Source: Actinomycetota bacterium
Lineage (GTDB): Bacteria; Actinomycetota; Thermoleophilia; Gaiellales; F1-60-MAGs149
DNA length: 41,842 nucleotides
Reading direction: 5' to 3'
Assembly (NCBI GenBank): GCA_009885805.1
Contig: VFJZ01000022.1
Coordinates: 1 to 41,842, forward strand
The position numbers and the translations under genes were made by a program. The notes beneath the pieces are model-generated. The model did no database searches. It was not told where the DNA came from and was given only the letters and a program-made list of their open reading frames with translations. Shown here piece after piece: positions 1 through 41,842 of the stretch. Position 1 is the stretch's first letter, and each line of letters begins with the position of its first letter.

Positions 1-256
<256 letters not shown>

Positions 257-282
257 CCCGAATCCGAGGTATTGGCACCCCT
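257..282 (-). repeat. Right terminal inverted repeat of the IS fragment
   Basis: Read on the minus strand, these 26 bases begin AGGGGTGCCA and end TCGGATTCGG plus one base. They match the sequence at 1906-1931 at about 22 of 26 positions. The repeat sits directly after the transposase stop codon, as an IS end should. Confidence 0.65.
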
Positions 283-445
283 CAGCCACCACGACCTCCG
301 ATCATAGGGATCGGAGCCCTTCATTCAACACGACTCGACAAACCCCTATCGGGATAGGCTCTAAGCGCAGGTCTGCCCGCTGATCGTCGCCCACATCGGA
401 GCCCAGCTTCGCCCGACGCGGTATCGCCGATGCGCAGCTCCCGCG

Positions 446-1267
446 CTACGCGCCACCCTCGTCCGGTGCGCTGTGGAACACGGAGGGAACGGCCCAAACG
501 ACCCAGACGAACCGCCGGTTGCCGCCGCCGAGATCCTCGACGTAGAGGCCGTCGCGCACCCGGTGGAGGCCGCGCCGACCCGACGTCGTGGCGGCCGCGA
601 TCGTGCTCGTCGAGTCGAGATGCGCGTAGCTGGTTTCGAGCGTGAAATAGTCGTAACGGTTGGGGCGTGTATTCCAGTCGTCGGGCGTGCTCGCGTAGTC
701 CATACAGGTGTGAAGGTTCGAGCCCGTGGTGTCCTGGTGATCCAACCCGAAGGCATGGCCGATCTCCTGGCAGAGCACCGCCTTCCGCCAGATCGGCGTG
801 TTGTAGGACGAGTTGCTCCCGTAGTAGGTGTCGTTGAGCTTGACCGTGCTCCGCGTGATGTGGTCGCCGGACGCCCAGATGCTCGCGACCCCGAGCCAGC
901 CGTTGTTGCCGTAGGCGGCATTGCAGACCTCGACGCGGCCCGTGGTCGCCCGGCATTTGCGGCCGGTCGTCAGACCCGTGACGACGGTCGACCGCAGTGG
1001 ATTGGTGGTCGTGAAATTGAGGTCGAGGACGTAGTCGGTCAGCGATCCGGACCTCGACCAGTCCAGGGAGGTCTCGTTCAGGTAGGTCGTCCACGCGCTG
1101 GTCATGTTGTTGCCGAGTTTGACCGTAAACGGGTTGGCCGTTCGCGCCCAGTGATACGGGTTCCCGGTCGAGGAGTTGATCCACGGCGCGGCGGCCGCCG
1201 ACGATGCGAAGACCGATAGCCCTGCGATTGCAAGCGACAGGGCGAATAGACGACAGCGGGGAATCAT
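446..1267 (-). CDS. Secreted metzincin-like metalloprotease with Gln-for-His zinc motif
   Basis: A 273-residue exported protein. The ATG at 1267 is preceded by AAGGAT and opens an N-terminal signal peptide (residues 1 to about 27, hydrophobic core, AAAA-P cleavage region). The body carries QEIGHAFGLDH at 167-177 and a CMDY turn at 188-191, the layout of the metzincin HExxHxxGxxH plus Met-turn. The first zinc ligand is Gln167 instead of His; Glu168, His171 and His177 are kept. Cys pairs (105/115, 166/188) could form disulfides. The tail (about 232-260) ends in a GLYVEDLGGGNRRFVWVVWA-type segment of unknown role. The frame continues upstream to 1612 but that part has no protein character. An altered ligand set or loss of catalysis are both possible. 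It stands alone between IS debris. Confidence 0.75.
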   Translation of the reverse strand: MIPRCRLFALSLAIAGLSVFASSAAAAPWINSSTGNPYHWARTANPFTVKLGNNMTSAWTTYLNETSLDWSRSGSLTDYVLDLNFTTTNPLRSTVVTGLTTGRKCRATTGRVEVCNAAYGNNGWLGVASIWASGDHITRSTVKLNDTYYGSNSSYNTPIWRKAVLCQEIGHAFGLDHQDTTGSNLHTCMDYASTPDDWNTRPNRYDYFTLETSYAHLDSTSTIAAATTSGRRGLHRVRDGLYVEDLGGGNRRFVWVVWAVPSVFHSAPDEGGA

Positions 1268-1411
1268 TCGACGATCCTTGTTTCGACGGCCGGTAAGACC
1301 CACACTACAGCGGCGCGCCGGTTTGAACAAGCGTGGCGGCTTGCATGGCCCCACGGTGGCGTCGGTCGCGCGCGCCGGCGTCGATGGTGTGCTCGTGATC
1401 GAGGGCGCGCC

Positions 1412-1612
1412 TACGGGCTGCGCCCGCTCGAGCTCGCCCAGGGGCCGTTGTACCTCGTGATGGTGGGGGCGTTCGGCGTGCTCGTCGGAACGTGGTCGCG
1501 GCGTGCGTACCCCGCCGTGATCGGCATGCTCGTTTTTTTTTCCTGCCGCCGTGGGCGTGGCTGCCGTGGATCGTGTACGGCGACGGCGTGCCCGACCACC
1601 GCTCAGGGGCAA
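1412..1612 (+). pseudogene. Membrane-protein fragment, frameshifted at a T run
   Basis: Two hydrophobic stretches lie in neighbouring frames. One reads LYLVMVGAFGVLVGTW up to GMLVFF. After the nine-T run at 1533-1541 the next frame continues FLPPWAWLPWIVYGDG. Joined, they look like the last transmembrane hairpin of a permease or similar protein. No start codon, ribosome site or upstream partner is visible. It may be a relic of a gene cut up by the nearby IS activity. The family cannot be named. Confidence 0.3.
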
Positions 1613-1787
1613 TCGCGGCAGCCGTGGCGGATGGATTGGACGAACCGCTCCGCGTAAGCGTTCGCGACTGGCGTGCCCGCTGGCCGTGCCGATACTCCAC
1701 CGTCGCGGGCATGCCTTCGGGCCGACAGCCGGAGCGGCCCCCCGACGTCGCGGCTACGTCGGCGCGCGCCAGGCAGCCGGCCAGGGC

Positions 1788-1905
1788 GTCGAGAACCGGA
1801 TGCTCGTCAAGCTCGCGGAGCAGGGCCTGCTGCGTCGTGTCCGTCGCGGTGTCTACGTTGTCGAGCCCGGACGAGCGGCGAGCCGACACGAAGACCTGAT
1901 CGGTA
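1788..1905 (+). pseudogene. Possible winged-helix (AbiEi-like antitoxin) fragment
   Basis: The frame reads VENRMLVKLAEQGLLRRVRRGVYVVEPG, resembling the end of the N-terminal winged helix of AbiEi-type antitoxins, where a hydrophobic helix is followed by a GVY beta wing. It is cut at 1906 by the left end of an IS. No intact start and no toxin partner are present. The assignment rests on one short motif and is weak. Confidence 0.25.
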
Positions 1906-1931
1906 AGGGGTGCCAGAACTTCGGATTCGGT
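1906..1931 (+). repeat. Left terminal inverted repeat of a second IS copy
   Basis: Begins AGGGGTGCCA and ends TCGGATTCGG plus one base. It is the inverted partner of 257-282, with three internal mismatches and a differing last base. It lies 40 bases before the ATG of the transposase N-terminal fragment. Confidence 0.65.
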
Positions 1932-1971
1932 TCTGGAGCGCGGATCGTCGCGGCTCGGCAGGATACCGGAC

Positions 1972-2238
1972 ATGCTGCTCCGGTTCGCCTACCTCGCCTT
2001 CTGCGCGACGTTCCGGCTCGTCGCTCGTCGCCGCAGCGACGTCGCCCGCGACGCAGAGTTGCTGGCGCTGCACCAAGAGCTGGCGGTTCTCCGTCGCGGT
2101 ACGTCCCGGCCCCGACGTTGTTGGTCGGATCGCGCGCGCCTGGCCGCGCTCGCGCGACTCGGCGCCGGAACGCCGAGTCGAACTGCTCGTGACCCCGGCG
2201 ACGCTCCTTCGCTGGCACCAGCAGCTGGCGAGGAACTG
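1972..2238 (+). pseudogene. Transposase N-terminal fragment (same IS type), frameshifted
   Basis: The ATG at 1972 opens MLLRFAYLAFCATFRL, then DAELLALHQELAVLRR, a common N-terminus of integrase-core IS transposases that have a leading hydrophobic helix and a helix-turn-helix. The frame holds to about 2163 (DRARLAALARL). The homologous continuation (ERRVELLVTPATLLRWHQQL) is one frame over and ends at 2237-2239. The catalytic domain is missing, and the sequence runs straight into an integrase remnant. It lies in the same orientation as the C-terminal fragment at 1-256, so the two pieces are in reversed order and come from different copies or a rearranged one. Confidence 0.6.
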
Positions 2239-2451
2239 ATCGACCGCACCTACGGGCACCTCGCGCCGAACGCCGACGCCTACGAAGCCGACCTTCTCGA
2301 CACCTGGGACGACGAAAATCGAGCGGATGGCTGCGCATGGGTGCGGACCCTCAGCGGGAGGAATCGTGAAACCCTGCCATTTGCAGGAGAGCCGACGGGG
2401 AGACTCGAACTCCCGACCCCATCATTACGAGGCTGTAGCAGGGCTGTCTGA
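2236..2451 (+). pseudogene. Tyrosine recombinase (integrase) C-terminal remnant
   Basis: The frame starts LIDRTYGHLAPNADAYEADL and then LLDTWDD. TYGHL is the catalytic-tyrosine motif of phage-type integrases (tyrosine codon 2251-2253), and the following acidic helix is their usual C-terminal tail. Everything upstream is replaced by the IS fragment. The frame then reads through the left copy of the tRNA repeat (GEPTGRLELPTPS), a run-on common when an integrase gene ends beside its att site. The integrase therefore ended against the att core at 2387, on the side outside the 2387-9340 element. That suggests a second, older element to the left. Confidence 0.65.
2387..2431. repeat. att site, distal copy (attL)
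   Basis: 45 bases identical to 9296-9340. On the minus strand it spells the tRNA-Thr 3' half starting at the anticodon loop (CTCGTAATGATG...). The rest of the tRNA is absent here, so this copy is not a functional tRNA gene. The flanking bases differ from those of the right copy. Confidence 0.85.
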
Positions 2452-2472
2452 CGCCGGAACGGCAGGGTCTAA

Positions 2473-3822
2473 ATGACCCCGCAAGTCCTGTATCCGCACC
2501 AAATCACGGTGTCGCACGAGGACCCAGTCGAGGCGTCGTGTTCCGGTCTGATGTTCCCGCCATGTTCCCGCGACGACGACTGTGGGGACACGTGTCCTGA
2601 TCCGGGCACGGCGGTCCTGTCGGGTGCCGGCGAGGTTTCTGGCGAGCTCGTTCGACGTCTCCGCGAGGGCGCGTCGGCAATGGTCTGCGCGACGCTCCTG
2701 GGTCGGATCGAGGAGCGTAGCGACGGACGGGTGCTGGTGGTGCCGAACTGGTTCGTGCACGATCAGATCACGAGCCGGTTTGCGCTCGTGCTTCGCGAGC
2801 GGGCAGTTGAGCTCGGGGTTGATCGGATCGAGGTCTTCGTCGACGAGTCGCTCCCAGAGCACGCGTCGACCTCGCCGACGGATGAGCAGGCGGTGCGGTC
2901 GGCGCCGGCGTCGCGCGCGTTGCCGCGGTCGCCGGCAACCGAGCGGCTGGTGCCGTGCGGCGTCGTCGCGAAGCTCCTCGCCGAGCGCGGCTACTGGTCC
3001 CTCTCCCCGACCGTCGAGCGCGTGCGGGTGGAGGACATCAGGGGGAGCCTGGTCGTGATCCCGGGTGGCCTTGGGGCGTGCGGGGTGTCGGAGGCGATCG
3101 TGTTCACGGGCTTGACGACGATCTGGGCAAACGGCGACCGCCTCCGGCCCGTCGTTGACACGAGCTTGCATCAGCTCGCCGTGATCCTCGGCTTGTCGTG
3201 GAGTGGCCGGATCGCGGAGTTGCTGCGCCGCTCGATCGAACGGTTGAAGACGACCAGCTACCGCGCGAGCGTGGTGACGCCCGACGGTGGGGTGGAGCGG
3301 TTGTTCTCGATCCTGGACGAGATCGAGACGACCTGGGCCGGGCCACCCTCCTCCCCGCATCGCCGGGTGCGCGCGGTGTTCAGCCAGACAACGATGGAGC
3401 TCGTGTCGACGCCGCGGATGCTGCGCCCGATCGACCTCGCCGCGCTGCGCCGGCTCGGCTCGCAACGCGACGTCGCGCGGCGGCTGTTCCTGTTCCTGGA
3501 GGCCTCGACCGGCCATCTGCTCGGAGACGGTGGCGAGGTTGTCGAGCGGATCATCGACACGCGGCTGGCCGCGACGTTCGGGAGCGCGGCCTCGCCGGCG
3601 CGCCTCGCCGCCCAGCATGAGGACGATCGCGGTCGCAAACCAGAAGGGCGGCGTCGGCAAGACGACGCTGACGATCCTCCTCGTTGCCGCGCTCGCCGAC
3701 GCCGGCGAGCGGGTGCTCGTCGTCGACCTCGACCCGCAAGCAAACCTCACCACCGCGACCGGCGCCAGCGGTGCAGCGCTGAGTGTCGCGGACGTCCTCC
3801 TCGACGCCCGACCACTCGTTGA
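2473..3822 (+). CDS. Plasmid-type replication initiator-like protein (DnaA-N-like plus RepA/TrfA-like)
   Basis: Probably starts replication of the excised element. Residues about 56-120 resemble the N-terminal domain of DnaA: a helix followed by VLVVPNWFVHDQITSRF, the 'VPN..v.d.i' signature. Residues about 205-350 look like the winged-helix core of RepA/TrfA plasmid initiators: TGLTTIWANGDRL, then TSLHQLAVILGLSWSGRI, RRSIERLKTTSYRA and RRLFLFLEASTGH. parA begins inside it at 3617, so the last 206 nt overlap parA. The tail past residue about 380 is arginine-rich and reads like a shadow, so the true end may lie near 3617 with a frameshift. The start is uncertain: ATG 2473, 2551 and 2680 are in frame; 2473 lies next to att, and 2551 lies in the putative arm site. 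Operon leader for parA and primase. Confidence 0.6.
   Translation: MTPQVLYPHQITVSHEDPVEASCSGLMFPPCSRDDDCGDTCPDPGTAVLSGAGEVSGELVRRLREGASAMVCATLLGRIEERSDGRVLVVPNWFVHDQITSRFALVLRERAVELGVDRIEVFVDESLPEHASTSPTDEQAVRSAPASRALPRSPATERLVPCGVVAKLLAERGYWSLSPTVERVRVEDIRGSLVVIPGGLGACGVSEAIVFTGLTTIWANGDRLRPVVDTSLHQLAVILGLSWSGRIAELLRRSIERLKTTSYRASVVTPDGGVERLFSILDEIETTWAGPPSSPHRRVRAVFSQTTMELVSTPRMLRPIDLAALRRLGSQRDVARRLFLFLEASTGHLLGDGGEVVERIIDTRLAATFGSAASPARLAAQHEDDRGRKPEGRRRQDDADDPPRCRARRRRRAGARRRPRPASKPHHRDRRQRCSAECRGRPPRRPTTR
2550..2571 (+). repeat. Putative integrase arm-type site, left
   Basis: Two tandem TGTTCCCGC units, 119 bp inside the left att core. It matches 9205-9226 at 21 of 22 positions and in the same direction. 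In the circular form the two copies would flank the att core, as arm-binding sites of a tyrosine integrase do. Binding is inferred. Confidence 0.5.
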
Positions 3823-4366
3823 CGCCGTGGTGCCGGGGGCGTGGGGCTTCGACGTCGTCCCGAGCGAGATCGCTCTCGCCGCGAAGGAGCAGCATCGCCG
3901 CCTCGCGGACGAGCACGACCTCGCCCGCGCGCTCGAGACGGTCGAGTGGTACGACGTGGTGCTGGTGGATTGTCCGCCGAGCCTTGGCGTGTTGACGGTG
4001 AACGCGCTCACCGCCGCCGACGCCGTGCTGATCGTCAGCGAGGCGTCGACGTTCGCGATCGACGGCGTCGAGCACCTGCTGGAGACGGCGAGCGTTGTCC
4101 GTCGCCACCACAACCCGCGGCTCAGCGTTGCTGGCGTTGTGATCAACCTGCACGACCAGACGCTGGAGACGCGTCGGCGCGTCGCCGACGCCCGCCACCG
4201 GCTCGGAGACCTCGTGCTCGATCCGGTGGTGCCGCGCCGGGTTGCGTTCCGGGAGGCGATCACGACCGCGACACCGCTCTCCCGTCTCCCGGCGGACCGC
4301 GACGGAGCCGCTCTCGCCGCGATCATCCGCGACCTCGCCGAGGAAGTGACCGGTCGTGTCCGCTGA
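3617..4366 (+). CDS. parA: ParA-family partition ATPase
   Basis: A 249-residue ParA/Soj-type ATPase that would segregate or stabilise the excised element. The deviant Walker A motif QKGGVGKTT is at residues 9-17 (Lys10 and Lys15), DLDPQAN follows at about 39, and the Walker B-type VLVDCPPS sits near residue 120. Length is normal for the small ParA class with no N-terminal DNA-binding domain, so it needs a separate centromere-binding partner. The ribbon-helix-helix protein that overlaps its end by 11 nt is the obvious candidate. The start is chosen because the family begins at the MRTIAVANQKGG strand. Confidence 0.93.
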   Translation: MRTIAVANQKGGVGKTTLTILLVAALADAGERVLVVDLDPQANLTTATGASGAALSVADVLLDARPLVDAVVPGAWGFDVVPSEIALAAKEQHRRLADEHDLARALETVEWYDVVLVDCPPSLGVLTVNALTAADAVLIVSEASTFAIDGVEHLLETASVVRRHHNPRLSVAGVVINLHDQTLETRRRVADARHRLGDLVLDPVVPRRVAFREAITTATPLSRLPADRDGAALAAIIRDLAEEVTGRVR

Positions 4367-4568
4367 GCGTCTGCATCGTCCTCACCCCGCCGCACCGCGC
4401 GCCAGCGAGCAGCGCCGCCCCTCGCCGTCGGCGTTGGTGGGGTTCTCGACGCGGCTGCCGCACTCACTCGTGCGGCGTTTGCAGGTCGCTGCGCCGCAGC
4501 TTCAGCTCCGCCAGGCTGAGATCGCCGCTGAGGCGATCGACGCCTGGCTCACCCAGCATGGCCACTAA
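4356..4568 (+). CDS. Small ribbon-helix-helix protein (putative ParA partner)
   Basis: A 70-residue basic protein. Residues 27-66 (VGFSTRLPHSLVRRLQVAAP, then IAAEAIDAWL) fit a ribbon-helix-helix: a short beta strand followed by two helices, as in CopG/ParG-type DNA-binding proteins. The first 25 residues are disordered and rich in Pro, Arg and Ala, like ParG N-terminal tails that stimulate ParA. It starts at GTG 4356, inside the end of parA, so translation is probably coupled. Likely the centromere-binding and autorepressor protein of the partition module. No direct similarity to a named family was tested. Confidence 0.65.
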   Translation: MSAERLHRPHPAAPRASEQRRPSPSALVGFSTRLPHSLVRRLQVAAPQLQLRQAEIAAEAIDAWLTQHGH

Positions 4569-4584
4569 ACCCGCGGAGACACCA

Positions 4585-5934
4585 ATGACGACCACCACCG
4601 CGACCACCACGATCGGTCTTGCGGAACGATACGACCGCGACGTCCTGCCACGACTCGTCGAGCAACTCGACCGCGTGTTCCCGGCGTTCGCGTTCATCCG
4701 TGACCGTCAGGGCTGGGTCGCGACGAACGAGGACACCACCCACCAGCTGCTTGGCTGTCGCGCGGAACGCGTCGTCTGCCACGGCGACGCGCCGCGGGGG
4801 ATCCTCGTGCACGGCTCCGGGCCCGTGCTGTTCACGACGCTCGCGAACGGCATGCAGCCCGCCCGGGGCCGCGACTTCGTGCGCGTCGTCGCCGACCTCG
4901 CGGCACGCGTCGGCGTCGACCTCGACGTCGACCCGTGCCCAACGCCGGCCGTGCGGCGATCAGCGCTCCTGCACGACGTGCTCGTCCTCAGCCGCCGCGA
5001 GCTCCAGAGCGAGCGCGGCACCGCCGCTCGCGCGTACCTTCTCGAAACGCGCGGGTTCCCGACGGCGGCGATCGAGACGGAGCCGATCGGCGTCCTGCCC
5101 GCTGCCGATCATCTTCGCCGGGCGTTGGTCGCCGCCAGGTACACAGCCGAGGAGATCGCCGCGTCGAGCGTCCTCGCCGATGATCGCTGGCCGGGGCGGC
5201 TCGTCGGCGCCTGGCGCGACGCCGACGGCCACGCGCAGGCGCTCTGGACACGCAGTATCGACCCGGCGGAGCCGGCAGCGACGCGCTACCTGTACCTGCG
5301 CGGCGCGCCACGTACGAACTTGCCGCCCTACGGCCTCTCCGACCTCGCGATCGCTCGTGGCGTCGGATCGGCTCACGTTGTTCTCGTGGAAGGGCTCCTC
5401 GATGCTCATCACCTCCGCGCCCGCGGGATCGCGAACGTCGCCGCGCTCGGCGGCACCGCCATACGCCCCGGCCTGTTCGATCAGCTCGCCGCCCACGGCG
5501 TTGAGGAGGTAACCGTGATGCTCGACGCCGACCAGGCCGGACACGACGCGACCTGCCGCGGCATCGACCACGCCGTCCGCGCCCAGCGTTGTCCCGACCT
5601 CACCGTCGTCCGCCTCGACCCGGCGCTCGCGAACGACCCCGACGGGTACCTCCGCGACGATCGTCAGGCGGACATCGAGGCCGCGATCGACGCCCGGCGG
5701 TGCGCGATCGGGTGGCGCACCCAGACACTTCTCCCAAACGAGCGCCACCGACCGGGGGCGACGCGGGTCGCCGGCGAATGGCTCGGCAACCTCGGTCCGC
5801 GCTGGAGCCTGGAACAGGACGCCGCGATCACGGTCGCCGCCACCGCCCTGAACGCCGACGTTGATGCGACCCGTCGCGCGTTTCGTGCGCGCTACTGGAC
5901 AGCGACGACGCCCGCCCGCTCAGCGACGCGGTAG
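4585..5934 (+). CDS. DnaG-like primase with Toprim domain
   Basis: A 449-residue protein. Residues about 45-112 occupy the place of a CHC2 zinc finger (GRDFVRVVADLAARVGV is the usual helix after it), but the Cys/His ligands are mostly lost. Residues about 200-250 match the primase core region around a YLYLRG segment. The Toprim fold follows: VLVEGLLDAHH with Glu269, and VMLDADQAG with Asp314 and Asp316, the metal-binding acidic triad. Likely makes primers for replication of the excised element. ATG 4585 is preceded by GGAGA at 4574-4578; an in-frame ATG at 4558 overlaps the upstream gene but lacks such a site. Last gene of the rep-par block. No helicase domain is attached. Confidence 0.8.
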   Translation: MTTTTATTTIGLAERYDRDVLPRLVEQLDRVFPAFAFIRDRQGWVATNEDTTHQLLGCRAERVVCHGDAPRGILVHGSGPVLFTTLANGMQPARGRDFVRVVADLAARVGVDLDVDPCPTPAVRRSALLHDVLVLSRRELQSERGTAARAYLLETRGFPTAAIETEPIGVLPAADHLRRALVAARYTAEEIAASSVLADDRWPGRLVGAWRDADGHAQALWTRSIDPAEPAATRYLYLRGAPRTNLPPYGLSDLAIARGVGSAHVVLVEGLLDAHHLRARGIANVAALGGTAIRPGLFDQLAAHGVEEVTVMLDADQAGHDATCRGIDHAVRAQRCPDLTVVRLDPALANDPDGYLRDDRQADIEAAIDARRCAIGWRTQTLLPNERHRPGATRVAGEWLGNLGPRWSLEQDAAITVAATALNADVDATRRAFRARYWTATTPARSATR

Positions 5935-6144
5935 GCAGACGTCGGGCCATCGCCGCGTTCAATCGACCCCGGCGTTTGAAATTCAATGCGGGCTTTCCGG
6001 CATTGTTCTTCAAACGGCGTGATCGCTCCGCGGACGTTCTCGCTCGTCGAGGTGTGAACGCCGGCATCAACGCGAAGACAGCATGCGAAATATTCGATAC
6101 CGAGGATTGTTAGATTCGAGTATCATGGGAGAGCGAGGCCGCCC

Positions 6145-6150
6145 AAGGAG
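6145..6150 (+). promoter_or_regulatory. Shine-Dalgarno site AAGGAG for the helix-turn-helix gene
   Basis: AAGGAG lies 6 nt before the GTG at 6157 and decides that start. The preceding 200 bp are unusually AT-rich for the window and include TATCAT at 6121-6126, a possible -10 box with no good -35. Confidence 0.6.
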
Positions 6151-6156
6151 TTCTCC

Positions 6157-6612
6157 GTGTCCGCTGTGATCGACGAAGGACGTGTCCAACCGACCGCTGC
6201 CGAGCACGAGCAGCTCGGTCATCTGCGCGCGATGATCGAGGCGATCTCCACCGCGCATGCTTCCGCGCGTCTCGTCAGCGCGACGGGCGAGCAGATCGAG
6301 ATTCCTCCGTCGGCGTTCGTCGCGCTGAAGCTCGCAGTGGAGAGCCTCTCCCGCGGAATGGTCGTGTCGCTCCTCCCCGAGGGCGTCGAGCTGACCACCC
6401 AGGAAGCAGCCGATCTGCTGCATCTCTCCCGCCCATACCTCGTGAAGCTCTTGGAGGGCGGCGAGATGCCGTTCACGAAGGTCGGCACGCACCGCCGTGT
6501 CCGGCTCGACGACGTCCTCGCCTACCGCGCAGTGCGGGCCCGGAAGCGTCGCGACGCGCTCGTTGAGCTGACGCGCCTGAGCGAGGACGCGGCTGGCGGC
6601 TACGGCGAGTAG
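6157..6612 (+). CDS. Excisionase-type helix-turn-helix protein (probable PIN antitoxin)
   Basis: A 151-residue protein. Residues 79-123 (LTTQEAADLLHLSRPYLVKL up to VRLDDVLAYR) are a MerR/excisionase-type winged helix (HTH_17). A helical N-terminal region of about 75 residues precedes it. This architecture is common in antitoxins paired with PIN-domain toxins in actinobacteria; true excisionases are usually about half this length. The PIN gene faces it across 27 bp, which is not the usual tandem order. It could instead, or also, act in excision of the integrated element. Confidence 0.75.
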   Translation: MSAVIDEGRVQPTAAEHEQLGHLRAMIEAISTAHASARLVSATGEQIEIPPSAFVALKLAVESLSRGMVVSLLPEGVELTTQEAADLLHLSRPYLVKLLEGGEMPFTKVGTHRRVRLDDVLAYRAVRARKRRDALVELTRLSEDAAGGYGE

Positions 6613-6616
6613 TCGG

Positions 6617-6635
6617 CAGGCGGCAACGCCGCCTG
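6617..6635. terminator. Bidirectional hairpin between convergent genes
   Basis: Perfect 8-bp stem (CAGGCGGC / GCCGCCTG) with an AAC loop, lying between the stops of the helix-turn-helix gene and the PIN gene. No T run follows on either side, so it is a hairpin-only candidate. Confidence 0.5.
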
Positions 6636-6639
6636 GCTG

Positions 6640-7224
6640 CTACTGCGGTCTCGGCGCCGGGATGACGCCGAGCTGGGCGGCGACCTTCGCCGCGAACACC
6701 GGTGCGCCGGAACGATCGAGCATCCCGAGGATCTCTGCCACGGATCGCGGCGGTCGCTTCATGTCCGCTGACTGCTGGCGAACGACCGCCACCGCCCGGC
6801 CGGGCGCGAGCTCGAACAGGTTGTCGAGGAACACGCCTGGTGTCTGCGCTTCGATTCCGAAGGGCGCGAGGGCGCGGGCGGGGAAGTGGCGGAGATTGTG
6901 CGTGACGATTAGCTTCGCGCCGCTGGTGACCGCCGCGGCGAGCACGTGACGATCGCCGTGGTCGTTCGTCATCGCCGGTTCGAGGACGTCGATCGCGGCT
7001 TGGTCGATGATCGCCTCCGGGAACGCGGACGTGATTGCTCCGGCGAGACGCACCGCGTCCCTCTCTGTGATCGCCCCGACCGCGACGAGGTTCCGTACGA
7101 CCTCGTTGAGGATCGCCTCGCTCGCGATGAGGTCGAACGCCTCGACCTCGGCGAAGCGCAAGAGCGTGTCACGAAGCGTGAACGGGTAGAGCACGCAGGC
7201 ATCAAGAACGACGCGAAAAGCCAC
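6640..7224 (-). CDS. PIN-domain ribonuclease (probable toxin)
   Basis: A 194-residue VapC-like protein. The PIN acidic residues are visible: Asp8 in VVLDACVL, Glu41 in LNEVVRN, Asp88 or Asp91 in NDHGDRH; THNLRHFP (108-115) is the usual strand and turn after them. About 60 extra residues at the C-terminus form a helical tail seen in PIN proteins that pair with excisionase-like antitoxins. Expected to cleave RNA when free of antitoxin. The GTG start at 7224 has a TACACT box 6 nt upstream, so the transcript is probably leaderless and independent of the antitoxin gene. Convergent arrangement with its likely antitoxin is unusual. Confidence 0.85.
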   Translation of the reverse strand: MAFRVVLDACVLYPFTLRDTLLRFAEVEAFDLIASEAILNEVVRNLVAVGAITERDAVRLAGAITSAFPEAIIDQAAIDVLEPAMTNDHGDRHVLAAAVTSGAKLIVTHNLRHFPARALAPFGIEAQTPGVFLDNLFELAPGRAVAVVRQQSADMKRPPRSVAEILGMLDRSGAPVFAAKVAAQLGVIPAPRPQ

Positions 7225-7230
7225 GTCAGG

Positions 7231-7236
7231 AGTGTA
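7231..7236 (-). promoter_or_regulatory. -10 box TACACT, leaderless start of PIN gene
   Basis: TANNNT hexamer ending 6 nt before the GTG at 7224 on the minus strand, the spacing expected for a leaderless actinobacterial mRNA. No clear -35. Confidence 0.5.
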
Positions 7237-7426
7237 GGATCGAGCCTCACCGCGATGAGGGACGCGTTGCGATTCATACGCGTCTCAACGTGGGAGCCCC
7301 GCCCGGGTGCTGGGCCCGCCGCGACCGTCCGCGGGCGCTCGGCGCCGCCGCGTCAACATCCCGCCCGTCGAGCTCGTATCGCACGAGGTGAGCCGTGTTC
7401 TGAGCGCCAGAGCAGCAGCAGGCGGT

Positions 7427-8875
7427 TCAGCGGTGCCCTGCTTCGCGTTCGGTGAGGTAGTTCGCGAGCTCGAGGTGGTGGTTGTGTTCGGCCCAACCGG
7501 CGGCGGTCACGTTGAAGGAGGTGTCGCGGATCGTCGAGCTCGCGCCAAGGCTGAGGAGGAGATCGACGAGTGCTCGCTCGCCACGGTAGGCGGCCTCGTG
7601 CAGGGCGGTGCGGCGGGTGCGGGCGTTGATGTCCCAGCCGAGGTCGACGAGCAGGCGGATGGTGTCGTGACGGCCGAGCTCGGCGGCCTCGCCGATCCGG
7701 CCGGAGTCCCGTTCGATCGCCTGCTCGACGATCGCCCGGTCGGTGGTGGCGGTGGCGGCGTGGTCGGCGCGCATGCAGGCTGCCAGCAGCTCGTCGACGG
7801 GGTCGAGCGTGACCGGAGCGGCGCCGGCCTCGCGGAGGAGCTCGACGATTCCGGTTGCGCCGTTTCGTGTCGCGATCTCGAGCGCGCGTTGGCCGTGGAA
7901 GATCGGATGGCGGGTGCCGACGCCGTCCGCCGCGACGCCGTGGGAGAGCAGGAGCCTGACGCGGCTGGGGTAGTCGTGGGAGGCGGCGGCGACGAGTTGG
8001 TCCTCGAGCATCTGGCGGGGCGTCGCGATCCGGCCGTCGAGGCGGTGCTGCCAGGGACCGCCGTCACCGTGGCCGAGGCCGAACGCGAACAGCAGCTCGA
8101 GGTGGTCGTCGGAGGCCCCGAATTGGCGGTTGTAGAGCGTCTGGGCGTCGGTCGGGTTGGCGCCGTGCTCGAGCAGGAGCCGCGCGAGGGCGTCGGCCTG
8201 GCGGTGGGGCGGCTGGTTCGCGGCGTCCTCGCCGCCGCCGAACGCGCCGGTAAGGGCCGTGAACGGCGGCACCAGCCCTTCCCAGAGGTAGCCGGCGTTC
8301 GGATCTGCGCCGTGGGCGAGCAGCAGCTCCGCGACCCGCGGCGGATCATGCCCGGAGCCGCCACCGTCGACGCGGCTGTAGGTGAGGTACAGCAGCGGCT
8401 CCCAGCGATGGGGCCCGCCGAGGGCGCCGGCGAGCGGCGCGTCGGCTCGGAGCAGCTCGCTCGTGGCGGCGACGTCGCCGACCGCGGCCGCGGTGTGGAT
8501 CGTCGCCGACCCGAGCCTCGGGTTCGCAGCGAGCAACGCCCGGGTCTGGACGAGTCGGGCAGGGTCGTCGGCACCGTAGGTCAGGCACGCAAGGCGGAGG
8601 AACTCGTCCGTCAACCCCGCGGTGTCAGTGATCGGCGCGCCGACCGGGGAGCGGTGCGGCGTCCGCCTCAGCAGGGCGATCGTCTCGAGGTGCTACGAGC
8701 CGTGGCCAGCTCGCGAACCCGTCGCGGCGTGCAACCACCAGCTGCGCGTCGGAGCGCCGCAACGCGTCTGGCGAGGGCCGGCGCGGATGGAGCGCGCCCG
8801 CCGCTAAAGCTCCTTCGCCTGGCTTCGCAGATGCTCAAGGCTGGCACCGTCGGGAAGACGACAGGGCTTCATCAT
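7427..8875 (-). pseudogene. Ankyrin-repeat protein gene, broken in its N-terminal third
   Basis: The long intact part (7427-8614, starting at a TTG) encodes 395 residues with ankyrin repeats, for example VAELLLAHGADPNAG, LARLLLEHGANP, RALEIATRNGATGIVELLRE and TALHEAAYRGERALVDLLLS. Reading further upstream recovers the normal start of this family in pieces: ATGATG at 8870-8875 after GAGGAGA, then MMKPCRLPDGASLEHLRSQA and KEL, followed by an in-frame TAG; a shifted frame gives DAQLVVARRDGFASWPRL; a further shift gives HLETIALLRRTPHRSP and joins the open part. So the gene carries a stop and at least two frameshifts. Cargo of the integrated element; the role in protein binding is unknown. Confidence 0.75.
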
Positions 8876-9204
8876 GGTCTCCTCTCGGAACGCCTGGCAT
8901 CCGCATCACAGGCCCGAAGGGAGATCGAGACGTGATTCCCGCGGACCGGCGGCGCCCTGCGCACCCACGATCAGTATCGCACCTGGCCTGCCGATCGTCG
9001 CGGGCGGCGCGGAAGTTCTCGCCGATGTCCGGGCTGATGTCCTACAGCGACGCAACCGCGATCGTCGCCGACAGGGCGCACGAGGTACTCACGATCGTCC
9101 GCGACACACCCTTCAAGTGACGCCCGGCCACCACAGGCACCCGGCGTCGCTCGAACGGGCTCACCGTCCGCGCCTGGCCTGTTCCGGGCACCTCTGAAAG
9201 GCGA
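8876..9204. other. Gene-free stretch between ankyrin pseudogene and right arm site
   Basis: About 330 bp. The only notable frame (8932-9120, +, 62 residues, ATAIVADRAHEVLTIVRDTP near its end) resembles nothing I recognise and has no clear ribosome site. Probably the remains of an older gene in the element. Confidence 0.4.
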
Positions 9205-9226
9205 GATGTTCCCGCCGTGTTCCCGC
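9205..9226 (+). repeat. Putative integrase arm-type site, right
   Basis: Two tandem TGTTCCCGC units, 69 bp inside the right att core. Matches 2550-2571 at 21 of 22 positions and in the same orientation. Confidence 0.5.
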
Positions 9227-9295
9227 CAGAGGTGATTCGCGCTCTCCCCGCTCCCCAAGGCGCACGAAAACAGCCCTATTTGCAGGCCTTTACTC

Positions 9296-9340
9296 GAGAG
9301 CCGACGGGGAGACTCGAACTCCCGACCCCATCATTACGAG
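9296..9340. repeat. att site, tRNA-proximal copy (attR)
   Basis: 45 bases identical to 2387-2431. Covers the anticodon loop, anticodon 3' arm, variable loop, T arm and acceptor 3' strand of the tRNA-Thr gene plus three bases, so the tRNA stays whole after integration. Confidence 0.85.
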
Positions 9341-9371
9341 TGATGTGCTCTACCAGCTGAGCTACGTCGGC
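9299..9371 (-). tRNA. tRNA-Thr (anticodon CGT)
   Basis: 73 nt on the minus strand. The acceptor stem GCCGACG / CGTCGGC is perfect. The D arm is GCTC-AGCTGGTA-GAGC, the anticodon stem CATCA / TGATG holds the loop CTCGTAA, and the T arm is GGGAG-TTCGAGT-CTCCC; the discriminator is T. Anticodon CGT reads ACG threonine codons, frequent in GC-rich genomes. CCA is not encoded. The 3' half is the attachment site of the element to its left. Confidence 0.95.
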
Positions 9372-9431
9372 ATCGGCGCCCGGCACACCGGCACGCGTCC
9401 TTCATTCTAGAACGACGCGGCGGGGAAGTCC

Positions 9432-9460
9432 TCGACAGGCGCCCCGCGCCTGCCTACTCT
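9432..9460 (+). promoter_or_regulatory. Promoter of the Baeyer-Villiger monooxygenase gene
   Basis: TCGACA (9432-9437) and TACTCT (9455-9460) are separated by exactly 17 bp, a good sigma-A-type match. The -10 box ends 6 nt before the ATG, so the mRNA should be leaderless. Confidence 0.55.
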
Positions 9461-9466
9461 CCCGGC

Positions 9467-11071
9467 ATGGAGCGGTCGAGCACGTACGACGTCGTCGTGG
9501 TGGGGGCCGGGTTCTCCGGCATCTACGGGCTGCACAGCCTGCGCGAGCGCGGCTTCCGCGTCCGCCTGATCGAGGCCGCGTCGGGCGTCGGCGGCACCTG
9601 GTACTGGAATCGGTACCCCGGCGCCCGCTGCGACGTCGAGACGACGGACTACCAGTTCGGCTTCGACGAGCGGATCGTGCAGGGCTGGACCTGGAGCCAG
9701 CGCTACGCGCCGCAGGCCGAGATCCTCACGTACCTGAACTACGTGACCGACCTGCTCGACCTGCGCCGCGACATGCAGTTCGACACCCGGGTCGAGTCGG
9801 CCACGTTCGACGAGGACGCCACCCGCTGGGAACTCGTGACGGACACCGGCGAGCGCATCGCCGCGCAGCACTGCGTGATGGCGACCGGGTCGCTCTCGGC
9901 GGCCCGCGCGCCGGACATCCCCGGCCTCGCATCGTTCGCGGGCGGCTGCCATCACACGGGTCGCTGGCCACACGACGGCGTCGACTTCGCCGGCCAGCGC
10001 GTCGCGGTCATCGGCACCGGATCGTCCGGCATCCAGTCGATCCCGGTGATCGCGCAGCAGGCACGCGAACTGACCGTGTTCCAGCGCACCGCGAACTTCA
10101 GCGTCCCGGCCCACGATCGCCCGCGCGATCCCGCCGACGAGGCGCGGATGAAGCGGACGTTCATGCAGGACCGCGAGGCGGCGAAGTGGACGACGCAGGG
10201 CGTCTTCGCATCCTGGGTCGCGAACGACGTCTCGGCCCTGGACGTCGACGACCACGCGCGCCAGGCCGAGTTCTCCCGGCGCTGGGCGCACGGCGGGTTC
10301 GGGTTCTTCGAGTCGTTCAACGACCTAATTACAGACCGTGACGTCAACGACCAGGCCGCCGAGTTCGCGCGGGCCAGGGTCCGCGACGTCGTCGACGATC
10401 CGACGGTCGCCGAACTGCTCTGCCCGCAGGACCATCCGTTCGCATCGAAACGGCTGTGCGTCGACACCGACTACCACGCCACCTTCAACCGCCCGAACGT
10501 CGCCCTCGTCGACCTCCGCGCGACACCCATCGTCGCGATCACGCCGCATTCGGTTCGTACGACCGCGGCGGAGTTCGCCGTCGACTCGATCGTCCTCGCC
10601 ACCGGCTACGACGCAATGACCGGAGCGCTGCTCGCGATCGACATCCGCGGCCGCAATGGCGTCGGTCTGGCCGAGAAGTGGAGCGCGGGGCCAGTCACCT
10701 ACCTCGGCATCCAGACCGCCGGCTTCCCGAACCTGTTCCTGATCACCGCGCCCGGCAGCCCGTCGGTGCTCAGCAACATGATCTCGTCGATCGAGCAGCA
10801 CGTCGAATGGACGACGGACTGCATCACCTACCTCCGGCAGCACGGACAGCGGACGATCGAGGCCGAGTCAGACGCCGAGCGCGCCTGGGTCGCCCACGTC
10901 GACGAACGCGCGTCCGAGACCCTGATGCCCGAAGCCGACTCGTGGTACGTCGGGGCGAACATCCCTGGCAAGCCGCGGTTCTTCATGCCGTACACCGGCG
11001 GTGTCGGCAGCTACCGGCGCCGGGCCGAGCAGATCGCCGCAGACGGCTACGCCGGGTTCGTCCTCGCGTAG
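9467..11071 (+). CDS. Baeyer-Villiger flavin monooxygenase
   Basis: A 534-residue class B flavoprotein that would insert oxygen next to a ketone carbonyl using NADPH and FAD. The FAD Rossmann motif GAGFSG is at 13-18 and a second, NADPH-binding motif is in VAVIGTGSSG near residue 180. Between them lies the family fingerprint FxGxxxHxxxWP, seen as F157, G159, H163, W167, P168. Length fits the cyclohexanone / phenylacetone monooxygenase group. It is a single gene between tRNA-Thr and convergent ricT, with its own promoter. The substrate cannot be told from sequence; steroid or cyclic-ketone degradation are typical roles. Confidence 0.93.
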   Translation: MERSSTYDVVVVGAGFSGIYGLHSLRERGFRVRLIEAASGVGGTWYWNRYPGARCDVETTDYQFGFDERIVQGWTWSQRYAPQAEILTYLNYVTDLLDLRRDMQFDTRVESATFDEDATRWELVTDTGERIAAQHCVMATGSLSAARAPDIPGLASFAGGCHHTGRWPHDGVDFAGQRVAVIGTGSSGIQSIPVIAQQARELTVFQRTANFSVPAHDRPRDPADEARMKRTFMQDREAAKWTTQGVFASWVANDVSALDVDDHARQAEFSRRWAHGGFGFFESFNDLITDRDVNDQAAEFARARVRDVVDDPTVAELLCPQDHPFASKRLCVDTDYHATFNRPNVALVDLRATPIVAITPHSVRTTAAEFAVDSIVLATGYDAMTGALLAIDIRGRNGVGLAEKWSAGPVTYLGIQTAGFPNLFLITAPGSPSVLSNMISSIEQHVEWTTDCITYLRQHGQRTIEAESDAERAWVAHVDERASETLMPEADSWYVGANIPGKPRFFMPYTGGVGSYRRRAEQIAADGYAGFVLA

Positions 11072-11089
11072 GCCCGGCTCTACCGGGCC
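11071..11089. terminator. Bidirectional hairpin between convergent genes
   Basis: Perfect 7-bp GC stem GGCCCGG / CCGGGCC with loop CTCTA. It includes the stop codons of both convergent genes (plus strand ends 11071; minus strand stop 11080-11082). Confidence 0.55.
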
Positions 11090-11886
11090 GTCTCGGAGAC
11101 CTCGTCGAGCACGAACTCGTCATCGCGCTCCTCACCCTCCAGACGCACGACGACGGAGTCGAGCGGCACCTTGTAGGACCGCACCACGCCGCGGCCACGC
11201 GGCGTGTCGACCGTGCGGCCGACGGCGGGCGCGCGGTCGCGGAACGAGCGGTACACCGGATGCTCGAACGCCAGGCAACACCGCAGCCGACCGCACAGCC
11301 CGGTGATCCGGCCCGGGTTCATCGGCACATCCTGATCCTTCGCCATCCGCAGCGTGATCGGGCTCTCGTGCGTCGGGTAGCGGGTGCAGCAGAGCGTCTC
11401 ACCGCACATGCCGCCGCCGCCGACGAGCCGCGCGCCCTCGCGCGGACCGACCTGTCGCAGCTCGAGCCGGAAGCCCGCCTGACGGGACAGCTCCTGCGCG
11501 AGTTCGCGCAGATCGATCCGCTCCTCGGCGCCGAACGTGACGACCACGCGGCCGCCGTCGAACGTCATCTCGGCGGAGAACGGCTTCACGGCCAACTCCC
11601 GCTCGCGCGCCGCCGCCTTGAACACCTTCATGCCGCGCTCGGCCTGCTCGCGCTGCCGCTTCCGCGTCGTCTCGTCCTGCGTACTGGCGCGACGCAGCAC
11701 CTTCTTCAGGACGCCGTGCGGGGCACCCACAGGCGCCTCGTGGTTCGCCTGCACGACGCGCCCGTACTCACGGCCGCGCTGCGTGTTGCAGATGACGCGC
11801 TCGTTCCAGGCCAGCACGAGGCCGTCCGGATCGAACTGCTGTACCTGGCCGCCCTGCGAGAAGACGACGCCGACGACGACTGCCAT
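11080..11886 (-). CDS. ricT: RicT/YaaT-family PSP1 domain protein
   Basis: A 268-residue PSP1-domain protein. Two cysteine clusters are intact: MCGETLCC (Cys161, 166, 167) and LCGRLRCC (Cys198, 203, 204). In Bacillus RicT these belong to the iron-sulfur-binding part of the RicAFT complex, which promotes RNase Y-dependent mRNA maturation. The exact role in actinobacteria is less clear. It follows holB by 12 bp on the same strand; tmk-holB-yaaT is a widely conserved order, which supports the call. Begins MAVVVGVVFSQGGQVQQFDP, the normal N-terminus. Confidence 0.93.
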   Translation of the reverse strand: MAVVVGVVFSQGGQVQQFDPDGLVLAWNERVICNTQRGREYGRVVQANHEAPVGAPHGVLKKVLRRASTQDETTRKRQREQAERGMKVFKAAARERELAVKPFSAEMTFDGGRVVVTFGAEERIDLRELAQELSRQAGFRLELRQVGPREGARLVGGGGMCGETLCCTRYPTHESPITLRMAKDQDVPMNPGRITGLCGRLRCCLAFEHPVYRSFRDRAPAVGRTVDTPRGRGVVRSYKVPLDSVVVRLEGEERDDEFVLDEVSETAR

Positions 11887-11898
11887 GGGATTCTGGGC

Positions 11899-12966
11899 CT
11901 AGAGGGAGAGAGAGCCGCGCGCGCCGAGCGCGATCGAGTGGTACAGACGCTGGAGCGCGAGGCTCGGGATGACGGGAAGTTCGAGCGACCGGCGGACCTG
12001 GAGGGCCTGGAAGAGGACGACGCCGGCGCCGTCCTCGCCGAACCGTTCCGCGAGCGCGTCCGATTCGGCCAGCCGGTCTGAGGATACCACCGCCTCGCGA
12101 GCACCCACGGCCGCGGCGAGCACGTCGCGCCAGAGCGAGATCGCAGCGTCGACGACGAGCCGAAGTTCGTCGGTCTCCGCGCGCCGCCGGCGGCGGCGCA
12201 GTGCAGCCTGAGCCTTCTGCGGAGCGAGACGCTCACCGGCCGTGGCACGGTCCTTCTGGGTCGCCTGCTCGATCGCCTCCGCCGCATCGCCCGCTGCGGT
12301 GGTGCCGGCCATCGCCTCGCGAACGGCAGCGGCGACGTCGAAGCCATCGATCAGCCCGGCGTCACGGGCGGCGTCGAGTGCTGCGGCGAAACGGGCCCGC
12401 ACATCCGCATCGCCGTGCAGACGGCGAGCGAGACGGAGGTCGCCGCGCGCGAGGCGGGCGATGCGCTCGGCGTCGGCGCCGCCACCGAGCGCCGCCGCGA
12501 CGTCGGCGTCAGCAGGGACTCGGAAGCGGACCGGCTGGCACCGTGAGGCGATCGTCGGCAAGAGGCGCGCACGGTCGTTGCAGACGAGGACGATGACGGC
12601 GTAGTCCGGCGGCTCCTCGAGCGACTTCAGCAGCGCGTTGCCGGCATCTCGCCCCATCGTCTCCGCCTCGCGGATCAGGTACGCGCGGCGAGGCGCCTCG
12701 AACGGTCGCAGGTGCAGATCGGCCCGTAACTCGCGGATCTGATCGATCAGGATCGCCTCGCCCTCCGGCTCGACGACGTACAGATCCGGATGCACCTCGG
12801 CGTCGATCCGGCGCTGCTCGGTCTCGAGCAACCCGGCGATGAAGGCGCGCGCCGCCTCGTCCTTGCCGGCGCCGCGCGGCCCGTGCAGCAGGTAGGCATG
12901 ACTGGGATCGAGCGCGGCCGCGGCGAGCAGGCGCGTCGCCTCCGGCTGGCCGACGAGGTCACGCAT
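11899..12966 (-). CDS. holB: DNA polymerase III delta' subunit
   Basis: A 355-residue clamp-loader subunit. It begins MRDLVGQPEATRLLAAAALD and has the P-loop HGPRGAGKDEAARAF at about 28-42. The strand LIREAETMGRDAGNALLKSL EEPP and the sensor-1-like TIASRCQPVRF are typical of delta'. The family zinc cysteines cannot be seen clearly. Its ATG shares eight bases with the end of tmk, so translation is coupled. The C-terminal third is the collar domain. Works with gamma/tau and delta to load the beta clamp. Confidence 0.9.
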   Translation of the reverse strand: MRDLVGQPEATRLLAAAALDPSHAYLLHGPRGAGKDEAARAFIAGLLETEQRRIDAEVHPDLYVVEPEGEAILIDQIRELRADLHLRPFEAPRRAYLIREAETMGRDAGNALLKSLEEPPDYAVIVLVCNDRARLLPTIASRCQPVRFRVPADADVAAALGGGADAERIARLARGDLRLARRLHGDADVRARFAAALDAARDAGLIDGFDVAAAVREAMAGTTAAGDAAEAIEQATQKDRATAGERLAPQKAQAALRRRRRRAETDELRLVVDAAISLWRDVLAAAVGAREAVVSSDRLAESDALAERFGEDGAGVVLFQALQVRRSLELPVIPSLALQRLYHSIALGARGSLSL

Positions 12967-13540
12967 CGAGCGCGCCGATCACGCGGGCGGCGACGTCCTC
13001 GACCGACCCGACAGCGTCGATGACGCGGAAGCGCTCCGCCTCGGCCGCCGCGATCGCGTCGAACGCCGCCGCGACCGAGACGTGGAAGGCGGCGCCCTCG
13101 ATCTCGATCCGGTCCGGCGAGGCTGGCGTGCGCGCCGGTCCGCGCAGGTAGAACGTCCGGTCCGGCAGCAGACCACCGGTCGCGAACAGGCTCACCTCCC
13201 GGACGGCTGACGGGCCGAGGCCGCGCACCGCGCCCTGGTACGCGACGGAGGAATCGAGGAAACGGTCGCAGACGACCCAGGCGCCGCGATCGAGCGCCGG
13301 TCGGATCACCTCGGCGACGAGTTGGGCGCGGCTGACCGCGAACAGCAGGGCCTCGGCGCGCGGTCCGACCGACCAGGCGCCGTGATCGAGCACCAGCGAT
13401 CGCACCCGCTCGCCCAGGGCCGTCCCGCCCGGCTCGCGGCACTCGACCACCTCGCCGCCGCGCGACCGCAGATGCGCGGCCAGCAGGCGTGCCTGGGTCG
13501 ACTTGCCGACGCCGTCGAGACCTTCGAGCGAGAGGAACAC
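12959..13540 (-). CDS. tmk: Thymidylate kinase (dTMP kinase)
   Basis: A 193-residue enzyme phosphorylating dTMP to dTDP. The P-loop is LEGLDGVGKSTQ at the N-terminus, the DRFLDSSVAYQG motif lies near residue 85, and REPGGTALGERVR binds the base. The GTG at 13540 is chosen because the domain starts at once (FLSLEGLDGVGKST) and a TATGGT box ends 6 nt upstream. A longer frame reaches 13630 but it overlaps the divergent gene and has no family similarity. First gene of the tmk-holB-ricT operon. Confidence 0.93.
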   Translation of the reverse strand: MFLSLEGLDGVGKSTQARLLAAHLRSRGGEVVECREPGGTALGERVRSLVLDHGAWSVGPRAEALLFAVSRAQLVAEVIRPALDRGAWVVCDRFLDSSVAYQGAVRGLGPSAVREVSLFATGGLLPDRTFYLRGPARTPASPDRIEIEGAAFHVSVAAAFDAIAAAEAERFRVIDAVGSVEDVAARVIGALDA

Positions 13541-13546
13541 GCAGGA

Positions 13547-13552
13547 ACCATA
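13547..13552 (-). promoter_or_regulatory. -10 box TATGGT, leaderless tmk
   Basis: TANNNT box on the minus strand ending 6 nt before the GTG of tmk, in the 28-bp gap to the divergent gene at 13569. Confidence 0.5.
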
Positions 13553-13568
13553 GTGAGCTGGAGGGGAC

Positions 13569-14105
13569 ATGGACGACACGCCGAAACCACTTCCGGTGCC
13601 GCAGCACGAGCAGATGATCCGTCTCGACACGGGCGCGTTCCGCGACGCCCGAGCGGCGCGGGCAACGCGTACGCTCGCCTACTGGATCGTGCTCTGCGTG
13701 CTGGCCGCCGGTATCTCGGTGTCCGTCGTCGTCGTCTCGACGGCGTTCAGTGCCGACCGGGAGCGGCTGGTCGCGACCCAGCGGACACTCCCCGCGATCG
13801 CCGGGCCGCCACCGGCCGAGACGCCCGTGATGGTGTGGAACGCATCGAGCGTCGACGGCGCCGCCAACCGGCTCAAGATCCGCCTGGCGGGCCTCGGCTA
13901 TCCGGCCGACGCGGTGCGGGCGAAGGATCTGCCGAAGGGCACGATCCGCGGAACGTGGGTCCTCTCGACCCCCGGCAACGAGGCGGCAGCAGCGGGCGTC
14001 GCCGCGAACCTCGGCCTCGACCCGGACAAGCGGATCCGGCCGCTCGACGGCCTCCGCCCGGAGAAGCTCGCGCCGGCCGTGGTCCTCGTCCTCGTCGGCC
14101 GCTGA
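13569..14105 (+). CDS. Membrane-anchored LytR C-terminal-domain protein
   Basis: A 178-residue protein with a cytoplasmic N-terminus of about 35 residues, one transmembrane helix at about 38-62 (WIVLCVLAAGISVSVVVVS), and an outside domain that starts VMVWNASSVDGAANRLKIRL and matches the LytR_C / CpsA accessory fold. Such domains accompany LytR-CpsA-Psr enzymes that attach glycopolymers to peptidoglycan, but the catalytic LCP domain is absent here. ATG 13569 has GGAGGGG just upstream. The stop overlaps the ATG of the epimerase (TGATG), so it heads the envelope run. Confidence 0.75.
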   Translation: MDDTPKPLPVPQHEQMIRLDTGAFRDARAARATRTLAYWIVLCVLAAGISVSVVVVSTAFSADRERLVATQRTLPAIAGPPPAETPVMVWNASSVDGAANRLKIRLAGLGYPADAVRAKDLPKGTIRGTWVLSTPGNEAAAAGVAANLGLDPDKRIRPLDGLRPEKLAPAVVLVLVGR

Positions 14106-15037
14106 TGCGCGCCGTCGTCACCGGCGGCGCGGGCTTCATCGGCTCGCACCTGACCGACGCCCTCGCCGCACGCGGCGACGATGTCCTCGCGCTCGACGAC
14201 CTGTCCAGGGGCATTCGCGGACGCGTGGCGACGCCGTTCCAGCAGGTCGACGTCCGTGACGCCGCGACGCTCGAAGCCGTCGTCAGCGAGCATCGCCCGG
14301 CGGTGATCTTCCACCTCGCCGCCCAGGCCGACGTGCGCGTCTCCGTCGACGACCCGTTGGCGGACGCCGCGATCAACGTGATCGGCACTATCAACGTCCT
14401 GCAGGCAGCGCACGCGGCCGGTGCCCGGATCGTGTTCGCGTCGACCGGAGGAGCGATCTACGGCGAGCACGCTGCGCGACCGACACCGGAGACAGCCGCG
14501 TGCGAGCCGGAGGCGCCGTATGGCACCGCCAAGCTGTGCGCCGAGGAGTACGTCCGCGTCTTCGCGCGACTCCACGGCACACCCCACGCGGTGCTGCGTC
14601 TCGCCAACGTCTACGGCCCGAGGCAGGACCCGTCAGGCGAGGCGGGCGTGGTCTCGATCTTCGCGGGCCGGGTCGCGAGCGGCGAGTCGCCGACGGTGTT
14701 CGGCGACGGCCACCAGACGCGCGACTACGTCTTCGTCGGCGACGTCGTCGCCGCCTTCCTGGCCGCTGCCGACGCCGGACGGGCGGGCCTGTGGAACGTC
14801 GGCACGGGGACCGAGGTGAGCGTGCTCGACCTGATCGCTGGTTTCGCCACGATCGCGGACCGCCCGGTCGAGCCGGCTCTCGCCCCAGCGCGCGCCGGCG
14901 AACTGCAGGCAAGTTGCCTCGACGGGAGCGCCGCACGACGTGACCTCGGCGTCACCGCCGCCGTCGATCTCCGGACCGGCCTGCGGCGCGTGTACGAGTG
15001 GGTGCTCGCCGGAGAGCCGGTTCGCGGCACCCTGTAG
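14105..15037 (+). CDS. NAD-dependent sugar-nucleotide epimerase (UDP-glucose 4-epimerase-like)
   Basis: A 310-residue extended short-chain dehydrogenase. The Rossmann motif GGAGFIGSHL is at 7-16. The catalytic Ser/Thr is in FASTGGAIYGEH and the Tyr-x-x-x-Lys is PYGTAKLCAEEY. A NVYGPRQ strand and the TRDYVFVGDV block are typical of UDP-hexose 4-epimerases. Likely supplies UDP-galactose or a related sugar to the polysaccharide genes downstream. Overlaps the LytR_C gene by one base and is followed after 2 bp by the ligase-like gene. Exact substrate unknown. Confidence 0.88.
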   Translation: MRAVVTGGAGFIGSHLTDALAARGDDVLALDDLSRGIRGRVATPFQQVDVRDAATLEAVVSEHRPAVIFHLAAQADVRVSVDDPLADAAINVIGTINVLQAAHAAGARIVFASTGGAIYGEHAARPTPETAACEPEAPYGTAKLCAEEYVRVFARLHGTPHAVLRLANVYGPRQDPSGEAGVVSIFAGRVASGESPTVFGDGHQTRDYVFVGDVVAAFLAAADAGRAGLWNVGTGTEVSVLDLIAGFATIADRPVEPALAPARAGELQASCLDGSAARRDLGVTAAVDLRTGLRRVYEWVLAGEPVRGTL

Positions 15038-15039
15038 GG

Positions 15040-16881
15040 GTGCTGCCGCTCCTCTGCCTCGCGATCGCGCTGGCGCTGGCGCTGCTCGCCGGCCCGGGCG
15101 GCCTCGATCCGCGCAGTGCGGCGACGGTCGAGATCGGCGCGGCGGTCGCAATGGCGGCGGCGGCCGTGCTCTGGCTCCGGCGCAGATCGGCGCCGCCGCT
15201 CGGCGCGGCAGCTGGCACCGCGGCGGCAGCGCTGGGCCTGTACGCGCTGCTCGCCCTCAGCTCGGAGTCGTGGTCGCTGTCGCCGCTCGCCTCTCGCCAG
15301 GACGCGCTGCGGACTGCGACCTACGCCGTCGTCGTCGTGCTCGGCGCCGCCGCCGCGGGCCTCGTCGCACGACCGGCGCGCGCCGTTCTCATCCTGGTCG
15401 GCGGGCTGGCAGCCGCCGAGTGCGCACTGGCGATCAGCGAGCGCTCGTTCGCCCGCGAGACGTTCGGACTGACCGGCCGCCTCCAGGGCAACCTCGGCAA
15501 CGCCAACAGCCTCGCGATCCTCGGCGCCGTCACCGTCATCGCCGGCCTTGCCCTCGCCGTGCGGGCGCCGATGCTCGGACTCGCGCTTGCCGGCCTCGGC
15601 ACGTTCACCGCCTTCGCGACCTCGTCGCGGGCCGCCGCCGCCGGTGCCCTCGTCGCCTCGGCCATCCTCGCACTGACCGTCGACCGCCGGCCGCTGAGGC
15701 GTCTGGCCAGGCCGGCGGCGCTCCTGCCGGCGGCGGCGCTCGGTGTCTTCGTCTCGACCTGGGACGTGTTCGACGCATCGCCCGGGCGGGTGCGGGCGGC
15801 GGGCGTCGGGCTGCTGCTCTGCGGCCTCGCCGCAATCGCTGCCACGCCATTCGCCGCCGTCGGCGCGGGCCGGGCGGCCAGGGCCGTCGCGGCCGGCCGA
15901 CGAGTCGCGACCGAACGGGCGGTGTTCGCCGTGACCGGCGGTTCCCTGGCCGCCGTCGTGATCGCGGTCGCGACCCGCAACGAGAGCGGCCGACCGGCGA
16001 TCGCCGGCTTCGGCCACCTGCTTTCGTCCTCGTCGAACTTCCGCAGCCGCTGGTGGGGAAACGCTCTCGACGCCTGGGAGACGGCGCCGTGGCGGGGCAC
16101 GGGCGCCGGCACGTTCAGGATCGTCGAGACGCTCGCGCGTGACCCGGCCCACGCCACGTCATCGCCCCACAACGCGGTGATCGCCGCCCTCCACGGAGTC
16201 GGCCTCGTCGGCGGGATCGCCGTCGTCGTCGCCGGCGCCGCACTCGTCGTCGCCCTCGTCCGTGGCGCCCGTCTGTCATCGGAGCAGGTCGCCGCCCCGG
16301 CCCTCGCGCTCGCGGCGGTGACCGTGCTCGCGCAGGGTCTGGTGGACGTGACCTGGGAGACGCCGACCCTCGCGACGATGATCTGCGTCGCGGCGGGGGT
16401 CCTCGACCCGGCAACGCGATCCTCGTCGCGGGTGACAGCCTCGCTCCGCGCCGGCGTCACGGCCGCCACCGTGCTGGTCGCCGTGCTCGTTGCGATCGGG
16501 GGCGCCCGCTCGGCGGCTGGCATCGAGCGGGCGCTCGACGCGACGCGTGCGCCGTCACCGGCCCGGGCGCTGGCGCTCGCCGGCGAGGCCCTGCGGCTCG
16601 AGCCACGCAGCGCGGATGCCCACGTCGCCGCAGCCGGCGCCCTCACCGACCTCGGCTCGAACCGGGCGGCGGCGGTGGAACTGATCGCCGCACTCCGGCT
16701 GGAACCGGCCAACTACAACGCCTGGCTCGCGATCGCCCGGCTCCAGGCCGGCCCGTTCGGCGATCCAGCGGGCGCCGTCGTGACGTTCCGTCGCGGCTAC
16801 GTCGCGTCGGGTTCGCGCCCCCAGGTACGGGAGGAGCTGAACGAGGCCGAGGCGCGCGTCGGACTCCCACCGACCCCCTGA
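15040..16881 (+). CDS. O-antigen ligase / Wzy-like membrane protein with TPR-like tail
   Basis: About 613 residues. The first 460 form roughly ten to twelve transmembrane helices. The central region GRLQGNLGNANSLAILGAV and the outer loop GNALDAWETAPWRGTGAGTF, then SPHNAVIAALHGVGLVGG, is the Wzy_C (O-antigen ligase / polymerase) signature. The last 110 residues (ALALAGEALRLEPRSADAHV, then AVELIAALRLEPANYNAWLA) are TPR-like and probably face outward. Likely polymerises or ligates a lipid-linked glycan. GTG 15040 lies 2 bp after the epimerase stop, so coupled expression is expected. Confidence 0.8.
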   Translation: MLPLLCLAIALALALLAGPGGLDPRSAATVEIGAAVAMAAAAVLWLRRRSAPPLGAAAGTAAAALGLYALLALSSESWSLSPLASRQDALRTATYAVVVVLGAAAAGLVARPARAVLILVGGLAAAECALAISERSFARETFGLTGRLQGNLGNANSLAILGAVTVIAGLALAVRAPMLGLALAGLGTFTAFATSSRAAAAGALVASAILALTVDRRPLRRLARPAALLPAAALGVFVSTWDVFDASPGRVRAAGVGLLLCGLAAIAATPFAAVGAGRAARAVAAGRRVATERAVFAVTGGSLAAVVIAVATRNESGRPAIAGFGHLLSSSSNFRSRWWGNALDAWETAPWRGTGAGTFRIVETLARDPAHATSSPHNAVIAALHGVGLVGGIAVVVAGAALVVALVRGARLSSEQVAAPALALAAVTVLAQGLVDVTWETPTLATMICVAAGVLDPATRSSSRVTASLRAGVTAATVLVAVLVAIGGARSAAGIERALDATRAPSPARALALAGEALRLEPRSADAHVAAAGALTDLGSNRAAAVELIAALRLEPANYNAWLAIARLQAGPFGDPAGAVVTFRRGYVASGSRPQVREELNEAEARVGLPPTP

Positions 16882-16895
16882 GACAAGGCCCGGGC

Positions 16896-16901
16896 TATAA
16901 T
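16896..16901 (+). promoter_or_regulatory. Consensus -10 box TATAAT, leaderless start
   Basis: A perfect TATAAT in a 70 % GC region, ending 7 nt before the ATG at 16909. It implies a promoter inside the polysaccharide run that makes a leaderless mRNA. No TTGACA-like -35 is seen. Confidence 0.6.
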
Positions 16902-16908
16902 GTGCCGG

Positions 16909-17484
16909 ATGACCGCCTGGGCCACCGTCCGGCGCGCCACCGGTGTCGCACTCTGCGTCCTGGCCATTCTGCCGGCCGCCGCCATCGCCGACTGCGGCAC
17001 GGACATCCTGAACGACTACCTCGACGACGGGGCGGTTTCTGGCTCCTATCCGCAGTCGTGCTACGACAGCGCGGTCCAGCAGCTGCCGGCCGACATGGAG
17101 CTGTACACCGACGCCCGCGCATCGATCCTCGCCGCCAAGGCGCGCGCCCGCCCGTCAGGCCAGGCGCCGTCCAACGTGAACTCTCCCACGACGCCGGCCA
17201 CGCCGACCGACCCGGAGACGACCACGGCCGAGACGGCCGAGACGGCGCCGGGAACGACCGAGGAGGCGCTGCCGCCGCTGCCCGCGACCACCGACGCCGG
17301 CTTCGTCGGTGAGGCGCTGAAGGACATCGGGCCGAAGCGCGCAGACGAGATGCCGCTGCCCGTGATCGTGCTCGGTGCGCTGGCGCTCCTCCTGATCCTC
17401 GCCGGCGCGGGCGGGCTCGTCGCCCAGCGCCTGAGCCGGCGCCGCGCGACGACCGGCGAGACGGCCAGCGAGCACACGATGTGA
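16909..17484 (+). CDS. Exported, membrane-anchored protein with Thr/Pro-rich linker
   Basis: 191 residues, family not recognised. The N-terminal signal (to about residue 27, LCVLAILPAAAIADCG) is followed by a short Cys-containing domain (DILNDYLDDGAVSG to DAVQQLPADME, with Cys near 29 and 51). A Thr/Pro/Glu-rich linker of about 60 residues (SPTTPATPTDPETTTAETAE) follows, then a transmembrane helix near 150-172 and a short Arg-rich cytoplasmic tail. The layout suits an envelope protein spanning the wall. The ATG at 16909 follows a TATAAT box by 7 nt; an ATG at 16900 would lie inside that box. The end overlaps the next gene by 4 nt. Confidence 0.7.
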   Translation: MTAWATVRRATGVALCVLAILPAAAIADCGTDILNDYLDDGAVSGSYPQSCYDSAVQQLPADMELYTDARASILAAKARARPSGQAPSNVNSPTTPATPTDPETTTAETAETAPGTTEEALPPLPATTDAGFVGEALKDIGPKRADEMPLPVIVLGALALLLILAGAGGLVAQRLSRRRATTGETASEHTM

Positions 17485-18332
17485 CCGTGATCGCCCTCAC
17501 CGGTGCGTCCGGCTTCGTCGCCTCGCACCTGCGCCCGGCGCTCACCGGCCTCGGGCACGAGGTGCGGCCGTTGTCGGTGCGTGAGGGAGTCGCCGCCGCC
17601 GACGTCGAAGGCGCCGCCGCGGTCATCCACCTCGCCGGCGAGTCGGTCGTCGGACGCTGGACGACGGCCAAGCGCGAGGCGATCATGGCGAGCCGGCGCG
17701 ACGGGACGCGATCCCTCGTCGAGGCGATCGGCGCCGCCGCCGATCGGCCCCGTGTGCTGATCGCAGCCAGCGCGGTCGGTCTCTACGGCGATCGCGGCGA
17801 CGAGACCCTGACCGAGCAGGCCGAGCCGGGCGTCGGCTTCATGGCCGACGTCGCCCGGCACTGGGAGGCCGAGGCGATGCGCGCGGAGGCGGCCGGCGTG
17901 CGGGTCGTCCGCCTGCGCTTCGGGATCATCCTCGCCCGCGACGGGGAGGCGTGGCGCCGACTCGTCGGCCCGGCGCGACTCGGCGCACTCGGGCCGATGG
18001 GATCGGGTCGCCAGTGGTGGCCCTGGGTGCACATCGACGACGTCGTCGGGCTGGTGCTCGCCGCAGTCGCCGACGAGCGCTACACGGGCGCGATCAACGT
18101 CACCGCCCCGGCCGCCGAGCGACAGCGCGACCTCGCACGAACGCTCGGCCGGATCCTCCACCGTCCCGCCGTCCTGCCCGCGCCCGCCTTCGCGCTCCGC
18201 CTGATCCTCGGCGGCTTCGCGGACGAGCTGCTGACGTCGAGGCGGGCCGTACCGGCCCGTGCGCAGGAACTCGGCTACGCGTTCCGGCAGCCCACGTTCG
18301 AGGCTGCCGCGCGCGACCTGCTCGGCCGCTGA
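17481..18332 (+). CDS. TIGR01777-family epimerase (YfcH-like)
   Basis: A 283-residue NAD(P)-binding protein. It starts with LTGASGFVASHL, then has the HLAGESVVGRWT block and a conserved KREAIMASR segment. LIAASAVGLYGDRGDE holds the Tyr, and VRLRFGIILARDGEAW with PWVHIDDVVGL is characteristic of TIGR01777. A C-terminal DUF1731-like part (SRRAVPARAQELGYAFRQPT) ends it. The family's reaction is not well defined. GTG 17481 overlaps the preceding stop. Neighbours suggest envelope metabolism but that is only context. Confidence 0.9.
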   Translation: MTVIALTGASGFVASHLRPALTGLGHEVRPLSVREGVAAADVEGAAAVIHLAGESVVGRWTTAKREAIMASRRDGTRSLVEAIGAAADRPRVLIAASAVGLYGDRGDETLTEQAEPGVGFMADVARHWEAEAMRAEAAGVRVVRLRFGIILARDGEAWRRLVGPARLGALGPMGSGRQWWPWVHIDDVVGLVLAAVADERYTGAINVTAPAAERQRDLARTLGRILHRPAVLPAPAFALRLILGGFADELLTSRRAVPARAQELGYAFRQPTFEAAARDLLGR

Positions 18333-18350
18333 CGCTGCGACACTGCGCCC

Positions 18351-19754
18351 GTGCGCGCCGACCTGTACCGCCTGCTGCGCCACTCGGCCGTCTACGGCCT
18401 CGCCGGCCTCGCCAGCCGGATCGCGTCGGTACTGCTCCTGCCGTTCCTGACCAGGGCGCTCGATACCGACGGCTACGGGCGGATCGAGACGATGGTCGCG
18501 CTCGTCGCGCTGCTCGTGCCGCTGCTGCGAGCCGGGGTCGCGACGGCCTTCTTCCGCTTCTACTTCGAGCAGCCGGCCGGCACGACGCGTGACGACGTCG
18601 TTCGCACCTCCTTCTGGTTCACCGTCGTCGGCGCCACCGTGGGACTCGCCGCGGGCCTCGCCGCGGCGCCCTTGCTCGCGGAGTCCCTGCTCGGTGGTGC
18701 CGAGCACGCGGGTCTCGTCCGGGTCGCGTTCGTGCTGCTCGCGGTGCAGATCCTCTACGAGCAGCTCACCGCCCTCTACCGCGTCGAGGATCGGAGCATC
18801 GCCTTCGTCGTCGCCAGCCTCGCCAACCTCGGCGTCACGGTCGTGGCCACGCTGCTCGCCGTGTTCACGTTCGACGGCGGTGCGACGGGCGCCCTGATCG
18901 GGAACGCGACCGGAACGGCCGTCGTGCTCGTCGTCCTGATCGTGAACCGCCGCGCCGCCCTCGCGCCGCGGCTCGACCGCACGCTGATCAGGGAGATGAA
19001 CCGGTTCGGTCTCCCGCTCCTGCCCGCCGGGCTCGCGATCTGGGCGATCGACTTCTCCGACCGCCTGCTGCTGGCCCGCCTGACGGATCAGGACGAGGTC
19101 GGCCTGTACGCCGTCGGCGTCAAGGTCGCGAGCGCGATGGTGCTCGTGCAGTTGGCCTTCCGCACGGCGTGGCCGACATTCGCCTACGGTCTCGCCGAGA
19201 GCGCCGAGAGCCGGCGCACCCTGGCGACGGTCCTGACGGCGACCGTCACCGGCGGCTGCGGGCTCGCGCTCACGCTCGGTCTGCTCGCGCCGTGGCTCGT
19301 CGACCTGCTGGCCGCACCCGCCTTCGCCGACAGCGAGGCGGTGGTCGCGCCGCTGGCGTTCGCGGGCGTGCTGCTGGTCGCGTACACGACCCTGTCGATC
19401 GCCGCCTCGCGCGCCGGCGAGACGGCTCGCTACTGGCGGGTCGCCGCCTGGGGCGCAGCGGTCAACCTGGGCCTGAACGTCGTGCTGATCCCGGCGTACG
19501 GCATGGAGGGTGCAGCCGCTGCGACGGTCGCCGCGTATCTCGTCCTGGTGGTCGGGATGGCACGGCTCGCGCAGCGCCTCTACCCGGTTCCCTACGCCTG
19601 GCGGCGCGTGGCGGGCGCCGGCGCGGTCGCGGTCGGCCTGTACGCCGTCGGCAGTGCGGCCGATCCGAGCTTCGCCGGAGCGGTCGCGATCGCGATCGCC
19701 TACCCGGTGCTGCTCGGTGCGTCCGCGCTGCCACGGAGAATGTGGCAACGATGA
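18351..19754 (+). CDS. Wzx-type polysaccharide flippase
   Basis: A 467-residue membrane protein of the MOP superfamily. It starts with the usual HSAVYGLAGLASRIASVLLL helix and LTRALDTDGYGRIETMVAL, the first-helix signature of polysaccharide export flippases. About 12-14 transmembrane helices are visible, with NRFGLPLLPAGLAIWAIDFS marking the second half. It would move lipid-linked glycan units across the membrane for the polymerase and ligase in this run. The GTG start follows the preceding stop by 18 bp, and the last bases (ATGA) overlap the phosphatase start. Confidence 0.88.
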   Translation: MRADLYRLLRHSAVYGLAGLASRIASVLLLPFLTRALDTDGYGRIETMVALVALLVPLLRAGVATAFFRFYFEQPAGTTRDDVVRTSFWFTVVGATVGLAAGLAAAPLLAESLLGGAEHAGLVRVAFVLLAVQILYEQLTALYRVEDRSIAFVVASLANLGVTVVATLLAVFTFDGGATGALIGNATGTAVVLVVLIVNRRAALAPRLDRTLIREMNRFGLPLLPAGLAIWAIDFSDRLLLARLTDQDEVGLYAVGVKVASAMVLVQLAFRTAWPTFAYGLAESAESRRTLATVLTATVTGGCGLALTLGLLAPWLVDLLAAPAFADSEAVVAPLAFAGVLLVAYTTLSIAASRAGETARYWRVAAWGAAVNLGLNVVLIPAYGMEGAAAATVAAYLVLVVGMARLAQRLYPVPYAWRRVAGAGAVAVGLYAVGSAADPSFAGAVAIAIAYPVLLGASALPRRMWQR

Positions 19755-20518
19755 GCTTCATCGACATCCACGCGCACGTGCTGCACAATCTCGACGACGG
19801 TCCGGCCGACGTCGAGGAGGCGCTCGGACTGCTCCGCGCGCTCGCCGCGGAGGGCGTGACGACCGTCGTCGCCACGCCACACGTGCATCCGCTGTACCCG
19901 ACGACGCCGGAGCAGCGGGACGGTCGGCTTGCGGAGTTGACCGACGCGGCCACCGCCGCCGGCCTCGCGATCGAGATCCGCGCCGGCGGCGAGATCGATC
20001 TCGAGCGGGTGACGAGTTACGACGACGCCCAGATCGACGCCTTCGCCCTGGCCGGCGGGCCGGCGGTCCTGGTCGAGTTCCCCTGGATCCACGTCTGGCC
20101 CCTGGCCCTCGCCCCGACCTGCGGCGACCTGCGCCGCCGCGGCTACCTGCCGGTCGTCGCGCACCCCGAACGCGCCCAGGCCGTACAGCGCCAGCCCGAT
20201 CGTCTCGACCAGGTGATCGCCGCGGGAGCCGTCTGTCAGGTCACGACCGGATCGCTCGCCGGTCGTTTCGGGGATAGCGCGCGGCAGACGGCGATCGAAC
20301 TGCTGCGGACACGCCGCGCGCATCTGATGGCGACCGACGCCCACAGCGTCCGCTCACGCGGTCCGCACCTCGACGCCGCGCGTGCGACCGTCACCGCCGA
20401 GTTCGGCGCCGGCTACTGCGACGCGCTCGGTCGCGCCGCCGAGGCCGTCCTTGCGGGACGGCTACCGACGCTGCCCGAACCCGACGTCAAGCGCCGCCGC
20501 GGGCTGTTCCGGCGCTGA
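19751..20518 (+). CDS. CpsB/CapC-type metal-dependent tyrosine phosphatase (PHP fold)
   Basis: A 255-residue PHP-fold phosphoesterase. Metal ligands are visible in DIHAHVLHNLDDGP near the start, TPHVHPLYP at about 44-52, VVAHPERAQAVQ at about 136, and MATDAHS near the end. CpsB-type enzymes remove phosphate from the tyrosine kinase that controls capsule chain length. No BY-kinase is seen in this window, so its substrate is open. It closes the run begun at 13569; its stop lies inside the convergent gene at 20462-20974. Confidence 0.9.
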   Translation: MSFIDIHAHVLHNLDDGPADVEEALGLLRALAAEGVTTVVATPHVHPLYPTTPEQRDGRLAELTDAATAAGLAIEIRAGGEIDLERVTSYDDAQIDAFALAGGPAVLVEFPWIHVWPLALAPTCGDLRRRGYLPVVAHPERAQAVQRQPDRLDQVIAAGAVCQVTTGSLAGRFGDSARQTAIELLRTRRAHLMATDAHSVRSRGPHLDAARATVTAEFGAGYCDALGRAAEAVLAGRLPTLPEPDVKRRRGLFRR

Positions 20519-20974
20519 CGAACCCGCCGCCCGCTGCGCGAGCACGCCCGCGCCCGTGGTGTGGAACCCGGCGTCGTCCGAGTAGACGACCTGGATCGAG
20601 TCGGCGGCGAGCGCAGGAACCGGCGACGGCGCCGGCGGCGCGACCGGCGGTGCGGGGGCCGCGGCGGTCGGCGCCGCGGCCGCGGGGCGCTCAACCTCGG
20701 CCGGCAGGAAGCTCGGCTTCAGCACGAGTGACGACAGCTCGAACCCGGGTGGCAGGCAGACGGGGACGAGGAGGCTCTCCCCTGCCGGACCCTTCACCTG
20801 GAGGCCGTAACCGGTCGGCAAGGGCATGCCCGGGATCACCGGTGACGTTGCGAGCTCCTCGACCACGTCCTCGACCGCATCGACGCGATCGTCGACCCTG
20901 CCGACCTTCCGGTGGATCAGGCCGCCGAACACGAAGGCGCCGCCGAGAAGCAGCCGATCGATCGCGTTACTCAT
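20462..20974 (-). CDS. Small membrane-associated protein with Pro/Ala-rich region
   Basis: 170 residues, not recognised. The N-terminus has a short hydrophobic stretch (IDRLLLGGAFVFGGLIH), then a heptad-like VDDRVDAVEDVVEELA segment that could be coiled coil, a small globular part, and a Pro/Ala-rich linker (AAAPAPPVAPPAPSP). The tail contains IQVVYSDDAGFHTTGAGVLA. ATG 20974 has GGAG 9 nt upstream; an ATG five codons earlier is possible. The last 57 nt overlap the phosphatase gene on the other strand, so the real 3' end might be shorter. Confidence 0.55.
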   Translation of the reverse strand: MSNAIDRLLLGGAFVFGGLIHRKVGRVDDRVDAVEDVVEELATSPVIPGMPLPTGYGLQVKGPAGESLLVPVCLPPGFELSSLVLKPSFLPAEVERPAAAAPTAAAPAPPVAPPAPSPVPALAADSIQVVYSDDAGFHTTGAGVLAQRAAGSSAPEQPAAALDVGFGQRR

Positions 20975-21063
20975 GGTGATTCGCTCCATCGCCTCGCCGT
21001 GGGGGAAGTCCTGCGCTTCAGAGATCGGCACGGTGCGAGGGTGGAGCGATCCCCCGAAGGGCG

Positions 21064-21069
21064 TACGAT
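21064..21069 (+). promoter_or_regulatory. -10 box TACGAT, leaderless start
   Basis: TANNNT box ending 7 nt before GTG 21077. Confidence 0.45.
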
Positions 21070-21076
21070 CCGTCGG

Positions 21077-21523
21077 GTGGAGATCGGCGACGGCCCTCTG
21101 GTGCAGGCACTGGCCGACCTCGATCCCGTGCTCCTGGCGGACGAGTACGCACTCCTCGGCTACCCCCGGGGTTCCGCCCCGGCGACGCCTGACGCCGGCG
21201 CTGGCGAGGAGTACACCGTCCGCATCGACGACCCGCTCGAGACGTCGCTGCTCGTCCGGCTCGCGCTCGGCGACCAGCTGCCCGAACCGACGACCCGGCA
21301 GGCGCCGCTGCGCGCGATCGTCCTGCAGAACGAGCTCGCGCACGACCTGACGGGGTTCGTCAGCGTCATCGCCGGCGCCTTCGCCGAACGGAACATCCCG
21401 ATCGTTCCGCTCGGGACGGCGTCGCGCTTTCACCTGCTCGTGTCGACGGCGCACTGGCCGGAGGCGCTCGCCGTGCTGCGCGGCCTCCGCGACGCCTCGC
21501 GCCGGCTGACGGGAGAGCCGTGA
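21077..21523 (+). CDS. ACT-like domain protein
   Basis: 148 residues. The C-terminal half (LRAIVLQNELAHDLTGFVSV through FAERNIPIVPLGTASRFHLL) has the beta-alpha-beta pattern of a small ACT-type regulatory domain. The N-terminal half resembles nothing I recognise. GTG 21077 is chosen because a TACGAT box lies 7 nt upstream; the frame stays open further upstream but without protein character and antisense to the gene at 20462-20974. The stop overlaps the methyltransferase start (GTGA), so the two are likely coupled; the ACT part may bind a small ligand. Confidence 0.65.
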   Translation: MEIGDGPLVQALADLDPVLLADEYALLGYPRGSAPATPDAGAGEEYTVRIDDPLETSLLVRLALGDQLPEPTTRQAPLRAIVLQNELAHDLTGFVSVIAGAFAERNIPIVPLGTASRFHLLVSTAHWPEALAVLRGLRDASRRLTGEP

Positions 21524-22752
21524 CGCTCGATGCGGTCGCCACCGCGATGGCCGAGCCGGGTGCCTTCCACCGGGCGGCTCTGGCCCGTCGCGAGCCGCAG
21601 GGCTGGGTGCGCGTGACCGCCGTGCCGGTCGCGCTCACGGACGGCACGGGCGTCAAGGTCGTCACCAGCGACGGCGTCCGGGAGGAGACGGAGACCGTGC
21701 GGGGCGACGCCTGGGCGGCGCGCCGTGACACCCTGCTCGCGGCCGGGTTCGACACCATCACCGTGCAGACGCCGACCGTCGACGTCAACGTTCGTCGCAC
21801 TCGCCGTGGAAAGGTGCTGGTGGCGAGCGGACGCCCATCGCGCCCCGAGCCCGTCGCGCCCGCGCCACACGACCGGCGCCGGGGGCGGGCACTCGACCCG
21901 GTCGACCCGGCCGTCGCCCGACTGCTGCAGGCGACCGGCCTGGCGGGCGCGTCCGGGCGGCTGCGCGCGGAGCACCGCGACAAGGAGCGCCAGCTCCAGC
22001 ACTACCTCGAGCTGCTCCGCCCCTTGCGGGTGCTCCAGCGCGAGGGGCCGCTGCGCATCGTCGACGCCGGCTGCGGCAAGGCGTACATGAGCCTCGGGCT
22101 CGTCGCGCTCGCGCGACAACTCGGTCGGCAGCCGACGCTGATCGGACTCGACGCGAACGCCGCGATCGTCGAGACGGCCGCTCGGATCGCCGCCGAACTC
22201 GACTACGACTGCACCTTCGAGACCACGGCGATCGCCGACTGGGCCGGCCCGGCGGCCGGCGACACGATCGACGTGCTGGTGTCCCTCCACGCCTGCGACA
22301 CGGCCACCGACGAGGCGATCGCCGCCGGCGTCCGCTTCGGTGCCGGCGCAATCGTCCTCGCCCCGTGCTGCCACCGCGAGCTTGCCGGCGCGCTGAACGA
22401 GGAACAGGCACCCACCGAGGTCGTCCGCCACGGCATCCTCCGCGCCCGCTACTGCGACATCGCGACCGATGCGATCCGCGCCGCCGCCCTCGAGGTGAAC
22501 GGCTACCGCACGGAGGTGATCGAGTTCGTCGCCGCCGAGCATACCGCCCGCAACGTCATGATCCGAGCCGAGCGGCGCGAGGCGCGCGACGCGGCCGCCG
22601 AGGAGCGGGCGACCGCGCGGTACGCCGAACTCCGGCGCCTCTGGCGGACCGCACCGGCGATCGAGCGCCTGCTCGCGCGTGTCGCATTGGTGCCGCACCC
22701 CTTTGCGACATACCCGCGTGTCGCAAAGGGGTGCGGCACCAATGCGACATAG
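21520..22752 (+). CDS. SAM-dependent methyltransferase (METTL25 / Methyltransf_32-like)
   Basis: A 410-residue protein. An N-terminal domain of about 120 residues has the fragment GVKVVTSDGVREETETV. The methyltransferase fold holds motif I IVDAGCGKAYMSLGL near residue 182, the acidic strand LIGLDANAAIVETA, VSLHACDTATDEAI, and LAPCCHRELAGAL, the Cys-Cys-His block of the METTL25/GSTCD-like group. Substrate unknown. The final 24 residues (from about 387) are encoded entirely by a perfect inverted repeat, so the original C-terminus was probably altered by its insertion. The stop TAG at 22750 is also the first part of the next gene's -10 box. Confidence 0.8.
   Translation: MTLDAVATAMAEPGAFHRAALARREPQGWVRVTAVPVALTDGTGVKVVTSDGVREETETVRGDAWAARRDTLLAAGFDTITVQTPTVDVNVRRTRRGKVLVASGRPSRPEPVAPAPHDRRRGRALDPVDPAVARLLQATGLAGASGRLRAEHRDKERQLQHYLELLRPLRVLQREGPLRIVDAGCGKAYMSLGLVALARQLGRQPTLIGLDANAAIVETAARIAAELDYDCTFETTAIADWAGPAAGDTIDVLVSLHACDTATDEAIAAGVRFGAGAIVLAPCCHRELAGALNEEQAPTEVVRHGILRARYCDIATDAIRAAALEVNGYRTEVIEFVAAEHTARNVMIRAERREARDAAAEERATARYAELRRLWRTAPAIERLLARVALVPHPFATYPRVAKGCGTNAT
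22680..22749. repeat. Perfect 31-bp inverted repeat with 8-nt loop
   Basis: Left arm 22680-22710, loop TACCCGCG, right arm 22719-22749. The arms are exact reverse complements, beginning TGTCGCATTGGTGCCGCACC. It lies in frame at the end of the methyltransferase gene and ends at the base before its stop. It could be a palindromic mobile repeat (REP/MITE-like) or act as a strong hairpin terminator, but there is no T run. Confidence 0.9.
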
Positions 22753-22755
22753 ACT
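22750..22755 (+). promoter_or_regulatory. -10 box TAGACT, leaderless start
   Basis: Directly after the 31-bp hairpin and ending 6 nt before GTG 22762. It shares TAG with the methyltransferase stop codon. Confidence 0.45.
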
Positions 22756-22761
22756 CCCGCC

Positions 22762-24270
22762 GTGCTGCGACTCCAGCGGATCGTCGGGGGCCTGCTCGTG
22801 CTCGGCCTCCTCGGCGGCGCCGCCGTTGCGTTCGCCGTCACCCAGTCCCTGAAGGCGGAGCCGCCAACCGTGCTCGAGACGGACTTCTCCCGCGCGCGCT
22901 CGTTCTCCCCCGGCTGCGACTGCGGCGTGCCGACCGCGCGCTTCTCCCTCACGCTGTCGCGAGCCGGCGAGCTATCGGTGCGCATCACGACGCCCGGCGG
23001 GCGGCCGGTGCGGACGCTGCTCGCGGGCGCACGGCGGGCCGGCATCGTCGCGCTCGAATGGGACGGCCGCGACCAGTCGGGCAACGCCGACCTGCGCGAC
23101 GGCCCGTACCAGGTGCAGGTGCGATTCGGCCGCGGGCGCTGGCGCGCCGCCCCGAACGCGATCGTCCGGGTCGACACGCAACCGGCGGCGGTCGTCGTCG
23201 CTGGTACGCCCGGACGGACGATCGCGTTCGGCGCCGCCGGTGACGACGGTGCCCTCACCTACGAGGTCACCACCGACGAGCCCGCGACGGCGACGACCAC
23301 CGTCTTCGCCGTCGCCAGCGACGGAGCGGTTGATGAGGTCTGGCGCAGCGCCGAGCCGCTGCCGCTCGCTCCCGGGGAGCCCGCCACGCTCGTGTGGCCG
23401 GCCGCGCGGCGCGTCGCATCCGAGCCTGCACCCGACGGCACCTACCTCGCCGGTGTCGAGGTCCGCGACGCCGCCGGGAACGTCTCACGGGTGCCTGCAG
23501 CGTTCAGCGTCGACGAGACGGCGCCGGCGCTGCCCGTTCGCGTCCGTTCGCTCGAGATCACGCCGGCCGGACGCGTGCTGACGATCGATCGGCAGATCCG
23601 CGTCGAGCAGCGCCTCCTCGTCGACGACCTGCCCGGTATCCAGGTCGGTGAGCGCGACGGCGATCCCGCGACGCCGACCGCGCCACCTGCACGCGCCGGT
23701 CTGTACGGCCTCCAGGTCTTCGGCAGCCGGGGATCGACGTGGGGCTGGCAGACGGTCGCCGGGCGGGCGCAGATCCTGGTCGTGCTGCCGACCTTCACGT
23801 GGCAGGCCGCGAACACCGCGGACGGTGACCTCGACGGCCTGCCCGACAGCCCGCCGCAGCCGCTGCGCCTGGATCGGCCACTCGCTGGCGGTGCCCGGGC
23901 AGTGCTCGACGCCCTGCTGACGAGCGCGGGCCCGGCACTGGCTGCCGCCGGGCGCTCGGGCGCGATCACCGACTCGAGGCTGGAGGCGTCGGGGGTACCG
24001 CGAGCCGCCCGCCTCCTCGTCGTACCGGAGATGCGCGTGTGGACGCCCCGTCTGATCGCGGTCCTGCAGACGTTCGCTCGGAGGGGCGGCCGCATCGCCC
24101 TGATCGCGTCCCCGCTCGATCGGCGCGGCGAACGCGTGCGCAACACGCTCGTCGTGGAACCGCGCGAGGACGTCGTCACCATCGACGCCCCGCGCGTGAC
24201 GCGCGGTCTCGACGCGGCGGTGCGTTCCGTGGCGGCGATCAGGCGAGCCCGTGTAGCGCCCGTGCCGTGA
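22762..24270 (+). CDS. Membrane-anchored exported protein with FlgD-Ig-like domain
   Basis: 502 residues. One N-terminal transmembrane helix (IVGGLLVLGLLGGAAVAFAV) acts as an uncleaved anchor or signal. A two-Cys segment (GCDCGVPT) follows. The next part (LSVRITTPGGRPVRTLLAGA, EWDGRDQSGNADLRDGPYQV) matches FlgD-type Ig-like repeats that decorate secreted proteins. A second Ig-like unit ends PDGTYLAGVEVRDAAGNVSR. The C-terminal third (LVVLPTFTWQAANTADGDLD, LVVPEMRVWTP) has an alpha/beta look, as in DMFase-like or glutamine-amidotransferase-like domains, without clear catalytic residues. Function unknown. The last 32 nt overlap the NicO gene on the other strand. Confidence 0.7.
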   Translation: MLRLQRIVGGLLVLGLLGGAAVAFAVTQSLKAEPPTVLETDFSRARSFSPGCDCGVPTARFSLTLSRAGELSVRITTPGGRPVRTLLAGARRAGIVALEWDGRDQSGNADLRDGPYQVQVRFGRGRWRAAPNAIVRVDTQPAAVVVAGTPGRTIAFGAAGDDGALTYEVTTDEPATATTTVFAVASDGAVDEVWRSAEPLPLAPGEPATLVWPAARRVASEPAPDGTYLAGVEVRDAAGNVSRVPAAFSVDETAPALPVRVRSLEITPAGRVLTIDRQIRVEQRLLVDDLPGIQVGERDGDPATPTAPPARAGLYGLQVFGSRGSTWGWQTVAGRAQILVVLPTFTWQAANTADGDLDGLPDSPPQPLRLDRPLAGGARAVLDALLTSAGPALAAAGRSGAITDSRLEASGVPRAARLLVVPEMRVWTPRLIAVLQTFARRGGRIALIASPLDRRGERVRNTLVVEPREDVVTIDAPRVTRGLDAAVRSVAAIRRARVAPVP

Positions 24271-25681
24271 GCATGACGCCGAGCACCGTGATGACGACGG
24301 CACTCGCGGCCGGGAGCGCACGCAACGCACGACCCGACGACGGGACGCGGGCGAACAGGCGCCGCGCATAGAGGACCGCCAACCCGATCGCCGAGATCAC
24401 CCCGGCGAGGCCGAGCGAGAACGCCGCGACCAGCACGACGCCGAACGCGGCGCGGTCGAGCGCGACTGCGGACAGGAGCAGGACCAGCGCACTCGGGCAC
24501 GGAATCAGGCCACCCGAGACGCCGAGCGCCACCAGCGAGCGCCACGTGAGCCCCTCGTCCGGCGGGCCGTCATCATGGCCGTGGCCGTGGCCGTGATCGT
24601 GGCCATCGCCGTGGTCGTCATCGTGATCGTGCGCCTGCCCGCCGGCAGCCATAGCGCGGCGGGTCGCTTGGCGCCAGACGCGGAGCCGATCCCGAACGGC
24701 GGTCAGCCCGAGCACGAGCACCAGCAGACCCGAGGCCAGCGCCAGCCACGGGAAGACGGCCTCCGGCGCGAACACCTCCGACAGCGCGATCGTGACCAGT
24801 CCGAGGGCAAACACCGTCGAGGTGTGGGTGACCGTGACGGTGGCACCGAGCGCGAACGCGTGCCTGGCAGTGCCGCGCGAGCCGGCGAGATAGGCGGCCA
24901 CCATCGTCTTGCCGTGGCCCGGTGCGAGTGCGTGGAGCGCACCCCAGCCCGCCGCCAGCAGCAGGGCGAGGACCGCGAGGCCGAGCGTCAGCGGGCGGTC
25001 GGGGGCGATCAGTGACGCCAGACCGTCGCGGTCGCGGCCGGCGACCGCCGAGTCGACGTTGCCGGCGGTGCTGACCGAGCCGACCCGCAGACCGCCTTCG
25101 CCGGGTCGCGTATCGATCGTCGCCTGCAGCATCGCCGGCGGCGACGCGAGCAGGTCCTGCGGATAGGACCGTAGTCCGTCCGTGCGATCGACGATCGCGG
25201 CCGTCGTCGCCGTGACCGCGACGCCCGACGCGCCGGAGACCACGACTTCCTTCCAACCGACCCGGTCGGCCGCATACGTCGATGCGTACGAGATCGTGGC
25301 GGCGCCGGCGTCGAGGCGGACGCCGGTCGCCCGCAGGTCGAGCTCGAGCCGGCTGGTGGCGAGGCCGCCCTGGCCGGCGGGGAAGGTGAGAGCGCTCCGC
25401 GTCACGTCGAGACCGGTCGGCGCGCCGTCGACGCGGACGGTCACGGCAGCCAGGACATCCGCCACCAGTGCCTTCTCCGCGGCGATCCGGTCCTCACCGT
25501 GCCGTTGCAGCAACTGCACCGTCGGGATCTCGGCCTGGTCGAGCACGAACCGGACCGTGACGCCCGCAGGCGCGACCTCGACGTTCGCGTACTGGTTGAC
25601 CGTGAAGTTGCCGAGCGGATGCGCGCCGGCCGTGCCGGCGGTCAGCAGTCCGAGCACCAGCGCGAGCACGACCCGCCTCAC
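24239..25681 (-). CDS. NicO-family nickel/cobalt transporter with fused N-terminal domain
   Basis: A 480-residue membrane protein. After a signal peptide it begins HPLGNFTVNQYANVEVAPAG and carries an outside beta-rich domain of about 200 residues, common in large NicO proteins. The transporter part has about six helices with HALAPGHGKTMVAAYLAGSR (the HxxxPDHG-like metal motif), VTHTSTVFALGLV, and GGLIPCPSALVLLL. A His/Asp-rich loop (HDHDDDHGDGHDHGHGHGHD) lies between helices and likely binds metal. Efflux or uptake of Ni, Co or another divalent metal is expected; direction unknown. The GTG overlaps the TPR gene's stop, so the pair is coupled. Confidence 0.9.
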   Translation of the reverse strand: MRRVVLALVLGLLTAGTAGAHPLGNFTVNQYANVEVAPAGVTVRFVLDQAEIPTVQLLQRHGEDRIAAEKALVADVLAAVTVRVDGAPTGLDVTRSALTFPAGQGGLATSRLELDLRATGVRLDAGAATISYASTYAADRVGWKEVVVSGASGVAVTATTAAIVDRTDGLRSYPQDLLASPPAMLQATIDTRPGEGGLRVGSVSTAGNVDSAVAGRDRDGLASLIAPDRPLTLGLAVLALLLAAGWGALHALAPGHGKTMVAAYLAGSRGTARHAFALGATVTVTHTSTVFALGLVTIALSEVFAPEAVFPWLALASGLLVLVLGLTAVRDRLRVWRQATRRAMAAGGQAHDHDDDHGDGHDHGHGHGHDDGPPDEGLTWRSLVALGVSGGLIPCPSALVLLLSAVALDRAAFGVVLVAAFSLGLAGVISAIGLAVLYARRLFARVPSSGRALRALPAASAVVITVLGVMLTARALHGLA

Positions 25682-27012
25682 GTCGCCGGCTCCAGCGTCG
25701 CCAGCAGGCGCTCGGCCTCCGGGCCGTGCAGCGGATGGAAGTTCGGGCTGGCGCCGCGGGCACGACGGAGCGCTGCCGCCGCCTCGGCTGGCTCACCAGC
25801 GCAGGCAGCGATGACGCCGGAGTGGAAGGCCAGCACCGGCAGGACACTACCGAGGCGATTCGCCGCGCGCGCCTCGACGAGCGCCGCGTCGCAGTCGCCG
25901 CGCCGGTACAGCGCCCAGGCGAGTGCGTCGTGCGCGTGGACCGACGGCCGCGCGGCAGCGGCGCTCCGCGCCAACCGCAGCGCCTCCTCCACGTCACCAT
26001 GATCGGCGGCGAACACGGCCAGCTCAAGATCGGCATCGCCGCCCGCCGCCCGGAACAGCCGGTGCTGCGCCTCGACGAGCGCGTACGAGGCCCGCGCCGC
26101 GTCCTTGCGGCCGAGGGCGGCCTGCACGTCGCCGAGCGCGACGAGAACCTCGGGCAACGGCAGGTGCGTAGCGGCCCGCTCGTACCAGGTGGCCGCTCCG
26201 GCGAGGTCGCCCCGGGCGACGGCGACGGCGCCGAGTCCGGCCTCGGCCCGTGCGAACGTCGGGAGAGCCGCGAGGGCCTGCTGCAACTGCTGCTCCGCGT
26301 CGTCCAGGCGACCAGCGCGGACGAGCAGGCTCGCCAGCTGGACCCGCGTCCACTGCGTGCCCTCGCCACCACCGGCGCCGGCTCGCACCGCCATCTCCAT
26401 CAGCTCGATCGCTCCCCCGAGGTCGCCCTGGAGCTCCGCCGCGTAGGACTGCCGCGCGTAGGCCACGAGGGACGGCCGCGCCGCGCCGAGCGCGTCGATC
26501 GTCGCGAACGCCTCGTCGTAGCGACCGAGCTCGACCTGAGCGTCGCCGATGATCGCCAGCGCCGACGGGGCAAAGCCGCCGCTCAGCGCGAGCGCCTCAC
26601 GACCGAGCCGCAGCGCGTCCTCGAAGGCGTGGCGCGAGAGGGCCAGCGAGCCGAGTCCGAGGAGGGTGTCGAGGCTCTGCGGGTCGAGCCGACGGGCGCG
26701 GTCGAGCAACGCTTCGGCCTTGGCGTACCAGGCTGGATCCGAGCTCTCCCGTCCCCGCTGCAGGTAGGCGAGTCCAAGACTCGCGGCCACCTCGGCATCG
26801 CCGGGCCGTGCTGCGACCGCGGCCTGCAGCTGCTCGATCGACCCGGCGACGCCTGTCACGCTGGTCAGCGGGTCGACGTTCGCCCGCACGGCCGCGCCAG
26901 CCGGCACCGGCGTCGTGGGTGCGACGTCACCGGCGCCGCGGACGGCGAGGAGACTGCCGGCGACGAGGCAGACGGTGGCGACAGCGGCGACGGTCAAGCG
27001 GCGGCGGATCAC
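25678..27012 (-). CDS. Exported TPR-repeat protein
   Basis: 444 residues. An N-terminal signal or anchor (LTVAAVATVCLVAGSLLAVR) is followed by many TPR units, for example GDAEVAASLGLAYLQRG, AEALLDRARRLDPQSLDTLL, RLDDAEQQLQQALAALPTFA and GDLAGAATWYERAATHLPLP. It is probably a scaffold outside the membrane that partners the NicO protein and/or the DUF4331 protein. GTG 27012 has AAGGAG nine bases upstream and is preferred; the frame continues to 27345 but that part is not protein-like. Transcribed after DUF4331 with a 337-bp gap holding two hairpins. Confidence 0.85.
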   Translation of the reverse strand: MIRRRLTVAAVATVCLVAGSLLAVRGAGDVAPTTPVPAGAAVRANVDPLTSVTGVAGSIEQLQAAVAARPGDAEVAASLGLAYLQRGRESSDPAWYAKAEALLDRARRLDPQSLDTLLGLGSLALSRHAFEDALRLGREALALSGGFAPSALAIIGDAQVELGRYDEAFATIDALGAARPSLVAYARQSYAAELQGDLGGAIELMEMAVRAGAGGGEGTQWTRVQLASLLVRAGRLDDAEQQLQQALAALPTFARAEAGLGAVAVARGDLAGAATWYERAATHLPLPEVLVALGDVQAALGRKDAARASYALVEAQHRLFRAAGGDADLELAVFAADHGDVEEALRLARSAAAARPSVHAHDALAWALYRRGDCDAALVEARAANRLGSVLPVLAFHSGVIAACAGEPAEAAAALRRARGASPNFHPLHGPEAERLLATLEPAT

Positions 27013-27053
27013 GGTCGGAGGCTCCTTGTGGTCAGTCTGAGAGGGGACGAGTG

Positions 27054-27084
27054 CCCGCGGGCCGGCGTGATGCCGGCCCGCGGG
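27054..27084. terminator. 13-bp perfect GC hairpin (attenuator or terminator)
   Basis: CCCGCGGGCCGGC / GCCGGCCCGCGGG with loop GTGAT, 41 bp upstream of the TPR start on the minus strand. No T run, so termination is not assured. Confidence 0.55.
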
Positions 27085-27254
27085 CGGGAAGGCGGTTCGA
27101 CCCCGAACTGGCGTTGTGGTCGAGGTTCCTGGAGCGAGCGGGAGGGCCGCCCGTCGCGCTGGGCTTGCGGGAGCAAGTGCAAGCGGCGGGCGGGCCTCCT
27201 GCGAAGCCCGCGGCTGCGCCGCTTGCGGCGCAGGCGTCGGTCGCCGGAGCGTGA

Positions 27255-27288
27255 TGGCGATGCGGTCTGCGGTTCGACCGCATCGCCA
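27255..27288. terminator. Hairpin downstream of DUF4331 gene
   Basis: 12-bp stem (TGGCGATGCGGT / ACCGCATCGCCA), 10-nt loop, about 60 bp after the DUF4331 stop on the minus strand. Confidence 0.45.
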
Positions 27289-27349
27289 CCACGCGCAGGC
27301 GATCCAGGGGCCTCCGAACATCACGCGAGTTCGGGGTCGCACCACCGGA

Positions 27350-28915
27350 TCAGGGGTTGCCGGAGTTCGGCAGGGCGGCGAACGGGAACGTGTCCGAGAA
27401 CGCCTTGTCGTTGAACTGGACGCCGTCGGCGCCCTTCGCGAGCAGGTCGAGCGTCGAGCCGGTGACGGTGCCGTTCGTCCCCATCGCCAGCAGCGCGTAG
27501 GGGCGCTGGATGGCGGCCGGGATCAGGCCGTTGACGGGCAGGCCGGCGATCGCAGCGATCTGGATGTCGGTGACGTCGTCACCGAGTCGGCGGCCGTTCG
27601 GATAGCCGTCGAACTGCCCCGGCGCGCACGGGCCCGGGTCGAGGGCGTCGAGACCGAGCACGGCAGGCGTCGAGAAGTTGCACAGCAGTCCGCGCCGGTC
27701 AGCTGTCGCGGTCGGCGTACCGGAGCCCGGCACCTTCGTGTTCAGCCGCAGCACGTCGATCGGTTTCGGGTCGGACGCGCCGTTCCCGAAGGTCAGGTCG
27801 AGCGGCCCGAACACGAACCCGCGCAGCAGGATCGCCGACAGGTCAGCACGACCGGTCTCCTGGGCCACCGGGCAGTTCGCGCCGCACGCCAGGGCGCCGT
27901 CGAGGATCGGCTGGAGCACGCGGCCGTTGAGTGCCTTGATCAGGCCGGGCGCCAGGTAGTACTTCTCGAACTGGGCGTCCTTGTCGGGCGTGACGGTGTT
28001 CCAGTAGTCCTTCTTGACGCGCGGGATCAGCACCTCGTTGACGAGGGGCTGGCCAAGGCGCTCGACCTGCTTCCAGGAGCGGGTGCGAACGGTCACGGTC
28101 TTCGAACCGCGCTTGCGCTTGGTCGTCTTCACGACCTGACGGTCGGTCGCCGCCCACACGCCGATCACGGGCTGCGACTCGGAGCGGCGCAGCATGGCAC
28201 CGGGCACCTCGATCGCGATCGTGTGGGTGTTGACGCCGGCGAGGTTATCGGTGCCCTGACCGCCGACCGAGAGGAGGTCGAAGATCCGACCGATGTCGAT
28301 CGCGAACGGATCCTCGCGCGGCCCGACGAACACCTTGAAGGCCTGGCCGTCGACGGTTCCCGTCTCGATCGCCGCGTTCGCGAGGGCGGGGTAGTTCGGC
28401 ATCGAGGACTTGCCGACGTTGTTCGGGGCGGTCTGGCCCCTGGCGATGACCCGCGGGTTGCCGTCGCCCTTGCCGTACCAGAGCGTCCAGGTCTGCGTGA
28501 CGGCGAGATCCGGATCGGCGAGGGAGTCGACGACACCGGTGTTGTAGAGGAACGTATCGGGCTTGTACGTCGTCTTGGTCAGCAGGACAAAGCGCTTGTC
28601 GGCCTTACCATCACCAGTATTGTCAACGTTGATGCGATACCTCACAGTATCGTCCAGCTCGTAGTAGTTCGGCCCCGACGACGGAATCTCGATCGGGATC
28701 ACGTTCGCCATCAGCGTGACCCGGTCCGTCTGCCCCGGGCTCATGAAGGCGTAGACATCCGTGAGGTCAGCCGTCGGGTCGTGCGAGATCAGCGGCGCCT
28801 CGCGGTGGCTCGACGCCTTTGCTTGCTTCGGCGCCGACGGCGTCAGCGCAGCGGCTCCGAGCGCGAACGCGGCAATGCCGGTCAGGGCTGCCGCGGTTGC
28901 GACCTTGCGTCTCAT
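27350..28915 (-). CDS. DUF4331 family secreted protein
   Basis: 521 residues with a signal peptide (to about residue 34). The mature part starts ASSHREAPLISHDPTADLTD, then VYAFMSP, the DUF4331 hallmark. YRINVDNTGDGKADKRF, with its DNTGDGKAD, resembles a calcium-binding loop. Two Cys near the middle (CGANC) and others late may form disulfides. The family's function is unknown. ATG 28915 has AAGGAGGG nine bases upstream, an almost perfect ribosome site and unlike the many leaderless genes here, suggesting strong expression. Followed on the same strand by the TPR and NicO genes, and divergent from a two-component system that may control it. Confidence 0.92.
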   Translation of the reverse strand: MRRKVATAAALTGIAAFALGAAALTPSAPKQAKASSHREAPLISHDPTADLTDVYAFMSPGQTDRVTLMANVIPIEIPSSGPNYYELDDTVRYRINVDNTGDGKADKRFVLLTKTTYKPDTFLYNTGVVDSLADPDLAVTQTWTLWYGKGDGNPRVIARGQTAPNNVGKSSMPNYPALANAAIETGTVDGQAFKVFVGPREDPFAIDIGRIFDLLSVGGQGTDNLAGVNTHTIAIEVPGAMLRRSESQPVIGVWAATDRQVVKTTKRKRGSKTVTVRTRSWKQVERLGQPLVNEVLIPRVKKDYWNTVTPDKDAQFEKYYLAPGLIKALNGRVLQPILDGALACGANCPVAQETGRADLSAILLRGFVFGPLDLTFGNGASDPKPIDVLRLNTKVPGSGTPTATADRRGLLCNFSTPAVLGLDALDPGPCAPGQFDGYPNGRRLGDDVTDIQIAAIAGLPVNGLIPAAIQRPYALLAMGTNGTVTGSTLDLLAKGADGVQFNDKAFSDTFPFAALPNSGNP

Positions 28916-29039
28916 CAGGTACGTCCCTCCTTCGGATACGGGTCAGGCGGTGACGGCCACCGCGACCTCGTGGCAGGCATTCGCGCAGGGCGCCGGACCG
29001 GTTCGATGCGGTTTCGCGTCCCGTTCCACGAGGGCGGCG

Positions 29040-29045
29040 TACGAT
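29040..29045 (+). promoter_or_regulatory. -10 box TACGAT, leaderless response regulator
   Basis: TANNNT box ending 6 nt before GTG 29052, in the 136-bp gap to the divergent DUF4331 gene. Confidence 0.45.
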
Positions 29046-29051
29046 GCGGGG

Positions 29052-29741
29052 GTGGCCGTCACGCGCACCGTGCTCGTCGTCGACGACGAGCGGACGATCG
29101 CGGATGTCGTCGCCCGCTACCTGGAACGCGACGGCTACCGGGCGGTGATTGCGCGCGACGGGCAGGAGGCGATCGAACTGGCCGAGCGGGAGGCGCCGGA
29201 CGCTGTCATCCTCGACGTCATGTTGCCCCGCCTCGACGGGCTGCACGTGATGGCGCTCCTACGGCGCAAGCGACCGGTGCCGATCATCCTCCTCACGGCG
29301 AAGGGCGAGGAGAGCGACCGGATCGCCGGGCTGAAACTCGGCGCCGACGACTACGTCGTCAAGCCGTTCTCGCCGGGCGAACTGGTGGCGAGAGTCGGCG
29401 CCGTGCTGCGTCGGGTCGCGGCAGCCCCCGGCGACGGCGACGGGCCGCTGCGGTTCGGGGATGTCGAGGTGGACGAGACGGCCCGGACCTGCACCGTCGG
29501 CGGCCGCGACGCGGCGCTCACGACCAAGGAGTTCGAGCTGCTCGCGCATCTGGCGCGGAACCCCGGCCGCGCGTTCTCGCGGGACGAGTTGATGGACGCC
29601 GTCTGGCGCTACCCGCACTACTCGAACACCGCCACCGTGACGGTGCACGTCCGCCGCGTGCGCAACAAGATCGAGGAGAACCCCCTCGAACCGCGACATC
29701 TGGTGACGGTATGGGGCGTCGGCTACAAGCTCGAGCCGTAG
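29052..29741 (+). CDS. OmpR/PhoB-type response regulator
   Basis: 229 residues. The receiver domain has Asp11-Asp12, the phospho-acceptor Asp55 in AVILDVMLPRLDG, the Thr in ILLTAKGEE and the Lys in DDYVVKPF. The C-terminal winged helix is typical (LTTKEFELLAHLARNPGRAF, SRDELMDAVW, then VTVHVRRVRNKIE, GVGYKLEP). Regulates genes with the kinase encoded right after it, 31 nt overlapped. The divergent DUF4331 gene is the natural candidate target. GTG 29052 is set by the domain start and the -10 box 6 nt upstream. Confidence 0.94.
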   Translation: MAVTRTVLVVDDERTIADVVARYLERDGYRAVIARDGQEAIELAEREAPDAVILDVMLPRLDGLHVMALLRRKRPVPIILLTAKGEESDRIAGLKLGADDYVVKPFSPGELVARVGAVLRRVAAAPGDGDGPLRFGDVEVDETARTCTVGGRDAALTTKEFELLAHLARNPGRAFSRDELMDAVWRYPHYSNTATVTVHVRRVRNKIEENPLEPRHLVTVWGVGYKLEP

Positions 29742-30925
29742 CCGGCTCGGTCGCGGCGGTCGCCGCGGCCGCCGCCGTCACCGGCCTCCTGCTCGAGGCC
29801 CTCGACCATCCGCGGCATGAGATCGGCGTCCTGCTCGGCGTCCTCGTCCCGATCGCCACCGTCTGGCTCGCGGCAACGCATCTCGTGACGCTGCGGGCGG
29901 TCGCGGGCTCGCTCCGCCGCCACTACGCGGCGGGGGTGATCGCCGCCGTCGCTCTGGTGCTCGTCTCCGCTTTCACCGGCACGGAGCTGATGGTCGTCTC
30001 GCAGCGCGACGCCGAGATGGTCGCCATCCTGCTCGCGTTCTCGCTGATCGTCGCGCTGCGCGTCGCGAGCCTGCTGTCCGATCACGCCGCCCACCAGATC
30101 ACGCGTCTCGGCACGCGGCTCGGCGCGCTCGCCGCGGAACGGGGCGGGCCGCCGGTGCCCGAGGCCGGTCCGCGCGAGCTCGCCGAACTCGCCGCCGCAG
30201 CCAACCGGCTGGCGCGCGACCTGGAGGCGTCCGACCGGGCGCGCCGCGAACTCGTCGCGGCCGTCTCCCACGATCTGCGCACGCCGATCGCCGCGCTCGG
30301 CCTGCTCGTGGACGCCGTCGCCGACGGCGTCGTCACCTCGCCCGCGGACATCGCCGAGTACCAGGGGCGAATGCGCGTCCATCTCGCCCACCTACGAGAC
30401 CTCGTCGACGACCTGTTCGAGCTGGCGCGACTCGACGCCGGCGATCTCGCCTTCGAGCAGACAGATGTCGACGTGACCGAGTTGCTCGAGGAGACCGCCG
30501 AGGCCTTCCGACCCGCCGCGGACAACCGCGGGCTGACGGTCGTGGAGGACGTATCGGCGCCGCTGCCACCGGTCCGCGCGAACCCCGAGCGACTCCAGCG
30601 AGTGCTGTACAACCTGCTCGAGAACGCCGTCGCGCACACACCCCCGGGCGGCACCGTCACGATCGCGGCGGCGGGCGTGGACGGGTCGGTGCGGTTCGAT
30701 GTCACGGACTCCGGGCCGGGCATCGCCGCCGCCGACGCCGGCCGCGTCTTCGACCGCTTCTACCGCGGCGGCGCCGAGGCGTCGCGACCGGCGGGCGGCG
30801 CCGGGCTCGGGCTCGCCATCGCCCGCGCGATCGTCGAGGCCCACGGGGGTCGCATCTGGGTCGCCAACCCGGGCGAGCCTGGAGCGCGGCTCGCGTTCAC
30901 GGTGCCGGTAGGCTCCGGACCGTGA
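29711..30925 (+). CDS. Sensor histidine kinase
   Basis: 404 residues. Four predicted transmembrane helices in the first 120 residues have only short loops, so there is no large outside sensor domain; it may sense the membrane or work with partner proteins. A linker with HAMP-like character (ELAELAAAANRLARDLEASD) leads to the HisKA box LVAAVSHDLRTPIAAL with His187. The ATPase part shows the N box NLLENAVAH, the G1 DSGPGI, the F box VFDRFYRGG and the G2 GAGLGLAIARAIVEAHGG. ATG 29711 lies inside the regulator's end. Confidence 0.93.
   Translation: MGRRLQARAVAGSVAAVAAAAAVTGLLLEALDHPRHEIGVLLGVLVPIATVWLAATHLVTLRAVAGSLRRHYAAGVIAAVALVLVSAFTGTELMVVSQRDAEMVAILLAFSLIVALRVASLLSDHAAHQITRLGTRLGALAAERGGPPVPEAGPRELAELAAAANRLARDLEASDRARRELVAAVSHDLRTPIAALGLLVDAVADGVVTSPADIAEYQGRMRVHLAHLRDLVDDLFELARLDAGDLAFEQTDVDVTELLEETAEAFRPAADNRGLTVVEDVSAPLPPVRANPERLQRVLYNLLENAVAHTPPGGTVTIAAAGVDGSVRFDVTDSGPGIAAADAGRVFDRFYRGGAEASRPAGGAGLGLAIARAIVEAHGGRIWVANPGEPGARLAFTVPVGSGP
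30909..30914 (+). promoter_or_regulatory. -10 box TAGGCT before the GT2 gene
   Basis: TANNNT box inside the kinase's last codons, ending 7 nt before GTG 30922. It would uncouple the glycosyltransferase from the two-component operon. Confidence 0.35.
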
Positions 30926-31902
30926 CGGACGTCGCGATCCTGATCGTCACAATGGACACACGCGAGGACGTCCTCGCCTGCCTGGAGTCGGTCGCCGGTC
31001 AGGATCGCGTCGGCGAGATCCTCGTCCTCGACAACGCCTCGCGGGACGGCACGGCGGCGGCGATCCGCGAGCGGCACCCTGGCGTCACGGTGATCGAGCA
31101 GGCGCACCGGGCGGGGTTCGGAGCGAACAACAACACCCTCGTGCGCGCCTCGTCCGCCCCCTACGTGTACCTCCTCAACCCCGACACGGTCTCCGATCCG
31201 GGCTCGACGGCCGCGCTCGCCGCGCACCTCGACGCGAACCCGGCCGTCGCCGCCGTCGGACCGCGCGTCGTCTTCGGCGACGGGCGCACCCAGGACTCGG
31301 CGTGGCGCTTCCCGAGCCCGGCGGTCTGCTGGCGTGGCGCTCTCACCCTCGGCCGGGGCGGCATCACGCAGTCGGGCGGCACGCGCCCGCGACGGGTCGA
31401 CTGGCTGATGGCGAGTGCCCTGATGCTGCGGCGCGAGGCGCTCCTCTCCGCCGGACTGTTCGACGAGCGGTACTTCATGTACAGCGAGGAGACCGACCTG
31501 GCGCGACGCCTCGCAGCGGCCGGCTTCGAGCTGCACTGGACACCGGCCGCGCGGGTCGTGCATCACCAGGGGCGGTCGAGCGCGACCGTCCCGGAGCGAC
31601 GGCTCGTCGAGGAGTGGCGCGGCCGGCACCGGTACTGGCGCACCCATCACTCGACCGCTGGCGCCCGGATCGCCGCGCTCGGACTGGCGACCCAGTTCGC
31701 GCTCCTCGGCCTGGCCGGCACGCTCCTGCGGCGGTTGCCCGCGCGGCTGCGACCCGTCGACGTGCCGGCTTCCGGGCCGGCGACCTGGCGGCGGGCCGCC
31801 CGCTTCGCGCTCCTCGGGCCACGCGGTCCCGGGCTGTCCGAACTGGCTAGCGGAACAGCCGAACCGGCCCGTAGCGCGACTCCGCCCGACCCTCGAGGGT
31901 GA
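30922..31902 (+). CDS. Glycosyltransferase family 2 (rhamnosyltransferase-like)
   Basis: 326 residues. Begins VAILIVTMDTREDVLACLES and has the GT-A nucleotide-sugar site ILVLDNASRDGTA; the DxD-like block is LLNPDTVSDPGS. SALMLRREALLSAGLFDERYFMYSEETDLARRL is the usual GT2 acceptor loop with the catalytic Glu-Asp. The C-terminal part is hydrophobic and may sit at the membrane. Resembles the WbbL group, which adds rhamnose to lipid-linked glycans. Starts four bases before the kinase ends, and converges on the GT39 gene with a 56-nt coding overlap. Confidence 0.88.
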   Translation: MTDVAILIVTMDTREDVLACLESVAGQDRVGEILVLDNASRDGTAAAIRERHPGVTVIEQAHRAGFGANNNTLVRASSAPYVYLLNPDTVSDPGSTAALAAHLDANPAVAAVGPRVVFGDGRTQDSAWRFPSPAVCWRGALTLGRGGITQSGGTRPRRVDWLMASALMLRREALLSAGLFDERYFMYSEETDLARRLAAAGFELHWTPAARVVHHQGRSSATVPERRLVEEWRGRHRYWRTHHSTAGARIAALGLATQFALLGLAGTLLRRLPARLRPVDVPASGPATWRRAARFALLGPRGPGLSELASGTAEPARSATPPDPRG

Positions 31903-33121
31903 AGGCCGGCGCGGTGCCCGTCGCGCGGTCGTCGACGACGACGGCATCGAACGGGCCGGCCTGCGGATCGGTCAGGAGCACCGTGCCGGGGGCGACGTAG
32001 CCGGCCAGACTGGTCGGCGCGCCGACGACCAGCACCCGGCGCGCACCGACCGCCCGCAGGGCGTCGCCGGCGAGCGCGTAGTCCGCTCGCTCGAGCGTGG
32101 CGATCCCGGCCAGCGACACCGTCCCGGCGACGACGAGGACGGCGGTCGCGGGGAGCCAGCGCAGCCGCGCCGCGCCGATACCGGCGAGAAGCGTCAGGGG
32201 GGCCGCCCAGGCGTAGGCGTAGTGCTCGAAGAAGCGCCCGTGCCCGAAGGCGACGACGGCAGCAGGGACCACGATCGCAGCGCCGAGGGCGATCGCAACG
32301 CGCCGGTCGAGACGCCGCGCGCCAGCCAGCGCGAGCAGCAGCGTCGCGACGAGCAGGAGCGGCCCGGCGTCGAAGGCGAACCACACCGCCGACCACCACG
32401 GCGGGTGCTGGTAGACGTCGCCCGCCACCTCGAGCGGGAAGCCGATCTCGGACAGACGTCGCTGCTCGTTCCAGGCGAAGCGCAGGGCTGAGACCGGATC
32501 GGTCGCGAGCGGCACGTAGCTCGCCAGGAACACCGCTGGCGCGACGACCGCGGCGCCGAGCAGCGCGCGGACCGACGGCCAGATCAAGACGGCCACGGGT
32601 ACCGCGATCAGCGCGCCGGTCGCCTTGCAGGCCGCGGCGGCGCCGATCGCCGCGCCGAGCAGCAGCACGTCACACCGACGTGGCCGGTCGCGCACACGCA
32701 GCGCGAGCAGCAGCGCGAAGGCTGCGAACGCCGCCGCGAACGTGTCGAGCAGCGCGAGACGGTCGACCCGCAGGTCCGGCCACGGATGGGGGAGGATCAC
32801 CCACAGGACGAAGACGATCAGCGCCGTCCCCGGCCCTGCCAGGCGCCGCGCGATCAGGGCGAGGGCGATGCCGGTGGCGAGCGCGGCGGCGACCGCCGGC
32901 AGCCTGGCGGAGGTGGTCGAGAACCCCAGTGCCTGCTCGGAGAGGCCCATCAGGAACTTCGCGAGCGGTGGGTGCTCCAGGTTCGCCGGATCGCCCCCAC
33001 CGACGTAGCGGTAGCCGGCGTTGGCGTAGGCCCACTCGTCGCGGTGCCAGGTCGGCACGCCGAGGCGCCAGAGGTAGGTGAAGGCAGCGAGCGCGCCGGC
33101 TGCTGCGAAGGCCGCGCGCAT
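31847..33121 (-). CDS. Glycosyltransferase family 39 / ArnT-like membrane protein
   Basis: 424 residues. The first outer loop WHRDEWAYANAGYRYVGGGD contains the acidic pair (Asp-Glu) expected for GT-C mannosyl- or arabinosyl-type transferases using lipid-linked sugars. LEHPPLAKFLMGLSEQALGF is the second signature. About 11 transmembrane helices follow. It probably adds a sugar to protein or glycan on the outside face. ATG 33121 is chosen because the fold begins there and a TATCCT box is 8 nt upstream; the frame runs on to 33340 but overlaps the divergent gene. Confidence 0.82.
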   Translation of the reverse strand: MRAAFAAAGALAAFTYLWRLGVPTWHRDEWAYANAGYRYVGGGDPANLEHPPLAKFLMGLSEQALGFSTTSARLPAVAAALATGIALALIARRLAGPGTALIVFVLWVILPHPWPDLRVDRLALLDTFAAAFAAFALLLALRVRDRPRRCDVLLLGAAIGAAAACKATGALIAVPVAVLIWPSVRALLGAAVVAPAVFLASYVPLATDPVSALRFAWNEQRRLSEIGFPLEVAGDVYQHPPWWSAVWFAFDAGPLLLVATLLLALAGARRLDRRVAIALGAAIVVPAAVVAFGHGRFFEHYAYAWAAPLTLLAGIGAARLRWLPATAVLVVAGTVSLAGIATLERADYALAGDALRAVGARRVLVVGAPTSLAGYVAPGTVLLTDPQAGPFDAVVVDDRATGTAPAFTLEGRAESRYGPVRLFR

Positions 33122-33128
33122 CGCGCCG

Positions 33129-33135
33129 TAGGATA
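33129..33135. promoter_or_regulatory. Overlapping divergent -10 boxes (TAGGAT + / TATCCT -)
   Basis: The 19-bp gap holds TAGGATA. On the plus strand TAGGAT (33129-33134) ends 6 nt before GTG 33141; on the minus strand TATCCT (33130-33135) ends 8 nt before ATG 33121. Both genes appear leaderless, from shared bases. Confidence 0.5.
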
Positions 33136-33140
33136 GTCCG

Positions 33141-34430
33141 GTGAGCAGAGCGAGAAGCGCCGCCGACCTCTTGCTCCTGGCCACGCTGCTCACGGCGACC
33201 TGGCACCGCATCGCGTTCGAGCCGTTCGGGCGCGTGACGGTCGCCGACGCACTGGCGGCCGCGTCGATCGCCGCGATCGCCCTCACCCGGCCGGCCCTCC
33301 GGCGCGAGGCCCGTACGCTGGCGCTGATCGGCGTCCTCACCGGCGCCGTCTATGCGGCCGGCGCGCTCGTGACCGCCGACACGGGCCAGTTCGCCAAGGG
33401 CCTCGTGGTGTGGGCGCTGTGGTTCTCGTTCGCGGTCGCCGCGGTCGCGCACCTCGGATCGCGGCCAATGCTTTACCGGCGCGCGCTGGTCGTGTTCGTC
33501 GCCGGCTTCGCGGCGAACGCCGCCTACGGCTACGCGCAGTACCTGCTTGGGACGACGGTCGACGTCAACCTCGACGAGTACCTGATCGACCCGTTCTTCA
33601 GCGGATCGGCGTCCTCCGGCCTCAACCTCTACGCCTCGGTGCCGATCACGCAGCCCGACGGGTCCGTCACCCGCGAGGCGGTCTACCGCATCACCGCGCT
33701 GACGAACGACCCGAACCACATCGGCATCCTCGTCGTGACACCGATCCTGCTCGCGCTGGCGCTCGCCACGAGCCCGGCCCGGCGCCCCGCGATCGCACTC
33801 GCAGCGCTGGTCGCCGCCCTCGTCGGGGCGCTCGCCCTGTCGCAGTCCCGATCGGCGCTCGTCGGACTCGCCGCCGGCCTGCTCGCCCTGGCCGCCCTGC
33901 TCCGTGGGCGCCTGCTGCGGCCCGCGCTGCTCTGGCCAGCCGCCGCCCTCGCGGCGGCCGTCACCGCAGTCGTCGCGACCCGCTTCGACTACTGGCAGGG
34001 CGTCGTCACGAAACGCCTGAACCCCGACACCCCCGGCTCCGCCATCCACACGCAGATCTACGAGACCATCCCGGACGTCCTCGGCGACCAGCCGTTCCTC
34101 GGGCTCGGCCTGAACACCTTCGCGCCCTGGTACGAGCAGGTCTCGGGCCGCGCGGACTTCGGTCCTCACTCGTTCTACGTCCAGGTGCTGACGGAGACGG
34201 GCCTGCTCGGCGCCACGGCCGTGCTCGTCCTGGCGGCGTTCATCACGCGCTGCCTGCTGCGGACGTGGCGCGCCGGCGACCGTGCGCTCGCCGCAGGGCT
34301 CGGCGCCGCCCTCGTCGGGACGCTCGGCGCGAACGTCTTCTACCTCACGACCATCTACCCGTCGTGGTACGCACTGCTCGCGCTGTCGGCGGCGAGCGCT
34401 GCCGTCGCGACGAACACCGCCTCGTCGTAG
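33141..34430 (+). CDS. O-antigen ligase / Wzy-like polymerase
   Basis: 429 residues, about ten transmembrane helices. The large outer region (QYLLGTTVDVNLDEYL, then VYRITALTNDPNHIGILVV) has the Asn-Asp-x-Asn-His pattern common in Wzy_C proteins. The Wzy_C loop reads LGLGLNTFAPWYEQVSG and then GPHSFYVQVLTETGLLGATA. A second ligase or polymerase in the window; unlike 15040-16881 it has no TPR tail. GTG 33141 follows a -10 box by 6 nt. Its last 76 nt overlap the convergent ATP-grasp gene. Confidence 0.82.
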   Translation: MSRARSAADLLLLATLLTATWHRIAFEPFGRVTVADALAAASIAAIALTRPALRREARTLALIGVLTGAVYAAGALVTADTGQFAKGLVVWALWFSFAVAAVAHLGSRPMLYRRALVVFVAGFAANAAYGYAQYLLGTTVDVNLDEYLIDPFFSGSASSGLNLYASVPITQPDGSVTREAVYRITALTNDPNHIGILVVTPILLALALATSPARRPAIALAALVAALVGALALSQSRSALVGLAAGLLALAALLRGRLLRPALLWPAAALAAAVTAVVATRFDYWQGVVTKRLNPDTPGSAIHTQIYETIPDVLGDQPFLGLGLNTFAPWYEQVSGRADFGPHSFYVQVLTETGLLGATAVLVLAAFITRCLLRTWRAGDRALAAGLGAALVGTLGANVFYLTTIYPSWYALLALSAASAAVATNTASS

Positions 34431-35356
34431 CGGAGCATCACGAGACCGTCGCGCCACGTGTCGACGATCGTCGAAGGCCGGCCGAGGACCTCCTCGATCG
34501 TCCACTCGGGTAGGTGCGCGCCGGCCTCGTAGGCCAGGGGGAAGCCGCCGCCGTAGCGCGCGTTCAGTTCGATCACGCGGAGATCGTCGCCGTCGACGAA
34601 GACCTGGAGATTGAGGACGCCGTAAGCGTCGGGCAGGGCCGCGGCCGCGCGCCGGGCGAGCGCCTCGAGCGCGTCGTGGCGGACGGTGACACCCTTCGAC
34701 ACCTCGCCGGCGCGCACCTCGAGCCGACGGCGTGGCACGACGATCGGGCAGCTGCCGTCGCGGCGGATCAGCAGGTCGATCGTGTGCTCGACACCGGCTG
34801 CGCACTCCTCCACGATCAGGTCGGGCTCGTCCTCGATCCGCCCACCCGCCGCGATGACGCGCACGCCGATCGCGGCGGAACCGGCGCGGGGCTTGACGAT
34901 CAGCGGCCAGCGCCAGCTGTCGGGCTCGGCGAGCACGTCGGCCGGTGTTCCCTGACGCACCGTCGGCAGATCGTTCGCGACCAGCCAGTCGTGCGTCGCC
35001 CGCTTGTCGCGGCCGATCGCAACCGTCTCGGGCCCCGAGACCGAGATCGTGCAACCGACCTCCGCGAACCGCTCGCGGGCCGCGGCGTACAGGGGCAGTT
35101 CGGCGTCGTGGGTCGGCACGACGAGCCGGACACCCTCGCGGACGCAGATGGCGAGGACGGCGTCGACGAAGCCGGGATCGTCATGGCGCGGTACGAGGTG
35201 CCGCCGGTCGGCGAGACGCAGGGCGGCCGCGTACGGGCTGACGTCGCAGGCGTGGACGGCTCCATCGACACCGACGCGGGCGAGCGCGCGGCGCAGAATC
35301 GCGACCAGGGCGCCGCGCCGACCAGCGCTCGAGACAAGGATCGGGAACGCCGACAC
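34355..35356 (-). CDS. ATP-grasp enzyme (carboxylate-amine ligase type)
   Basis: 333 residues. Starts with a pre-ATP-grasp Rossmann-like strand (FPILVSSAGRRGALVAILRR) and holds ATP-grasp elements: KRATHDWLVANDLPTV, WPLIVKPRAGSAAIGVRV for the ATP lysine and glycine loop, DLIVEECAAGVEHTIDLLI, and VIELNARYGGGFPLAYEAGA with the metal-binding Glu and Asn. The layout is CarB-like or PylC-like. It probably forms an amide or peptide bond on a small molecule or sugar. GTG 35356 has a TACGAT box 7 nt upstream. Substrate unknown; the 3' 76 nt overlap the Wzy gene. Confidence 0.8.
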   Translation of the reverse strand: MSAFPILVSSAGRRGALVAILRRALARVGVDGAVHACDVSPYAAALRLADRRHLVPRHDDPGFVDAVLAICVREGVRLVVPTHDAELPLYAAARERFAEVGCTISVSGPETVAIGRDKRATHDWLVANDLPTVRQGTPADVLAEPDSWRWPLIVKPRAGSAAIGVRVIAAGGRIEDEPDLIVEECAAGVEHTIDLLIRRDGSCPIVVPRRRLEVRAGEVSKGVTVRHDALEALARRAAAALPDAYGVLNLQVFVDGDDLRVIELNARYGGGFPLAYEAGAHLPEWTIEEVLGRPSTIVDTWRDGLVMLRYDEAVFVATAALAADSASSAYHDG

Positions 35357-35362
35357 GCCTTG

Positions 35363-35374
35363 AATCGTACGATT
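35363..35374. promoter_or_regulatory. Palindromic bidirectional -10 (AATCGTACGATT)
   Basis: A perfect 12-bp palindrome placed exactly midway between GTG 35356 (-) and GTG 35381 (+). Each strand offers TACGAT ending 7 nt before a start codon, so both divergent genes appear leaderless from the same bases. It could also be a regulator site. Confidence 0.55.
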
Positions 35375-35380
35375 GTGCGC

Positions 35381-36004
35381 GTGCTGGCCAAGCACCTGCT
35401 CGATCGGGTCGCCGCGGCGTTGCTCCTGACGCTTCTCGCACCGCTGCTCGCGCTGATCGGCTGGAGCATCCGCCGCGAGGACGGCGGCCCGGTCTGGTTC
35501 CGACAGCAGCGGGCCGGTCGGGGCGGCGCGACCTTCGATGTCTACAAGTTTCGCTCGATGGTGATGGGTGCCGATCGCAGCGGACTCGGGCTCAACGTCG
35601 AGCAGGGCGACGCGCGCATCACGCGAGTCGGCCAGCGGCTGCGCGACTGGTCGCTCGACGAGCTGCCGCAACTGATCAACGTCGTCCGCGGCGAGATGTC
35701 ACTGGTCGGGCCCCGGCCGGGCCTGCCGGATCAGGCCGCGCGCTACGACGCCCTCCAGCGCCGCCGGCTGGAGGTCCGGCCAGGCTTGACGGGGTGGGCA
35801 CAGGTCAACGGCCGCAACCGCCTGACCTGGGAGGAGCGGATCGTCCTCGACGTCTGGTACGTCGACCACCGTTCGCTCGCGCTCGACGCACGCATCCTGG
35901 CGCGGACGATCGGCGTCGTGCTGCGCCGCGAGGATCTGTTCGGCGAGGGTGGCGCGAACGCCGATCTCGGCGGCGATCGTGGCGCGAAGGGACCGGTCAC
36001 CTAG
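35381..36004 (+). CDS. Initiating sugar-phosphate transferase (bacterial sugar transferase family)
   Basis: 207 residues. A short N-terminal membrane helix (AAALLLTLLAPLLALIGW), then PVWFRQQRAGRGGATFDVYK with FRSM, and WSLDELPQLINVVRGEMSLV plus GPRPGLP, the full set of family motifs for the catalytic core that moves a sugar-1-phosphate onto undecaprenyl phosphate. VRPGLTGWAQVNGRN is the last motif. Size fits the short PglC-like class. It starts a repeat unit for the flippase and ligases in this window. GTG 35381 is favoured by the -10 box 7 nt upstream; GTG 35375 is in frame but would lie only 1 nt after it. Confidence 0.92.
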   Translation: MLAKHLLDRVAAALLLTLLAPLLALIGWSIRREDGGPVWFRQQRAGRGGATFDVYKFRSMVMGADRSGLGLNVEQGDARITRVGQRLRDWSLDELPQLINVVRGEMSLVGPRPGLPDQAARYDALQRRRLEVRPGLTGWAQVNGRNRLTWEERIVLDVWYVDHRSLALDARILARTIGVVLRREDLFGEGGANADLGGDRGAKGPVT

Positions 36005-37338
36005 TGGACGTGGAGGAGCGCGACGTCGTCATCGTGGGCGGCGGCATCGCCGGGCTGGTTGCGGCCGACCGGCTGCGCGATCTGCACCCGGTCGTCCTCG
36101 AAGCGTCGGATCGCGCCGGCGGACGGATCTGGTCACGGCAGCGCGGCGACCTCGCGCTCAGCGTCGGCGCGCACATGTTTCCGCCGCCGGACTCCGTGAT
36201 CGGCGGGCTCGTCGCACGCTACGGCCTGCAGGTGGAGGCGATCACCGGCTCGATGCTGAACATCTTCCTCGGCGGCCGACTCGTCCGCGACTGTCGGCCG
36301 GAGCTGCTCCCCTTCCGGCTACCGCTGTCGCTCGGCGGACGACTCTCGTTCGCGCGGGCGGGGCTGCGCGTCAAGCGCGACGCCGCCGCCTACATGCGGC
36401 TGCTCGAGGCGCGCGCGGGTGACACCGAGGCGGCCGTTCGACTGCGGGCACTGCGGCACCGTGGCGACGAGACCTTCGCCCACTTCCTCGGCCACGTCCA
36501 CCCGGATGCCTACCGGATCTTCGAGGCGCTCGCGAACCGGACGATCGCCGACCCCGCAGAGATCTCCCAGTCGGCGATGGCGGCCCTCCTCGGGCACGTC
36601 TGGGACTCCGGCGACCTCGGCCGGAACATGCGCGGCGGCTCCGGACAGCTGCCGGCGGCGCTGGCAGCCGACCTGGGCGACGCGATCCGCACGGGGTGCC
36701 GCGTCGACCGTGTCGAGCTGGCGGGCGCCGGCGTCACGATCCGGTACACGGGCGCGGCTGGCCAGCGGACGATCCGCGCCCGCCGCGCCGTCATCGCCGT
36801 ACCGGCACCACTGATCCCGCCGCTGCTCGGCGACGCGGCGCCCGCGGAACTGGCGCGCGTCGCCTTCGGGCCGATGGTCGTCCTCAGTATCCGCACCAAC
36901 GAGGCGGAGCCGATGCCCTGGGACGACCTCTACTCGATCCTGACGCCGGATCTGCACTTCAACATGTTCTTCAACCACGCGAACTTCCTGAACGGGCGCG
37001 GCGGCAGCAAGCCAGGGAGCGTCCTGATGATCTACGGCGGCGGGCGGCGGGCGCGTGAGCTGATGGGACGACCCGAGGCCGAGATCGAGGCACTCCTGCT
37101 CGCCGACCTCGACCGGCTCTACCCGCAGGTGCGACCGCGGATCGCCGAGACGTGGCTGCAGACGTGGGAGCACGCCGGGCCGTACGCGCCGCCCGGTCGC
37201 TGGCGCGCGCAGGCGGCGCTGGAGGCGGGCGTCGCCGACCGCATCTTCTTCGCCGGCGACTGGGTGAGCGAGTTCGTCTCGATGGAGACGGCGGCGAGAA
37301 CCGCAGTCGACGCGGCCGGACAGGTGCGCGAACGATGA
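36004..37338 (+). CDS. FAD-dependent amine-oxidase-like oxidoreductase
   Basis: 444 residues. Opens VVIVGGGIAGLVAADRLRDL (FAD dinucleotide motif at about 11-16), followed by VVLEASDRAGGRIWS, the amine-oxidase/phytoene-desaturase signature. The C-terminal FAD motif is IFFAGDWVSEFVSMETAART. SVGAHMFPPPDSVIG and the middle domain would form the substrate pocket. Protoporphyrinogen-oxidase-like and polyamine-oxidase-like roles are possible. GTG 36004 overlaps the sugar transferase stop by one base, and its end overlaps the MttB gene by four, so it joins the glycan genes to the methylamine-type genes. Confidence 0.85.
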   Translation: MDVEERDVVIVGGGIAGLVAADRLRDLHPVVLEASDRAGGRIWSRQRGDLALSVGAHMFPPPDSVIGGLVARYGLQVEAITGSMLNIFLGGRLVRDCRPELLPFRLPLSLGGRLSFARAGLRVKRDAAAYMRLLEARAGDTEAAVRLRALRHRGDETFAHFLGHVHPDAYRIFEALANRTIADPAEISQSAMAALLGHVWDSGDLGRNMRGGSGQLPAALAADLGDAIRTGCRVDRVELAGAGVTIRYTGAAGQRTIRARRAVIAVPAPLIPPLLGDAAPAELARVAFGPMVVLSIRTNEAEPMPWDDLYSILTPDLHFNMFFNHANFLNGRGGSKPGSVLMIYGGGRRARELMGRPEAEIEALLLADLDRLYPQVRPRIAETWLQTWEHAGPYAPPGRWRAQAALEAGVADRIFFAGDWVSEFVSMETAARTAVDAAGQVRER

Positions 37339-38801
37339 CGACCGGAAGCCCGCACCAGTTCGTCAACCGGATGCCGCGCTACGAGATCCTCTCCGCCGAT
37401 GCGATGGCAGTGCTGGAGGGCGGCTGGCGGCGGCTGATCTCGGAGGTCGGCGTCCGCTTCGACCACCCGGAGGCGTGCCGGCTGTTCCGCGCAGCCGGCC
37501 AGGACGTGGACGACGACGGCGTCGTCCGCTTCGATCCCGACTTCGTGCTGGAGCAGGTCGCGCTCGCGCCGGAGTCGTTCGCGGTGCGCGCGCGCAACCC
37601 GGCCAGGAGCCTGCACTTCGGCGGTGACCACATGGTCTTCTCGAACGTCGCAGGCCCACCGTTCGTGCTCGACGGCGAGGCCCGGCGCGAGGGGACGCAC
37701 GCGGACTTCGAGCGCTTCCTGATGCTCGGCCACGTCTTCGACGAGCTCGACAGCCACGGTGGCTGGCCCTGCGAGATCGATGACCGGCCGATCGACTCAC
37801 GCCATCTCGACGGTGCCCGTGCCGCGTGGCTGCTGTCCGACAAGCCACCGCTCGGGACCGTGTTCGCCGGCGAGAAGGCCGAGGACGGCATGGCGCTCGC
37901 GGCGATCGTCTTCGGCGGGCGCGACGAGCTCGAGCGTGGCCCCGTCCTGCACGGCGTTGCGAACGTCAACTCGCCGCTGCGCTACGACATCGCGATGACC
38001 GACGTCCTGCTGGCCTACACGCGGGCGAACCAGGCGATCGTCGTCACACCGTTCCTGCTGATGGGCGCGATGGCGCCGGTGTCAGTGCCGGCGGCGCTCG
38101 TGCAGCAGACGGTCGAGGCGCTTGCCGGCATCGCCCTCGCGCAACTCGTGCGACCGGGGGCGCCGGTGATGCTCGGCTCGTTCCTCTCCCACACCGACAT
38201 GCAGTCGGGCTCACCCGGGTTCGGCGGGCCCGAGTCGGCGCTCGGCCTGCTCTGCTCGGGACAGATCGCGCGGCGCTTCGGGCTGCCGTGGCGGGCCGGC
38301 GGCGGCGGCCTCACCTCCAGCCAGCGCGCCGACGCGCAGGCGGCCTACGAGGCCTTCAACACGATGCTGCCTGCCTTCCTCGCCGGCGCCAACCTGGTGC
38401 TGCACGCGACCGGCTGGCTGGAGTCGGGCCTGACCGCCGGGTACGAGAAGTTCATGATCGACGTCGAGATCCTCCGCGTCCTGCGCGCCGAGTTCACGCC
38501 GCTCCTGGTCGACGAGGCCTCGCTCGCCTTCGACGCGCATCTGGAGGTGGGTCACGCCGGCCACTTCCTCGGCGCGGCGCACACGCTCGAGCGCTTCCGC
38601 GAGTGCTTCTACCGGCCGCTGCTCTCCTCCACGGCAAGCTACGAGCGCTGGCGGCGCGACGGCAGCCTCGACACGACGGCGCGGGCGGCAGGCCTCTGGC
38701 GAGCAGCGCTGGAACGTTACGAGCAGCCGCCGTTCGACGACGCGATCAGGGCCGAGATGGATGAGTTCATCGAGCGCCGGAAGCGCGAGCTCGGCGACTG
38801 A
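37335..38801 (+). CDS. MttB-family corrinoid methyltransferase (non-pyrrolysine)
   Basis: 488 residues, normal for the trimethylamine methyltransferase family. Recognised by LISEVGVRFDHPEACRLFRA near the start, then NVAGPPFVLDGEARREGTHA, VNSPLRYDIAMTDVLLAY and LHATGWLESGLTAGYEKFMI, DVEILRVL. There is no in-frame amber codon, so this is a pyrrolysine-free homolog, a group whose known members demethylate quaternary amines such as glycine betaine or proline betaine and pass the methyl to a corrinoid protein. No corrinoid protein or MtgA-like gene is in the window. ATG 37335 overlaps the preceding stop. The TMADH-like gene nearby points to a methylated amine. Confidence 0.88.
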   Translation: MTTGSPHQFVNRMPRYEILSADAMAVLEGGWRRLISEVGVRFDHPEACRLFRAAGQDVDDDGVVRFDPDFVLEQVALAPESFAVRARNPARSLHFGGDHMVFSNVAGPPFVLDGEARREGTHADFERFLMLGHVFDELDSHGGWPCEIDDRPIDSRHLDGARAAWLLSDKPPLGTVFAGEKAEDGMALAAIVFGGRDELERGPVLHGVANVNSPLRYDIAMTDVLLAYTRANQAIVVTPFLLMGAMAPVSVPAALVQQTVEALAGIALAQLVRPGAPVMLGSFLSHTDMQSGSPGFGGPESALGLLCSGQIARRFGLPWRAGGGGLTSSQRADAQAAYEAFNTMLPAFLAGANLVLHATGWLESGLTAGYEKFMIDVEILRVLRAEFTPLLVDEASLAFDAHLEVGHAGHFLGAAHTLERFRECFYRPLLSSTASYERWRRDGSLDTTARAAGLWRAALERYEQPPFDDAIRAEMDEFIERRKRELGD

Positions 38802-39381
38802 AGCACCCCTCGATGTGGTCGTCGACGAGGCCCATCGCCTGCATGAAGGCGTAGGCCGTCGTCGGCCCGACGAAGCGGAACCCGCGCCGCTTCAGGTCGC
38901 GGGCGAACCGCGTCGAGGCCGGCGTGACGGCGTTCGCCATCAGCCACTCGTAGGTGACGCGATCCGGACGCTCGCTCGGCGGTGGCTCGAACGACCAGAC
39001 GTAGTCGGCGAACGTCCCGGCCTCGGCGATCACGTCGAGCACGCACTCGGCGTTCATGATCGCCGACTCGATCTTGCCCCGGTGACGGACGATGCCGGCA
39101 TCCGCCAGCAGGCGCTCGACGTCCTCGGGCCCGAACGTGGCGACGACGGCCGGATCGAAGCCCGCGAACGCGCGGCGGAAGTTCTCCCGCTTGCGCAGGA
39201 TCGTCAGCCACGACAGCCCTGACTGGAACCCCTCCAGGCAGAGCTTCTCGAACAGGCGCCGGTCGTCGCGGACGGGAAGGCCCCACTCGGTGTCGTGGTA
39301 GTGCCGGTAGTCCTCGTGGTCGCCGCCGCCCCAGAAGCAGCGGGCGCGACCATCCTCACCGATGACGAGGCCGTCGGTCAC
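38767..39381 (-). CDS. tag: DNA-3-methyladenine glycosylase I
   Basis: 204 residues. It has ARCFWGGGDHEDYRHYHDTE (then WG) at the start with the zinc Cys and His, LFEKLCLEGFQSGLSWLTIL, RKRENFRRAFAGFD, and NAVTPASTRFARDLKRRGFR, then FVGPTTAYAFMQAMGLVDDH with HIEGC as the second zinc pair. Excises 3-methyladenine from DNA. GTG 39381 overlaps the end of the TMADH-like gene by four nt, so they share a transcript. Repair of methyl damage near methyl-transfer enzymes is a suggestive but unproven link. The 3' 35 nt overlap the MttB gene. Confidence 0.93.
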   Translation of the reverse strand: MTDGLVIGEDGRARCFWGGGDHEDYRHYHDTEWGLPVRDDRRLFEKLCLEGFQSGLSWLTILRKRENFRRAFAGFDPAVVATFGPEDVERLLADAGIVRHRGKIESAIMNAECVLDVIAEAGTFADYVWSFEPPPSERPDRVTYEWLMANAVTPASTRFARDLKRRGFRFVGPTTAYAFMQAMGLVDDHIEGCFSRRARASGAR

Positions 39382-41423
39382 GGCGCCGCCAGCTCGATGC
39401 CCTCCCGCCGGAACGGGACAGCATCGCGATCGGCAACACGCGGATCGTCGAGCTCTTCGGCGTACCGTCGGCCCTCCCAGACGGCGTGCGCGATCGTCCC
39501 CGGGGCCAGCGCATCGCCGATGCGGCGAACGCCCGCCAGGCCGTCGAGCTCGCCGGCGAGCGCATCGTCCGGTAGGCGCGCCGTCACCGTCACCAGCGCG
39601 TCGCACGGGAGCGATCGGGTGCGACCCGTGTAGGAGCAGGCGATCTCGACGCCCGCAGCGCCGACCACCGTCACGGCGTGGGTGGGGACGATCTCGACGC
39701 CGGCTTCGAGCAGGCGCGCCTGGATCCGGTGCTGCTCCATCGTGTTCTCCGTCCAGACCGAGACGCGCGCCTCCGGCGTCACCAGGGTCAGCTGGAAGCC
39801 CTCGCCCGCGAGCAGCTCGGCGAGGGCACCACCGAGGTAGTAGTGGTCGTCGTCGTAGAGCACGACCTGCTGGCCCGGTGGCCGCGCGCCGGCCAGCACG
39901 TCGTCCGGTGTCAGCAGCGGCAGCGCGCCGTCTCGCCTGAAGCCGCGCAGGCCAGCCCGGCCGACACCGTCTGCACGCCAGCGGGCGCCGGTCGCGACGG
40001 CGACGTGGTCGAAGCCGAAGTCGCGCACCTGGTCGGCGGTGACGACGCTGCCGCGGGCGATCTCGACCGTCGGCAGCCGCCGCAGTTGAGCGAGCCGGTA
40101 GTCGACCACCCGGATCCACGAGGCCAGGCCGGGTAGGCGGGCCTCGCGCGCCACCCGGCCGCCGAGCTCGGTGGTCGCCTCTGCCAGCACGACCTCGTAG
40201 CCGCGCCGGCCGAGCATCATCGCCGCCTCGAGGCCGGCCGGCCCGGCGCCGACGACGAGCACCTTCGCGTCGCTCCCGCGTGCGCGGATCCGCTCCGGAT
40301 GCCAGCCGCGCCGCCACTCCTCGCCCATCGACGGGTTCTGGGTGCAGCGGATCGGCGTCTTCGTGAAGTCGCCGGAGACGCAGATGTTGCAACCGATGCA
40401 CTCGCGGATGTCCTCGAAGCGGCCCTGCTCGATCTTGACCGGCAGGAACGGGTCGGCGATCGACGGTCGGGCCGCGCCGATCATGTCGAGGACACCCTCG
40501 GAAATCATCCGCACCATCGTGTCGGCGGACGTGAAGCGGCCGACGCCGACGACTGGCTTCGTCGTCAGCGCCTTCAGGCCGCGGACGTACGGCTCCTGCG
40601 CGCCCTCGTCGCCGAACCGAGCCGTGAGGGAGTCGAAGTCCCAGCCGCCGACCATGAAGTCCCACAGATCCGGCAGCTCGCCGATCAGCCCGAGTAGCTC
40701 CTCGGTTTCGCCTCGCTCGAGCCCGTCGGCGCCGGCGAGCTCGTCGACGCAGAGCCGACAGGCGACTGCGGCCCGGCCGTCAACCTCCTCCAGCGTGTCC
40801 TCCAGGACCTCGCGGAGCAGCCGCGCCCGGTTGGCGAGGCTGCCGCCGTACCCGTCCGTGCGATCGTTGTACGTCCGGGACAGGAAGTGCTGGAGTGTCG
40901 TCAGGCCGTGCCCGGCGTAGACGTAGACGAGGTCGTAGCCGGACCTGAGCGCGCGGCCGACGGCCTGGCGGTGCCAGCGGCGGAGGTCGTCGATGTCCGA
41001 TCGGCTCATCCGACGGGCCTGGACCGGATCCGTGCCCGGGACGGCCAGGTGCGACGGGCCGATCGGCGCCGTGCGGGTGTAGAGGTTCGCGGTGATCATC
41101 CCGGAGTGCGTCAGTTCGCAGCCGGCGAGGGAACCGTGCTCGTGTACCTTCGCGACGAGGAGTTCGTGGGCCGGGATGTCGGAGTCGTCCCAGAGCAGCC
41201 CCTCGATGTGCGGCGCGACATCGGCCGAGTGATGAATCTCCACCTCCTCCGTGCAGACGACGGCCCAGCCACCCTCCGCCTTGATGCCCCGCATCTCGGC
41301 GTGGGAGGACGGATGCCGGTAGCCCATGCCGTTGCAGTGCGGCACCTGGAAGAAGCGGTTGCGCGCCGTCACCGGCCCGATCCGCACCGGTTCGAACAGC
41401 AGGTCGTAGCGTGAGTCGCGCAT
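39378..41423 (-). CDS. TMADH-like flavoprotein / N-demethylase (OYE family with 4Fe-4S and FAD domains)
   Basis: 681 residues in the trimethylamine-dehydrogenase layout. The TIM-barrel FMN domain begins YDLLFEPVRIGPVTARNRFF and carries QVPHC with Cys30, the residue that bonds FMN in TMADH. YVYAGHG and the RTYNDRTDGYGGSLANRARL block follow. The iron-sulfur cluster site is ECIGCNICVSG, then RCTQNPSMGEEW. The last third has VLVVGAGPAGLEAAMMLGRR and an FAD/ADP-type fold. Position 60 is Glu where TMADH has Tyr60 of the aromatic bowl, so trimethylamine is unlikely; N-methylproline-type or other methylated amines fit. ATG 41423 follows TACGCT by 6 nt. Confidence 0.88.
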   Translation of the reverse strand: MRDSRYDLLFEPVRIGPVTARNRFFQVPHCNGMGYRHPSSHAEMRGIKAEGGWAVVCTEEVEIHHSADVAPHIEGLLWDDSDIPAHELLVAKVHEHGSLAGCELTHSGMITANLYTRTAPIGPSHLAVPGTDPVQARRMSRSDIDDLRRWHRQAVGRALRSGYDLVYVYAGHGLTTLQHFLSRTYNDRTDGYGGSLANRARLLREVLEDTLEEVDGRAAVACRLCVDELAGADGLERGETEELLGLIGELPDLWDFMVGGWDFDSLTARFGDEGAQEPYVRGLKALTTKPVVGVGRFTSADTMVRMISEGVLDMIGAARPSIADPFLPVKIEQGRFEDIRECIGCNICVSGDFTKTPIRCTQNPSMGEEWRRGWHPERIRARGSDAKVLVVGAGPAGLEAAMMLGRRGYEVVLAEATTELGGRVAREARLPGLASWIRVVDYRLAQLRRLPTVEIARGSVVTADQVRDFGFDHVAVATGARWRADGVGRAGLRGFRRDGALPLLTPDDVLAGARPPGQQVVLYDDDHYYLGGALAELLAGEGFQLTLVTPEARVSVWTENTMEQHRIQARLLEAGVEIVPTHAVTVVGAAGVEIACSYTGRTRSLPCDALVTVTARLPDDALAGELDGLAGVRRIGDALAPGTIAHAVWEGRRYAEELDDPRVADRDAVPFRREGIELAAP

Positions 41424-41429
41424 CGCGGT

Positions 41430-41435
41430 AGCGTA
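41430..41435 (-). promoter_or_regulatory. -10 box TACGCT, leaderless TMADH-like gene
   Basis: TANNNT box on the minus strand ending 6 nt before ATG 41423. It lies just beyond the stop of the Ig-domain gene (41440). Confidence 0.45.
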
Positions 41436-41439
41436 CGAG

Positions 41440-41842
41440 TTACACCACCGTGACGGTGATCACCCGGCTCACGACCGCGCCCGCGGCCTCCGTCAGCCGC
41501 AGGGTGAACGTGAACGCACCGGCGGTCGTCGGCGTGCCGGTGACGCGCACGAGCGGGCCGTCCGGGTTGTCCTGCACCAGCGACATCCCCGGCGGCAACG
41601 CACCGGCGGTGACGGCCCACCGGTAGGGCCGGGTGCCGCCGCTGCCGTCGATCCACAGGTTCGAGAAGCTCCCGACGACTGGCGACCAGGGCAGCTGCAG
41701 ATTGATCACGAGCGTCAGGGCCGGGTTGACCGTGATCGTGTAGGTGCCGGTGCGTGAGATGCCATTCGCGTCCGTCAGCGTGACGCTGAACGTGCTCGTC
41801 CCGACCGTGGTCGGCACACCGACGACGCTGACCCAGGTGTGC
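41440..41842 (-). CDS. Putative-Ig (He_PIG/cadherin-like) repeat protein, C-terminal part
   Basis: The minus-strand frame is open to the window edge, so only the last 134 residues or so are seen. Repeats include GTSTFSVTLTDANGISRTGT followed by YTITV, and GAFTFTLRLTEAAGAVVSRV followed by ITVTV. GGTRPYRWAVTAGALPPGMS is the hallmark of He_PIG domains, found in large secreted or surface proteins. No membrane anchor follows the last repeat. Its stop lies 16 bp before the ATG of the TMADH-like gene on the same strand. Confidence 0.8.
   Translation of the reverse strand, partial: HTWVSVVGVPTTVGTSTFSVTLTDANGISRTGTYTITVNPALTLVINLQLPWSPVVGSFSNLWIDGSGGTRPYRWAVTAGALPPGMSLVQDNPDGPLVRVTGTPTTAGAFTFTLRLTEAAGAVVSRVITVTVV

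Follow-up and report, generated by a model that had tools for sequence, protein, structure and literature searches.

In the sections of PMC3733652 consulted for this study, TIRYT genes are described as bracketed by TIRs, some of them moderately repeated and in dimers. The same sections report that GTAG REPs often give neighboring ORFs a TAG stop and that REPs are found within ORFs, some at the ends; repeat elements at gene ends that provide stop or terminal codons are already described there. The corresponding sections of PMC6006769 assign HTH-like tails to TnpA-Y1 subclass 2.1, for which no REP-like partners were found, and only subclass 1.1 to the Actinobacteridae of the sample. Judged from these sections, the TIRYTs are probably the same as subclass 2.1. 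In the extracts used of PMC3116915 and PMC8266576, REPINs are presented as replicating units and TnpA-REP as an enzyme that cleaves single strands with GTAG as the guide. Searches of open-licence PMC texts returned nothing on the four 13-mer cores, RAYT REPs in Actinobacteria, or palindromic repeats of Thermoleophilia or Gaiella, and a single match for palindromic REPINs in Actinobacteria; the wider literature may differ. The palindrome described here belongs, as a REPIN-like doublet, to a family of palindromes associated with a transposase, and is known in kind. Within the literature searched, the novelty lies in the lineage, in the absence of a GTAG tag, and in the association of a TIRYT-like enzyme with a repeat population.

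The palindrome occupies positions 22680–22749 of the window, the whole 41,842-nt contig that was analyzed. An earlier note on this DNA had described a perfect 31-bp palindrome with an 8-nt loop, and the inverted-repeat search agreed: the left arm (22680–22710, arm orientation minus) and the right arm (22719–22749, plus) are reverse-complementary at 31 of 31 nt (100%), separated by a spacer of 8 nt (22711–22718). The runner-up inverted repeat listed in 22000–23500 had 23 nt at 91%. RNA folding of the 70-nt palindrome gave −67.3 kcal/mol compared with a shuffled mean of −24.3 kcal/mol (z −13.9; 0 of 200 shuffles equaled it), and DNA folding gave one hairpin of −44.6 kcal/mol (z −13.1). Each single arm is itself a quasi-palindrome with an outer stem of 7 bp and a short inner stem (−13.0 and −13.2 kcal/mol), a property absent from the earlier note. 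By eye, the arm appears to be open in all six frames. The sole Rfam match at E ≤ 1 in 21500–24500 was a microRNA family with 29.2 bits, compared with a gathering score of 100; the match was put down to the long hairpin.

The window palindrome is one inverted doublet of a dispersed repeat family, for which we use our own name REP-A. In the genome of the window (G000; 3.56 Mb, 101 contigs, 95.2% complete), a 91-nt query gave at least 81 rows with the best 40 of 45 candidates scored. The stem pattern TGTCGC-N17..21-GCGACA occurred 61 times, compared with one occurrence of the reversed pattern, and at least four of the listed places are unrelated between the stems. Collection in stretches around the matches yielded at least 63 arms, which are distributed over 44 sites and 30 contigs; two of the arms are doubtful (7 and 8 mismatches). 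The earlier note would have been refuted by the absence of other copies from the genome; copies are in fact numerous. The majority sequence of the arms is TGTCGCAAAGGTGTGCGGCACGATTGCGACA, all seven outer pairs are kept in 47 of the 63, and 29 distinct sequences occur among them. The inner core GTGCCAGGCAC or its complement is found in some copies (C5, C69, C72, C78, and C40:13085). The search in relatives that the earlier note had also suggested gave the opposite outcome, as neither 60 relatives nor 398 further genomes from the class contained a match to the 70-nt palindrome at E ≤ 0.001.

Twelve inverted REP-A doublets were found, of which seven have identical arms. Their spacers are 6 nt in eight cases and 8 nt in two (the window and C78). 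Summed over the 12 doublets, the arms differ by 8 mismatches, while shuffling of the arms gave a mean of 40.7 and a minimum of 13 (0 of 20,000 as low); with the window left out, the values are 8 and 36.9. The effect is weaker for seven same-direction arm pairs (15 mismatches compared with 23.0 when shuffled, p 0.005), five of which also have the 6-nt spacing. The inverted doublet is not the sole arrangement of REP-A, and the direction of the quasi-palindromic arms is partly ambiguous. G at arm position 12 was observed in 2 of the 63 arms, both of them in the window. This base, private to the two window arms, could result either from copying between the arms or from movement of the doublet as a single unit, alternatives that are indistinguishable here; its presence in both arms suggests copying between them. 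It also fits the recent origin or gene conversion that the earlier note had read from the exact identity. A private base is also present in one other doublet (C69), whose arms are so symmetric that direction and base are uncertain. We tested the REPIN expectation of better conserved doublets as well. Unlike the REPINs reported in the extracts cited above, conservation among REP-A doublets is no higher than among singlets (3.55 and 3.52 mismatches per pair on average, respectively).

The earlier note had proposed looking for an associated TnpA-REP enzyme, and a TnpA-REP-like gene with REP-A on both sides was found on contig C33. The ATG of this transposase gene is at C33:35961 and the REP-A arms are at C33:35918, 36650, and 36687. 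One arm ends 12 nt upstream of the ATG and two arms lie within the last codons of the gene. Two of the three arms have the two commonest of the 29 arm sequences (7 arms each, themselves counted), and the third is 3 positions off the nearest template. By eye, the upstream arm is extended by CTCCTCCG / CGGAGGAG (L030 905–973), and the extended hairpin might mask GGAGGAG, the ribosome-binding site of the C33 gene.

G000 has three Y1_Tnp genes above the Pfam cut-off. A protein search with the C33 transposase counted four matches in G000, the fourth of which is absent from the listing. The lengths of the three proteins are 254, 243, and 230 aa, compared with about 238 aa for TIRYT/subclass 2.1 enzymes. 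In an alignment of 25 sequences, the catalytic residues H60, H62, Y119, N123, and P124 are invariant. The AlphaFold2 model of the C33 transposase has a mean pLDDT of 86.6, with block means of 66, 49, and 42 in the REP-encoded tail (about residues 231–254). The best PDB match of the predicted fold is 4er8, a REP-associated transposase (E 3.1e-07), and 2xma and 2vjv are also among the fold matches. All three proteins match one NCBIfam model, REP-associated tyrosine transposase (RAYT, NF047646), with scores of 74.2, 55.5, and 64.4 bits, which are below its cut-off of 80. HTH-type Pfam matches all stayed below cut-off, the strongest being that of the C16 protein (3.2e-05), and the C-terminal part is helical in the predicted structure.

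The other two transposase genes have palindromes of their own. The C98 gene has an upstream palindrome only, designated as REP-B (L043 1598–1667, equal to G000:C98:8597–8666), with perfect 31-nt arms, an 8-nt loop, and three places in the genome. The C16 gene has 33-nt palindromes (REP-C, GTGAAAGAA..TTCTTTCAC) on both sides (L044 1482–1514 and 2249–2281), with at least 35 places in the genome among the best 40 of 80 candidates. Long terminal inverted repeats around the gene are thus present at C33 and C16 and not at C98. In another genome of the order, locus L103 has a stem similar to REP-C around GGGGTCAGACCCC.

The C33 enzyme resembles the HTH-bearing TIRYT type. As in the TIRYT/TIRtron systems, so far as the sections cited above cover them, NH[VYL]H and Y..NP motifs occur in proteins of about 230–250 aa with a C-terminal part that may be weakly HTH-like, and the gene is bracketed by inverted repeats, some families of which are moderately repeated and in dimers. 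According to the same sections, REP-A differs in being a self-complementary 31-nt unit with the outer stem TGTCGC/GCGACA, and the exact GGGGWSAS found in the majority of published cases is absent from its consensus. The window arm has 7 of the 8 positions of this motif (GGGGTGCG), and several relatives in the order carry GGGGTCAG in the repeat, fitting the published motif. The lineage is also different, Thermoleophilia being unmentioned in those sections of PMC3733652 and PMC6006769.

The features shared with the RAYT REP/REPIN systems of E. coli and Pseudomonas, again as portrayed in the extracts, are an HUH/Y1 enzyme with the 4er8 fold, encoded between copies of its own repeat, together with inverted doublets folding to one hairpin and copies mostly outside genes. 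In contrast to those systems, REP-A lacks GTAG or GTGG directly before the stem: at the stem foot, T is at −3 in 2 of the 63 arms, and the usual bases are C at −2 (44 of 63) and G at −1 (48 of 63). The enzyme here also has an extra C-terminal domain and falls under the NCBIfam RAYT cut-off. IS200/IS605 elements have the same HUH/Y1 catalytic fold, as indicated by the 2xma and 2vjv matches, and hairpins at their ends, whereas the present enzymes have Y..NP in place of Y...Q, each repeat family has one divergent gene, and many of the hairpins stand without a transposase gene.

With a probability of roughly 0.8, we regard the window palindrome as an inverted doublet of REP-A and a non-autonomous element cognate to the C33 Y1/HUH transposase. 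The dispersed family, the near-constant spacing and like arms of its doublets, the position of copies at gene 3′ ends, the unconserved methyltransferase tail, and the transposase gene flanked by REP-A support the REP-type mobile palindrome that the earlier note had envisaged. The same-direction pairs, the lack of higher conservation in doublets, and the score below the RAYT cut-off speak against it. We infer movement from these data: REP-A probably spread through the genome with the help of the C33 transposase. Its arms would fold in single-stranded DNA, for example in the lagging-strand template, where the transposase would bind the hairpin and cut and join strands, so that a copy would land elsewhere. 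Landing just before the methyltransferase stop may have been tolerated because only a variable C-terminal tail was changed. The identity of the arms could be kept because the whole doublet is copied as a single hairpin, or because the template is switched inside the palindrome.

The doublet lies in frame in a 410-codon ORF (21520–22752, plus strand) with a Methyltransf_32 domain (5.8e-28). As the earlier note had it, the palindrome supplies the last codons, namely the final 23 residues (VALVPHPFATYPRVAKGCGTNAT), and the TAG stop (22750–22752) follows directly. When exactly the 70 nt are deleted, the frame misses this TAG and continues to residue 420; therefore, the insert also determines the frame of the methyltransferase to its stop. 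Homologues were taken from 15 loci of the contig collection and from matches in 19 of the 129 genomes of the order (own included). The 34 loci compared include duplicates, as five tested pairs are identical across both collections and two further pairs look alike. Five of them have no stop before the end of the locus and are uninformative on the C-terminus. The other 29 stop about 20 residues or less from the position of the ERLL motif of the window protein, with tails that have no visible likeness to its 23-residue tail. The comparison indicates that the methyltransferase does not need the doublet-encoded segment and that the peptide is unconserved; conservation of the protein across this segment, which the earlier note had set against an insertion, was not seen among these homologues.

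The TAG stop lies within TAGACT (22750–22755, plus strand), which begins 12 nt upstream of the GTG (22762) of the next ORF. This ORF (22762–24270, plus strand; 502 aa, FlgD_ig domain) begins 12 nt past the palindrome. At 87 starts called by our own script in this genome, TANNNT was counted 22 times at offsets of −14 to −12 (11 at −12, 7 at −13, and 4 at −14) and 4 times over the whole remainder of the range between −40 and −6. This clustering suggests that the genome has many leaderless genes and makes plausible the remark in the earlier note that the TAG is part of the −10 box of the next gene; the stop codon may double as the −10 element of a leaderless downstream gene.

The positions of the copies bear on a different explanation, in which REP-A is kept mainly as RNA hairpins at 3′ ends that terminate transcripts or protect their ends, with only a historical link to the transposase. 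Using gene ends from our own codon-usage gene caller, trained on 12 window ORFs, 28 of the 44 REP-A sites are no more than 25 nt away from the 3′ end of a gene, compared with 10.3% of 2200 random places. This bias and the high stability of the RNA hairpin would be expected from such a role, although tolerance of insertions would leave the same bias. Sites deep inside a gene are 3 of the 44 (77% of random places). A consensus scan of 22400–23000 found 0 terminator-like sites and no T-tract behind the hairpin, which argues against a role as an intrinsic terminator and gives no support of this type, in this interval, to the termination between two genes that the earlier note had considered. The scan also found 0 sigma-70 promoter-like sites there. 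In addition, 10 of the 44 sites are near gene 5′ ends (8.1% of random places), and six sites, among them the one in the window, have terminal codons supplied by the element; therefore, some REP-A copies would be translated through. We consider a primary role as RNA hairpins to be rather improbable.

A sequence that is short, dispersed, and palindromic could also be taken for a MITE derived from a conventional DDE (double-strand) transposon unconnected with the Y1 enzyme. Such an origin is highly improbable, as one Y1 transposase gene lies between REP-A copies and the two further Y1 genes are accompanied by their own palindromes. Misassembly of inverted repeats is conceivable in a genome of 101 contigs, but coding sequence goes on at both sides of the palindrome and comparable doublets with other flanks are present on other contigs. 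An assembly or amplification artefact would be very surprising indeed.

The association of REP-A with a Y1 transposase has counterparts in the order. Five loci of the order are identical in sequence to named MAG records, three of them from Thermoleophilia and two from Actinomycetota, so that the order is most likely one of Thermoleophilia. Relatives of the C33 protein were detected in 96 of its 129 genomes, own included (E ≤ 1e-10). Flanks were compared at 29 loci of relatives, which are the best loci returned and not a random sample; at two of them the flanks are short. At 13 of the 29 loci, the two flanks share an inverted repeat that scores at least 17, a value reached by none of 300 control pairs, whose maximum was 16.0 (the threshold was set once the data had been viewed). 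A 13-mer palindrome starting with GG is present in exact form on both sides of the gene at 11 of the 29 loci (0 of 300 controls), with two different ones at L104. It is on one side at 7 loci (11 of 300 controls) and on neither side at 11. The core GGKGTCWGACMCC occurs in 99 of the 129 genomes with up to 262 copies per genome (reversed control, at most 1), and GGTGCCWGGCACC in 63, where the count reaches 43 (no more than 2 for the control); the corresponding numbers in G000 are 0 and 4. The median number of cores is 18 in genomes with a transposase match and 1 in those without (p 8e-10, genomes treated regardless of relatedness). The exceptions are 14 of the 96 transposase-positive genomes, in which the cores number less than 3, and G090, a negative genome with 27. 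In a draw of 396 genomes from the phylum, GGKGTCWGACMCC is patchy (any copy in 97); at least 5 copies are present in 14 of 391 genomes outside the order, with a maximum of 106. Four far relatives in the phylum (G617, G142, G502, and G539) have 57 to 106 core copies amid many genomes with none.

We tentatively propose, at somewhat less than even odds, that, across an order of Thermoleophilia, HTH-bearing Y1 transposases maintain REPIN-like populations of their own that lack GTAG. Each element would consist of a 13-bp palindromic core (GGGGTCWGACCCC, GGTGTCWGACACC, GGTGCCWGGCACC, and variants including that of REP-A) in a lineage-specific outer stem; specificity would come from core and stem and not from a guide tetranucleotide, and new families would arise by change of the stem. 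REP-A and its probable transposase extend the partnership of single-strand transposases with hairpin repeats to a class of actinobacteria that is deep and little studied, as well as to a type of transposase for which, in the sections cited of the literature, no REP-like partners were reported. With three separate transposase–palindrome pairs in one genome and relatives in 96 genomes of the order, the system offers a test bed for GTAG-free hairpin choice. Annotators may note that some C-terminal tails are repeat-derived.

At four loci of relatives (L078, L080, L089, and L094), the downstream inverted repeat apparently overlaps the 3′ end of the transposase gene, as judged by eye, and appears to give its last codons (tails ..CKT and ..LTEIGV) and a TGA stop. 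In another genome (G007), five places on contigs C5, C16, and C18 have the cores GGGGTCAGACCCC and GGGGTCTGACCCC in inverted pairs with a separation of exactly 43 nt.
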